From the NCBI GenBank assembly GCA_029240655.1, contig JARDZW010000007.1, forward strand, positions 1 to 37,133: a DNA stretch of 37,133 nucleotides, written 5' to 3'. Source of the stretch: Chloroflexota bacterium (lineage in GTDB: Bacteria > Chloroflexota > Limnocylindria > Limnocylindrales > CSP1-4). How positions within the stretch are numbered: position 1 is the stretch's first letter; each line of letters starts with the position of its first letter. Both the position numbers and the translations under genes were made by a program. Below the pieces are notes generated by a model. That model saw nothing but the letters and a program-made list of their open reading frames with translations. It searched no databases and was not told the DNA's origin. This document shows positions 1 to 37,133 of this stretch, piece after piece.

Positions 1-323
1 GGGGTCCCGTCCCCGCGGGCGCCCGACCCTGGAAGGTCACGGTCGTCAACAAGAGCTCCGCACCCGCGACGTTGTTCGTGGCCGAGGAGGGTGCGAGCGG
101 CGTGGAGCAGCTGTGCGGATCCGTGACCCCCAACGTCGTGCCGCCCGGCGCCACCATGAAGGTGACCTTCATGCTTCCGCCGAAACGGGTGAAGACCTGT
201 TGGATCTGGGTGAACGCTGTTCCAGGCGAGGGCGGATCGTTCTTCCCGACGTCCGACGCACCCTTGGCGGGCGGGTTCCGCATCGATGCGGCAGGGCAGG
301 TGATGTGGGGGCCAGGTCCGTAA
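1..323 (+). CDS. Hypothetical beta-rich protein, 5' truncated by window edge
   Basis: The reading frame is open from the first base of the window (codons begin at position 3) to a TAA at 321-323, so this is the C-terminal part of a longer protein. The visible ~106 residues are rich in Val, Thr, Gly and Pro and alternate like a small beta sandwich: a KVTVVNKS strand, a VPPGATMKVTFMLP strand and a CWIWVN strand. Two cysteines (in EQLCGS and KTCWIW) could form a disulfide, which would fit an exported domain. The missing N-terminus prevents any check for a signal peptide. I do not recognise the family. It is not an obvious copper protein because no Cys/His/Met ligand cluster is visible. Confidence 0.6.
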   Translation, partial: GPVPAGARPWKVTVVNKSSAPATLFVAEEGASGVEQLCGSVTPNVVPPGATMKVTFMLPPKRVKTCWIWVNAVPGEGGSFFPTSDAPLAGGFRIDAAGQVMWGPGP

Positions 324-414
324 GCGACTCGGTCCGACATGATCGAAACGCACGTGATCATCGGCTCCAGCCAGAACGAGCCCTGAGCCGGACGAGCGGA
401 TTTCGGCGCGACGC

Positions 415-443
415 TTGTCGAAACCCGTTGCCGTGCGTACGAT
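415..443 (+). promoter_or_regulatory. Sigma70-type promoter of the erpA-like gene
   Basis: TTGTCG at 415-420 and TACGAT at 438-443 are separated by exactly 17 nt, giving a good housekeeping-type promoter. Transcription would start near 450, leaving a leader of about 60 nt that carries the AAGGAGGA ribosome binding site at 495-502, 9 nt before the ATG at 512. This gene is thus classically led, unlike the leaderless-looking genes elsewhere in the window. Confidence 0.55.
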
Positions 444-511
444 ACGGAGCAGCGCCTGTGGAATCGAGTCCTTGGATATCGCCAGCCCCGTCCGAAGGAG
501 GACGAACCCGC

Positions 512-928
512 ATGATCGAACAGCAGCCGACCGTCGTCGAGCCGACTCCCATCCTCGACCCGGGCACGGTCGTGTCCTTGAGCGACGCTGCGGCGAGCAA
601 GTTGCGTGAGCTGACCAAGGACGAGACGAATCCGGACATCGGCCTGCGGGTATACGTGTATTCCGGCGGCTGCTCGGGCTTCCGCTACGGGATGATGCTC
701 GAGGACGCGCCGACGCCCGAGGACAAGGTCCTCCAGGCGAGCGGCATCAAGGTCTATGTCGATGGCCAGAGCATCGCGCTGCTGCAGGGTTCGGAGATCG
801 ACTACGTCGACACCCTGATGGGCGCCGGGTTCACCGTGAACAATCCCAATGCGGTCGCGGCCTGCGGCTGCGGTTCCAGCTTCCGCACGGCGGACGACAC
901 GGGGTCGCCAAAGGGCTGCTCCCACTGA
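512..928 (+). CDS. erpA: Iron-sulfur cluster insertion/carrier protein (ErpA/IscA/HesB family)
   Basis: A-type carrier of 138 residues that accepts Fe-S clusters from the assembly scaffold and delivers them to apo-proteins in the cytoplasm. The three signature cysteines are visible: Cys54 in GGCSGFRYG and Cys118/Cys120 in ACGCGSSF. The central YVDGQSIALLQGSEIDYVD block is typical of the HesB fold. The ATG at 512 is chosen because of the strong AAGGAGGA site 9 nt upstream; the open frame extends further 5' but lacks family similarity there. The first ~20 residues and a short C-terminal tail with one more Cys (Cys136) extend past the usual ~105-115 residue core. Monocistronic: promoter before it and a strong terminator after it. 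ErpA, IscA and SufA cannot be told apart safely from sequence alone, so the symbol is provisional. Confidence 0.9.
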   Translation: MIEQQPTVVEPTPILDPGTVVSLSDAAASKLRELTKDETNPDIGLRVYVYSGGCSGFRYGMMLEDAPTPEDKVLQASGIKVYVDGQSIALLQGSEIDYVDTLMGAGFTVNNPNAVAACGCGSSFRTADDTGSPKGCSH

Positions 929-949
929 TCCTCGCAGCGATACCGACTC

Positions 950-976
950 GAAGCCGCCGGCAGGTCCGGCGGCTTC
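950..976 (+). terminator. Rho-independent terminator after the erpA-like gene
   Basis: A perfect 11-bp stem (950-960 with 966-976) closes a 5-nt loop, and is followed by TTCGTTTGG, a T-rich tail. It sits 21 nt after the stop codon at 928 and separates this gene from the LON-domain gene. A TAGACT box at 991-996 just downstream may be the -10 of the next gene. Confidence 0.8.
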
Positions 977-1064
977 TTCGTTTGGAGGACTAGACTCGAC
1001 GGACACGGTCTCGCCGCACTCGGGCGGGCATTCGCGCAAGACGGCTTCACGGATCGGGTAGTCG

Positions 1065-1844
1065 ATGGAGATCCCGCTCTTTCCGCTGCACACGGTGCTC
1101 TGTCCGGGCATCGTCCTGCCGCTCCACATCTTCGAAGAACGCTACCGGGCGATGACCCGGCGCTGCCTGGACAGCGGCGAGCCGTTCGGGGTCGTGCTCA
1201 TCCGCGACGGCCGCGAGATCGGCACGGCCAGGACGGCGACGCTCGCCGGCGTCGGCGCATTCGCGGAGATCCGTCAGGCCGGGCGCTACCCGGACGGCCG
1301 ATTCGACCTTCTGGCGGCAGCGACCGGGCGATTCGCGATCGAATCCGTGGACGCCCAGACCGAGCCGTACCTGCTTGCCGAGGTCACGCCACTCGATGAT
1401 GAGGTCGGCGACGAGCCACGGGCCGAGCGCCTGGCGGCGGCCGCCATCCGCCGCTTCGTCCGCTATCTCGACCTCATGCGGGCGCGCGACGGTGAGACGA
1501 CCGAGGTGCTCGACATCCGCGTCGAGATCGAGTCGCAGCAGGACGACGGTCCCGACCGGGTGCCCGGCCGGCCGGAGATGGAGGGCCTCGAAGGGGAGGG
1601 GACCTCGCCCGAGGCGACACCCGACCTGCACATCCCCGACGATCCGACCGTGCTGTCCTACCTGCTGTCCGGGATCGTCCAGGTGGAGCTGCCTCGACGT
1701 CAGGCACTGCTCGAGGCCGAGACCACGGTGGAACGACTGGAGGGCCTTGTCTCCCTCCTGGAACGGGAACTCGTCCTGCTGACCCGCCGGCTGCGCTACT
1801 TCACGCCGGATCCGGCCCTGCTCGGCGGGCCGCGTCGCAGCTGA
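1065..1844 (+). CDS. LON peptidase substrate-binding domain protein
   Basis: This 259-residue protein consists of the LON N-terminal (substrate-binding) domain without the AAA ATPase and protease domains. It starts with the classic MEIPLFPLHTVLCPG and LPLHIFEERYR segments, followed by FGVVLIRDGREIG. The C-terminal ~70 residues (YLLSGIVQVELPRRQALLEAE) form the helical part of the domain. Such stand-alone LON domains are common in bacteria and are thought to bind unfolded or degradation-prone proteins, but their precise role is not settled. The start is fixed by the family's N-terminal motif. The gene ends 21 bp before the convergent molybdoenzyme gene. Confidence 0.9.
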   Translation: MEIPLFPLHTVLCPGIVLPLHIFEERYRAMTRRCLDSGEPFGVVLIRDGREIGTARTATLAGVGAFAEIRQAGRYPDGRFDLLAAATGRFAIESVDAQTEPYLLAEVTPLDDEVGDEPRAERLAAAAIRRFVRYLDLMRARDGETTEVLDIRVEIESQQDDGPDRVPGRPEMEGLEGEGTSPEATPDLHIPDDPTVLSYLLSGIVQVELPRRQALLEAETTVERLEGLVSLLERELVLLTRRLRYFTPDPALLGGPRRS

Positions 1845-1865
1845 CGACGACTCGGCGGATCGTGC

Positions 1866-2471
1866 TCAGTCGCCGCTGAAGCGCTCTTCCTTCCACGGAT
1901 CGGCGTCGTTGTGGTAGCCGTAGCGCTCCCAGAAGCCGAGCTGGTCGTGGTCGAGGAACTCCAGGCCACGGATCCACTTGGCGCTCTTCCAGAAATACTT
2001 CTTCGGGACGACGAGGCGGAGGGGGTAGCCGTGCTCGGGCTCGAGCGGTTCGCCGCCGAAGGTGTCGGCGAGCAGCACGTCGTCATCGTCGAGCACCGCG
2101 AGCGGCAGGTTGGCCGTGTAGCCCTGCTCGGCATGGCTCACGACGTGCGTGGCACTCGGGCGGACCTGGGCCAGCTCGAGGATCGCCTGGATCGGGACGC
2201 CCTCCCAATCGGTGTCGAGCTTGGACCACCGAGTCACGCAATGGACGTCCGTGTGGACCTGCTTGCGTGGCAGTGCCTTGAACTGCTCCCAGGTCAGCGT
2301 GAATGGCGCGTCGACCTCACCGAAGACGCGGAAATCCCAGGTCGCAAGGTCCGCCTTGGGGACCGACCCGTAGTGGAGGACCGGGAACTTCTCCGTCCGG
2401 TACTGGCCGGGCGGGATCCGTTCGGCGACGGCGGGATCGGTAGCGGTGTTGCCGAAGAGGCGTTCGAACAT
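1866..2471 (-). CDS. Sulfite-oxidase-like molybdopterin-dependent oxidoreductase
   Basis: A short (201-residue) member of the sulfite oxidase/YedY molybdopterin fold. The expected Mo-ligating cysteine is Cys78 in VHCVTRWSKLD. Other family blocks are DFRVFGEVDAPFTLTWEQF near residues 46-64, the VVSHAEQGYTANLPL region, and PLRLVVPKKYFWKSAKWIRG near the C-terminus. There is no Tat signal and no dimerisation or heme domain, so it is probably a cytoplasmic single-domain enzyme. Substrate unknown; S- or N-oxide chemistry is only a family-level guess. The open frame extends ~270 codons upstream, but that part overlaps the glycosyltransferase gene on the other strand and has no homology. ATG at 2471 has AAGG about 9 nt upstream. 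Confidence 0.88.
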   Translation of the reverse strand: MFERLFGNTATDPAVAERIPPGQYRTEKFPVLHYGSVPKADLATWDFRVFGEVDAPFTLTWEQFKALPRKQVHTDVHCVTRWSKLDTDWEGVPIQAILELAQVRPSATHVVSHAEQGYTANLPLAVLDDDDVLLADTFGGEPLEPEHGYPLRLVVPKKYFWKSAKWIRGLEFLDHDQLGFWERYGYHNDADPWKEERFSGD

Positions 2472-2578
2472 CGAGGGGATCCTTGTGCGTGCGGCGGGCG
2501 GGGCTTCGGCCCGTATCGTCGCACAACCTCGATGACGATCCAGCGACGGCCGCGACCCGAGCCGACCCGCTCCTCGGG

Positions 2579-2584
2579 TACCCT
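2579..2584 (+). promoter_or_regulatory. -10 box, leaderless start of the GT2 gene
   Basis: TACCCT lies 7 nt before the GTG at 2592. It matches the TANNNT-plus-short-spacer arrangement repeated in this window and is the reason to prefer GTG 2592 over the ATG at 2532. Confidence 0.4.
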
Positions 2585-2591
2585 TGCCGCC

Positions 2592-3377
2592 GTGACACCG
2601 CCTGCCCGCCCGAACCTCGTCATCGTCATGCCCGCGTACAACGCCGCCCTGACGCTCGAGCGCACGTACGCCGACATCCCGCATGACCTTGTCGACAAGG
2701 TGATCCTCGTGGACGACGTGTCCAAGGACGAGACCGTCGACATCGCGCGGAACCTCGGGCTCGACGTCATCATCCATTCGCAGAACCGGGGCTACGGCGG
2801 CAACCAGAAGACGTGCTACGACGCCGCGCTGTCCGCGGGCGCGGACATCGTCGTGATGCTGCATCCCGATTACCAGTACGACGCGACGCGCATCCCCGCC
2901 CTCATCGAGCCGATCGCCGCGGGCACCCGCGACCTCATGCTCGGCAGCCGCTTCCTGGGCGACCCGCTCGCCGGTGGCATGCCGCGTTGGAAGTACGTCA
3001 GCAACCGGTTCCTCACGATCGTCGAGAACGTCGCCTTCGGACTTCACCTGTCCGAGTACCACACCGGGCTGCGGGCCTACAGCCGGCAGCTGCTCGAGAC
3101 CATCCCGTACGAGCAGAACAGCGACGACTTCGTCTTCGACCAGGAGCTCATCGCGCAGGTCGTCGCCGCCGGGATGCGCCTTCGGATCGGCGAGATCGCC
3201 GTCCCGACGCGCTATTTCGAGGAGGCGAGCTCCGTCGGCTTCAAGCGCAGCGTCGTCTACGGGCTTTCGACGCTGCGGGTGGTCGGTCGCTATCTGCTCC
3301 ATCGTTTGCGCGTGCGCCGCTCACGGAAGCTGACCGCCCGGCCGCCGAGCGCGCCGCGCGCCGATCTCGATCGATGA
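2592..3377 (+). CDS. Glycosyltransferase family 2
   Basis: A 261-residue GT-A enzyme similar to dolichol-phosphate-mannose synthase-type transferases. It transfers a sugar from a nucleotide donor, probably to a lipid carrier. Visible signatures are PAYNAALTL at residues 14-22, the acidic DDVSKDET at 41-48, NRGYGGN at 65-71 and the HPDYQYD segment at 91-97 that stands at the metal/nucleotide site. Later come GSRFLGDP and FDQELIAQ. There is no C-terminal membrane segment, so it would be cytosolic or peripheral. An ATG at 2532 would add 20 residues of low-complexity sequence. The next gene, a flippase-like membrane protein, begins 16 nt downstream, and the pair probably handles one glycolipid or lipid-linked sugar. 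Confidence 0.9.
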   Translation: MTPPARPNLVIVMPAYNAALTLERTYADIPHDLVDKVILVDDVSKDETVDIARNLGLDVIIHSQNRGYGGNQKTCYDAALSAGADIVVMLHPDYQYDATRIPALIEPIAAGTRDLMLGSRFLGDPLAGGMPRWKYVSNRFLTIVENVAFGLHLSEYHTGLRAYSRQLLETIPYEQNSDDFVFDQELIAQVVAAGMRLRIGEIAVPTRYFEEASSVGFKRSVVYGLSTLRVVGRYLLHRLRVRRSRKLTARPPSAPRADLDR

Positions 3378-3393
3378 TCGCCGCCACTTCCCG

Positions 3394-4422
3394 ATGAGCC
3401 GGAGGACGATCCTCCGGACGGTCATCGGCATCGCGATCAGCGGCGTCGCCATCTGGATCCTCGCGGGCTCGGTCGATCTGCCACGCGCATTCGAGGTCCT
3501 GCGGACGGCGAACCCGGCCTGGATCCTGCTGATGGTCGGCACCGTCTTCATCGATGTCGGGGCGCGCGGCGCTCGCTGGCGAGCACTCCTTCAGCCGATC
3601 AAGTCCGTCCCGTACCGGCGAGTGCTCGGCTACACGTACCTGGGATATCTCGCGAACAACGTGCTGCCGGCGCGACTTGGCGAGCTGGTCCGGAGCCATG
3701 CCCTGGCCAAGGGTGAGGTTCTCAGCACCGCGACCGTGCTGGGCACCGTCGTCGTCGAGCGCGTGGTCGACACCGTCATCGTCGTCGCGTTGGCCGCCAT
3801 CTCGGTGGTGGTCCTCGGCGTCGGCGGCACGATCTCGACCGCTGTGATCCTGGGCGCTGGATTCGTGGCCGTGCTCGTGCTCGGTCTGATCGTGGCGATG
3901 GTGAGTCACCGGCTCCCGGGCTCCGAACGCGTCACGGCCATCGCCGAGCGCTACCCGCGGATCCTCGAGCTGGCCAGGCGCCTCCGCGACGGGCTGGCCG
4001 TCGTAGCCCGGCCGGGCGTGCTCGGCCGCGCGCTGCTCCTGAGTGCGGCGGCCTGGACCGCTTCGATCGCCACCTTCGTGGCCGGCGCCCAGGCAGTCGG
4101 GATCGACCTGACGATCCCCCAGGCGGCGCTCCTGTCGAGCGGCGTCGCGCTCGCGACGATCGTGCCGTCGGCGCCGGGCTACGTCGGGACGTTCGAGCTG
4201 ACCGCGGTGTCCATCGCATCCATCTTCGGCACGGATCCCGATTCAGCGTTCGCCATGGCGTTGCTCGTCCACGCGATGATCCTGACTGTGACGTCGGTCG
4301 GAGGCGTGATCGCGGCGGTGCGGCTTGGCGTCGGCCTGGACACCGGAAGCGATGCGCTCGACGAAGAGGTCGCTTCGGACGCGAACCTGTCGGCACCGGA
4401 ACCGGGTCCCCGCCCAGGCTGA
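3394..4422 (+). CDS. Flippase-like / lysylphosphatidylglycerol synthase transmembrane-domain protein
   Basis: A 342-residue integral membrane protein of the UPF0104/AglD-type family, often annotated as lysylphosphatidylglycerol synthase TM region. Diagnostic segments are RGARWRALL, YLGYLANNVLPARLGEL and, near the C-terminus, PSAPGYVGTFEL. About seven or eight hydrophobic helices are visible, for example residues 7-23, 43-57, 117-137 and 142-165. The family is linked to lipid flipping or lipid-linked sugar transfer. It is missing the aminoacyl-transferase domain of true MprF. The partner GT2 gene ends 16 nt upstream, which supports a shared role in glycolipid synthesis. The last ~25 residues are acidic and polar. 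Confidence 0.85.
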   Translation: MSRRTILRTVIGIAISGVAIWILAGSVDLPRAFEVLRTANPAWILLMVGTVFIDVGARGARWRALLQPIKSVPYRRVLGYTYLGYLANNVLPARLGELVRSHALAKGEVLSTATVLGTVVVERVVDTVIVVALAAISVVVLGVGGTISTAVILGAGFVAVLVLGLIVAMVSHRLPGSERVTAIAERYPRILELARRLRDGLAVVARPGVLGRALLLSAAAWTASIATFVAGAQAVGIDLTIPQAALLSSGVALATIVPSAPGYVGTFELTAVSIASIFGTDPDSAFAMALLVHAMILTVTSVGGVIAAVRLGVGLDTGSDALDEEVASDANLSAPEPGPRPG

Positions 4423-4442
4423 CGGGATCGGGCGCGAGGTCG

Positions 4443-4952
4443 TCAGGAAGCGGAAGGGGCGCCCTGGACCGGAGGCAGCCCGAACACGGGAAGCGAGATG
4501 CCGGCCAGGTCCGCCGCAGGAACCGCGTCGTACGGCTCGAACTGCAGCGGCGAGCCCTCCCGGCCCGTCACCCTGACGAACTCGAGGGTGTAGCGCTCGT
4601 ACATCTCATGGATGACCGAGACCGCCTCGATGTGGGCCGGCCGCCCGGACGCTGCACGGGCTTCGGCGCGGCTGGTCCACAGGCAGAACGAAAGGCACGA
4701 CCGGTCCGCTTCCGCCGGCCCCTTGAAGTAGTGAACGAAGCCGGGCGACGACTGGGCTTCGTGATGCGCCCGATCGTCGAACTCAGACAGGCGGACCTCG
4801 TCCGCGTCGAGGCGGCGGATGGAGCGGAATGCGACGAGGTACCACTCGCCGGTGCCGAGCTGGCGGCCCACCCGGCTCCAGTCGAAGGCCTCCGCGACAG
4901 GCAGGTGGGCGTATGCCTCCGAGACGGGCGCGAGAGCGGCGAATGCGTCCAT
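4443..4952 (-). CDS. Conserved hypothetical protein, possibly dimeric alpha/beta-barrel (ABM-like)
   Basis: A 169-residue soluble protein. The middle (FVHYFKGPAEADR, CLSFCLWTSRAEARAAS, HIEAVSVIHEMYERY, LEFVRV) alternates strand and helix in the manner of antibiotic-biosynthesis-monooxygenase/EthD-type ferredoxin-like domains, but I cannot name the exact family. No signal peptide or membrane segment is seen. It lies downstream of the IclR gene on the same strand with an 83-bp gap that has its own TTGACA-type promoter element and two palindromes, so it may be separately regulated. Start is the ATG at 4952, since no good alternative lies upstream. Confidence 0.7.
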   Translation of the reverse strand: MDAFAALAPVSEAYAHLPVAEAFDWSRVGRQLGTGEWYLVAFRSIRRLDADEVRLSEFDDRAHHEAQSSPGFVHYFKGPAEADRSCLSFCLWTSRAEARAASGRPAHIEAVSVIHEMYERYTLEFVRVTGREGSPLQFEPYDAVPAADLAGISLPVFGLPPVQGAPSAS

Positions 4953-4977
4953 GTGGACGCGAGCATCCGCTTGTGAG

Positions 4978-4997
4978 CCACGATTGTCAAATCGTGG
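4978..4997 (-). promoter_or_regulatory. Inverted repeat enclosing a TTGACA -35 box
   Basis: CCACGAT and ATCGTGG (7-bp perfect arms, 4978-4984 and 4991-4997) flank a 6-nt centre that reads TTGACA on the minus strand, the consensus -35 hexamer. It lies 25 nt upstream of the ATG at 4952. A second palindrome, TATCGCGATA, is at 5013-5022. An operator of the neighbouring IclR protein is a reasonable guess; a plain hairpin is the alternative because no T-run follows. Confidence 0.4.
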
Positions 4998-5035
4998 AAC
5001 GTCCTAATGCCATATCGCGATAGTACGGGCTCGGT

Positions 5036-5788
5036 TCAGCCAATATAGTCGCGCAGCGATTCGGTGATCGCGGCGGCGCCATCCGCCAGGAGTCGGCTCG
5101 CACGCGCTCGCCAGGGCAGGGTGGCCCGCTCCGCTGGGGCGACGACGCCGATGGCCGCGACGATCCCGTCGTCCCGCAGGATGGGAACCGCCATGTCCAC
5201 GGTGCCGGAGAACAACTCTCCTTCGCTGCGGGCGATGCCGTCCTCCAGGACCGTCGCGAGCTCGCGTCGCAATGCCTTTGCATTGGCGACCTCGGCGAGG
5301 ACTTCGTCCTGGATCTCCGCCGGGGCGTACGCGAGCAGGACCTTGGCGATCGCCCCTGAGACGAGCGGCGTGGCGGAACCCGGCTCGCACGTCACCCGCA
5401 GCGCGTGACCGGACTGCACTTCATGCAGGCAGACGGAAGACAGGCCGACGCGGCGCGCGATCACGGCGGTCTCACCGGCCTCGTCGACGAGCATGCGCAG
5501 GACCGGGTCCGCGTGGCGGATGAGCTCCTCGCTGCTCACCGTCGTGCCGCCGGTGAGATGCAGCCGCGGGCCCAGCTTGTACCCACCCTCCATCCGCTCC
5601 ACGAACCCGAACTCGGTCAGCGTGCGCAGATAGCGGTAGACGGTCGACAGCGGTGTCTCGAGGAGGGTGGCGAGCTCGTCCGCGCGGATCTCGCCACGAT
5701 CGGCGATCGTGAGGAACACCCGCAATCCACGCGCGAACGAGGTGTCCTCGGCGGCTTCTTCGGGCGGGCGGTCGCGGGCGGTCAACAA
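5036..5788 (-). CDS. IclR family transcriptional regulator
   Basis: A 250-residue regulator with an N-terminal winged helix-turn-helix (about residues 18-75, including LATLLETPLSTVYRYLRTL and FVERMEGGYKLGPRL) and a C-terminal IclR effector-binding domain (about 90-250, with SGAIAKVLLAY and MAVPILRDDG). IclR proteins bind small metabolites and repress or activate nearby catabolic operons. It is divergent from the enolase-superfamily/aldehyde dehydrogenase pair, which are the obvious targets. The start is a TTG (5788), with a second TTG directly after it at 5785; no ATG precedes the DNA-binding domain. A TAGGAC box 7 nt upstream of the first TTG weakly fits a leaderless start. Confidence 0.92.
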   Translation of the reverse strand: MLTARDRPPEEAAEDTSFARGLRVFLTIADRGEIRADELATLLETPLSTVYRYLRTLTEFGFVERMEGGYKLGPRLHLTGGTTVSSEELIRHADPVLRMLVDEAGETAVIARRVGLSSVCLHEVQSGHALRVTCEPGSATPLVSGAIAKVLLAYAPAEIQDEVLAEVANAKALRRELATVLEDGIARSEGELFSGTVDMAVPILRDDGIVAAIGVVAPAERATLPWRARASRLLADGAAAITESLRDYIG

Positions 5789-5839
5789 GAGAGGTGTCCT
5801 AACGGCCAGGCGGGGCGGTCACAGTATGGCAGCCGGCCC

Positions 5840-5858
5840 GCGCCCGGCATCCGGGCGC
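5840..5858. promoter_or_regulatory. Perfect inverted repeat, candidate IclR operator
   Basis: Two 8-bp arms (GCGCCCGG and CCGGGCGC) separated by CAT form a perfect dyad. It covers the -35 zone of the promoter whose -10 (GATACT) is at 5866-5871, between the IclR gene and its presumed target operon. Binding by IclR is inferred from position only. Confidence 0.4.
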
Positions 5859-5865
5859 CGTCGGC

Positions 5866-5871
5866 GATACT
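5866..5871 (+). promoter_or_regulatory. -10 box of the enolase/ALDH operon
   Basis: GATACT ends 6 nt before the ATG at 5878, giving a leaderless or almost leaderless transcript. A GTG at 5875 directly before the ATG is an alternative start. Confidence 0.4.
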
Positions 5872-5877
5872 GCGGTG

Positions 5878-6987
5878 ATGCGCATCACGGCGGTCCGGCT
5901 GCAGCGTCTGGTGGTTCCGCTCGAACCGCCGTTCGAGGCCGCGTGGGACCCGGAGCCCAGGCGTTCCTTCGCGGTCACGATCGTGCGGGTCGAGACCGAT
6001 GACGGTGTCATCGGCGTGGGCTCGGGTGACACGATGGATGGGTTCGAGGCGTACGAGCACCTGTTCGTCGGGCAGGACCCGCTCGCGATCGCCCGCCACG
6101 TCCGCGTCCTCGAGACCATCGATCTCCACGCGGGTAGGTACTGGCCGCTCGAGGCGGCCCTCTGGGACATCGTCGGGCAAGTCGCCGGCCTGCCGGTCGC
6201 GACGCTCTTCGGTGGGTCGAGCGACGGGATCCCGGCCTACGCCTCGTGCGGGTCGCTGCTGCCTTCGGCTGCCCGCGCCGAGTCCGCCCTGCGCCTGCGG
6301 GAGGAGGGCTTTCGCGCCATGAAGATCCGGGTTGACCCACGGCGACTGGCCGACGGGATGGCGGCGGTGGCCGCGACCCGCGCCGCCGTCGGCGACTCGA
6401 TGGCGCTCATGGTCGACCTCAATCAGGGCTGGCGGATGCCCGGTGACACGACTCCTTCACTGGATCCGGTCGCCGCGCGCGACGTCGCCGCGGAGCTGGC
6501 TGCCTACGACGTGTTGTGGCTGGAGGAGCCGCTGGCCGGCACGGATCTGCGAGGGCTCGCGGCGCTGCGGGCGTCCGCCCCGGGCATCCGGATCGCCGGC
6601 GGCGAGATGACCCGCACGTTCACGGAGACGCTGGCCGCCCTCGACGTCGACGCCTTCGACGTCTACCAGCCCGATGTCGTGCTGGCGGGTGGGATGCTGC
6701 GGACGCGAACGGTGGCCGAGCTGGCCCTGGCCCGCAACCGCTGGTTCACGCCCCATACCTGGACCAACGGGCTGGGGCTGCTCGCCAACCTGCATGTGGC
6801 GGCCGGCGTCGGTGGCGGGCCGTTCCTCGAGTACCCGTACGACCCGCCTGGCTGGACCCCGGAGCGCCGCGACGCCTTCCTGGCCGAGCCCATCCGTCCC
6901 GATCGCGACGGCGTCCTGCGGGTGCCGTCGGGGCCCGGCCTGGGTGCCGTGCTGGACGAGGCCGCCATCGCCAGGTACGCGGCATGA
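5878..6987 (+). CDS. Mandelate racemase / muconate lactonizing enzyme family protein (enolase superfamily)
   Basis: A 369-residue TIM-barrel enzyme that abstracts the alpha-proton of a carboxylate substrate, bound through Mg2+. The metal ligands can be placed: Asp180 (MVDLNQGW), Glu216 (LEEPL) and Glu243 (GGEMT). Catalytic candidates are Lys149/Arg151 (MKIRV) on one face and the Asp266-His293 dyad (YQPDVV and TPHTW) on the other, as in the mandelate racemase subgroup. The second residue of the usual KxK is Arg here. Members include racemases and acid-sugar dehydratases, so the substrate cannot be named. It is translationally coupled to the next gene (ATGA overlap), and an IclR regulator is divergent. 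Together they look like a small sugar-acid or hydroxy-acid catabolic operon. Confidence 0.88.
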   Translation: MRITAVRLQRLVVPLEPPFEAAWDPEPRRSFAVTIVRVETDDGVIGVGSGDTMDGFEAYEHLFVGQDPLAIARHVRVLETIDLHAGRYWPLEAALWDIVGQVAGLPVATLFGGSSDGIPAYASCGSLLPSAARAESALRLREEGFRAMKIRVDPRRLADGMAAVAATRAAVGDSMALMVDLNQGWRMPGDTTPSLDPVAARDVAAELAAYDVLWLEEPLAGTDLRGLAALRASAPGIRIAGGEMTRTFTETLAALDVDAFDVYQPDVVLAGGMLRTRTVAELALARNRWFTPHTWTNGLGLLANLHVAAGVGGGPFLEYPYDPPGWTPERRDAFLAEPIRPDRDGVLRVPSGPGLGAVLDEAAIARYAA

Positions 6988-8516
6988 CCGGCTCGACGGC
7001 TGCGACTCCGGCCCCCGACCGCCCGACCGCCGGGGACTGGCTGGCCCGTGCCGCGGCCGTCACCCCGCGCAACGAGGCGTTCATCGACGGCCGCTTCGTC
7101 CCGGCGGCGTCGGGGGCCACCTTCCCCGACATCGCCGGGCGCGACGGCGGGCGTATCACCGACGTGGCCCAGGGCGATGTCGAGGACGCCGGAAGGGCGG
7201 TCCAGGCGGCGCGAACGTCCTTCGACGACCGCCGCTGGGCCGATCAGTCGCCCGCGAACCGCAAGCGCATCCTGCTCAAGCTCGCCGACCTCATCAGGGC
7301 GAACCGCGATGAGCTCGCCCTGCTGGAGTCGCTCGACGTCGGGAAGCCGATCCGCGACACCCTCGCGGTCGACGTCCCCTCCGCGGCCAAGACCATCCAG
7401 TGGTACGCCGAGACCATCGACAAGGTGTACGGCGACGTCGGCCCGACCGGGCCGGATGCCCTGTCCCTCGTGACCCGCGAGCCGATCGGGGTGGTGGCGG
7501 CGATCGTGCCCTGGAACTACCCGCTGATCGTCACCGCGTGGAAACTGGGTGCCGCGCTCGCGACGGGTAATTCGGTCGTGCTCAAGCCGGCATCCCAGTC
7601 GCCGCTGACCGCCCTGCGCCTCGCGGAGCTCGCGGCGGAAGCCGGTCTGCCGGACGGCATCCTCAACGTCGTCCCGGGTCCGGGTGCCGTCATCGGGGAT
7701 GCGCTCGCCCGCCACCCGGCTGTGGACAAGATCGCGTTCACGGGCTCGACCGAGGTCGGGCGGTCGCTCCTTCGCGCCGTCGGTGAGTCGGACGTCAAGG
7801 CCATCACCCTCGAGCTCGGCGGGAAGAGCCCGCAGGTCGTGCTCGCCGACGTCGGCGATCTCGAAGCCGCGGCCGACACCATCGGGATGGGCATCTTCTA
7901 CAACAGCGGTCAGTCCTGCAACGCCGGCTCGCGGCTCATCGTCCACCGAAGCGTGCGCGAGGAGCTCGTGGAGCGGATCGCGGTCCTCGGTCGACAGCTG
8001 GCGCCCGGCGAGCCGCTGGATCCCGCCACCAGGCTGGGCTCGATCGTGGATGAACGGCAGCTCGAGAAGGTCCTCGGCTACGTCGCGCTGGGTCGCGAGG
8101 AAGGGGCGCAGGTCGTCGCCGGCGGCGAGCGCGTGCGCGAGGAGACCGGTGGCTTCTACATCGCCCCGACCATCCTCGACGGCGTCGATAACGGCTGGCG
8201 CGTGGCGCGGGAGGAGATCTTCGGACCGGTCCTGACGGTGATCGAGTTCGAGGACGAGGCCGACGCCCTCGCCATCGCCAACGACACGTCCTACGGCCTG
8301 GCAGCCGGGATCTGGACGCGGGACGTCAATCGCGCCCATCGACTGGCGCGGTCCATCCGGGCCGGGGTCGTATGGGTGAACACCTTCGACGCGGCCGACA
8401 TCACCGTGCCGTTCGGCGGCTTCAAGCAATCGGGTTTCGGCCGTGACAAGGGCATGGCCGCTCTCGATGGCTACACCCAGCTCAAGACGACCTGGTTCGA
8501 CCTTTCCGGGGGCTGA
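6984..8516 (+). CDS. NAD(P)-dependent aldehyde dehydrogenase (PuuC/BetB-like)
   Basis: A full-length 510-residue ALDH that oxidises an aldehyde to the carboxylate. The active site is complete: Asn178 (PWNYP), Glu277 (LELGGKSPQ) and the nucleophile Cys312 (NSGQSCNAGSR). The Rossmann segment FTGSTEVGR and the C-terminal PFGGFKQSGFGRDKG are also present, the latter resembling gamma-glutamyl-aminobutyraldehyde and betaine aldehyde dehydrogenases. The substrate is not determined. The ATG overlaps the preceding stop by 4 nt. In this operon it may oxidise a product of the enolase-family enzyme. Betaine aldehyde is worth considering because the downstream operon looks like methylamine/betaine catabolism, but that is speculation. 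Confidence 0.93.
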   Translation: MTGSTAATPAPDRPTAGDWLARAAAVTPRNEAFIDGRFVPAASGATFPDIAGRDGGRITDVAQGDVEDAGRAVQAARTSFDDRRWADQSPANRKRILLKLADLIRANRDELALLESLDVGKPIRDTLAVDVPSAAKTIQWYAETIDKVYGDVGPTGPDALSLVTREPIGVVAAIVPWNYPLIVTAWKLGAALATGNSVVLKPASQSPLTALRLAELAAEAGLPDGILNVVPGPGAVIGDALARHPAVDKIAFTGSTEVGRSLLRAVGESDVKAITLELGGKSPQVVLADVGDLEAAADTIGMGIFYNSGQSCNAGSRLIVHRSVREELVERIAVLGRQLAPGEPLDPATRLGSIVDERQLEKVLGYVALGREEGAQVVAGGERVREETGGFYIAPTILDGVDNGWRVAREEIFGPVLTVIEFEDEADALAIANDTSYGLAAGIWTRDVNRAHRLARSIRAGVVWVNTFDAADITVPFGGFKQSGFGRDKGMAALDGYTQLKTTWFDLSGG

Positions 8517-8619
8517 CCGAGGCTGCTTGCGCCGTGGCCGACCCGCGCTCGGCGGCGTACACTCGTCGCTCCAAAGGGGCGGGAAAGCGGTTCCTGTCGC
8601 CGGCCAAGGGGTGGTTCAC

Positions 8620-9030
8620 ATGGCTCGATCTACGGCCGAGAAGACGGCGGACACCGTGAAGGATGAGGCAGCCGGGCTGGAGCCCACACAGGCCGAGATC
8701 GATGCCTGGGTCGCCCGCGAGCGAGAACGCCGCCAGGCCTGGCTGCAGGGCCCGTCCCCCGAGGAACGCGAGGCGTACGCTCGCCGCCTGCGCCAGCGCC
8801 GCCTGGCGGAGGCGTTCGATGAAGGCGAGGCCAGGATCGCCGAAGGCGTCCGGCTGGGGGTCCGCTACGGGCGCGAGGCACAGCTCGCCGCCGAGGGTGC
8901 GATGACGGTCCTCCTGCGCTGGTCCCGCCGGACCTTCGACGACATGGTCCGTGCCGGTCGTGAATGGGAAGAGGAGACCACGCTCCCGAACCGCCGCCGC
9001 CGCGTCCCCCTCGATGACGAGGAGGCGTGA
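8620..9030 (+). CDS. Hypothetical charged helical protein
   Basis: A 136-residue protein, very rich in Arg, Glu and Ala, with a long predicted helix or coiled coil (about residues 20-90: ARERERRQAWLQ, REAYARRLRQRRLAEAF). A short less polar segment follows (EGAMTVLLRWSRRTFDDM), then a basic/acidic tail. No signal peptide, transmembrane segment or known domain is recognised. The C-terminal RRTFDDMVRAGREWEEE part could face the membrane or a partner. A TACACT box near 8557-8562 may be its -10. It precedes the ABC1 kinase by 90 bp on the same strand. A GTG at 8611 would add three residues. Confidence 0.65.
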   Translation: MARSTAEKTADTVKDEAAGLEPTQAEIDAWVARERERRQAWLQGPSPEEREAYARRLRQRRLAEAFDEGEARIAEGVRLGVRYGREAQLAAEGAMTVLLRWSRRTFDDMVRAGREWEEETTLPNRRRRVPLDDEEA

Positions 9031-9120
9031 GGGGTCTGGCTCGGCGCCCGGGCGTCCGGTAGCGCTCCTTCGCCTCCGCTCGACCGCACGGCGCGAGACG
9101 CGTGACCCGGGTCGGGCCAC

Positions 9121-10827
9121 GTGAGGACGCTGTTCAAGCATCCGCGTCGGGTCTGGCTCGTCTTCTCGGTCTTCCTCCGCTATTTCATCGCGCCGTCGAT
9201 CCGCCTGCCGGGTTCCGACAGTCGATCGGGGCCCGTTCGGACCCGCCTCGCCTTCGAAGAGCTCGGCGGCGCCTGGATCAAGTTGGGCCAGATGCTGGCC
9301 CTGCGCTTCGACCTGCTGCCGACCGCGTACTGCGACGAGCTGTTCAAGCTGCTCAATCAGGTCGCGCCGTTCTCATACGACGGAGTCCGCGAGATCATCC
9401 GGAGCGAGCTCGGCGGCGAGCCCGAGACGGTCTTCCACTCCTTCAGCGCGGAGTCGTTCGCGGCCGCATCGATCGGCCAGGTCCACCGAGCGGTGTTGCC
9501 CAGTGGCGAGCAGGTCGCGGTCAAGGTCCAGCGGCCGGGCATCCGGGAGACGCTCCAGGCGGACATCCACCTGATGTACGCGATGACCTGGCTGCTCGAC
9601 TGGACACATCTGTTCGGCGGGACCCGCAGCCGCGACGTCATCGACGAATTCGCACGCTGGACCGCCGACGAGCTCGACTATCTCGTCGAGGCGCGCCAGG
9701 CAGTCCTCCTGTACGAGCATGCGAAGGACGACCGGTACGAGCGCATCGCCCGCGTCCATCGCGACTACACGACGTCGCGCGTGCTGACGACCGAATTCCT
9801 CGATGGCATCCCCCTCATCGAGATCATGATCGCCAAGCGCGACGGGGACGACGCGTATCTGGCCGCGCTCGCGGCGGCCGGCCACGACCTGGACCGGATC
9901 GTGCGGCACCTCGACTGGAACATGCTCAACCAGGTCTACGTGTTCGGCTACTTCCACGCGGACCTGCATCCGGCCAACCTGTTCGTGCTCGCGGGCGATG
10001 CCATCGGCTACGTGGACTTCGGGATCGTCGGCCAGCTCCCCGACAGCGTCCGCGAGTCGCTCACCCGCTATAGCTGGCTCCTCTTCCGCGGCGAGGTCGA
10101 GGCGGCCGTCCGCGAATTGATGCGCTGGCTCGCGCCGACCGCGGCGACCGACGCGGATGAGGCTCGACGACGGCTCATCCGCCTCCACCAGGCGTTCCTG
10201 TACGACACCGTCGCCGGGCACTCGCGGGCCACGACCGGCGCTCCCGGCCCCGCGCTGCGGCCGACCGAGAATCCGTATTCGAAGCTGGCCGTGGACATCC
10301 TCGAGACCGTCCGGGTGCAGGCCCTCAACCTCTCGCCGAGCATCGTGTCCTATCTCAAGATGCTGGTTACGCTCGGGACGCTGCGCCACCAGCTGGCGGT
10401 CGAATACGACCTGCCATCGAACGTCCGCAACTTCATCCGGCGCCTTGCGCGGCAGCAGTCACTCGCGCTGCTGGACCCTCGGCGGACCTTCGACCGGCTC
10501 TACGCCGCGTCCGGTCGGATGCAGCGAGCGCTCGACTTCGTGGACTTCCTGGAGGCGCAGCAGCCGGTCATCCTCGAGGCCGAGGCGTCACTGTTCGGGT
10601 TCCGGCACAAGATGCAGTCGGCGCGGCGTGGGCTGATCCGGCTCGGGCTGTCGATCCTCGTGGTCGGCGCTGCGCTCTACGTCGTCCTTGCCTATCCCGA
10701 CGACACCCGACGGCTCCTGCCAGAGGGCATGGATTATTCGTGGGTGCACTTCGGACTGCTCGTTGTGCTGGTCTACCTGTTGCTGACCCTCTTCCGCAAC
10801 GTCCGTGGGCTGGGGCGCGAGGACTAG
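9121..10827 (+). CDS. ABC1/UbiB (AarF) family atypical kinase
   Basis: A 568-residue member of the UbiB/ADCK/ABC1 family, ATP-binding proteins that support isoprenoid-quinone or other lipid metabolism at the membrane. Family marks are the KLGQ helix (residues 54-57, AWIKLGQMLALR), the Ala-rich nucleotide loop SFAAASIGQVH at 112-122, the Lys of AVKVQRPG at 133-140, and the catalytic FHADLHPANLF followed by YVDFGIVG (DFG). The C-terminus carries two hydrophobic helices (about 501-523 and 538-556), placing it at the membrane. The start is a GTG at 9121 with no clear Shine-Dalgarno sequence; the motifs leave little room for a later start. It stands between the ALDH operon and the methylamine operon and may not belong to either. 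Confidence 0.92.
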   Translation: MRTLFKHPRRVWLVFSVFLRYFIAPSIRLPGSDSRSGPVRTRLAFEELGGAWIKLGQMLALRFDLLPTAYCDELFKLLNQVAPFSYDGVREIIRSELGGEPETVFHSFSAESFAAASIGQVHRAVLPSGEQVAVKVQRPGIRETLQADIHLMYAMTWLLDWTHLFGGTRSRDVIDEFARWTADELDYLVEARQAVLLYEHAKDDRYERIARVHRDYTTSRVLTTEFLDGIPLIEIMIAKRDGDDAYLAALAAAGHDLDRIVRHLDWNMLNQVYVFGYFHADLHPANLFVLAGDAIGYVDFGIVGQLPDSVRESLTRYSWLLFRGEVEAAVRELMRWLAPTAATDADEARRRLIRLHQAFLYDTVAGHSRATTGAPGPALRPTENPYSKLAVDILETVRVQALNLSPSIVSYLKMLVTLGTLRHQLAVEYDLPSNVRNFIRRLARQQSLALLDPRRTFDRLYAASGRMQRALDFVDFLEAQQPVILEAEASLFGFRHKMQSARRGLIRLGLSILVVGAALYVVLAYPDDTRRLLPEGMDYSWVHFGLLVVLVYLLLTLFRNVRGLGRED

Positions 10828-10881
10828 TAGCATGCTCGAGTCGGGCGCCGGTCCTCGGGCGCATGCGGACGGGAGATCGAC

Positions 10882-12447
10882 GTGACGGACATGGATACGG
10901 CCGCGGGCGAGGGCCTTCGCCGCCGTCGCACGGGCGGTCGCGCCGGCCATGAGCGGCATCTGCTGCCCCAGCAGCGGCCGTGGGCGCAGCCGCGCATGCG
11001 CTACGCGCCGACGGAGGTCATCTCCGCGGACGAGCTCGAGTCCATCCATGTCGCGTCGCTGCGCGTGCTCTCCGAGATCGGCATGGACTTCCTCGACGCC
11101 GATGCGCGCGAGGTGCTCAAGGCGGCCGGCGCGGAGACCGAACCCGACACGCAGCGCGTCCGGTTCGACCCGGAGATGGTCACCGAGACGATCAGGACGG
11201 CTCCATCCTCGTTCACGCTGCACGCGCGGAATCCGGAGCATGACGTCCAGCTGGGTGGCGACTGGATGGCTTTCGGGACGGTCGGCAGCCCGCCGAATGT
11301 CGCGGACCTCGACCGCGGCCGACGCACCGGCAATCGCGAGGACTACCAGAACCTCTTGCGACTCGCGCAACTGCTCAACTCGATCCATTTCCTGTCGGGG
11401 TATCCGGTCGAGCCGGTCGACGTGCACCACGGGGTGCGTCACCTGCACGCGACGCACGATGCCCTGACGCTCATGGACAAGGCGATCCACTGCTACAGCC
11501 TGGGTCGCCAGCGCAACGTCGACTGCCTCGAGATGGTGCGCATCGTGCGCGGCGTGGATGACGCCACGCTGGACCGGGAGCCGTCGATCTTCACGGTCGT
11601 CAACTCGAGCTCGCCGCTACGGCTCGATGCGCCGATGTTGCAGGGGATCATGGAGTTCGCGCGGCGCGGGCAGGTCGTGTGCATCACGCCGTTCACGCTG
11701 GCCGGCGCGATGGCGCCGGTGACGCTCGCGGGCGCCCTCACCGAGCAGAACGCCGAGGCGCTGGCGGGCATGGTCCTGACCCAGGTCGTGCGGCCGGGGG
11801 CGCCCGTCATCTACGGCGGCTTCACCTCGAACGTTGACATGCAGTCGGGTGCGCCCGCGTTCGGGACGCCCGAGTACATGCGGACCGCGATGATCGGTGG
11901 TCAGCTCGCCCGTCGCTACGGCGTGCCGTATCGATCTTCGAACGTGTCGGCGGCCAATGCGCTCGATGCGCAGGCGGCGTACGAGTCGGTCTTCTCACTG
12001 TGGGGCGCGATCATGGGCGGCGTCAACCTGCTCATGCACGGTGCCGGCTGGATGGAGGGTGGCCTCCACGCGAGCTACGAAAAGATGATCCTGGACGCCG
12101 AGCTGCTCGGGATGGTGGAGGCCTTCCTGGACCCGGTGGTCGTGGACCAGGACACGCTGGGCTTCGACGCGATCGAGGGCGTCGGCCCCGGGGGCCACTT
12201 CTTCGGCGCCGAGCACACGCAGTCGCGCTACAAGACCGCGTTCCACAAGCCGATGCTCAGCGATTGGCGCAACTACGAGACCTGGGAAGAGGCCGGTTCC
12301 CCGGAGCTGCCCGCCAAGGCCAATCGGATCTGGAAAGAGCTGCTGGCCTCATATGAGCCGCCACCGATCGATCCGGCAGTGGCCGAAGAGCTCCAGGCCT
12401 TCGTCGACCGGCGCGTCGCCGAGGGCGGCGTCCCCACCGACTACTGA
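10882..12447 (+). CDS. Trimethylamine methyltransferase (MttB) family protein, non-pyrrolysine
   Basis: A 521-residue member of the MttB superfamily. Characterised members move a methyl group from a quaternary or tertiary amine (trimethylamine, glycine betaine, proline betaine, carnitine) to the cobalt of a partner corrinoid protein. The N-terminal APTEVISADELESIH and SLRVLSEIGMDFLD and the later FGTVGSPPNVADLDRG, FTLAGAMAPVTLAGAL and MHGAGWMEGGL blocks are family-like. The frame contains no TAG codon, so it is not the pyrrolysine form. GTG at 10882 is preceded by GGGAG at 6 nt; ATG at 10891 is an alternative. A TAGCAT box at 10828-10833 may be the operon promoter. It is the first of seven tightly packed genes. 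No corrinoid protein (MtgC/MttC) gene is nearby, which is odd for this family. Confidence 0.88.
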   Translation: MTDMDTAAGEGLRRRRTGGRAGHERHLLPQQRPWAQPRMRYAPTEVISADELESIHVASLRVLSEIGMDFLDADAREVLKAAGAETEPDTQRVRFDPEMVTETIRTAPSSFTLHARNPEHDVQLGGDWMAFGTVGSPPNVADLDRGRRTGNREDYQNLLRLAQLLNSIHFLSGYPVEPVDVHHGVRHLHATHDALTLMDKAIHCYSLGRQRNVDCLEMVRIVRGVDDATLDREPSIFTVVNSSSPLRLDAPMLQGIMEFARRGQVVCITPFTLAGAMAPVTLAGALTEQNAEALAGMVLTQVVRPGAPVIYGGFTSNVDMQSGAPAFGTPEYMRTAMIGGQLARRYGVPYRSSNVSAANALDAQAAYESVFSLWGAIMGGVNLLMHGAGWMEGGLHASYEKMILDAELLGMVEAFLDPVVVDQDTLGFDAIEGVGPGGHFFGAEHTQSRYKTAFHKPMLSDWRNYETWEEAGSPELPAKANRIWKELLASYEPPPIDPAVAEELQAFVDRRVAEGGVPTDY

Positions 12448-12459
12448 GGGATACGTCCG

Positions 12460-14928
12460 TTGAAAAGCGAAACGCAGGTCGTCGTCATCGGTGGCGGCGT
12501 GGTCGGGGCCAGCGTCCTGTATCACCTCACCAAGTCCGGCTGGACCGACGTCATGCTCCTGGAGCGGCGCGAGTTGACCGCCGGCTCCACCTGGCACGCC
12601 GCCGGTGGCATGCACACGCTCAACGGCGACCCGAACGTCGCCCGGCTGCAGCAGTACACGATCCAGCTGTACGAGGAGATCGAGCGGATCTCCGGCCAGG
12701 ACTGCTCCATCCACCTGCCGGGTGGGCTGATGCTGGCCGACACGGAGGTCCGCATGGACTTCCTGCGCATGGCCGTGGCGCGCGGCCGGTACCTGGGCAT
12801 GGACCTCGAGCTCATCTCGGCGCGCGAGGCGGCGGACATCTTCCCGCTGATGGATCCGCAGTACTTCGTCGGCGCGCTGTACGACCCGGTGGAGGGCCAC
12901 GTGGATCCGACCGGGGTCACCCGGGCGTACGTGAAGTGCGCGCAGATGGCCGGCGCCGAGGTCCACCAGCACACACCCGTTGTCGGACTCGAGCAGCGGG
13001 CCGACGGCACCTGGGACGTCCGGGTCGAGAGCGGCGACACCATCCACGCCGAGCATGTCGTCAACGCCGGTGGCCTGTGGGCGCGCGAGGTCGGCCGGAT
13101 GGTCGGCATCGAGCTGCCGGTGCTGGCAATGGAGCACATGTACCTGCTGACCGAGGACATGCCGGAGGTCGCGGCGCAAGTCGCGAAGACCCGTCACGAG
13201 ATGCCGATGGCCCTCGACTTCGCCGGCGAGATCTACATCCGCCAGGAGGGCGGAGCCATGCTTCTGGGCACGTACGAGCAGGCGTGCGTGCCGTGGTCGC
13301 CGCACGAGACGCCGTGGGACTTCGGGTCGCAGTTGCTGAAGCCCGACCTCGAGCGCATCACGCCTGAGCTTTCGGTGGCGTTCAAGCATTACCCGGCCAT
13401 GGGCACGATCGGTATCAAGCGGGTCGTCAACGGGCCGTTCACGTTCTCGCCGGACGGCAATCCCCTGGTCGGGCCGGTGCGCGGCCTGCGCGGCTACTGG
13501 GTGGCCTGCGGCGTCATGGCCGGGCTCTCGCAGGGTGGCGGCGTGGGGCTGGCGCTCGCGACGTGGATGACCGCCGGCGACCACGGCGATTCCGGGATGG
13601 ATATCTGGGCGATGGACGTGGCCCGCTACGGCGACTACGCGACGCTCGCCTACACGAATGCCAAGGTCCAGGAGAATTACCGGCGCCGCTTCCGGATCAC
13701 GTTCCCGAACGAGGAGCTGCCCGGTGCCCGGCCCCTGCTGACCACGCCCATCCACGACCGGCTGACCGCGGCGAATGCCGTGTGGGGCGCCACGTTCGGG
13801 CTGGAGCACGCGTTGTGGTTCCAGCGAGCCGGTCTCGAGCCGATCGAGGACGTCACCTTCCGACGGTCCAACGCCTGGGAATGTGTGGCCGAGGAGGTGA
13901 CGGCCGTTCGCGAGCGGGTCGGCATGACCGAGATCTCGAACTACGCCAAGTACCGGGTCACGGGAGCCGGGGCCGAGGCGTGGCTGTCGTCGTTGCTGAC
14001 CGCGCGGATGCCCGCGCCCGGGCGCATCACGCTGACCGCGATGCTCAACGATGCGGGACGCATCGTCGGGGAGTTCACGGTGGCCCGCGCGACCGACGCC
14101 GAGGAGTTCTTCCTGTTCGGGTCGCTGCCGGCCGAGGTCCATCACTCGCGCTGGTTCCGGCATCACCTGCCCTCGGACGGGTCGGTGCGGTTCGAGGTGC
14201 TGGGCCTCGGGCTGACGGGGTTGTCCGTCGCGGGGCCGCGCTCGCGCGACGTGCTGGCGGCGCTCGCGCCGGACCTCGACCTCTCGACCGAGGCGTTCCC
14301 GTTCATGACGTTCCGGCGGGTGGACCTCGGGATGATCCCGGTCCATCTCGCGCGGATCAATTTCGCCGGTGACCTCGGCTATGAGCTGTGGGTGGCGCCC
14401 GAGTACCAGCTGGCGCTGTTCGACCGGATCATGGAAGCGGGCGCGATGCACGGCCTGCGACTGTTCGGGATGCGCGCCCTGATGTCATTGCGCCTCGAGA
14501 AGAGCTACGGGACGTGGTTCCGCGAATACCGGCCCATCTACACGCCGGCCGAGGGCGGGATCACGCGCTACCTGAAGCTCGACCACGATTTCGTCGGGAG
14601 GGCCGCCCACGAGGCCGAGCTGGCGGCCGGTGGCCCGAAGCGACGGCTCGTGGCGTTCGTCGTGGAGCCGGACCCCGACGACCCGGCAGACGTCATCGGC
14701 GACGAGCCGGTCTGGCACGACGGGAAGGTCGTCGGCTGGATCACGTCCGGCGGCTACGGCCATCACGTGCAGCAGTCGATCGCGCTCGGGTACGTGCCCA
14801 CCGAACTTGCGACGTCCGACGGCCCGGGCGGGGCCGGTTTCGAGGTCGAGATCATCGGCTACCGTCGGCCGGCACGATTGCAGCCGGAGCCCCTGTTCGA
14901 TCCCGCCGGTACCCGGATGCGCCAGTGA
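12460..14928 (+). CDS. FAD-dependent dimethylglycine/sarcosine dehydrogenase-like protein with GcvT domain
   Basis: An 822-residue two-part enzyme. Residues 1-~390 form a DAO-type flavoprotein with the FAD loop VVVIGGGVVGAS (7-18) and TAGSTWHAAGG, whose His46 corresponds to the covalent-FAD histidine of mitochondrial DMGDH. Residues ~420-822 form an aminomethyltransferase (GcvT/T-protein) domain with MTEISNYAKYRVTG and YTPAEGGITRYLKL, which binds tetrahydrofolate and captures the released one-carbon unit. The expected reaction is oxidative N-demethylation of an N-methylated amino acid, giving methylene-THF. The start is TTG at 12460 with GAGGGA 8 nt upstream, 12 nt after the MttB-like gene. 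It overlaps the next gene by 4 nt. The exact amine substrate cannot be read from sequence. Confidence 0.92.
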   Translation: MKSETQVVVIGGGVVGASVLYHLTKSGWTDVMLLERRELTAGSTWHAAGGMHTLNGDPNVARLQQYTIQLYEEIERISGQDCSIHLPGGLMLADTEVRMDFLRMAVARGRYLGMDLELISAREAADIFPLMDPQYFVGALYDPVEGHVDPTGVTRAYVKCAQMAGAEVHQHTPVVGLEQRADGTWDVRVESGDTIHAEHVVNAGGLWAREVGRMVGIELPVLAMEHMYLLTEDMPEVAAQVAKTRHEMPMALDFAGEIYIRQEGGAMLLGTYEQACVPWSPHETPWDFGSQLLKPDLERITPELSVAFKHYPAMGTIGIKRVVNGPFTFSPDGNPLVGPVRGLRGYWVACGVMAGLSQGGGVGLALATWMTAGDHGDSGMDIWAMDVARYGDYATLAYTNAKVQENYRRRFRITFPNEELPGARPLLTTPIHDRLTAANAVWGATFGLEHALWFQRAGLEPIEDVTFRRSNAWECVAEEVTAVRERVGMTEISNYAKYRVTGAGAEAWLSSLLTARMPAPGRITLTAMLNDAGRIVGEFTVARATDAEEFFLFGSLPAEVHHSRWFRHHLPSDGSVRFEVLGLGLTGLSVAGPRSRDVLAALAPDLDLSTEAFPFMTFRRVDLGMIPVHLARINFAGDLGYELWVAPEYQLALFDRIMEAGAMHGLRLFGMRALMSLRLEKSYGTWFREYRPIYTPAEGGITRYLKLDHDFVGRAAHEAELAAGGPKRRLVAFVVEPDPDDPADVIGDEPVWHDGKVVGWITSGGYGHHVQQSIALGYVPTELATSDGPGGAGFEVEIIGYRRPARLQPEPLFDPAGTRMRQ

Positions 14929-17177
14929 CCGATCGATCGGCGACGGTGGCTGCCGGGGACGGCGGGCGGCTCGTCGTCGATGGGCGGCCCGTCGCGTTCC
15001 GGCCCGGCGACTCAGTCGCGGTCGCGATGCTTCGGGAAGGCCTCGTGCCCGGGCGAGGCGGAACGATCTGCCTGGCGGGCGACTGCGGCAACTGTCTCGC
15101 CCAGGTCGATGGGGTCGCCTACGTACGGACGTGCCAGACGGCGGCCCGGGCCGGCCTTTCGGTCGTAGGGCATCCGAGCGAGGGGCTGCCGGACCTGCCG
15201 GTCGTTCGAGCCACGGCTGCAACGTCCTCGCCGCTCGCGCGCGAGATCGAGGTCGCGCGTCGCGAGGTCGACGTCGCGATCGTCGGGGGCGGATCGGCGG
15301 GACTCGAGGCGGCCGAGACCGCGGAACGTTCGGGCCGGACCGTACTGGTATTGGATGCCGGCGCGGGCGACGAGGTCGTCGCGATCTACGCGGGCCCGAT
15401 GCTCGTGGTCCGCACGCGGGCCGGGATGCTCCACGTCCACGCCCATGAGATCGTGGTCGCGACCGGGGCGGCCGAGATCCACCCGGTCGCCCCCGGGAGC
15501 GGGTTGCGCGGCCTGGTGACGGCGCGCGCCGCGGAGCGGCTGCAGGCGGCTGGGGTATCGCTGGGGGCGGCCGTGGCGGTCGGGACGCCGCCCGAGGGCG
15601 TGGCGGCGACGCCGGCCTCGGGGCGGCCGGTGCGCTTCGAAGGCAAGGAAGGTCGCGTCCGCGCAGTCGTGACCGTCGATGCAGCGTCCGGCGCCGAGAC
15701 CACGACGCCGGCCGACACAGTGGTCCTTGGCCTCGGCTGCGCGCCCCGCGACCTGCTGGCCCGAATGGCCGGCGAGGTGCCACTCAGCGTGGTCGGCGCC
15801 GCGGCCGAGGAGGCCCCCCTTCCGCCGCCGCCAACCGAGGGCGTGGTCTGCCCATGTATGGGCACGACCGTGGCGGACCTCGAAGCCGCCTGGGACAAGG
15901 GGTTCCAGGAACTCGAGCTGCTCAAGCGCTCGAGCCAGGCGTGCCTCGGGACCTGTCAGGGCGGCGCCTGCCTGTCCCATGTCCGCTCGTGGATCGCCGC
16001 CAGGACAGGCGAGGTGCCGGCCCCCTTCACGGCTCGCCCGGCCTCCCGCCAGATCACGCTCGCCGAGGCAGCCGCGGACGCCTACGTCGACGCCTTCCGG
16101 CGGACCCCCCTTCACGACGAACATCTTGCGCTCGGGGCACGGATGGACCGGTTCGGGAACTGGTGGCGACCGTGGCACTACGGCGACCCGATCGCCGAGT
16201 ACTGGGCCGTCCGCGAAGGTGTGTCGCTGGGTGACGTCAGTACGCTCGGCAAGCTCGTCGTGTCGGGACCCGACGTCGTCGAGGCCCTGGAGCGGCTCTA
16301 TCCCTGCCACGTGGCAGACATCAAGCCTGGTCGCTCTCGCTACGCACTGCTGCTCAACGAGCGTGGCCACGTCATGGATGACGGCATGATCCTGCGCGAG
16401 TCCGAGACGAGGTTCGTCCTGAGCTTCACGTCCGGCGGCGCGGCCAACGCCGAGATGTGGGTGCGCGACTGGATCGAGACGTGGGGGCTCCGCGTCCATG
16501 TCCTCGATCGCACGATGTCCCTCGGCGCGATCAACGTCACGGGGCCGCTCGCCGGGGAGCTGCTGCGGCGTGCCGGTCTCGCCGACCAGCCCCGGTTCCT
16601 GGGTCACGTCCACGCCGACATCGCGGAGGTGCCATCGCACGTCATGCGCCTCAGCTTCACCGGCGAGGCCGCGTTCGAGCTCCACCATCCGGTGGACCGC
16701 TCGGTCGAGCTGTGGCGTGCGCTCATGGACCTCGGCGCGGACCTCGGCATCCGGCCGCACGGCCTGCAGGCGTTGTTCGGGCTCCGGCTCGAGAAAGGCC
16801 ACGTCATCGTCGGGATGGACACGGAGCTCGACACGACCCCACGCCGGATCGGCTTGGACTGGGCGGTCCGGATGGAGAAGCCGGCGTTCATCGGGCGCGC
16901 GGCGCTGGAGCGGACCGCGAAACTCGATGACCACCGCCGCTGGATGGGCTTCACGATGGACGGGGTTGCCCCGACCGAGGGATCGCCGATCTGGGCGGAT
17001 GGCGAGATCGTCGGCAACGTCACCGGGAGCTGGACCTCCCCGCTCCTCGGGAAGGCGCTGGTTCTCGGCTGGCAGCGGCGGACGCCGGTCCGCGACCGCG
17101 TGGAGATCGATGGCCGCGAGGCGGCCGTCAGCCCGACCCCGTTCTACGACCCGGAGGGCCATCGTGCCCGCGCTTGA
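14925..17177 (+). CDS. SoxA-like sarcosine oxidase alpha subunit, shortened, with two Fe-S cysteine sets
   Basis: A 750-residue protein; canonical SoxA is about 960-1000. Domain order: plant-ferredoxin-like domain (1-95) with Cys49, Cys54, Cys57 and Cys70; nucleotide-binding domain with GGGSAGLEAAE at 121-131; BFD-like segment with Cys309, Cys311, Cys340, Cys344 and Cys349; GcvT-type folate domain (~375-750) starting with FRRTPLHDEH. In well-studied heterotetrameric sarcosine oxidase the N-terminal and central cysteines are absent, whereas HcnA/opine-oxidase-type subunits have them. The second dinucleotide glycine motif is missing: its place reads AVAVGTPPEGV. The loss of ~200 residues falls in the central domain, with the C-terminal part complete. 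GTG start overlaps the upstream stop (GTGA). The frame is intact, so this is not a pseudogene. Confidence 0.88.
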   Translation: MTDRSATVAAGDGGRLVVDGRPVAFRPGDSVAVAMLREGLVPGRGGTICLAGDCGNCLAQVDGVAYVRTCQTAARAGLSVVGHPSEGLPDLPVVRATAATSSPLAREIEVARREVDVAIVGGGSAGLEAAETAERSGRTVLVLDAGAGDEVVAIYAGPMLVVRTRAGMLHVHAHEIVVATGAAEIHPVAPGSGLRGLVTARAAERLQAAGVSLGAAVAVGTPPEGVAATPASGRPVRFEGKEGRVRAVVTVDAASGAETTTPADTVVLGLGCAPRDLLARMAGEVPLSVVGAAAEEAPLPPPPTEGVVCPCMGTTVADLEAAWDKGFQELELLKRSSQACLGTCQGGACLSHVRSWIAARTGEVPAPFTARPASRQITLAEAAADAYVDAFRRTPLHDEHLALGARMDRFGNWWRPWHYGDPIAEYWAVREGVSLGDVSTLGKLVVSGPDVVEALERLYPCHVADIKPGRSRYALLLNERGHVMDDGMILRESETRFVLSFTSGGAANAEMWVRDWIETWGLRVHVLDRTMSLGAINVTGPLAGELLRRAGLADQPRFLGHVHADIAEVPSHVMRLSFTGEAAFELHHPVDRSVELWRALMDLGADLGIRPHGLQALFGLRLEKGHVIVGMDTELDTTPRRIGLDWAVRMEKPAFIGRAALERTAKLDDHRRWMGFTMDGVAPTEGSPIWADGEIVGNVTGSWTSPLLGKALVLGWQRRTPVRDRVEIDGREAAVSPTPFYDPEGHRARA

Positions 17178-17547
17178 TCGACTGCGCGGAGTCCGGGTAG
17201 TGGCAGACCCCGTGGCCGTGGACCGCGCGACCTTCCACGGTGACGACGTCACGGTCTTGCGGTTCGCGCCGGACGACGCCTTCGGGCTCGGCGCCGGGGG
17301 CGTCGATGTCGACGACCCGGACGCGATCGTGGAGGATGAGCGGGGCTTCGTCGGCGCGTGGCTCGACCCGGCCGGGATCGAGCTCCACACGGAGTGGCCA
17401 CTTCCGACCGAGCGACCGGCACTCGCCCAGGGCTCGATCGCCGGGGTGCCGGCGAAGCTCTGGCTCCCGGTCGACGGCGATGCGCTCGTCCTGACCGCCG
17501 CGGCGTACGGCGACGAGCTCGAAACACGTCTCGGATGGCGGTCGTGA
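17164..17547 (+). CDS. Small protein in the SoxG (gamma subunit) position, unrecognised
   Basis: A 127-residue protein starting at GTG 17164, inside the end of the SoxA-like gene (14-nt overlap), and overlapping the start of the SoxB-like gene. Short recognisable stretches are VLRFAPDDAF, ERGFVGAWLD and GSIAGVPAKLWL. It is acidic and beta-rich, with no signal peptide or membrane helix. Canonical operons have soxBDAG, with a ~200-residue gamma subunit; here the only unexplained gene among A, B and D is this one, so a reduced gamma-like role is inferred from position. I cannot see clear sequence similarity to SoxG. The reading frame is supported by coupling to both neighbours and by unbroken codons. 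Confidence 0.65.
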   Translation: MPALDRLRGVRVVADPVAVDRATFHGDDVTVLRFAPDDAFGLGAGGVDVDDPDAIVEDERGFVGAWLDPAGIELHTEWPLPTERPALAQGSIAGVPAKLWLPVDGDALVLTAAAYGDELETRLGWRS

Positions 17548-18755
17548 GCGAGTACACCGACACCCTGCTCCCGATCCGATGGCCGGACGAACGCCGCTCG
17601 TCCTACGACGTCGTGATCGTCGGGGGTGGCGGCCACGGCCTTTCGACGGCGTACCACCTCGCCACTCGCCAGGGCATCACGAACGTGGCCGTCCTGGAGG
17701 CCGACTACATCGCCTCCGGCAACACGGGCCGAAACACCACGATCATCCGCGCCAACTACGGCATCCCCGAGGCGATCCGCTTCTATCAGCACTCCCTCGA
17801 GATGTACCAGCGCCTCGAGGACGAGACCGGTGCCGCGATCCTGCACCAGACCAAGGGGATCGTCTGGCTCGCCCATACCGAGATGGCGATGCGCACCGAA
17901 CGCGCGCGCTGCCTCATGAACACGGCGAATGGAGCGCAGACGTTCATGCGCACCCCTGCCGAGCTCAAAGAGCTGATCCCCGAGCTGGACCTGACCGGTG
18001 GCGGCCGCTATCCGGTCCTGGGTGGCTCGCACCACGTCGAGGGCGCGACGGCCCGACACGACCGGGTCGCGTGGGCCTATGCCTCTGGCGCTTCCCAGCG
18101 CGGCGTCGACATCTTCCAGCACACGCCGGTCACCGGCCTGCTCCGCGATGGCGATCGCGTGGTCGGCGTGGAGACCGCCGACGGGCCCTTCGCCGCAGGC
18201 ACCGTCCTCTCGGCCGTGGGTGGCCGTGTGACGGAGATGACTGCCCATGCCGGCGTCCGCCTGCCCGTGCGCACCCATCCGCTGCACGCCTTCGTCACCA
18301 ACGATTACGCGCAGGGCTTCTCGCCGATCGTCGCGAGCACCGAGCTCATGTGCTACGTCTCGCAAACGGAGCGCGGCCAGATGCTCATCGGCGCGGAATT
18401 CGACGCGCAACCCTCGTACTCGCGCCAGTCGTCGTTCGCGGCCCTGCGCTCGTACTCGTACAAGATCACCCGGCTGCTGCCGTTCCTGCGCGATCTGCGG
18501 ATCCTGCGGACATGGGCCGGGATCTGCGATATCTCGGCCGACTTCTCCCCGATCCTGGGCTTCACCGGCGTCGACGGGTTCCTGGTGACGACCGGTTGGG
18601 GCACGTGGGGCTTCAAGGCCATCCCGGCCGGCGGCGAGGCGATGGCCGAGCTGATCGCCACGGGCCGGCCGCCGGCGCTCATCGCCCCGTTCGCGTTGGA
18701 TCGATTCCGGCGCGACCACGTCCTGGCGGACCAGGGATCGGCGGGGACCCGCTGA
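17535..18755 (+). CDS. soxB: Sarcosine oxidase beta subunit (SoxB) family FAD oxidoreductase
   Basis: A 406-residue flavoprotein, the normal SoxB length. The N-terminus matches SoxB closely: SSYDVVIVGGGGHGLSTAY (22-40) is the FAD loop, followed by GITNVAVLEA and GRNTTIIRANY. His175, in TARHDRVAWAYA, stands where the covalent FMN histidine is found in characterised beta subunits. The C-terminus has DFSPILGFTGVDGFLVTTGWGTWGFK. The beta subunit holds the amine-oxidising flavin site and works with alpha, gamma and delta subunits. Start choice is open: ATG 17535 (used) or GTG 17544, which would give a 4-nt GTGA overlap with the preceding stop. The stop overlaps the start of the delta-like gene by one base. 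Confidence 0.92.
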   Translation: MAVVSEYTDTLLPIRWPDERRSSYDVVIVGGGGHGLSTAYHLATRQGITNVAVLEADYIASGNTGRNTTIIRANYGIPEAIRFYQHSLEMYQRLEDETGAAILHQTKGIVWLAHTEMAMRTERARCLMNTANGAQTFMRTPAELKELIPELDLTGGGRYPVLGGSHHVEGATARHDRVAWAYASGASQRGVDIFQHTPVTGLLRDGDRVVGVETADGPFAAGTVLSAVGGRVTEMTAHAGVRLPVRTHPLHAFVTNDYAQGFSPIVASTELMCYVSQTERGQMLIGAEFDAQPSYSRQSSFAALRSYSYKITRLLPFLRDLRILRTWAGICDISADFSPILGFTGVDGFLVTTGWGTWGFKAIPAGGEAMAELIATGRPPALIAPFALDRFRRDHVLADQGSAGTR

Positions 18756-19000
18756 TGCTGTGGCTCGATTGCCCGCACTGCGGGCGACGCCCGCTCGACG
18801 AGTTCTCGTTCGGCGGCGAACGACGGTCGGTGCCCGATTCGATCACGGACGCCGACGAGCGCGACTTCGACGAAGTCTGGGTATTCGAGAACCCGGACGG
18901 GCTCACCACGGAGCGTTGGTTCCACGCCGCTGGCTGCCGGCGCTGGCTGACGGTCCGCCGCGACACGGCGATCGACCAGGTCGTCGACGTCGTGCCGTGA
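18755..19000 (+). CDS. soxD: Sarcosine oxidase delta subunit (SoxD) family, zinc-binding
   Basis: An 81-residue protein, slightly shorter than typical SoxD (~90-100). The zinc site of the family is complete: Cys6 and Cys9 (LDCPHCGRRP) with His57 and Cys61 (WFHAAGCRRWL). SoxD is a structural subunit of heterotetrameric sarcosine oxidase and stabilises the alpha-beta assembly. Its start overlaps the soxB stop (TGATG) and its stop overlaps the next GTG (GTGA), so it is translationally coupled on both sides. Its presence argues that the neighbouring alpha and beta homologues form a true heterotetramer-type complex rather than separate enzymes. Confidence 0.9.
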   Translation: MLWLDCPHCGRRPLDEFSFGGERRSVPDSITDADERDFDEVWVFENPDGLTTERWFHAAGCRRWLTVRRDTAIDQVVDVVP

Positions 19001-20178
19001 CCCGTCTCGCCGATCGGCAGATCGAGATCGTCCTGCGCAACAAGGTCTACTTCGGCGTCGACGCGATCGCGCGGCTGCCCGAGGTCATCGTCGCAGCCGG
19101 TGGCTCGCGCGTCTTCGTCGTGACCGATCCGGGCGTGCGCGCCTCGGGCGTGGTCGATCGGGCGCTGCGCGTCCTCGCCGAGGCAGGCGTCGAGCACGCG
19201 CTCTTCGACGAGGTCGAGCCGAACCCCGCGGCCCCGACCGTGGAACGCGGAGCGGCGGCGTTGCGGGACTTCGGGCTCGACGGGACCGTGGTCGTGCCGA
19301 TCGGCGGCGGGTCCTCGATGGACACTGCCAAGGCGCTCGACCTGCGCGCGGCGAACGAGCCCCTCACGGTGTGGGAGCTCGAGTACGACGGCGCGTCCCT
19401 GGCCCCTGGGCGTCCGGTCGTGGCGGTCCCCACGACCGCGGGCACCGGAGCCGAGACCAATTCGTTCGGGGTCATCACCGACGAGGTGGTCGGCCGCAAG
19501 GGATACATCGGGCACCCGTCGCTGCTCCCCGTCGCGACCATCCTCGACCCGGCCCTGACCGTCGGGCTGCCACCGGCCGCCACCGCCGCCACCGGCATCG
19601 ACGCGATGACCCACTCGCTCGAATCGCTGCTGTCGGCCAACCCGAACCCCTTCGCGGAGTCGACGGCGCTCGGCGTCATCCGGACGGTGGCGGCCTGGCT
19701 GCCGGTCGCCCTGGCGGACGGCGCAGACCTCGAGGCACGATCGCAGATGCTCGTCGCATCGCACCTCGCCGGCGTGGGCCAGGCGAGCGGCACCGGCGTG
19801 GGCCTCGTGCACGCCCTGGGCCACGCGCTCGGGACGCGGGGCCATCTGCCGCACGGGACGGCCCTCGCGGTCATCCTGCCCGAGGTGCTCGACTTCTACC
19901 GTGGCATCCGCGACCGCGAGCTGGCGCTGGTCGGCGTCGCGCTCCGGGTAGCGTCACCGACCGAGGACGACTCGACGGCCGCCGGCGTCGCCATCGGGGC
20001 GATCCGCCGGCTGTGCGAGACGGTCGGCCAGCGACCGACGCTGCGGAGGCTCGGGTTCGACGAGCGGGTGCTCGACCTGGTCGCGGAAGACGCCATCGTC
20101 GACGCCGCGATCCGCAACTCGCCGCGGCTCCCGACGCCTGCCCAGGCCCGCGCGATCCTCATGTCGGTGCTCGACTGA
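18997..20178 (+). CDS. Iron-containing alcohol dehydrogenase
   Basis: A 393-residue group III (Fe-ADH) enzyme that interconverts an alcohol and an aldehyde with NAD(P)(H). The nucleotide segment IGGGSSMDTAKAL and PTTAGTGAETNSFGV are typical. The metal ligands fall in GIDAMTHSLES (Asp and His) and LVHALGHALG (two His). It is the last gene of the seven-gene operon and overlaps soxD by 4 nt, so it is made together with the demethylation enzymes. It might handle formaldehyde/methanol or an amino-alcohol or semialdehyde linked to the substrate; the sequence does not decide this. The start GTG 18997 is supported by the overlap and by the family N-terminus (RNKVYFGVDAIARLP). Confidence 0.92.
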   Translation: MTRLADRQIEIVLRNKVYFGVDAIARLPEVIVAAGGSRVFVVTDPGVRASGVVDRALRVLAEAGVEHALFDEVEPNPAAPTVERGAAALRDFGLDGTVVVPIGGGSSMDTAKALDLRAANEPLTVWELEYDGASLAPGRPVVAVPTTAGTGAETNSFGVITDEVVGRKGYIGHPSLLPVATILDPALTVGLPPAATAATGIDAMTHSLESLLSANPNPFAESTALGVIRTVAAWLPVALADGADLEARSQMLVASHLAGVGQASGTGVGLVHALGHALGTRGHLPHGTALAVILPEVLDFYRGIRDRELALVGVALRVASPTEDDSTAAGVAIGAIRRLCETVGQRPTLRRLGFDERVLDLVAEDAIVDAAIRNSPRLPTPAQARAILMSVLD

Positions 20179-20189
20179 AGGATTCGCGA

Positions 20190-20207
20190 CGGCAGGACGT
20201 TCTGCCG
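20190..20207 (+). terminator. Weak stem-loop after the methylamine operon
   Basis: CGGCAG and CTGCCG arms (20190-20195 and 20202-20207) with a 6-nt loop lie 12 nt after the last stop codon. A T-run is lacking, so this is only a possible terminator or mRNA end structure. The rest of the 249-bp gap to the convergent LLM gene shows short GC-rich repeats but no gene. Confidence 0.25.
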
Positions 20208-20427
20208 CGGTCCATCGAGCTCGGCGCCGCCGGGCTCGATGCCGCGTTCAGCAGACGTCCGAAACGGCGCGAGCCCGGTCCATCCCCGATTCGTGTGAGC
20301 CTGACCGTTCCCGGGCTCGCCCGCTCAGTCCAGCGTTGCCCCGCGACCCTCCCCGAGGGCCGTCGGACCGGCACCGACCGTCCGCAGCCTGACCCGATAC
20401 GCATCGGACATCGTCCAGCCCTCGCGC

Positions 20428-21378
20428 TTAGCCGCGGTCGATGAGCGGCTTGACCTCACCGATGAAGCGCTCGAAGGTCTCGACGTCGTACGGTGCCGGC
20501 TGCTCCGAGATCACGGTGTGGAAGCCGAGCTCGACGTAGGGCCGCAGACGGTCGGCGATCTGCTCGGGTGACCCGTTCCAGAAGGTGACGTCGTTCTCCA
20601 CGTTGGCCATCGGCGTCCGGTTGTGCTCCATCGCGGCCTTCCAGACCCGGTCGGCCTCGGCCTCGGAGTCGCGGATGGTGAGCTTCACGCCAAGCGTGAA
20701 TTCGATCTCGCCGATGTCGCGACCGACCGCGTCGCAGTGGCCGCGCAGGACCTCGACCTTGTGAGTCATGAGTTCCAGCGTTCCCATGGCATTCCACATG
20801 TCCGCGTACTTCGCGACGGTGCGCAGCGTCTTCTTCTCGCCGCTGCCGCCGATCATGATCGGCAGGCGCTTCTGGATCGGCAGCGGCTGGTGCCGCAGGT
20901 CGTCGTAGGCGTAGTGAGCGCCGGGCTCCGAGGTCGCCGATCCGCCGTCCAACACGGCGCGCATCGCGCCGACCGCCTCGTCGAGCCAGTCAAGTCGCTG
21001 GCCGAAGCCCGATCCGAAGTCGATGCCGTGGGCCCGATGCTCCGGCTCCATCCATGCGCCCCCGATTCCGAGGATCGCGCGGCCGTCGCTGATGTGGTCG
21101 AGGGTTGCGGCCATCTTGGCCGTGACTCCAGGATTTCGGAACGTGTTCGCCCCGACGAGCAGGCCCAGTCGGGTCTGGTCCGTGGCCATCGCCCACGCCG
21201 CGAGTGAGGTCCAGCCCTCGAAGATCGGCTGGTACGGGTCGCCGAAGATCGCGTACAGGTGGTCCCAGGTCCAGAGGTGCTCGTAGCCCAATCGATCGAC
21301 CCGCTTCGCCGCATCGAGCATCTCCGGCCAGGTCGCCGCCTGGCTCCACAGCAGGATGCCGGTCTTGAGGTCGGTCAT
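20428..21378 (-). CDS. LLM class F420-dependent oxidoreductase
   Basis: A 316-residue luciferase-like TIM-barrel enzyme. Signatures are GYEHLWTWDHL near residue 32, RLGLLVGANTFRNPGVTAKMAATLDHISDGRAILGIGG (in parts) around residues 70-105, and PIMIGGSGEKKTLRTVAKYADMWN (in parts) in the centre. The C-terminus has GSPEQIADRL. Members use coenzyme F420 or flavin to reduce or oxidise diverse substrates. The early position of the F420-type motif and lack of a long insertion favour the F420 type, but FMN use cannot be excluded. It is convergent with the methylamine operon and has its own ATG at 21378; a TAGACT box ~35 nt upstream may be its -10. Confidence 0.88.
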   Translation of the reverse strand: MTDLKTGILLWSQAATWPEMLDAAKRVDRLGYEHLWTWDHLYAIFGDPYQPIFEGWTSLAAWAMATDQTRLGLLVGANTFRNPGVTAKMAATLDHISDGRAILGIGGAWMEPEHRAHGIDFGSGFGQRLDWLDEAVGAMRAVLDGGSATSEPGAHYAYDDLRHQPLPIQKRLPIMIGGSGEKKTLRTVAKYADMWNAMGTLELMTHKVEVLRGHCDAVGRDIGEIEFTLGVKLTIRDSEAEADRVWKAAMEHNRTPMANVENDVTFWNGSPEQIADRLRPYVELGFHTVISEQPAPYDVETFERFIGEVKPLIDRG

Positions 21379-21457
21379 GGTGGGGCGTCTCCGATGGGCG
21401 TTATGGGAACGACAAGTCTAGGTCACGGCGCGGCCCTCGGCTCATGCTCCGAGGGGC

Positions 21458-21736
21458 TCAGGCTCGATCCAGCTCGCGGTCGATCGCACGCAGGATGAAC
21501 CGCGCCGCCTCGGCGCTCTTGCCACCCAGCTTCTCGCCCTCGTCCTGCTCCAGGGCACGCATCAGGTCCCCCAGGAACAGATCCAGGGACGGCGTCCGTA
21601 CCAGCGACCCGTCGGCGAAGGCCGCCTCCAGCCGGGCAACGGCGGCCCGGGCGTTATCGACGCTGTGGCCCTTGGCGACGATCAGCTCGCGGACGTCGGA
21701 ACGGGCGGCGTCGGCGGCTGCACCGGAGCTCGTCAC
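21458..21736 (-). CDS. Small helical hypothetical protein coupled to a GNAT gene
   Basis: A 92-residue protein, strongly helical and Ala/Arg/Glu/Asp rich (SVDNARAAVARLEAAF, SLDLFLGDLMRALEQDEGEKLGG, AARFILRAIDRELDR). It has no cysteines, signal peptide or membrane helix. The GTG at 21736 overlaps the stop of the upstream GNAT gene (GTGA), so the two are translationally coupled. The function is unknown; a partner or substrate of the acetyltransferase is possible. Confidence 0.6.
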   Translation of the reverse strand: MTSSGAAADAARSDVRELIVAKGHSVDNARAAVARLEAAFADGSLVRTPSLDLFLGDLMRALEQDEGEKLGGKSAEAARFILRAIDRELDRA

Positions 21737-22452
21737 CGCAGCTTGCGCATCGTGCGCCGCAGCAGCCGGGTCGTCGTCGAGCCCGCGGCACGGCCGTCGT
21801 CATCGCTTCGCGCGCCCTCGGCTTCGCGTCCCTGGGATCCCAGCGCCTCGGCGTGCAGCAGAGCACGCTCGCCCTCGTCCTCCGCATCATCGAGGCGCAT
21901 CCGGCGCCAGTCGGACTCGAGGACGCTCATCGCGATCTCGTCCCACCAGCGCCCGTCCCGGAAGATCGACTCGCGCGACCGCCCTTCCACGACGAACCCG
22001 CACCGCTTGTAGGTCCGGATCGCGCGCTCGTTGAACTCGAACACGAACAGCGCGATGCGATGGAGCCCGAGTGTCCCGAAGGCGTGGTCGAGCATGAGCC
22101 GGGTCGCCTCGGTCCCGTAGCCCTGCCCCCAGGCGTCCTTCTCACCGATCGTGATGTGGTACAGCGCCGAGCCGTTCTCGCCGTCGAGCTGACTGAAGGC
22201 GCAGGTCCCGACCAGGCGCTCCCCGGCGCGCTCGTGGATGGCCATGGCCATCGCGTCCGGGCCAACGACCCGAGCGGCGAAGAAGCGCTCGATCTCATCG
22301 GCGCGCATCGGCGCTTCCTGGTAGCGGGCCAGGCGGGCGATCTCCGTGTCCGCGTACCACTTGCGGAACCACGCCACGTTCTCCGGGACGTGTCGGCGCA
22401 GGACGATCCGGGAACCGGTCAGCACCTCTGGGAACCACGTTCGCGGCGGCAT
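21733..22452 (-). CDS. GNAT family N-acetyltransferase (RimJ/RimL-like)
   Basis: A 239-residue protein. Residues ~5-175 form a GNAT domain of the RimJ/RimL type: LTGSRIVLRRHVPENV, then YHITIGEKDAWGQGYGTEATRLML with the acetyl-CoA pyrophosphate loop GQGYGT, then LHRIALFVFEFNERAIRTYKRCGF and VEGRSRESIFRDGRWWD. It should acetylate an amine, perhaps a protein N-terminus or a small molecule. A ~60-residue basic and acidic tail follows that has no match. The start is the ATG at 22452: the open frame extends 22 codons more, but the palindromic GTATAC promoter lies in that part. It is divergent from the DNA ligase gene, with 26 bp between start codons. Confidence 0.88.
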   Translation of the reverse strand: MPPRTWFPEVLTGSRIVLRRHVPENVAWFRKWYADTEIARLARYQEAPMRADEIERFFAARVVGPDAMAMAIHERAGERLVGTCAFSQLDGENGSALYHITIGEKDAWGQGYGTEATRLMLDHAFGTLGLHRIALFVFEFNERAIRTYKRCGFVVEGRSRESIFRDGRWWDEIAMSVLESDWRRMRLDDAEDEGERALLHAEALGSQGREAEGARSDDDGRAAGSTTTRLLRRTMRKLR

Positions 22453-22462
22453 CGCCGGAACC

Positions 22463-22468
22463 GTATAC
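22463..22468. promoter_or_regulatory. Palindromic GTATAC shared -10 of two divergent genes
   Basis: GTATAC is centred in the 26-bp gap between the GNAT ATG (22452, minus) and the DNA ligase ATG (22479, plus), exactly 10 nt from each. Read as TATACC (plus) and TATACG (minus) it can serve as -10 in both directions, and both transcripts would begin at or next to the start codons. See the findings. Confidence 0.5.
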
Positions 22469-22478
22469 CATCGCCGCC

Positions 22479-24206
22479 ATGCGCCGCTGGAGCGACCTGG
22501 CCGAGCGCGTGGCGGCAACCACCCGGACCTCCGAGAAGACCGCCCTCCTGGCCGACTACCTGCGCAGCCTCACCGCCGACGAGCTCCCCATCGCGGCCGT
22601 CTTCCTCACGGGCCGGCCGTTCCCGGAGGCGGACCAGCGGTCAGCTGGTCTCGGCTGGTCGGCGATCATGACCGCGATCGGGAACGTGGCGTCGATCACG
22701 CGGGGAGACCTGGGCGCGGCGTACGACCGGCACTCCGACCTCAGCAAGGCCGTCGAGGATGTCCTCGTTGGGGCCGGCCACGCACCGCCTCCCGAAGTCT
22801 CACCGACCCTCCCCGAGGTGGCGGCCACGTTCGCGGCGGTCGAGTCCGCCTCCGGCCCGGCCGCCAAGGCACGGCTGCTCACGGAGCTCTTGGCGCGCTG
22901 CGATCCCGCCACGGCCAAGGGCATCGTGAAGGTGCTCGGTCGGGAGCTCCGGATCGGCCTTCGCGAGGGCCTCGTCGAAGCGGCGATCGCGAAAGCGTTC
23001 GACCGTCCGCTCGATGCCGTGAAATGGGCTGGCATGCTGACCGGCGACGTCGGCCGGCTCGCCGAGCTGGCCCGCGACGACCAGCTCGATGACGCCGAGC
23101 TCGCGCTCTTCCATCCGCTCAAGTTCATGCTCGCCTCCCCGGCAGAGGACGCGGCCGAGATCCTCAGGAGGCTCGGTCCGGAAGTCTGGGTCGAGGACAA
23201 GTACGACGGCATCCGGGCGCAGCTCCACAAGCGCGGGACGGACGTGCGCCTCTACTCGCGCGACCTCAACGACGTCAGCGCGCAGTTCCCCGAGGTCGTT
23301 GACGCCGCCCGTCCGCTCGGGTGGACCGGGGTCATCGATGGCGAGATCCTCGCCTGGAAGGACGGCCTCGTGCTGCCGTTCCAGAGCCTGCAGGCGCGGC
23401 TGGGGCGTAAGTCACCGTCGGACGCGATCCGGGCAGAGGTGCCGGTCATCTTCGTTGCGTTCGACCTGCTCGCTCTCGGCCCCGGCGACGACCCCGACGG
23501 CGAGGCCACGGTCGAGCCGCTGTTGCGCGAGCCGTTGCGCGAACGCCGCCGACGCCTCGACGCGATCGAGCTGCCGCTGGCCGGTGCCGGCGGACGGTTC
23601 ATCCGCTCGCATCTCGGCGTCGCGATCGATGTCGACGCGCTTGAGGTCGCCTTCGCCGATTCGCGGGCGCGACGCAACGAAGGGCTCATGGTCAAGGACC
23701 CGACGAGCATCTACTCGCCCGGCCGTCGCGGCCTCGGCTGGTTGAAGATGAAAAAAGCGCTCGCGACCATCGACTGCGTGGTCGTCGGCGTCGAAGTCGG
23801 GCACGGCAAGCGGCACGGTGTCCTCAGCGACTACACGTTCGCGGTCCGGGACACGAAGACCGACAAGCTCGTCAACATCGGCAAGGCCTACAGCGGCCTG
23901 ACCGACGCCGAGATCGCCGAGATGACGAAGTGGTTCGAGGCGCACACGATCGCCACGTATGGGCGCTACCGGCAGGTCGAACCGACGGTGGTCGTGGAGA
24001 TCGCGTTCGACGTGATCGTCCGGAGCAAGCGCCACGGGTCGGGCTTCAGCCTGCGCTTCCCGCGTATCGCCGCCCTGCGCCCGGACAAATCGGTCGATGA
24101 GATCGACACCGTCGACACGGTCACCGCCCTGTACGAGGGCCTCCAGCATGGCTCGGAGCTGCTGGTGACCGCGGGCGCCCGGACGGTGCCGCCAGCGGCC
24201 GGCTGA
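22479..24206 (+). CDS. ATP-dependent DNA ligase (archaeal/eukaryal type I)
   Basis: A 575-residue ligase that seals nicks through an enzyme-AMP intermediate. It has the N-terminal alpha-helical DNA-binding domain (~1-215), the adenylation domain (~216-425) and an OB-fold domain (~426-560). The adenylated residue is Lys241 in VEDKYDGIRAQLH (motif I); VIDGEILAW (III), EGLMVKDPTS (IV) and GWLKMKK (V) follow. This is the large LigI-like form, not the short LigD-type bacterial ligases, and would act in repair next to the usual NAD+-dependent LigA. No Ku or LigD partner is nearby. ATG 22479 is set by the divergent promoter and by the family N-terminus. Confidence 0.93.
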   Translation: MRRWSDLAERVAATTRTSEKTALLADYLRSLTADELPIAAVFLTGRPFPEADQRSAGLGWSAIMTAIGNVASITRGDLGAAYDRHSDLSKAVEDVLVGAGHAPPPEVSPTLPEVAATFAAVESASGPAAKARLLTELLARCDPATAKGIVKVLGRELRIGLREGLVEAAIAKAFDRPLDAVKWAGMLTGDVGRLAELARDDQLDDAELALFHPLKFMLASPAEDAAEILRRLGPEVWVEDKYDGIRAQLHKRGTDVRLYSRDLNDVSAQFPEVVDAARPLGWTGVIDGEILAWKDGLVLPFQSLQARLGRKSPSDAIRAEVPVIFVAFDLLALGPGDDPDGEATVEPLLREPLRERRRRLDAIELPLAGAGGRFIRSHLGVAIDVDALEVAFADSRARRNEGLMVKDPTSIYSPGRRGLGWLKMKKALATIDCVVVGVEVGHGKRHGVLSDYTFAVRDTKTDKLVNIGKAYSGLTDAEIAEMTKWFEAHTIATYGRYRQVEPTVVVEIAFDVIVRSKRHGSGFSLRFPRIAALRPDKSVDEIDTVDTVTALYEGLQHGSELLVTAGARTVPPAAG

Positions 24207-24231
24207 GCTTCCCGCGGCGCCCGCGTCCGCG

Positions 24232-24237
24232 TATCCT
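24232..24237 (+). promoter_or_regulatory. -10 box, leaderless start of 24244
   Basis: TATCCT ends 6 nt before the ATG at 24244, in the gap after the DNA ligase stop (24206). It fits the leaderless arrangement seen repeatedly in the window. Confidence 0.5.
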
Positions 24238-24243
24238 TCGGCG

Positions 24244-24909
24244 ATGTTCGACAGCGTCGCGGGCGATCCGCCCGTTACCACTCTGACCCTGTACACGGAC
24301 GCGTTCATCGCCCGGGGCACCATCCTGACCCGCCAGCGGCGCGTCAGCGACATCCTGAATCTCGCCGAGGATCGGTTCATCGTGCTCAGCGACGTGACGA
24401 CGGACGAGTTCGGCACGCGTGGCGAGACGCTCAGGGCCGATTTCGCCCAGATCAACCTGAATGCGGTCCTCTTCGCCGTCGCCGACACGAGGTTGGACAC
24501 GCCACCGGAGCTTCGAACGCCCAAGGTCGCCGAGCAGGCGTTGATCTCGGTGCCGCCATTCAAGGTGACCGGGAGCATCTACCTGATGCCGGGACACAAC
24601 CTGCGCGAGGCACTGGCGGAGCTGACCGGCAGATTCGTGCCCGTGACCACGGCGACGTACTGGTCCGATGTCCTCGGCGAGGCTCGCCAGACCGCCGAGC
24701 TCGTGGCCGTGAACCACGAGCGTGCCCAGATCCTGGCGCCGCTCGTGATCGTCGACCCGTGGGCCGATCTCGGAGGCCCTTCCCCGGGCACCACGACTCC
24801 GGGCGCCACGGCCGCGCCTGACACGCTCGTCAAGTCCGCCGGAGATCCTGCCTGGCCCGAGACCGATGTGCCGCAGACGCCGCGGCCACCCACGGAGCCG
24901 ATCGGCTAG
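24244..24909 (+). CDS. Conserved hypothetical protein with Pro/Thr-rich tail
   Basis: A 221-residue protein in two parts. Residues ~12-175 form a soluble alpha/beta region made of two short similar strand-rich units: LTLYTDAFIARGTILTRQRRVSDILN near the start and VTGSIYLMPGHNLREALAELT near the middle (quoted in parts). Both describe a strand, a 'role change' and a helix, suggesting an internal duplication. Residues ~180-221 are low-complexity Pro/Thr/Ala and probably disordered. No signal peptide or membrane helix is seen. I do not recognise a function. The start ATG 24244 follows a TATCCT box by 6 nt. Confidence 0.7.
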   Translation: MFDSVAGDPPVTTLTLYTDAFIARGTILTRQRRVSDILNLAEDRFIVLSDVTTDEFGTRGETLRADFAQINLNAVLFAVADTRLDTPPELRTPKVAEQALISVPPFKVTGSIYLMPGHNLREALAELTGRFVPVTTATYWSDVLGEARQTAELVAVNHERAQILAPLVIVDPWADLGGPSPGTTTPGATAAPDTLVKSAGDPAWPETDVPQTPRPPTEPIG

Positions 24910-24924
24910 ACGCGCCGGGCTGCG

Positions 24925-24951
24925 GGACGCGACCTGATCGATCCCGCGTCC
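24925..24951. terminator. Possible bidirectional terminator between convergent genes
   Basis: GGACGCG and CGCGTCC (7-bp arms) lie in the 43-bp gap between two convergent genes, with a 13-nt loop. There is no T-run on either side, so termination is only a position-based guess. Confidence 0.3.
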
Positions 24952-24952
24952 G

Positions 24953-25804
24953 TCACCGGTCGACCGGCAGGTCGAGGCGGTTCCCCCATTCGGCCCAGCC
25001 CCCGTCGTAGACGGCGACGTCGTCGTGCCCGAGCAGCATCAGCACGAAGGCCAACTTCGCCGCGGCGACTCCCGACCCGTCGTAGGCCACCATCCGGCGG
25101 CCGCGACTGACGTTCGCCGAATGGAGGAGGCTGCGCAGCTCGTCGCCGCTGCGAAGGCGTTGGCTCCCGGATTCATGCATGTTGCCGACCGGCACGTTCA
25201 CGGCGCCCGGGATATGTCCGAGCCGCCGGGTATTGCCCTCGAAGCCGCGATACTCTGCGGGCGCTCGAGCGTCGAGGAGGGCAACGCTCGGCGCACCGAG
25301 CATCGCGCGGACATCCGAGGTCGTGAGGTGCATGCGGTTCGGCCCGCGCGGCGTGAACGGGACCACGGGTAGCTCGATCCCGTCGGACAGGCCGCGCGAG
25401 ATCGGACGATTCTCGGCCTCCCATGCCGGGAAACCGCCGTCGAGTATGCGGGCCTGCTGGAGCCCGTAGGCCTGGAGCGACCACCAGACGCGCGCGGCAT
25501 ACAGCCCCTGGGTGTCGTCGTAGATGACGACCGTCGTGCCGTCGCCGATACCCACGCGTGACGCGACGTCGCCGATGCGATCCGGCGTGGCCAGCCGGAT
25601 GGCGTCGGAATCCTCGGCGTCGTCGGCGAGATCGACGCGCCAGTCGATGTAGCGGGCGCCGGGGATCTGGCCGGCGCGGTGGACCTGGACGCCGGTCCCG
25701 TCCGGTCGCCAGCGGGCATCGAGGAGGCGCACGCCCTGCCGCCCAAGATTCTCGGCCAGCCACTCGGTGGTGGCGACGAGCTCGGGACGGGCCAGGCCGG
25801 ACAT
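24953..25804 (-). CDS. Two-domain rhodanese-fold protein lacking the catalytic cysteine
   Basis: A 283-residue tandem rhodanese of thiosulfate/3-mercaptopyruvate sulfurtransferase type (SseA-like), with domain 1 ~8-135 and domain 2 ~155-280. Family blocks are GVRLLDARW, IPGARYIDWRVDLA, VVIYDDTQGLYAARVWW, LDGGFPAWEAENRPIS and LDARAPAEYRGFEG. The active-site loop of domain 2, where the family has a nucleophilic Cys (usually CGSGV), reads MVAYDGSGVAA, with Asp242 in that place. In fact the whole protein has no cysteine. It therefore cannot work by the usual persulfide route. The start ATG 25804 (minus) is 7 nt from a TATGAT box and shares the promoter with the divergent class V aminotransferase gene. 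Confidence 0.88.
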   Translation of the reverse strand: MSGLARPELVATTEWLAENLGRQGVRLLDARWRPDGTGVQVHRAGQIPGARYIDWRVDLADDAEDSDAIRLATPDRIGDVASRVGIGDGTTVVIYDDTQGLYAARVWWSLQAYGLQQARILDGGFPAWEAENRPISRGLSDGIELPVVPFTPRGPNRMHLTTSDVRAMLGAPSVALLDARAPAEYRGFEGNTRRLGHIPGAVNVPVGNMHESGSQRLRSGDELRSLLHSANVSRGRRMVAYDGSGVAAAKLAFVLMLLGHDDVAVYDGGWAEWGNRLDLPVDR

Positions 25805-25810
25805 CGTCGG

Positions 25811-25817
25811 TATCATA
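25811..25817. promoter_or_regulatory. Overlapping -10 boxes of divergent rhodanese and aminotransferase genes
   Basis: TATCAT (25811-25816, plus) ends 6 nt before the GTG at 25823, and TATGAT (25817-25812, minus) ends 7 nt before the ATG at 25804. The two boxes overlap almost fully in an 18-bp gap. RNA polymerase can use one direction at a time, so the two genes would compete. Confidence 0.5.
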
Positions 25818-25822
25818 CGGCC

Positions 25823-27061
25823 GTGGTCGCCCCGTTCCCGCCCGATGCGGACCGCCTGGCTGCGGTCCGGGCGGCCCTCCCCGCCCTCGATGCCGGGATC
25901 TACCTCAACACGGGCTCCGTGGGTCCGCTACCCGCGGAGACGGCCGCCGCGATGAACGAGATCGCGACGTACGAGCTCACGACGGGTCGCGCCCACCCCG
26001 ACTACTGGCTCGACACGCTCCAGCGGATGGCCGAAGCGCGGGCCGCAGTCGCCGCGGTGCTCGTGACCGATGCGGCGGACATCGCCCTGACCCACTCGGC
26101 CACGGACGGCATGAACATCGGTGCCTGGTCGATCGACTGGCGGGCCGGCGATCGGGCGGTCACGACGGCCCTCGAGCATCCGGGTGGCACGGGCGCTCTC
26201 CACAACCTGCGCGAACGATTCGGGATCGAGATCGCGTATGTCGATGTCGGCGCCGCGGAAGACCAGGACGCGGTACTGGCCGCCTTCGACGTGGCGATCG
26301 ACGAGCGGACCCGGCTCGTTGCCGTCTCCCATGTCCTGTGGGCGACCGGAGCGGTCCTGCCCATCTCCGCCATCGCCGAGATCGCCCATGCGCGGGGAGC
26401 GCTCATGATCGTCGACGGGGCCCAGGGCGCGGGCGCTATCCCGACCGAGCTGGCCGCAACCGGCGCCGACGTGTACGCGGTGTCGGCGCAGAAGTGGTTG
26501 CTCGGTCCGGAGGGGATGGGCGCCATCGCCGTCGCGCCCGGGGTGCGGGATCGCCTGCTGCCGTCGTTCGGGGGGTACTTCTCGTTCGAGACCCTCGACC
26601 CTGCGGGCGCGGCGGTGGGCTGGCGGGACGCGCGTCGTTTCGAGTCCTCGAACTTCCACCGCCCGTCGATCGTCGGGATGGCCCGTTCGATCGGATGGTT
26701 GAGCATGTTCGTCGGACTCGATTGGATCTACGAGCGCGGTGCTTCCATGGCCGGCCTGGCGGCCGATCGGCTCGCCGCCGTCGCCGGGGTGGAGGTCGTC
26801 ACGCCGCGTGACCATATGGCCACCCTCGTCACGTTCCGGATCGCCGGCTGGCCGGCGGAGGCGGCGCTCGATGAGCTCGGCGCGCGGGTCTTCGCGGTCG
26901 CGCGTACCGTGGCGCACCTCGACGCGCTTCGGATCAGCGTCGGGTTCTTCACGTCGGAGGCGGAGCTCGATCGGTTCATCGAGGCGGTCACGCTCCTGGC
27001 CGCGCACACGCCGACGACGTTGCCTCCGCGCCGCCGATTGATGGTCCTGGACCAGGGATGA
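25823..27061 (+). CDS. Aminotransferase class V family PLP enzyme
   Basis: A 412-residue fold-type I PLP enzyme of the class V group (isopenicillin-N epimerase / SufS-like). The PLP lysine is Lys224 in VSAQKWLLGPEG; the PLP-ring Asp198 and Gln201 are in IVDGAQGAGAIP. Further marks are YLNTGSVGPLP, ALEHPGGTGALHNL and VSHVLWATGAVLP. True cysteine desulfurases need a conserved Cys near the C-terminus; this protein has no cysteine at all, so persulfide formation is unlikely and an epimerase, lyase or transaminase role is more likely. GTG 25823 is chosen because of TATCAT 6 nt upstream. The gene is coupled to the next one by ATGA overlap. Confidence 0.88.
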   Translation: MVAPFPPDADRLAAVRAALPALDAGIYLNTGSVGPLPAETAAAMNEIATYELTTGRAHPDYWLDTLQRMAEARAAVAAVLVTDAADIALTHSATDGMNIGAWSIDWRAGDRAVTTALEHPGGTGALHNLRERFGIEIAYVDVGAAEDQDAVLAAFDVAIDERTRLVAVSHVLWATGAVLPISAIAEIAHARGALMIVDGAQGAGAIPTELAATGADVYAVSAQKWLLGPEGMGAIAVAPGVRDRLLPSFGGYFSFETLDPAGAAVGWRDARRFESSNFHRPSIVGMARSIGWLSMFVGLDWIYERGASMAGLAADRLAAVAGVEVVTPRDHMATLVTFRIAGWPAEAALDELGARVFAVARTVAHLDALRISVGFFTSEAELDRFIEAVTLLAAHTPTTLPPRRRLMVLDQG

Positions 27062-27483
27062 CGGCGCCCTCGGGTGCGACTGGGGGGCCCGAACGGCCGG
27101 TCGCCGTCCGTCAGCGGTCATGGGCGGAGGTTCGCTGGCGCCAGTTTCGCCATGCCCCCCGGCCGGTCGTCCGCGCGGTGCTCTCGAGCCTGATCCTGGC
27201 CATCGCCCTGGCGGCCTCGTACGTGGTGTACGACGTCGCGCTCAGCCGGGGCGCCGTCCTGCCGGGCGGCGATCTCCGTGTGCTCGCGCTGGCGGGCTAC
27301 GCCGTGCTGGTCCTGCTGGTGGGTTCGGTGGTCACGTACCTCGTCGTGCCGCAGCCGACCGGCTCTGGCACGACCCGCCGGCGGAGCGCCTGGAGCGCGG
27401 CACTCGGCTTCTTCGCCGCCGTGCCGATCGCCTGGCTCGTCATGGTGGCGGCGATCCAGATCGTCCGGCCGCTGCTCGGCTGA
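27058..27483 (+). CDS. Hypothetical membrane protein with three helices
   Basis: A 141-residue protein with a basic N-terminal stretch (RWRQFRHAPRPVVR) followed by three hydrophobic helices at about 39-62 (VLSSLILAIALAASYVVY), 76-98 (LALAGYAVLVLLVGSVVTYLVV) and 110-138. The middle and last helices are separated by a short basic loop. No known domain. Its ATG overlaps the stop of the aminotransferase gene by 4 nt, so the two are coupled. Confidence 0.7.
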   Translation: MTAPSGATGGPERPVAVRQRSWAEVRWRQFRHAPRPVVRAVLSSLILAIALAASYVVYDVALSRGAVLPGGDLRVLALAGYAVLVLLVGSVVTYLVVPQPTGSGTTRRRSAWSAALGFFAAVPIAWLVMVAAIQIVRPLLG

Positions 27484-27590
27484 CGCCGTCGGCAGACCGC
27501 CGGCAGGGTGTGGCGTCGACGCACCACCGACGAAATGTCCGCGTGACGAATCTGGGCCATTCGTACCATTCCGCGGTACTCTGCGCTGGC

Positions 27591-27596
27591 TATCAT
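27591..27596 (+). promoter_or_regulatory. -10 box upstream of the 27605 gene
   Basis: TATCAT lies 8 nt before GTG 27605 and 5 nt before TTG 27602 (both in frame). The 122-bp gap after 27483 holds nothing else clear. Confidence 0.4.
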
Positions 27597-27604
27597 CGCA
27601 GTTG

Positions 27605-27967
27605 GTGCCCGGGCGTCCGGTGGCCACCGACCCTGGTTCGAGGTTTCCTGCGTTGTCCATCGATGAGCAGCACGTCGCGTTGCCGAAGCTCTACGGAGCC
27701 CCGGCGTATGCGCGGCCGCCGGGCCCGGTCGCCACGGTGGCCCGGCCGTTCGATCCGGACGACCTGCCGATCGACGCCTTCATGACCGACGACGAACGCG
27801 ACTTCGCGTCGACCCTGCCGGCCCGAGCCTGGGCCCCGGGCGGCGCGATCGTCGAGGGTGGCGAGGGCGTCCCCGTCCAGGACGGTCACGCCCAGCCGCC
27901 ACCCGGCCTCCGGCCGCGAGCGCTCAACCTCAAGTCCATCGCCGGGAAGCTGCTCAAGAGCGAGTGA
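27605..27967 (+). CDS. Hypothetical small protein, conserved in style
   Basis: About 120 residues with GTG 27605 as start, or ~104 if it begins at TTG 27653. The stretch IDEQHVALPKLYGAPAYARPP and FDPDDLPIDAFMTDDERDFA (read in parts) is acidic and proline-rich, and the tail LNLKSIAGKLLKSE is basic. No membrane helix, signal peptide or cysteine is seen. The regular pattern suggests a short regulatory or adaptor protein, but I do not recognise it. The TATCAT box 8 nt upstream favours the longer form; GAGG at ~27640 favours the shorter one. Confidence 0.6.
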   Translation: MPGRPVATDPGSRFPALSIDEQHVALPKLYGAPAYARPPGPVATVARPFDPDDLPIDAFMTDDERDFASTLPARAWAPGGAIVEGGEGVPVQDGHAQPPPGLRPRALNLKSIAGKLLKSE

Positions 27968-28049
27968 CTCTCGCGCGTTCGAGCGCGCGTATCCGGCGCA
28001 GCCCCGTACAGGTTTCCTGAGTGCACGGCTGGGCGTGCCCGATGGCTCC

Positions 28050-28127
28050 TGGTAGGGGAGGGTGGACTCGAACCACCGACTTCCGAGGTATAAGCTCGGC
28101 GCCTCTAACCAACTGGGCTACTCCCCC
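28050..28127 (-). tRNA. tRNA-Ile (anticodon UAU), CCA encoded
   Basis: A complete cloverleaf on the minus strand. The 7-bp acceptor (GGGGGAG with CTCCCCT, first pair G-T), D-arm with TTGG loop, anticodon stem CCGAG/CTCGG with loop CTTATAC, a 5-nt variable loop and a T-arm (GGTGG, TTCGAGT, CCACC) are all regular. The anticodon is TAT, flanked by T33 and A37, so it reads the AUA isoleucine codon. Discriminator A73 and CCA are encoded (the CCA is at 28050-28052). Most bacteria read AUA with a CAU tRNA modified to lysidine, so this is unusual. A TAGACT box 11 nt upstream (28139-28144, minus) is a plausible -10. Confidence 0.9.
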
Positions 28128-28138
28128 ATCGGTCCGTC

Positions 28139-28144
28139 AGTCTA
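28139..28144 (-). promoter_or_regulatory. Possible -10 of the tRNA-Ile gene
   Basis: TAGACT on the minus strand, 11 nt upstream of the mature 5' end at 28127. No good -35 is visible. Confidence 0.35.
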
Positions 28145-28178
28145 TGCCTCGCGCCAAGGCTGTGGGCGCGGCGCGACG

Positions 28179-28238
28179 GTCAACGCGCGGCGGCGCGATC
28201 CGGATCCGAGGATCGATCCGTCAACGCGCGGCGGCGCG
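28179..28238. repeat. 19-bp direct repeat at the 3' end of the 28221 gene
   Basis: The same 19-nt word occurs at 28179-28197 and 28220-28238. The second copy covers the last codons and stop of the minus-strand gene, and the first encodes the same tail just beyond the stop. It looks like a local duplication of the gene end between the gene and the tRNA. Confidence 0.7.
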
Positions 28239-28970
28239 GACCAGGTCGAGGACGCGGCTGTGGCGCCCTGCGGTGAGACCCCGCTGCGCGGGCAGCGCCG
28301 TGATCCAGGCGGCCAACTGGTCCGGGGCGAGGACCGCACAGGCCGCGGTTCGCGCGATCGCGGCGTCTGGCCCGACCACCGCCGAGTACACCTTGACGAG
28401 ATAGTCGTCGTCCTCGGTCAGCCAGTGACGGACTCGCTCAGCATCCCTCGTGGCCCGCTCCAGCGGGTTTTCCAGGGAGATCCACCCTCGCGCTCCGCGA
28501 ACCTGCCAGCTGTCACCCTGGATCCGCGTGATGGCGGCCGGCGGCAGCTCGCGAATCACGGCCGCACCGAACGGGCCGATCACCAGCTCGGACACGCCGC
28601 GTCCGTCAGCCAGGGTCAGCCCGCTGGCCACTGTGAAGTCGTCGGGCAGGCTGCCGAGCTCTTTGAGCGCCATCGACCGGCGCGGGGTGCGGCCCCGAGC
28701 GGACGCGAGATTGCGCGCGAGACGGTTGGCGCCGGCAAGGACGAACCCCGCAGGCGCGACCAGAGCGACCGCCCAGATCGTGATGCCGAAAGCGATCTGG
28801 ATGGGGTCCGGGCGACCCGACGGCAGTGCCAGGCCGAGGAAGGGCGTCGCGAAGGCGACATATGCGAGGGCAAGGCCGCCGACGATGGAAAGGGCGCCGA
28901 GTACGGTGCCGCTCATCATCGGGACGAGGGTTCCCCGCGTGTGCGGGCGGGACGGGGCGATGACATCCAT
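28221..28970 (-). CDS. Hypothetical membrane protein with a C-terminal NERD-like region
   Basis: About 249 residues from ATG 28970. Two helices near the N-terminus (about 18-42, MMSGTVLGALSIVGGLALAYV; and 60-82, IAFGITIWAVALVAPAGFVLA) are followed by a cytosolic region. There ELVIGPFGAAVIREL and the tail LAPDQLAAWITALPAQRGLTAGR resemble the strand-turn and C-terminal helix of nuclease-related (NERD) domains, but the match is weak and no catalytic residues can be placed. The ATG at 28970 is preceded by GGAGG at 9 nt; the next upstream ATG (28979) would place that same site with no spacer, so 28970 is preferred. Function unknown. Confidence 0.65.
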   Translation of the reverse strand: MDVIAPSRPHTRGTLVPMMSGTVLGALSIVGGLALAYVAFATPFLGLALPSGRPDPIQIAFGITIWAVALVAPAGFVLAGANRLARNLASARGRTPRRSMALKELGSLPDDFTVASGLTLADGRGVSELVIGPFGAAVIRELPPAAITRIQGDSWQVRGARGWISLENPLERATRDAERVRHWLTEDDDYLVKVYSAVVGPDAAIARTAACAVLAPDQLAAWITALPAQRGLTAGRHSRVLDLVRAAAR

Positions 28971-29170
28971 GGCGGCCATCCTCCATCGCGCGCGCCTGCG
29001 GGCTCAATGACCGAACGGGGGTAACCGGCTCGGCCGGTGGGACCATGCGCCACACCGGAGTCCACCGCACCGCCCAGCGGGCGGTCGGAACATGCGGCAG
29101 GTCGGCTGGGTCGCACCGGACCCCCGTACCATTGCCCGCCCCCCGGAGCGGCCCCATCCTCGCGAACAGG

Positions 29171-30775
29171 ATGCACCGATCGACCCCCTCCCCGGTTATC
29201 CCCGCGCGCACGAGACCCGGCGTCGCCGCCGCCCTCCGTGGGCATGGGCGTGGGCGAGCCACGCTGGGCGCATGGGTTGTCGCGATCGCGCTGCTCCTCG
29301 CCCTGGTGGCGCCGGCATCTGCCGCTCCGACACGACTCTCGGATCCGTCCGTGTCACCGGGCAGCGGCACGACGCAGACCACGATCGCATTCGGCGTCAC
29401 CTACCGCAATCGGGAGGGATCGCCCGCCGGTTGGGTCCGGGTCCGGGTCGCTGGAGCTACGCACGCCATGACCGCCGGCGGAAGCGACTGGAAGCGCGGC
29501 GTGCCCTTCACCTGGTCCGGCAAGCTGCCGGCCGGAACACATACCGTTACGTTCGAATCGATCGGCCGCGACCGGTTCAGGGATACCCTCGCTGGAGGGT
29601 CCGTGACGATCACCGTCCCCGCGACCCCGGCGCCGACCCCCAAGCCGACGCCCAAGCCAACGCCGAAGCCAACGCCGAAGCCGACGCCGAAGCCGACTGT
29701 GGCTCCGAGGGCCACCCCGCGGCCGACCGTGGCCCCGAGGGCCACCGTGAACCCGACCGCGCGGCCGACCGCGACCCCTACGCCCGCGTCCACCGCACAG
29801 CCGACACCGACCGTCTCGCCGACGGACTACTCGGTCGCGCCAACAGACACGCCGAACGGGCTCGTGCCGGGATTCGGGGCAGCGCCCGGCGCGAGCGACG
29901 ATCCCGACACGTCCGCCGCCCCGAGTGACGGCGGCATCGCCTTCGTGCCCCCCGCCGGCGCGCCGGGTGACGGCACCGACGGAACAAGAGACCCCGATAC
30001 ACGGAACGGAGCGGGCGGGACGACCTCCACCGCCGGCAGCGACACGGGTCCGTTCGCCGCGTTCGCCTCCGCCATGTCGGCGCTCGAGGGAGCCCGGCCG
30101 GTCCTGCCACTCGGCCTCGTCGCGACACTCGTGACGACGACCGGCGCCGTCGGAGCCGCGATGGCCTTCGGGATGTTCGGGAAGCGTCGTCGTGACGGCG
30201 AGGCGCCCGACTCCGACGACGTGCTCGCCGCCGCGGCGGCCAGCGGCGTCGCGGTCGCCAACGCCTATGGCTTCGCAGACAAGCCGTCGCCCGACGCGGC
30301 AGCCGCCGCACTCCTGCTCGATCCCGAGCTGGCCTTGCCCCGCTGGCGTCGGCCGTCCCTGCTCGAAGCGCGCCGCGCCGACCCGATCCGGGACCGATCG
30401 GATCCTGTACCGCGATTGACCTTCGACCACGGCCTCGTCGGAGCGCTCGACGGACGTGAGCGTCGCCTGATCGGCTACAACGTCGTCCGATTGCTCGACT
30501 CGCCCGACGAGCTGCGCGGCGCCGAGATCGGCTTCCTCGACCAGGGCGACGAGGTCCAGCTCCTCGAGAAGCGCGGCGTGTACTGGCTCGTGCTGTGCCC
30601 GGATGGGCGCCAGGGCTGGATCCACAAGATGACCCTCGGCGAAGTGGTCGGCGAACCGGCCCAGTCGAGCTCGCCCACCGCCACGATGCCGATCGCGGCC
30701 GAGACGTGGACGATGGGCGACGACGTCGACGGCGACGTCCTGACCGCCTACCTCGAGAGTCGCCGCCGCGCCTGA
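29171..30775 (+). CDS. Secreted/membrane protein: Ig-like domain, Pro-Thr-Lys linker, TM helix, SH3-like domain
   Basis: A 534-residue protein in five parts: a signal-type helix (~33-52, AWVVAIALLLALVAPAS); a beta domain with VTYRNREGSP and GTHTVTFESIGRDRF; a Pro/Thr/Lys linker (~155-215) with tandem PTPK units; a hydrophobic helix (~313-337) ended by GKRRRDGE; and a C-terminal bacterial SH3-like domain (~437-490, RRLIGYNVVRLLDSPD, WLVLCPDGRQGWIH). Basic residues after the helix suggest that the SH3 part is cytoplasmic, which is unusual for a domain normally facing the wall. ATG 29171 is preferred over ones ~40 codons upstream because the signal helix is then near the N-terminus. It overlaps the convergent methyltransferase gene by 28 nt. 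Confidence 0.78.
   Translation: MHRSTPSPVIPARTRPGVAAALRGHGRGRATLGAWVVAIALLLALVAPASAAPTRLSDPSVSPGSGTTQTTIAFGVTYRNREGSPAGWVRVRVAGATHAMTAGGSDWKRGVPFTWSGKLPAGTHTVTFESIGRDRFRDTLAGGSVTITVPATPAPTPKPTPKPTPKPTPKPTPKPTVAPRATPRPTVAPRATVNPTARPTATPTPASTAQPTPTVSPTDYSVAPTDTPNGLVPGFGAAPGASDDPDTSAAPSDGGIAFVPPAGAPGDGTDGTRDPDTRNGAGGTTSTAGSDTGPFAAFASAMSALEGARPVLPLGLVATLVTTTGAVGAAMAFGMFGKRRRDGEAPDSDDVLAAAAASGVAVANAYGFADKPSPDAAAAALLLDPELALPRWRRPSLLEARRADPIRDRSDPVPRLTFDHGLVGALDGRERRLIGYNVVRLLDSPDELRGAEIGFLDQGDEVQLLEKRGVYWLVLCPDGRQGWIHKMTLGEVVGEPAQSSSPTATMPIAAETWTMGDDVDGDVLTAYLESRRRA
29637..29697 (+). repeat. Tandem repeat coding for PTPK units
   Basis: Five tandem 12-nt units of the form CCGACGCCGAAG with small changes encode consecutive PTPK units, followed by PTVAPRATPRPTVAPRAT, a degenerate second repeat. 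Such linkers are flexible and may vary in copy number between strains. Confidence 0.85.
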
Positions 30776-31692
30776 CCGCGCTCCGGTTCTCGCCGGAGCA
30801 CGAGGATGTGCTGGTGGGCGATGTTCGGGACGAACGCCCGCGGATAGCCGTAGGGTCGCAGCCGCGTCCCGGCCTGGTGCCAGATGAGGTCACCCTTGGG
30901 CACGAGCCCGGCCGCATCGGCTCTCGCTGCCAGGTCCGATCCGACGAACTGATAGCGCCCGTCCTGATACGCATCGCGGACGATGACGACCGCGTAGCGA
31001 CCCGGACGCAGCACCCGGGCGAGCTCGACGAACACGGACCCCATTCGGTCCAGGTAGGTCGCGTAGTCGGGCGCGTTGGCCAGATCCGCCGGTGTGTCGC
31101 TGATCATCGCGTAGTCGGTCCGCCGGTTGGCATGTGTCTCCGACAACGGCCCCCCCGCCATCGTGAGCGGCAGCTGGATGTTGTACGGCGGGTCGGTCGC
31201 CACGAGGTCGATGGAGGCGTCTTCGATTTCCGGGAGCACGGCCAGCGCGTCGCCCACCCGCAGCTCGAGACCCCCGGGTTCGAAGGTTCGGACGCCGCCA
31301 GGATCGGCCGTCCCGAGGTCAGCGATGAGCGGGCCGCTTCCGTCGCGCTCTGCCGCGAGATCGGCCACCACGCGGGTATAGACGTCGGCCCAGCGAGGAT
31401 CCAGCTCGATGCCCAGGGCGCGCCGCGGACCGTGCGCGATGGCCGCGCCCAGCAGTGTCCCGCCGACGCCGGCGAACGGGTCGAGCACGAGCTCGCCGGT
31501 GCGCGTGAAGAACTCGATGAGGCGGGCCATCAGCCGTGGCGGTTTGTTCGCTCCATGCGCCTTGCGTGCCGCGTGCCCGAGCTCGGACGGATAGGCGGTC
31601 GTCATGACCGATTTCGTGAAGTAGAGCCATTCCTCCCCGGGCAGCTCGTTGAGCTCGTTGGCGGGGTGCGGGGCTCGGCGGCCGTCGGTCAC
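30748..31692 (-). CDS. Orphan DNA methyltransferase (N4-cytosine/N6-adenine type)
   Basis: A 314-residue SAM-dependent methyltransferase. The SAM motif DPFAGVGGT is at 71-79 and the catalytic motif DPPYN at 167-171. The order (SAM motif before DPPY) and the DPPY form suggest an amino-methyltransferase for adenine or cytosine. No restriction endonuclease or specificity subunit lies nearby, so it is an orphan, perhaps involved in regulation or strand marking. The target site cannot be told. GTG 31692 is chosen because TACGCT lies 7 nt upstream; the frame extends 28 codons without similarity. It converges on the SH3 gene with a 28-nt overlap and is divergent from the LuxR-type gene. Confidence 0.88.
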   Translation of the reverse strand: MTDGRRAPHPANELNELPGEEWLYFTKSVMTTAYPSELGHAARKAHGANKPPRLMARLIEFFTRTGELVLDPFAGVGGTLLGAAIAHGPRRALGIELDPRWADVYTRVVADLAAERDGSGPLIADLGTADPGGVRTFEPGGLELRVGDALAVLPEIEDASIDLVATDPPYNIQLPLTMAGGPLSETHANRRTDYAMISDTPADLANAPDYATYLDRMGSVFVELARVLRPGRYAVVIVRDAYQDGRYQFVGSDLAARADAAGLVPKGDLIWHQAGTRLRPYGYPRAFVPNIAHQHILVLRREPERGQARRRLSR

Positions 31693-31699
31693 GCGGTCC

Positions 31700-31705
31700 A
31701 GCGTA
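31700..31705 (-). promoter_or_regulatory. -10 box, leaderless start of the DNA methyltransferase
   Basis: TACGCT (minus strand) ends 7 nt before GTG 31692, again fitting the TANNNT leaderless pattern. Confidence 0.4.
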
Positions 31706-31785
31706 GCCGAGCCACCCGCGCGAACGCGGCTCGGTGGCCGGAACCCGCCTGCTGAGCCGCTGTCTGGACGGCGCACGCGGCCGAC

Positions 31786-31791
31786 TAGAAT
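31786..31791 (+). promoter_or_regulatory. -10 box, leaderless start of the LuxR-type regulator
   Basis: TAGAAT ends 6 nt before the ATG at 31798. It is the best match to TATAAT among the leaderless-type boxes in this window. Confidence 0.5.
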
Positions 31792-31797
31792 GCCGAA

Positions 31798-34700
31798 ATG
31801 CCGGTCACCTTCACGAGCGAGCGGTTCGTGGGACGGGAGGACGCGTTCGCCAGGCTCGCCTCGGTCCTCCAGTCGGCAAGTGCGGGCGACGCCGGGACGC
31901 TGCTGATCGACGGCACGTCCGGCGTCGGGACGACGAGGTTCATCGACGAATCGATCCGCCGGGTTGCGGCGCTCGAGGAGCCCATGACCGTGCTTCGCGG
32001 GTGCGCCTTCGGCGCGTCGACCGATGAGCCGTACGCGCCCCTGGTACGAGCCTTGCGCCCGGCGCTCGCATCCCTCCCGGACGCCGAACTGTCCTCGATC
32101 ATGGGCAGCGCGACCGACGAGCTGCTCCGACTCATGCCCGAGCTGGACGAGCGCCTGGGCTCACGCGACGACGGAAGCCAGCACCTGACCACGGTGCCGG
32201 AGCGGCGCCAGGCTCGTCTGCTCGAGGGGATCCTGGGTGTTCTCGGGCGGCTCGGGGACCGGCGCCCGATCCTGCTCGTGCTCGAGGACCTGCATCGCGC
32301 CGACGCGGGAACCCGCACGCTCGCGACGTTCCTCGCCCGGATCGCTCGCGCCCAGCGCCTGGCGATCGTCGGTACCTACCAGGCCGATGCGATCCGCCGC
32401 GAGGACCCGTGGGCCGTCGACCTGCGGTCACTCGAGGGAGCTCCGCGCCAGCCGGATCGACTGACCCTGGGGCCGCTCGGCCGGGACGACCTGGCGCGCC
32501 TCATCGAGTCCATCGAGGGGGAGCCTCCTTCGGCGAGCGTCCTGGTCGTGGTCGTCGAACGCTCCGGTGGTCTCCCGCTCGTGGCCGAGGAGCTCCTGGC
32601 CGCCCGGCGCGAGCTGCCGACGGTCTCCCTGACATCCACCTTCGAGGACCTGGTCCTCGCCCGGATGGCCGTCCGCTCGATCGAGACCCGGCGCGTGCTT
32701 CGCCTGCTCGCCCCCGCCGGTCGCCCACTGTCGCGGGCCACGGTCGCCGCCGTCGCCGAGGCGTTCGAGGTGGATGCCACCAGCGGACCGCCTCGATCGT
32801 CGAGCGGGCCACGCCAGGGTGACGGGGTCCTCGATGCGGATCTCGCCGCCGGGCTCGAGGAGGCCCTGGCTCACGGGTTCGCGATCGAGAACGAGGATGG
32901 GGTCTTCCTGCGCCACGAGCTGGTCGGCCGGGCGGTCGAGGCCGACCTTCTGCCCTCGGCGCGCATCCGCCACCATGCCGCCCTCGCTCGAGCCGTCGAG
33001 GGCCAGCCGTTCATGGCGATGCACCACTATGGGATCGCACTCGATGCCCCGGCGGCCGGCCGGGTCGCCATCGCGGCCGCAGATCTGGCCGCTGCGGTGG
33101 ACTCGCCGGCCGACGAGCTGGCGGCCCTGGAGCTGGCGATCTCCGCGCAGGGGACGGCGGGGACGGGCCGTAGACCGCGACCCTCCCGCTCGGCCGCGGC
33201 ACGGGGCGCGACCGCCGACGGCCAGCGACCGACCGACCTCGCGATCCGCGCCGCCGAAGCCGCCTTCGCAGCGGACCGACCGGTCCGGGCGGCGGCCTAC
33301 CTCGATGCGACCATCGGCGCGGCCGATGCCCGCCAGGACCGGACCCGACTCGGGCTGATCTACGACCGGCTCGGTCAGTTCCGACGGGTCTCCGGCGATG
33401 CCGAGGGCGCGGTCGCCGCTCGGCGACGCGCCGTGGAGCTCGTCCCGACGACCCCGTCGATCGCGCGGGCCGCGGTGGTGGCGGGGCTGGCCCAGCTCCG
33501 GATGCTGGAGGGCACGTTCTCCGTCGCCGAGAAGCTCGCCCGCGACGCCATCCGCATCGCTCGCGCCTGCGATCCACCGGCCGCCATCTGGGAGCTGCAC
33601 GCCACGACGACCCTCGGGGTGTCGCTGGGCTGGCGGGCGGACCCGGACGCCGCGGTCGCGATGCTGACGGACGCCCGACGTATGGCCGAGACCATCGGGG
33701 ACCTCGATGAGCTGTTCCGGGTCTACGCCAACCTGACCACGGTGCTGGACCTGGCCGGCCGGCACGAGGAGGCCGTGGCTGTCGCGTTCGAGGGGATCGC
33801 GGCGGCTCGCTCGGCCGGGCTGGAGGCGGTCTACGGCAACTTCCTGCGCGGCAATGCGGCGGATTCCCTGTTCCTGCTCGGGCGCTGGGAGGAGGCCCGG
33901 TCACAGAGCATGACCGCCCTCGAATGGCTGCCGGCCGGGGTCAACTTCCTCAACACGCTCGTCTCGCTCGCGACCGTCGAGATCGAGCTGTCCGCCGGCG
34001 AGTCGGCCGGGCGCCTGCTGGGACAGACGCTGCTGGAGCTCGAGGCGGTGCGCGATGCCCAACAGGCCGTCCCATTGCACCTGGCGGCCGCCTCCTTCGC
34101 CCTTTGGCGCGGCGACCTTGCCGATGCGCGACGGGCCGCCGATCGTGGCTGGACGCTGGTGCGCGAGACCGAGGACTGGATCCTCGCCGCTCGAACGGCG
34201 GCGACGGCGATCGAGGTCGAGGCTGCGTCGGCCGTCGAGGCCCGCGAGAAGCGCGACCTTGCGTCCCTGGCGGGAGCGCGTGAACGCACCCGCGATGTCG
34301 TCAAGTCGGCCGAGGCCGTCGTTCGGCGCCACGGCGTCGACCCGTCCCTCGGGTCACGCCGCCTCGCCGATGCGTGGCTGGCGACCGCGCGGGCCTACCG
34401 CCGCCGGGTCGACGGTCGGGACGATCCCAGGACATGGCGCGAGGTCGGGGATGCATGGGCCGCGCTCAAGATCCCGTACGAGATCGCCCGCGCCCGATGG
34501 CGAGAGGCGGAAGCGCGGCTCGCCTCGGGCGCCGGACGCGCCGGTCGGGCGGATGCCCGCAAACCGTTGCTGGAAGCGGTCGACATCGCGCTCAGCCTGG
34601 GTGCCATCCCGCTCGTGCGCGAGCTCCGTGAGCTGGCCGGCCGGGCCCTCATCGTCCTGCCGCCGCAGGTCGACGACCTGGTGGGGACGAGTCCAGACGA

Positions 34701-35031
34701 TGGGTCAGGGGATCGTGCGCCGGTGGCCGTGGGTCCCGGCGCCGCCGCCGCACCAACGAACGGCACCGAGCCGTCCGCGCTCATGCTCGGTGTAGCCGGG
34801 AGCCCGGAGGCACCCACCAAACGCGACACGTTCGGCCTCAGTGGTCGCGAGCGCGAGGTGCTGATGCAGATCGCCCGCGGTCGGACCAATCGCGAGATCG
34901 GCGAGCGCTTGTTCATCAGCGAGAAGACCGTCGGCGTACACGTCGGCAAGATCCTCTCGAAGCTGCGCGTCTCCGGCCGGGTGGAGGCCGCGACCGTCGC
35001 GATCCGCCTGGGGCTCACCGAACGGAACTGA
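31798..35031 (+). CDS. Large LuxR-type regulator with AAA-type ATPase domain (MalT/LAL-like), degenerate Walker A
   Basis: A 1077-residue protein with an N-terminal ATPase domain (~1-330), a long helical region that probably contains TPR-like repeats (~400-960) and a C-terminal LuxR helix-turn-helix (~1015-1072, LSGREREVLMQIARGRTNREIGE and EKTVGVHVGKILSKL, read in parts). The Walker B is intact (ILLVLEDLH at 158-166). The Walker A position reads GTSGVGTT at 39-46: the essential Lys is Thr45. ATP binding or hydrolysis may thus be changed. Proteins of this type sense an inducer and activate a few promoters. The start ATG 31798 is preceded by TAGAAT at 6 nt and is divergent from the DNA methyltransferase. 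Confidence 0.9.
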   Translation: MPVTFTSERFVGREDAFARLASVLQSASAGDAGTLLIDGTSGVGTTRFIDESIRRVAALEEPMTVLRGCAFGASTDEPYAPLVRALRPALASLPDAELSSIMGSATDELLRLMPELDERLGSRDDGSQHLTTVPERRQARLLEGILGVLGRLGDRRPILLVLEDLHRADAGTRTLATFLARIARAQRLAIVGTYQADAIRREDPWAVDLRSLEGAPRQPDRLTLGPLGRDDLARLIESIEGEPPSASVLVVVVERSGGLPLVAEELLAARRELPTVSLTSTFEDLVLARMAVRSIETRRVLRLLAPAGRPLSRATVAAVAEAFEVDATSGPPRSSSGPRQGDGVLDADLAAGLEEALAHGFAIENEDGVFLRHELVGRAVEADLLPSARIRHHAALARAVEGQPFMAMHHYGIALDAPAAGRVAIAAADLAAAVDSPADELAALELAISAQGTAGTGRRPRPSRSAAARGATADGQRPTDLAIRAAEAAFAADRPVRAAAYLDATIGAADARQDRTRLGLIYDRLGQFRRVSGDAEGAVAARRRAVELVPTTPSIARAAVVAGLAQLRMLEGTFSVAEKLARDAIRIARACDPPAAIWELHATTTLGVSLGWRADPDAAVAMLTDARRMAETIGDLDELFRVYANLTTVLDLAGRHEEAVAVAFEGIAAARSAGLEAVYGNFLRGNAADSLFLLGRWEEARSQSMTALEWLPAGVNFLNTLVSLATVEIELSAGESAGRLLGQTLLELEAVRDAQQAVPLHLAAASFALWRGDLADARRAADRGWTLVRETEDWILAARTAATAIEVEAASAVEAREKRDLASLAGARERTRDVVKSAEAVVRRHGVDPSLGSRRLADAWLATARAYRRRVDGRDDPRTWREVGDAWAALKIPYEIARARWREAEARLASGAGRAGRADARKPLLEAVDIALSLGAIPLVRELRELAGRALIVLPPQVDDLVGTSPDDGSGDRAPVAVGPGAAAAPTNGTEPSALMLGVAGSPEAPTKRDTFGLSGREREVLMQIARGRTNREIGERLFISEKTVGVHVGKILSKLRVSGRVEAATVAIRLGLTERN

Positions 35032-35043
35032 CGCGTCCGACAC

Positions 35044-35077
35044 AAAAAAGAGACTCGGAGGGAGGTCTCCGAGTCTC
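35044..35077 (-). terminator. Strong minus-strand intrinsic terminator
   Basis: A perfect 11-bp stem (35050-35060 with 35067-35077, loop 35061-35066) is followed on the minus strand by TTTTTT (35049-35044). On the plus strand only AATG follows, so the site points left and would end a minus-strand transcript coming from 35.1-35.3 kb, where no minus-strand gene is known. It may also act weakly for the regulator gene that ends at 35031. Confidence 0.8.
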
Positions 35078-35227
35078 AATGAGGACGTCACCGACCAGCA
35101 ATGTCCGGTGAGCGAATAGCGATGTCAGTGGGCCGTGCTCGTGGAACGCGGGTTCCAGCGGGCTTTTGTTCGAGCGGCGGCCGGCCGCTGTGCGAGTGCC
35201 TTACCCCTGTCCGATTCCCCGCAGGGG
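35044..35227 (-). ncRNA. Candidate small structured RNA
   Basis: The minus strand has TTGCAA (35263-35258), an 18-nt spacer and TAGCCT (35239-35234), giving a predicted start near 35227. The intrinsic terminator ends at 35044, so the RNA would be about 184 nt with four hairpins before the terminator stem. I find no conserved signature of tmRNA, RNase P, SRP RNA or 6S RNA. The terminator is clear; the promoter and the RNA itself are inference. Confidence 0.35.
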
Positions 35228-35243
35228 ACCCGGAGGCTATCCT
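35215..35243 (+). promoter_or_regulatory. Possible promoter of the copper lipoprotein gene
   Basis: TTCCCC (35215-35220), a 17-nt spacer and TATCCT (35238-35243). Its -10 shares two bases with the minus-strand -10 of the candidate RNA. The leader to ATG 35455 would be about 200 nt and contain the hairpins at 35286-35330 and 35352-35366. Confidence 0.35.
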
Positions 35244-35454
35244 GTGCGATGGTCCCGTTGCAACCCGGACCTTCGTACCTCTCGCGGGGTGCGTCCGATG
35301 CACGAGAACGACCGCCCCGTAGTGCACCCCACCGAACACGCCCGCGCGAACAGCCCATCGTGGGCTCGACACGTGGAGGACGCGCGGACGCGGTAGATTG
35401 GCGCAGAACGTCCATCCGCGGTTCCCCGCGCACACCTCGAGGTCCCATCCACCC

Positions 35455-35961
35455 ATGCCAACGAAGCGCTTGCTCGCCGTCAGCCTCACTGTCCTGGCGG
35501 TCGCCGCGTGCACCTCGTCCACGCCCGGCTGGACGTATGCGCCGGCCCCGTCGGCGACGCCCGTGCCGTCCGCCGACCCGAGCGCGTCAGCCGCGCCGTC
35601 CGCCTCGGTCGCGCCGTCGGTCGCGCCCAGCGCCCCGGCCTCTGCCGCGCCAGGCGGAAGCCCCGGACCCGATGCGTCCGCCGCGGGCGCAGTGCTCGAC
35701 GTGTCCGCCCTGAACATCGCCTTCGACCCGACTGAGCTGAGCGCCCCGGCGGATCAGGCCTTCCAGATCGCGTTCGCCAATAACGAGGCGCTCCCCCACA
35801 ACATCGAGATCAAGGACGCCGGCGGAGCCAGCATCTTCCAGGGCGAGGTCTTCACCGGGGTCGCCACCCGCACCTACGACGTCCCGCCGTTAGCGGCCGG
35901 GAGCTATCAGTTCGTCTGCACGGTCCACCCGAACATGGTCGGCACGCTCACGGCGCAGTGA
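35455..35961 (+). CDS. Blue-copper (cupredoxin) lipoprotein
   Basis: A 168-residue lipoprotein. The signal LLAVSLTVLAVAAC ends in a lipobox with Cys19. Residues ~24-78 form a flexible Ala/Pro/Ser linker. The cupredoxin domain (~80-168) carries a complete type 1 copper site: His115 (LPHNIEI), then Cys155, His158 and Met161 in FVCTVHPNM. It should be a membrane-anchored electron carrier outside the cytoplasm, similar to plastocyanin/azurin-like proteins. Its partner is not known; no oxidase subunit is nearby. ATG 35455 is set by the signal peptide. The stop is 13 nt before the AlaX gene, so they may share a transcript although their roles differ. Confidence 0.92.
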   Translation: MPTKRLLAVSLTVLAVAACTSSTPGWTYAPAPSATPVPSADPSASAAPSASVAPSVAPSAPASAAPGGSPGPDASAAGAVLDVSALNIAFDPTELSAPADQAFQIAFANNEALPHNIEIKDAGGASIFQGEVFTGVATRTYDVPPLAAGSYQFVCTVHPNMVGTLTAQ

Positions 35962-35974
35962 TCGTCCCGCGCTC

Positions 35975-36730
35975 ATGACCCAGAGCGGTGAACAGCTGTG
36001 CTACACGGACGCCTATGCCCGGTCGGCCGTGGCACGGGTCCGCCACGTCGAGCCGGGCGACGCCCCGCTCATGGTCCTGGATCGAACGGTGTTCTACCCG
36101 GGCGGAGGCGGCCAGCCGTCCGATCGCGGCGTCGTCGTTCGGACAGCCGACGGGCGCTCATGGACGGTCCGCGGCGCGCGCAAGGCCGGCGGCGAGATCG
36201 TCCACGAGCTCGAGCCCGGCGAGGAACCACCGGCGGTCGGCGACGAGCTCCAGGTCGACCTCGACTGGGCGCGCCGCTTCGCCCTGATGCGGACCCACAC
36301 CGCGCTGCATGCCCTGTGCGGCGTCGTCTGGCGCGACCACGGCGCGCTCGTCACCGGCGGAAACATGGAGCCCGGCGCCGGACGCATGGACTTCGAATTC
36401 GAGACGATGAGCGGCGATCTCGTCGATTCCATCGAGGCCGCGGTCAACACCGAGCTGGCGGCCGCCCGCGAGGTGCGCGTGAACGTCCTGCCGCGGGATG
36501 AGGCGTTCGCGATCCCGGACCTCATCCGGACGAAGATCAACCTGCTGCCTGCGGGCATCGAGGAGATCCGCACGATCGAGATCGTCGGCCTCGACCTGCA
36601 AGCCGACGGCGGGACGCACGTCGCCAATACGAGCGAGGTCGGCGGCATCCGGGTCACCGGCTACGAATCGAAGGGACGGATAAACAAGCGCATCCGCATC
36701 GAGCTCGTCGACCCGATCCCCGACGCCTGA
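35975..36730 (+). CDS. Alanyl-tRNA editing protein (AlaX family)
   Basis: A 251-residue trans-editing enzyme that hydrolyses Ser (or Gly) wrongly attached to tRNA-Ala. It has the N-terminal glycine-rich segment FYPGGGGQPSDRG (40-52, like the AlaRS C-Ala/editing region) and the zinc motif HxxxH (His108, His112 in RTHTALHAL). The second zinc half usually reads CGGTH; here it is ADGGTHVANT, with Asp211 in place of Cys and His215 kept. The rest (NLLPAGIEEIRTIEIVG) is normal for AlaX-M/L. The stop overlaps the start of the YbaK-like gene (TGATG), giving two trans-editing genes in one operon. Confidence 0.9.
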   Translation: MTQSGEQLCYTDAYARSAVARVRHVEPGDAPLMVLDRTVFYPGGGGQPSDRGVVVRTADGRSWTVRGARKAGGEIVHELEPGEEPPAVGDELQVDLDWARRFALMRTHTALHALCGVVWRDHGALVTGGNMEPGAGRMDFEFETMSGDLVDSIEAAVNTELAAAREVRVNVLPRDEAFAIPDLIRTKINLLPAGIEEIRTIEIVGLDLQADGGTHVANTSEVGGIRVTGYESKGRINKRIRIELVDPIPDA

Positions 36731-37133
36731 TGGCGGATACGCCGACCACCCCCGCCATCGACGCCATCCAGGCGGCCGGCATGCCCCATGACATCGTGCG
36801 CACGGAGCGTGCCGGGAGCGCGGAGGAAGCCGCGACGCTCCAGGGCATCCCGCTCGGGGCCCTGCTCCGGACGATCGTCGTTCGCCGCGGCGATGACGAC
36901 TACGTCTTCGTCCTCGTGCCGGCCGGCCGGCGCTTCGACTGGCCCAGGCTGCGAGCCCATCTTGGCGTGCGCCGGCTGACCCTCCCCGACGCCGACGAGG
37001 CGCGCGAGGTCACCGGCTACGAGCGTTACACGATCACGCCATTCGGCTCGAGCCGGGAGTGGCCGGTCATCCTCGACGTGTCGGCCATGGAGTTCGACCG
37101 GGTGTCCGTGGGTGGCGGCGCCTTCGGCGTGAA
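36730..37133 (+). CDS. YbaK/ProX-type aminoacyl-tRNA deacylase, 3' truncated by window edge
   Basis: The first ~134 residues of a YbaK/EbsC-family protein, which removes wrong amino acids (typically Ala or Cys) from tRNA-Pro. Visible parts are AAGMPHDIVRTERAGSAEEAA, LLRTIVVRRGDDDYVFVLVPAGRRFDW (quoted in parts), TPFGSSREWPVILD and VSVGGGAFGV. The residue usually Lys in the KT(L/I) motif is Arg in LLRTIVV. ATG 36730 overlaps the AlaX stop. The frame is open at the window end, so only a short C-terminal part is missing. It forms a tRNA-proofreading pair with AlaX. Confidence 0.88.
   Translation, partial: MADTPTTPAIDAIQAAGMPHDIVRTERAGSAEEAATLQGIPLGALLRTIVVRRGDDDYVFVLVPAGRRFDWPRLRAHLGVRRLTLPDADEAREVTGYERYTITPFGSSREWPVILDVSAMEFDRVSVGGGAFGV

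Follow-up and report, generated by a model that had tools for sequence, protein, structure and literature searches.

A shortened SoxA-type alpha subunit of a Chloroflexota bacterium belongs to a conserved branch of the family with two predicted [2Fe-2S] sites

The locus described here raises the question of where an enzyme built like a sarcosine oxidase sends its electrons when its alpha subunit carries cysteines for iron-sulfur clusters and has lost much of its dinucleotide-binding domain. The window, by which we mean the whole analysed stretch of 37,133 nucleotides from a soil bacterium, encodes a SoxA-type alpha subunit of 750 residues at positions 14925..17177 (stop included) of the forward strand, on which all features given below also lie. 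Translation of the open reading frame showed that its GTG start overlaps the stop of the preceding gene. Searches with Pfam found a Fer2_4 domain (residues 16-80; 14970..15164), the start only of a Pyr_redox_2 domain (116-160) and a SO_alpha_A3 domain (315-384), followed in the C-terminal half by GCV_T (396-647; 224 bits) and GCV_T_C (671-742). These last two matches, together with the alignment, delimit a GcvT folate-binding part with its C-terminal barrel (residues 396-742; 16110..17150), in which the DD pair at residues 95-96 of the T. maritima T-protein has its aligned counterpart in D485 and D486. Against the NCBIfam soxA model the protein scored 272 bits, the cut-off being 1164. The AF2 monomer model (pLDDT 84.7, pTM 0.57) had TSOX alpha as its best PDB match, and the PDH alpha subunit 1y56_A came at rank 40.

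Each of the two cysteine sets lies in a domain of its own. The predicted Fer2 ligands Cys49 (15069..15071), Cys54 (15084..15086), Cys57 (15093..15095) and Cys70 (15132..15134) are spaced C49-x4-C54-x2-C57-x12-C70. The predicted BFD ligands are the pair Cys309-Pro-Cys311 (15849..15857), Cys344 (15954..15956) and Cys349 (15969..15971), arranged as C-x-C-x32-C-x4-C in a BFD-like/SO_alpha_A3 domain (residues 305-384; 15837..16076) that was assigned from the SO_alpha_A3 match. Among 46 members of the group, Fer2_4 matched all and Fer2_BFD matched 35.

A preliminary description of this DNA had placed both sets at these positions, and the open reading frame does have cysteines exactly there. We then asked whether they are conserved in relatives, on which the claim of Fe-S clusters depended. 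All eight cysteines were invariant in the 48 full-length sequences aligned, the window protein included, which come from Chloroflexota, Actinomycetota and Acidobacteriota; conservation to this degree goes far beyond chance. The collection had been scanned for relatives with the peptides CLAGDC[GP]N or RT[PA]LHDEH, so the Fer2 cysteines were partly selected for; 11 relatives without the peptide CLAGDC[GP]N still carry all four of them, and the BFD cysteines were never a selection criterion. Identity among the reduced alphas is about 50-77% over the three phyla, and many other columns vary. Across a wider alignment both sets were complete in 54 alphas and essentially absent from 27, with a single exception (L181); four reduced rows that seemed to lack the Fer2 cysteines in this tally were artefacts of N-terminal trimming, the residues being intact in the 48-sequence alignment. 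Where the sets are lost, the whole set is replaced by S, D or T residues. Two details of the preliminary description had to be corrected. The Fer2 cysteines are real and invariant, but the label "plant-type" does not fit a spacing of the compact Fer2_4/OdhC type. Cys340, which had been listed with the BFD-like cysteines, is Gly in 45/48 sequences and was ruled out as a ligand; the other four stand.

The dinucleotide-binding domain (residues 116-296; 15270..15812, from Pfam and alignments) is neither normal nor complete, as had been proposed. Compared with the nearest full-length relatives, L147 and L148, 134 internal residues are gone (8+13+20+6+31+28+28), from five places rather than by one truncation: 8 residues in Fer2, corresponding to an insert of full-length SoxA; 39 residues from the "VGFYYKTF" linker, in blocks of 13, 20 and 6; 31 residues after the first Rossmann unit; 28 residues belonging to the second Rossmann unit; and a last 28 where the domain ends. 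The first GxGxxG (G121, G123) survives in the Rossmann part, as do the acidic D144 that partners it and the ATG motif. The second GxGxxG is indeed absent, but its loss is nothing special to this protein and was discarded as a hallmark, as it is also missing from the canonical SoxA paralogue of the same genome, VISTNNGTTDAV, and from full-length Fe-S relatives. Judged from the alignments, the mark of the reduced protein is the loss of the 28-residue element together with the four other stretches. An assembly error or a frameshift as the source of the short chain was ruled out, since equally short chains are encoded in dozens of genomes from three phyla; the short form, mostly 721-769 residues long, is common to the relatives. 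Two records (L012 and L043) have an interrupted reading frame for the reduced SoxA, the break falling in the BFD domain. L012 reads GTCE*SVC at a site that is GTCQGSVC in relatives, perhaps through an assembly error or because the copy is decaying.

Relatives with this short architecture were present in 15/107 genomes of the host family. Beyond it, they occurred in one more family of the class and in a further class of the phylum, as well as in MAGs titled Actinomycetota/Acidimicrobiia and Acidobacteriota/Thermoanaerobaculia. Fifteen of 20 genomes with reduced loci gave no second, canonical or full-length SoxA, a count that reflects incomplete MAGs and the weakness of PF17806 as a probe for the reduced form. 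The searches of Chloroflexota and Actinomycetota returned three further kinds of alpha. Canonical alphas of about 960-1000 residues have no cysteines at these positions, as the preliminary description had said. Full-length Fe-S alphas of about 940-960 residues (L029, L034, L139, L147, L148, L179, L180 and others) have both cysteine sets and the GcvT domain, and intermediates of about 840-890 residues (L167-L177) have both sets as well. The combination of Fer2 cysteines, BFD cysteines and GcvT, first thought to be peculiar to the reduced protein, occurs in both of these longer kinds.

To order these forms we used a tree built on the GcvT part, which is free of the trait residues. The reduced form made up one clade (support 100/100), sister to the intermediates (100/99) and nested in the full-length Fe-S proteins. 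All cysteine-bearing alphas fell into one clade (99/98), whose lone member with most cysteines lost is L181 (genome G710, Actinomycetota). This protein has three of the four Fer2 cysteines left and D, D, S and S at the BFD positions, and on its residues appears to be a case of cluster loss caught half-way. A grouping of the Fe-S rows without L181 was rejected (p-AU 0.0018). The sister clade consists of proteobacterial and cyanobacterial plasmid proteins, followed by TSOX-like SoxA; both are without all eight cysteines. Since Odh-type alpha and gamma subunits carry the same motifs, the clusters are by parsimony most simply seen as ancestral in the SoxA family and lost at least three times. From these alignments and this tree we conclude that a conserved Fe-S branch of the SoxA family exists, of which the window gene is the most reduced form seen. 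The open literature searched, which omits most subscription papers, yielded no description of a cluster-bearing SoxA. RefSeq gives the name "2Fe-2S iron-sulfur cluster-binding protein" to SoxA/MgdC-type alphas (L202-L204 and other plasmid records) in which every ligand is replaced; with no cysteines, these plasmid proteins were ruled out as cluster-bearing relatives.

The alpha gene is part of an operon of overlapping or nearly touching genes in the order MttB-DMGDH-alpha-gamma-beta-delta-FeADH. The MttB-family methyltransferase gene (10882..12447) has no in-frame amber codon, and its product is thus not expected to be a pyrrolysine enzyme. No corrinoid partner adjoins it; a gene for a corrinoid/B12-binding protein lies on another contig, C18. 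The dimethylglycine dehydrogenase-like protein (12460..14928; DAO, FAO_M, GCV_T and GCV_T_C domains) is encoded by a gene that overlaps the alpha start and also adjoins alpha in relatives. Next comes a gene for 127 residues (17164..17547) without any Pfam match, PF04268 included, or any NCBIfam match. It is most likely SoxG, because its predicted structure (AF2, pLDDT 95) best matches the TSOX gamma chains 1vrq_C and 2gag_C. The SoxB beta subunit (17535..18755) has His175 aligned with His173 of TSOX beta, which we take to be the residue that carries FMN covalently, and keeps Arg325-x-Trp327; all three residues are invariant in the 36 sequences of the SoxB alignment. In the SoxD delta subunit (18755..19000), Cys6, Cys9 and the His and Cys of the HAAGC motif align with 2gag_D, where the Cys/Cys/His/Cys residues presumably bind zinc. 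An iron-containing alcohol dehydrogenase gene (18997..20178) closes the overlapping run. All three phyla share the order alpha-gamma-beta-delta, frequently with MttB and DMGDH genes in front. Elsewhere in the same genome lies a second SoxBDA operon, of the canonical kind: its SoxA, which lacks the Fe-S cysteines (L020:6509-9841, contig C18), is a natural alpha-gamma fusion with SoxG (PF04268) at residues 953-1107.

These features suggest an answer to the opening question. We consider it probable, from domains and gene context, that the window protein is the alpha subunit of an Fe-S SoxA-type (alpha-gamma-beta-delta) folate-coupled dehydrogenase for an N-methyl amino acid, most probably sarcosine, in an operon for glycine betaine/dimethylglycine demethylation. 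The FAD of SoxB would oxidize the N-methyl amino acid. Electrons would then reach an FMN that sits between beta (at His175) and alpha, and next the [2Fe-2S] clusters of the alpha BFD and Fer2 domains, which would deliver them to ETF, a quinone or ferredoxin as carrier and not to O2. The methylene group would meanwhile cross to the GcvT domain and be captured as 5,10-methylene-THF. The part of the complex for substrate, FAD and FMN and the part for folate both look intact, because the beta FMN-His and R-x-W, the delta zinc residues and the GcvT DD pair are kept. By analogy with purified relatives, it is very probable that at least one cluster is loaded, and the balance tips modestly towards both being so. 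One motif could be empty, because OdhABC, in which both motifs are present, was counted at one [2Fe-2S] per alpha-beta-gamma (PMC4575208). As to the acceptor, which like the loading, the electron path and the substrate we infer, ETF genes are present in the genome, and no dedicated acceptor gene was found to be conserved beside the operon.

The beta, gamma and delta subunits resemble those of TSOX, and most of the host lineages probably live aerobically. The complex might on these grounds still be an oxidase whose FMN reacts with O2 as in TSOX, its clusters having a structural or regulatory role, for instance in sensing redox state or iron to control assembly. We regard this as unlikely, since precisely these cysteines are gone from the oxidase that has been characterised, whereas those characterised enzymes that carry both motifs are dye-linked dehydrogenases and show no oxidase activity, and since the all-or-none keeping of two four-cysteine sets is easier to reconcile with an electron relay than with one structural role. 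A still less credible reading, and one that we judge very improbable, takes the cysteines as relics in a decaying alpha whose domain binds no dinucleotide and whose clusters are not assembled. Decay would agree with the removal of 134 residues from linkers and dinucleotide domain and with the two broken frames, but all eight cysteines are kept over three phyla at identities at which many other columns vary, and elsewhere the sets disappear whole, with S, D or T in their place. A dehydrogenase rather than an oxidase, as the preliminary description had supposed, fits the logic of the family, because OdhABC and D-HypDH share both motifs and show no oxidase activity and TSOX has neither set; our best reading is that the window enzyme, with its predicted [2Fe-2S], FMN and FAD, works like the Odh and D-hydroxyproline dehydrogenases.

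A further alternative would leave this [2Fe-2S] dehydrogenase mechanism in place and change the substrate to N-methylglutamate or another N-methyl amino acid. The full-length Fe-S relative L195 adjoins genes of the N-methylglutamate-pathway type, the window genome has its second, canonical SoxBDA operon, and some Acidimicrobiia have a DddP-like gene beside the operon. This possibility carries real weight, although we hold it on balance to be the less likely one: the MttB and DMGDH-like partners in the window and in many relatives, with ABC/CBS transporters near relatives, fit a route from betaine through dimethylglycine to sarcosine. Sarcosine is thus the likely substrate on gene context, as MttB and DMGDH-like genes before alpha, transporters near relatives and formate dehydrogenase genes beside the operon in Acidimicrobiia fit stepwise demethylation of betaine with oxidation of the C1 units. 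The transporter genes concerned encode ABC proteins with CBS domains and permeases near the operons of relatives. The window proteins scanned included no glutamine- or glutamate-synthase-like gene.

The neighbourhoods of relatives held other genes of note. NAD-dependent formate dehydrogenase genes adjoin the reduced sox operon at five loci (L053, L055, L056, L059 and L062) in MAGs titled Actinomycetota, Acidimicrobiaceae or Actinomycetes, with an FdsA that has an FdsD-like end and, where the contig reaches, an FdsB-like protein. Directly upstream of the reduced operon at L066, L070, L071, L079 and L080, in MAGs titled Acidimicrobiia (some marine) or "bacterium", lies a gene whose M24 product resembles DddP structures (4rzy, 4b28), a possible link to sulfonium compounds. 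This match to DddP ruled out the protein as a creatinase that would prove sarcosine as the substrate. Full-length Fe-S SoxA operons at L195, L194 and L193 lie near glutamate-synthase-like genes, and L195 also has a type III glutamine-synthetase-like gene scoring above the NCBIfam cut-off. Such genes belong to the N-methylglutamate pathway (PMC3160333), and these three operons probably encode Fe-S N-methylglutamate dehydrogenases, unlike the cysteine-less proteobacterial ones.

We tentatively put forward a wider proposal, in which we have slightly less than even confidence: that an undescribed Fe-S SoxA class connects folate-coupled demethylation with the respiratory chain by way of two [2Fe-2S] clusters, that the clusters are ancestral and were lost at least three separate times, sarcosine oxidase being one derived form without them, and that one lineage has pared the flavin/NAD domain of alpha to a scaffold, keeping both clusters and the folate domain, so that the dinucleotide site of TSOX alpha would be dispensable. 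If true, this would link the H2O2-making sarcosine oxidases with the Fe-S opine and hydroxyproline dehydrogenases, groups usually treated apart, and would provide intermediate steps in the change from one to the other. In soils and freshwaters, uncultured Chloroflexota and Acidimicrobiia could then gain respiratory electrons from methylated amines. The role of the dinucleotide site of TSOX alpha also becomes testable, as it is largely removed in the reduced alpha. For annotation, many RefSeq "2Fe-2S" names in the family are misleading, and the proteins with intact cysteines sit unnamed in MAGs.

Among known systems, TSOX (SoxBDAG; PDB 1vrq and 2gag) likewise has four subunits, with the beta FMN-His, the delta zinc ligands, the gamma fold and an alpha ending in BFD/A3 and GcvT. 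Its alpha of about 965 residues has a full dinucleotide domain and none of the eight cysteines at the aligned positions of 1vrq and 2gag, whereas the window alpha is reduced and has them all; SoxBDAG operons run beta-delta-alpha-gamma, in contrast to alpha-gamma-beta-delta here. The full-length and intermediate Fe-S SoxA of Chloroflexota and Actinomycetota share all eight cysteines and the series Fer2, Rossmann, BFD and GcvT, but keep the 28-residue second-Rossmann element, the YYKTF linker and the 31-residue block; delta precedes alpha at several of their loci. N-methylglutamate dehydrogenase (MgdABCD) also has SoxBDAG-like subunits, with methylene-THF as its proposed product, and adjoins gmaS and mgsABC, unlike the window operon. 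In an A. caldus plasmid protein, whose gene adjoins glnT and glutamate-synthase-type genes, and in its proteobacterial plasmid relatives, all eight cysteine positions are occupied by S, D or T. A dehydrogenase role has been proposed for such cysteine-less proteobacterial relatives as well (PMC3160333), which would mean that clusters are not required for dehydrogenase chemistry. OdhABC, D-HypDH and L-proline dehydrogenase (1y56) resemble the window complex in C-x4-C-x2-C-x11/12-C, C-x-C-xn-C-x4-C, the beta R-x-W, which Watanabe et al. proposed for FMN binding in Odh (PMC4575208), and FAD with FMN. Their alpha has a complete dinucleotide domain and no GcvT domain, they lack SoxG and SoxD, and Fer2 forms a gamma subunit of its own in Odh and D-HypDH, whereas in the window it lies inside alpha. 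The BFD-type spacing n is 32 both in the window alpha and in an A. vitis Odh-like alpha, compared with 15-20 in the set of PMC4575208. OdhABC and D-HypDH were purified as dye-linked dehydrogenases with FAD, FMN and [2Fe-2S] and without oxidase activity, Odh using DCPIP as acceptor (PMC4575208).

Follow-up and report, generated by a model that had tools for sequence, protein, structure and literature searches.

The divergent genes for a GNAT-family acetyltransferase and an ATP-dependent DNA ligase in a Chloroflexota bacterium very probably share a 12-bp bidirectional core promoter of the form ANNNTA/TANNNT. As read from the sequence, this promoter would comprise two abutting TANNNT −10 boxes without −35 elements, and both of its mRNAs would be leaderless or nearly so. 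Retention of the layout in 20 genera marks it, on this comparative evidence, as a genuine, compact promoter for both directions and not a palindrome that arose by chance.

Results

The divergent gap contains two abutting predicted −10 boxes

The DNA analysed, hereafter the window, is a stretch of 37,133 nt from the Chloroflexota bacterium GCA_029240655.1 (contig JARDZW010000007.1, positions 1 to 37,133, forward strand). The features considered here are:

21733–22452, minus strand: GNAT-family acetyltransferase (Acetyltransf_3, 239 aa; Pfam PF13302, E 6.8e-22), start backed by orthologues
22453–22478, no strand: divergent intergenic gap, 26 bp
22460–22465, minus strand: predicted GNAT −10 element TACGGT (read 22465 to 22460), 7 nt before the ATG, identified by the TANNNT peak and by conservation
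22463–22468, no strand: GTATAC palindrome, the junction of both −10 elements and no element of its own
22466–22471, plus strand: predicted ligase −10 element TACCAT, 7 nt before the ATG, with no −35 in place
22479–24206, plus strand: ATP-dependent DNA ligase (575 aa; Pfam PF04675/PF01068/PF04679, DNA_ligase_A_N/M/C)

The minus-strand ATG of the GNAT gene (22452–22450) and the plus-strand ATG of the ligase gene (22479–22481) flank the sequence cgccggaacc GTATAC catcgccgcc. Both annotated starts are supported by orthologues: several relatives have an in-frame stop 3–9 nt upstream of the GNAT ATG, and homology among the ligase orthologues begins at MRRWS. The initial annotation had described a 26-bp gap with GTATAC at its centre, 10 nt from either ATG. 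This geometry proved exact on re-reading the sequence, and the Pfam matches agree with the partners that were named, a GNAT enzyme and a DNA ligase.

Read with the TANNNT consensus, the gap is CAT-N7-ACCGTA/TACCAT-N7-ATG, where the slash marks the junction of the boxes. The spacing of 7 nt between each box and its ATG coincides with the peak of the TANNNT distance distribution of the genome, and the first T of each box lies 13 nt upstream of its ATG, in agreement with the ∼12 bp that marks leaderless genes. As in a bidirectional promoter, −10 elements are present on both strands inside one short stretch. By inspection, no Shine-Dalgarno sequence was visible in 22453–22478. A scan of the gap for sigma-70 promoters of the standard two-hexamer type returned no match, as expected of boxes that lack a −35. 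Transcription in either direction probably begins at the start codon itself.

Two features of the flanking genes were also observed. A 92-aa ORF without a Pfam match lies at 21458–21736 of the window, and its GTG at 21736 overlaps the GNAT stop by 4 bases (GTGA), which suggests that the ORF and the GNAT gene form one operon. The next gene 3′ of the ligase gene encodes a DUF6812 protein (ATG at 24244) and has a leaderless-type TATCCT (24232–24237) 6 nt before its ATG.

GTATAC is rare, with 2 sites in the 37-kb window and 15 in 849 kb of the genome. Under a dinucleotide model of 26-bp gaps, the post hoc probability was 1.8e-5 for GTATAC exactly mid-gap and 0.0018 for any TA-rich palindromic hexamer at that position. 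For TANNNT on both strands 6–9 nt from both gap ends, the dinucleotide model gave a P of 6.5e-4, likewise post hoc. ANNNTATANNNT occurs once in the window and on average 0.16 times in shuffled windows, 14 of 100 of which carried at least one. This last figure, the empty sigma-70 scan and the fact that consensus matches alone are no evidence of function would accord with a chance palindrome in a tight gap without a promoter role, the genes being read from distant promoters. We consider this explanation extremely improbable: the arrangement is conserved in 20 genera, one of its halves is lost only where a gene start has moved, and the genome carries a general leaderless signal, as described below.

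TANNNT boxes precede many start codons in the genome

The genome assembly comprises 2.75 Mb in 231 contigs and is 71.5% complete; 849 kb of it, including the window, were analysed (GC 0.70). A codon-usage caller predicted 794 genes in this sequence. Because the called starts were approximate, motif profiles were compiled over all in-frame candidate starts. TANNNT preceded an in-frame ATG by 6, 7, 8, 9 and 10 nt in 23, 25, 20, 12 and 7 cases, respectively, versus ∼1–3 at other distances, which represents an enrichment of about tenfold or more at 6–8 nt. The corresponding counts before GTG were 20 and 12 at 6 and 7 nt. Permuted motifs and out-of-frame starts gave no comparable peak in the 849 kb.

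A TANNNT box was present 6–9 nt upstream of 115 of the 746 genes with enough upstream DNA, versus 17 genes when shifted distances were counted instead. Such a box preceded 58 of 192 genes with an upstream neighbour in the opposite orientation versus 6 of 270 operon-internal genes (co-directional neighbour within 30 bp). In an aligned leaderless set (n = 116), neither a −35 nor an extended −10 was apparent. The commonest hexamer in this set was TACCAT (13/116), the sequence of the predicted ligase box; TACGGT, that of the predicted GNAT box, occurred five times. Since TANNNT peaks sharply 6–9 nt upstream of starts, these data indicate that leaderless transcription is common in this genome, with approximately one gene in seven predicted to be leaderless by the TANNNT count.

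The box pair is conserved across the family

We compared the locus across 107 genomes of the family, which consists of uncultured Limnocylindria-type Chloroflexota. A ligase match was found in 105 of the 107, not all of them full-length orthologues, and 88 orthologous loci were read including the upstream region. A GNAT homologue was divergent to the ligase gene in all 88 loci. In 83 of the 88, the aligned ligase start was preceded by TACCAT at 6–9 nt, and an abutting ANNNTA was present in 76 of these 83, from 19 genera. Another three loci, of genus g6, carry this box pair 7 nt ahead of an in-frame GTG that itself precedes the aligned ligase ATG, bringing the abutting pair to 79 of 88 loci and 20 genera.

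In these g6 loci (L146, L147 and L167), the ligase probably starts at this GTG, which precedes the aligned ATG by 15 or 42 nt. Start and promoter have probably stayed together in these loci, with an N-terminus of different length.

To avoid circularity, a motif-free test was performed on 50 loci chosen by coding alignment alone, in each of which no more than 30 bp separate the GNAT Met from the ligase start. A-19, T-15, A-14, T-13, A-12 and T-8 were each retained in 48 of the 50 loci, and the other two were shifted by 1 nt. The mean majority at third codon positions of the ligase gene in the same loci was 0.64. Column conservation at the gap ends is partly due to the start codons themselves.

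Within the GNAT box, the three central bases differ among the 50 loci (C40/A6/G4, G34/C16 and G40/C9/T1), and its forms include TACGGT, TACCGT, TAGGGT, TAGCGT, TACGCT, TACGTT, TACCTT, TAGCAT and TAGGAT. As the middle of the box drifts while its T, A and T stay, the pattern is that expected of a −10 element rather than a palindromic operator. In the ligase box, the central CCA hardly varies, TACCAT being the favourite leaderless −10 of the genome.

This invariant CCA, the 8-bp palindrome GGTATACC in many relatives and the strong conservation of TATACCATC could nevertheless be taken to reflect the operator of a dimeric regulator that controls both genes. That reading is highly improbable: the window has CGTATACC, most of genus g5 has CCTATACC or GCTATACC, and g11 has GCGTATACC, such that symmetry beyond TATA is lost. 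Unlike this wider symmetry, the fixed bases (T, A and T) of both TANNNT boxes are kept; moreover, eight bp is short for an operator. Nor is an inverted repeat conserved beyond the −10 bases, the GNAT-side bases that flank TATA varying between genera. The data leave room for an additional factor acting besides polymerase.

Natural variants assign each box to one direction

Seven of the TACCAT loci lack the left box. In six of them, from g16, g22 and g23 (four loci), the distance to the GNAT start is greater and the ligase box reads CTACCAT, without the first TA. Most of the displaced-GNAT loci of these three genera have their own TANNNT before the new GNAT start. The seventh (G104, genus g25) differs in having a gap that is longer and rearranged. 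Loss of a single half of the pair where one gene start has moved thus assigns each half to one direction, without recourse to experiment.

These variants bear on the proposal in the initial annotation that one palindromic −10, either GTATAC or the overlapping TATACC/TATACG, serves both strands. GTATAC is centred exactly in the gap, the leading TA could alternatively belong to a ligase box TATACC, and overlapping −10 elements are the common form in E. coli and Salmonella (PMC10268837). However, the TANNNT motif enriched ahead of start codons in this genome ends in a T that neither TATACC nor TATACG has, and TACCAT alone persists, without a preceding TA, in the g16, g22 and g23 loci. Most of g5 has CTATAC rather than GTATAC at the centre; palindromy beyond TATA is therefore not kept. 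A shared −10 is accordingly a very unlikely explanation of the gap, and the variants instead point to two separate, adjacent boxes.

Genus g13 (19 loci) likewise has a more distant GNAT start, yet TACCTT still abuts the ligase box. A GTG is present 6 nt downstream of TACCTT in 17 of the 19 loci, and a TTG in one. The short leader ORF that begins there encodes a similar peptide in most of the 19 loci (VKPARR..TDPLWRTGG; VKPARR...DPLWRTGG-like). In some loci, the stop of this ORF and the GNAT ATG overlap as ATGA; in others, a GGAGG-like Shine-Dalgarno sequence precedes the GNAT start and doubles as the WRTGG codons. The g13 loci are L119–L121, L123–L126, L129–L131, L133, L137, L139, L157–L160 and L162–L163, with the region on the minus strand from the ligase ATG to the GNAT start. 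The short ORF may be a leader peptide or a translational-coupling device, and the minus promoter seems to persist in g13 where its first product has changed. Retention of the left box despite a moved GNAT start, in g13 as well as in g19, requires an extra assumption, namely a leadered GNAT mRNA or a leader ORF.

The arrangement is specific to this locus

The exact layout, with abutting boxes 7 nt from each of two ATGs, was found in 18 of the 107 genomes and always at this locus, versus one place in the 107 genomes for a composition-matched control pattern. A layout in which the boxes share the TA gave 11 scattered matches in the same genomes versus 4 for its built-in control. Within the 849 kb, 4 of 96 divergent pairs had both leaderless boxes and a gap of ≤34 bp. 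Boxes were present on both sides in 15 of the 96 pairs versus ∼11 expected if the sides were independent (32/96 and 33/96), so there is no clear coupling of boxes. The initial annotation had proposed testing for a genome-wide enrichment of such gaps. As the exact layout occurs nowhere else in the 107 genomes, the arrangement is a locus-level feature of one family and not a genome-wide class.

Three more tight divergent pairs of the genome that contains the window have TANNNT 6–9 nt from both starts: L044:7036-7058, L062:2241-2274 and L073:5692-5722. By eye, they were named folK/S51-peptidase-like, psuG-like/S9-peptidase-like and plastocyanin-like/deoC-like, respectively. The folK pair resembles the ligase/GNAT gap in having a divergent gap of 23 bp with TANNNT 6–7 nt from both starts but differs in that its boxes share the TA (ATAGTAAGGT). 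It was considered as a second conserved example and rejected, since its layout was not kept in the 24 relatives read.

Outside the family, in families f4 and f5 of the same class, no GNAT homologue was found beside the ligase gene in the loci read. In f5, the start codon of the ligase homologue (L284–L296) is often preceded, at a distance of a few nt, by a TAGACT box. Given these boxes without a GNAT neighbour, leaderless expression of the ligase may be older than its pairing with GNAT.

Discussion

The sequence itself shows both boxes and their spacing, the leaderless signal across the genome and the conservation of the pair; from these we infer the true start sites, activity in both directions and exclusivity of the polymerases. 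The initial annotation's view of the gap as a divergent promoter with two predicted leaderless or near-leaderless genes is borne out, at this level, by the TANNNT peak of the genome and by the conserved placement of the boxes. In one orientation, polymerase would melt TACCAT and start at or within ∼2 nt of the ligase ATG (22479). In the opposite orientation, it would melt TACGGT and start at or near the GNAT ATG (22452). The leaders would be 0–3 nt, a range within which lengths are indistinguishable here. Occupancy of the two boxes would be exclusive, one polymerase at a time, because 3 bp separate the −11A positions (22467 and 22464) and a polymerase in either orientation would span both boxes. 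The footprint of RNA polymerase is far larger than the 26-bp gap.

Bidirectional promoters with symmetric −10 elements have been described by Warman, Wade, Grainger and colleagues (PMC10268837, PMC12825309). In these, the starts are 7–25 bp apart, most commonly 18 bp and also 10 and 23, and key −10 positions overlap reciprocally (PMC10268837). The predicted ligase/GNAT promoter is similar in having a short stretch with a TA-rich core that could be engaged in either orientation, in the exclusive occupancy expected of it, and in being tied to mRNA production. It differs in that its boxes abut without sharing a base (offset 0), its predicted starts are ∼25–27 bp apart (A-to-A distance of the ATGs, 27) and both products are predicted to be leaderless. 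Starts 1–2 nt inside the gap would give a distance of ≤25, with the boxes still non-overlapping. Because of the abutting boxes and the distance between predicted starts, we class the arrangement as a variant of the bidirectional promoter.

The boxes also resemble those of leaderless TANNNT genes in other high-GC bacteria (PMC3160421; Deinococcus-Thermus, PMC12340547), as does the signal in this genome: the hexamer and its distance to the start codon are the same, there is no Shine-Dalgarno sequence, and no −35 is needed. From its available text, the report on leaderless TANNNT genes of M. tuberculosis (PMC3898074) describes the same features. The published descriptions concern single-direction genes, unlike the pair described here. 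PMC12340547 uses neither the word divergent nor the word bidirectional, and the word divergent is absent from PMC3160421. Leaderless genes averaged 4.7% in the 4 of 12 Chloroflexi genomes that had any (PMC3160421), and none of the papers searched mentions Limnocylindria together with the word leaderless. We did not find an earlier description of a bidirectional promoter with abutting −10s and two leaderless mRNAs.

At bidirectional promoters of E. coli, the two directions competed negligibly at basal activity, competition appearing only once one side was substantially activated (PMC12825309). At the ligase/GNAT gap, mutual exclusion of polymerases is plausible from the geometry. A more speculative idea, which we hold to be rather doubtful, is that the abutting geometry itself has been selected: competition at the 12-bp core would then act as a regulator-free seesaw that couples the ligase and the acetyltransferase and has been kept across most of the family.

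With two predicted −10 boxes, two start codons and no further element within 32 bp, the gap would constitute a near-minimal divergent promoter. It is well suited to the question of whether bidirectional promoters use competition between polymerases for regulation or whether such competition is a by-product of compactness. More broadly, the prevalence of TANNNT boxes before start codons indicates that leaderless transcription is a substantial mode of expression in an uncultured Chloroflexota lineage.
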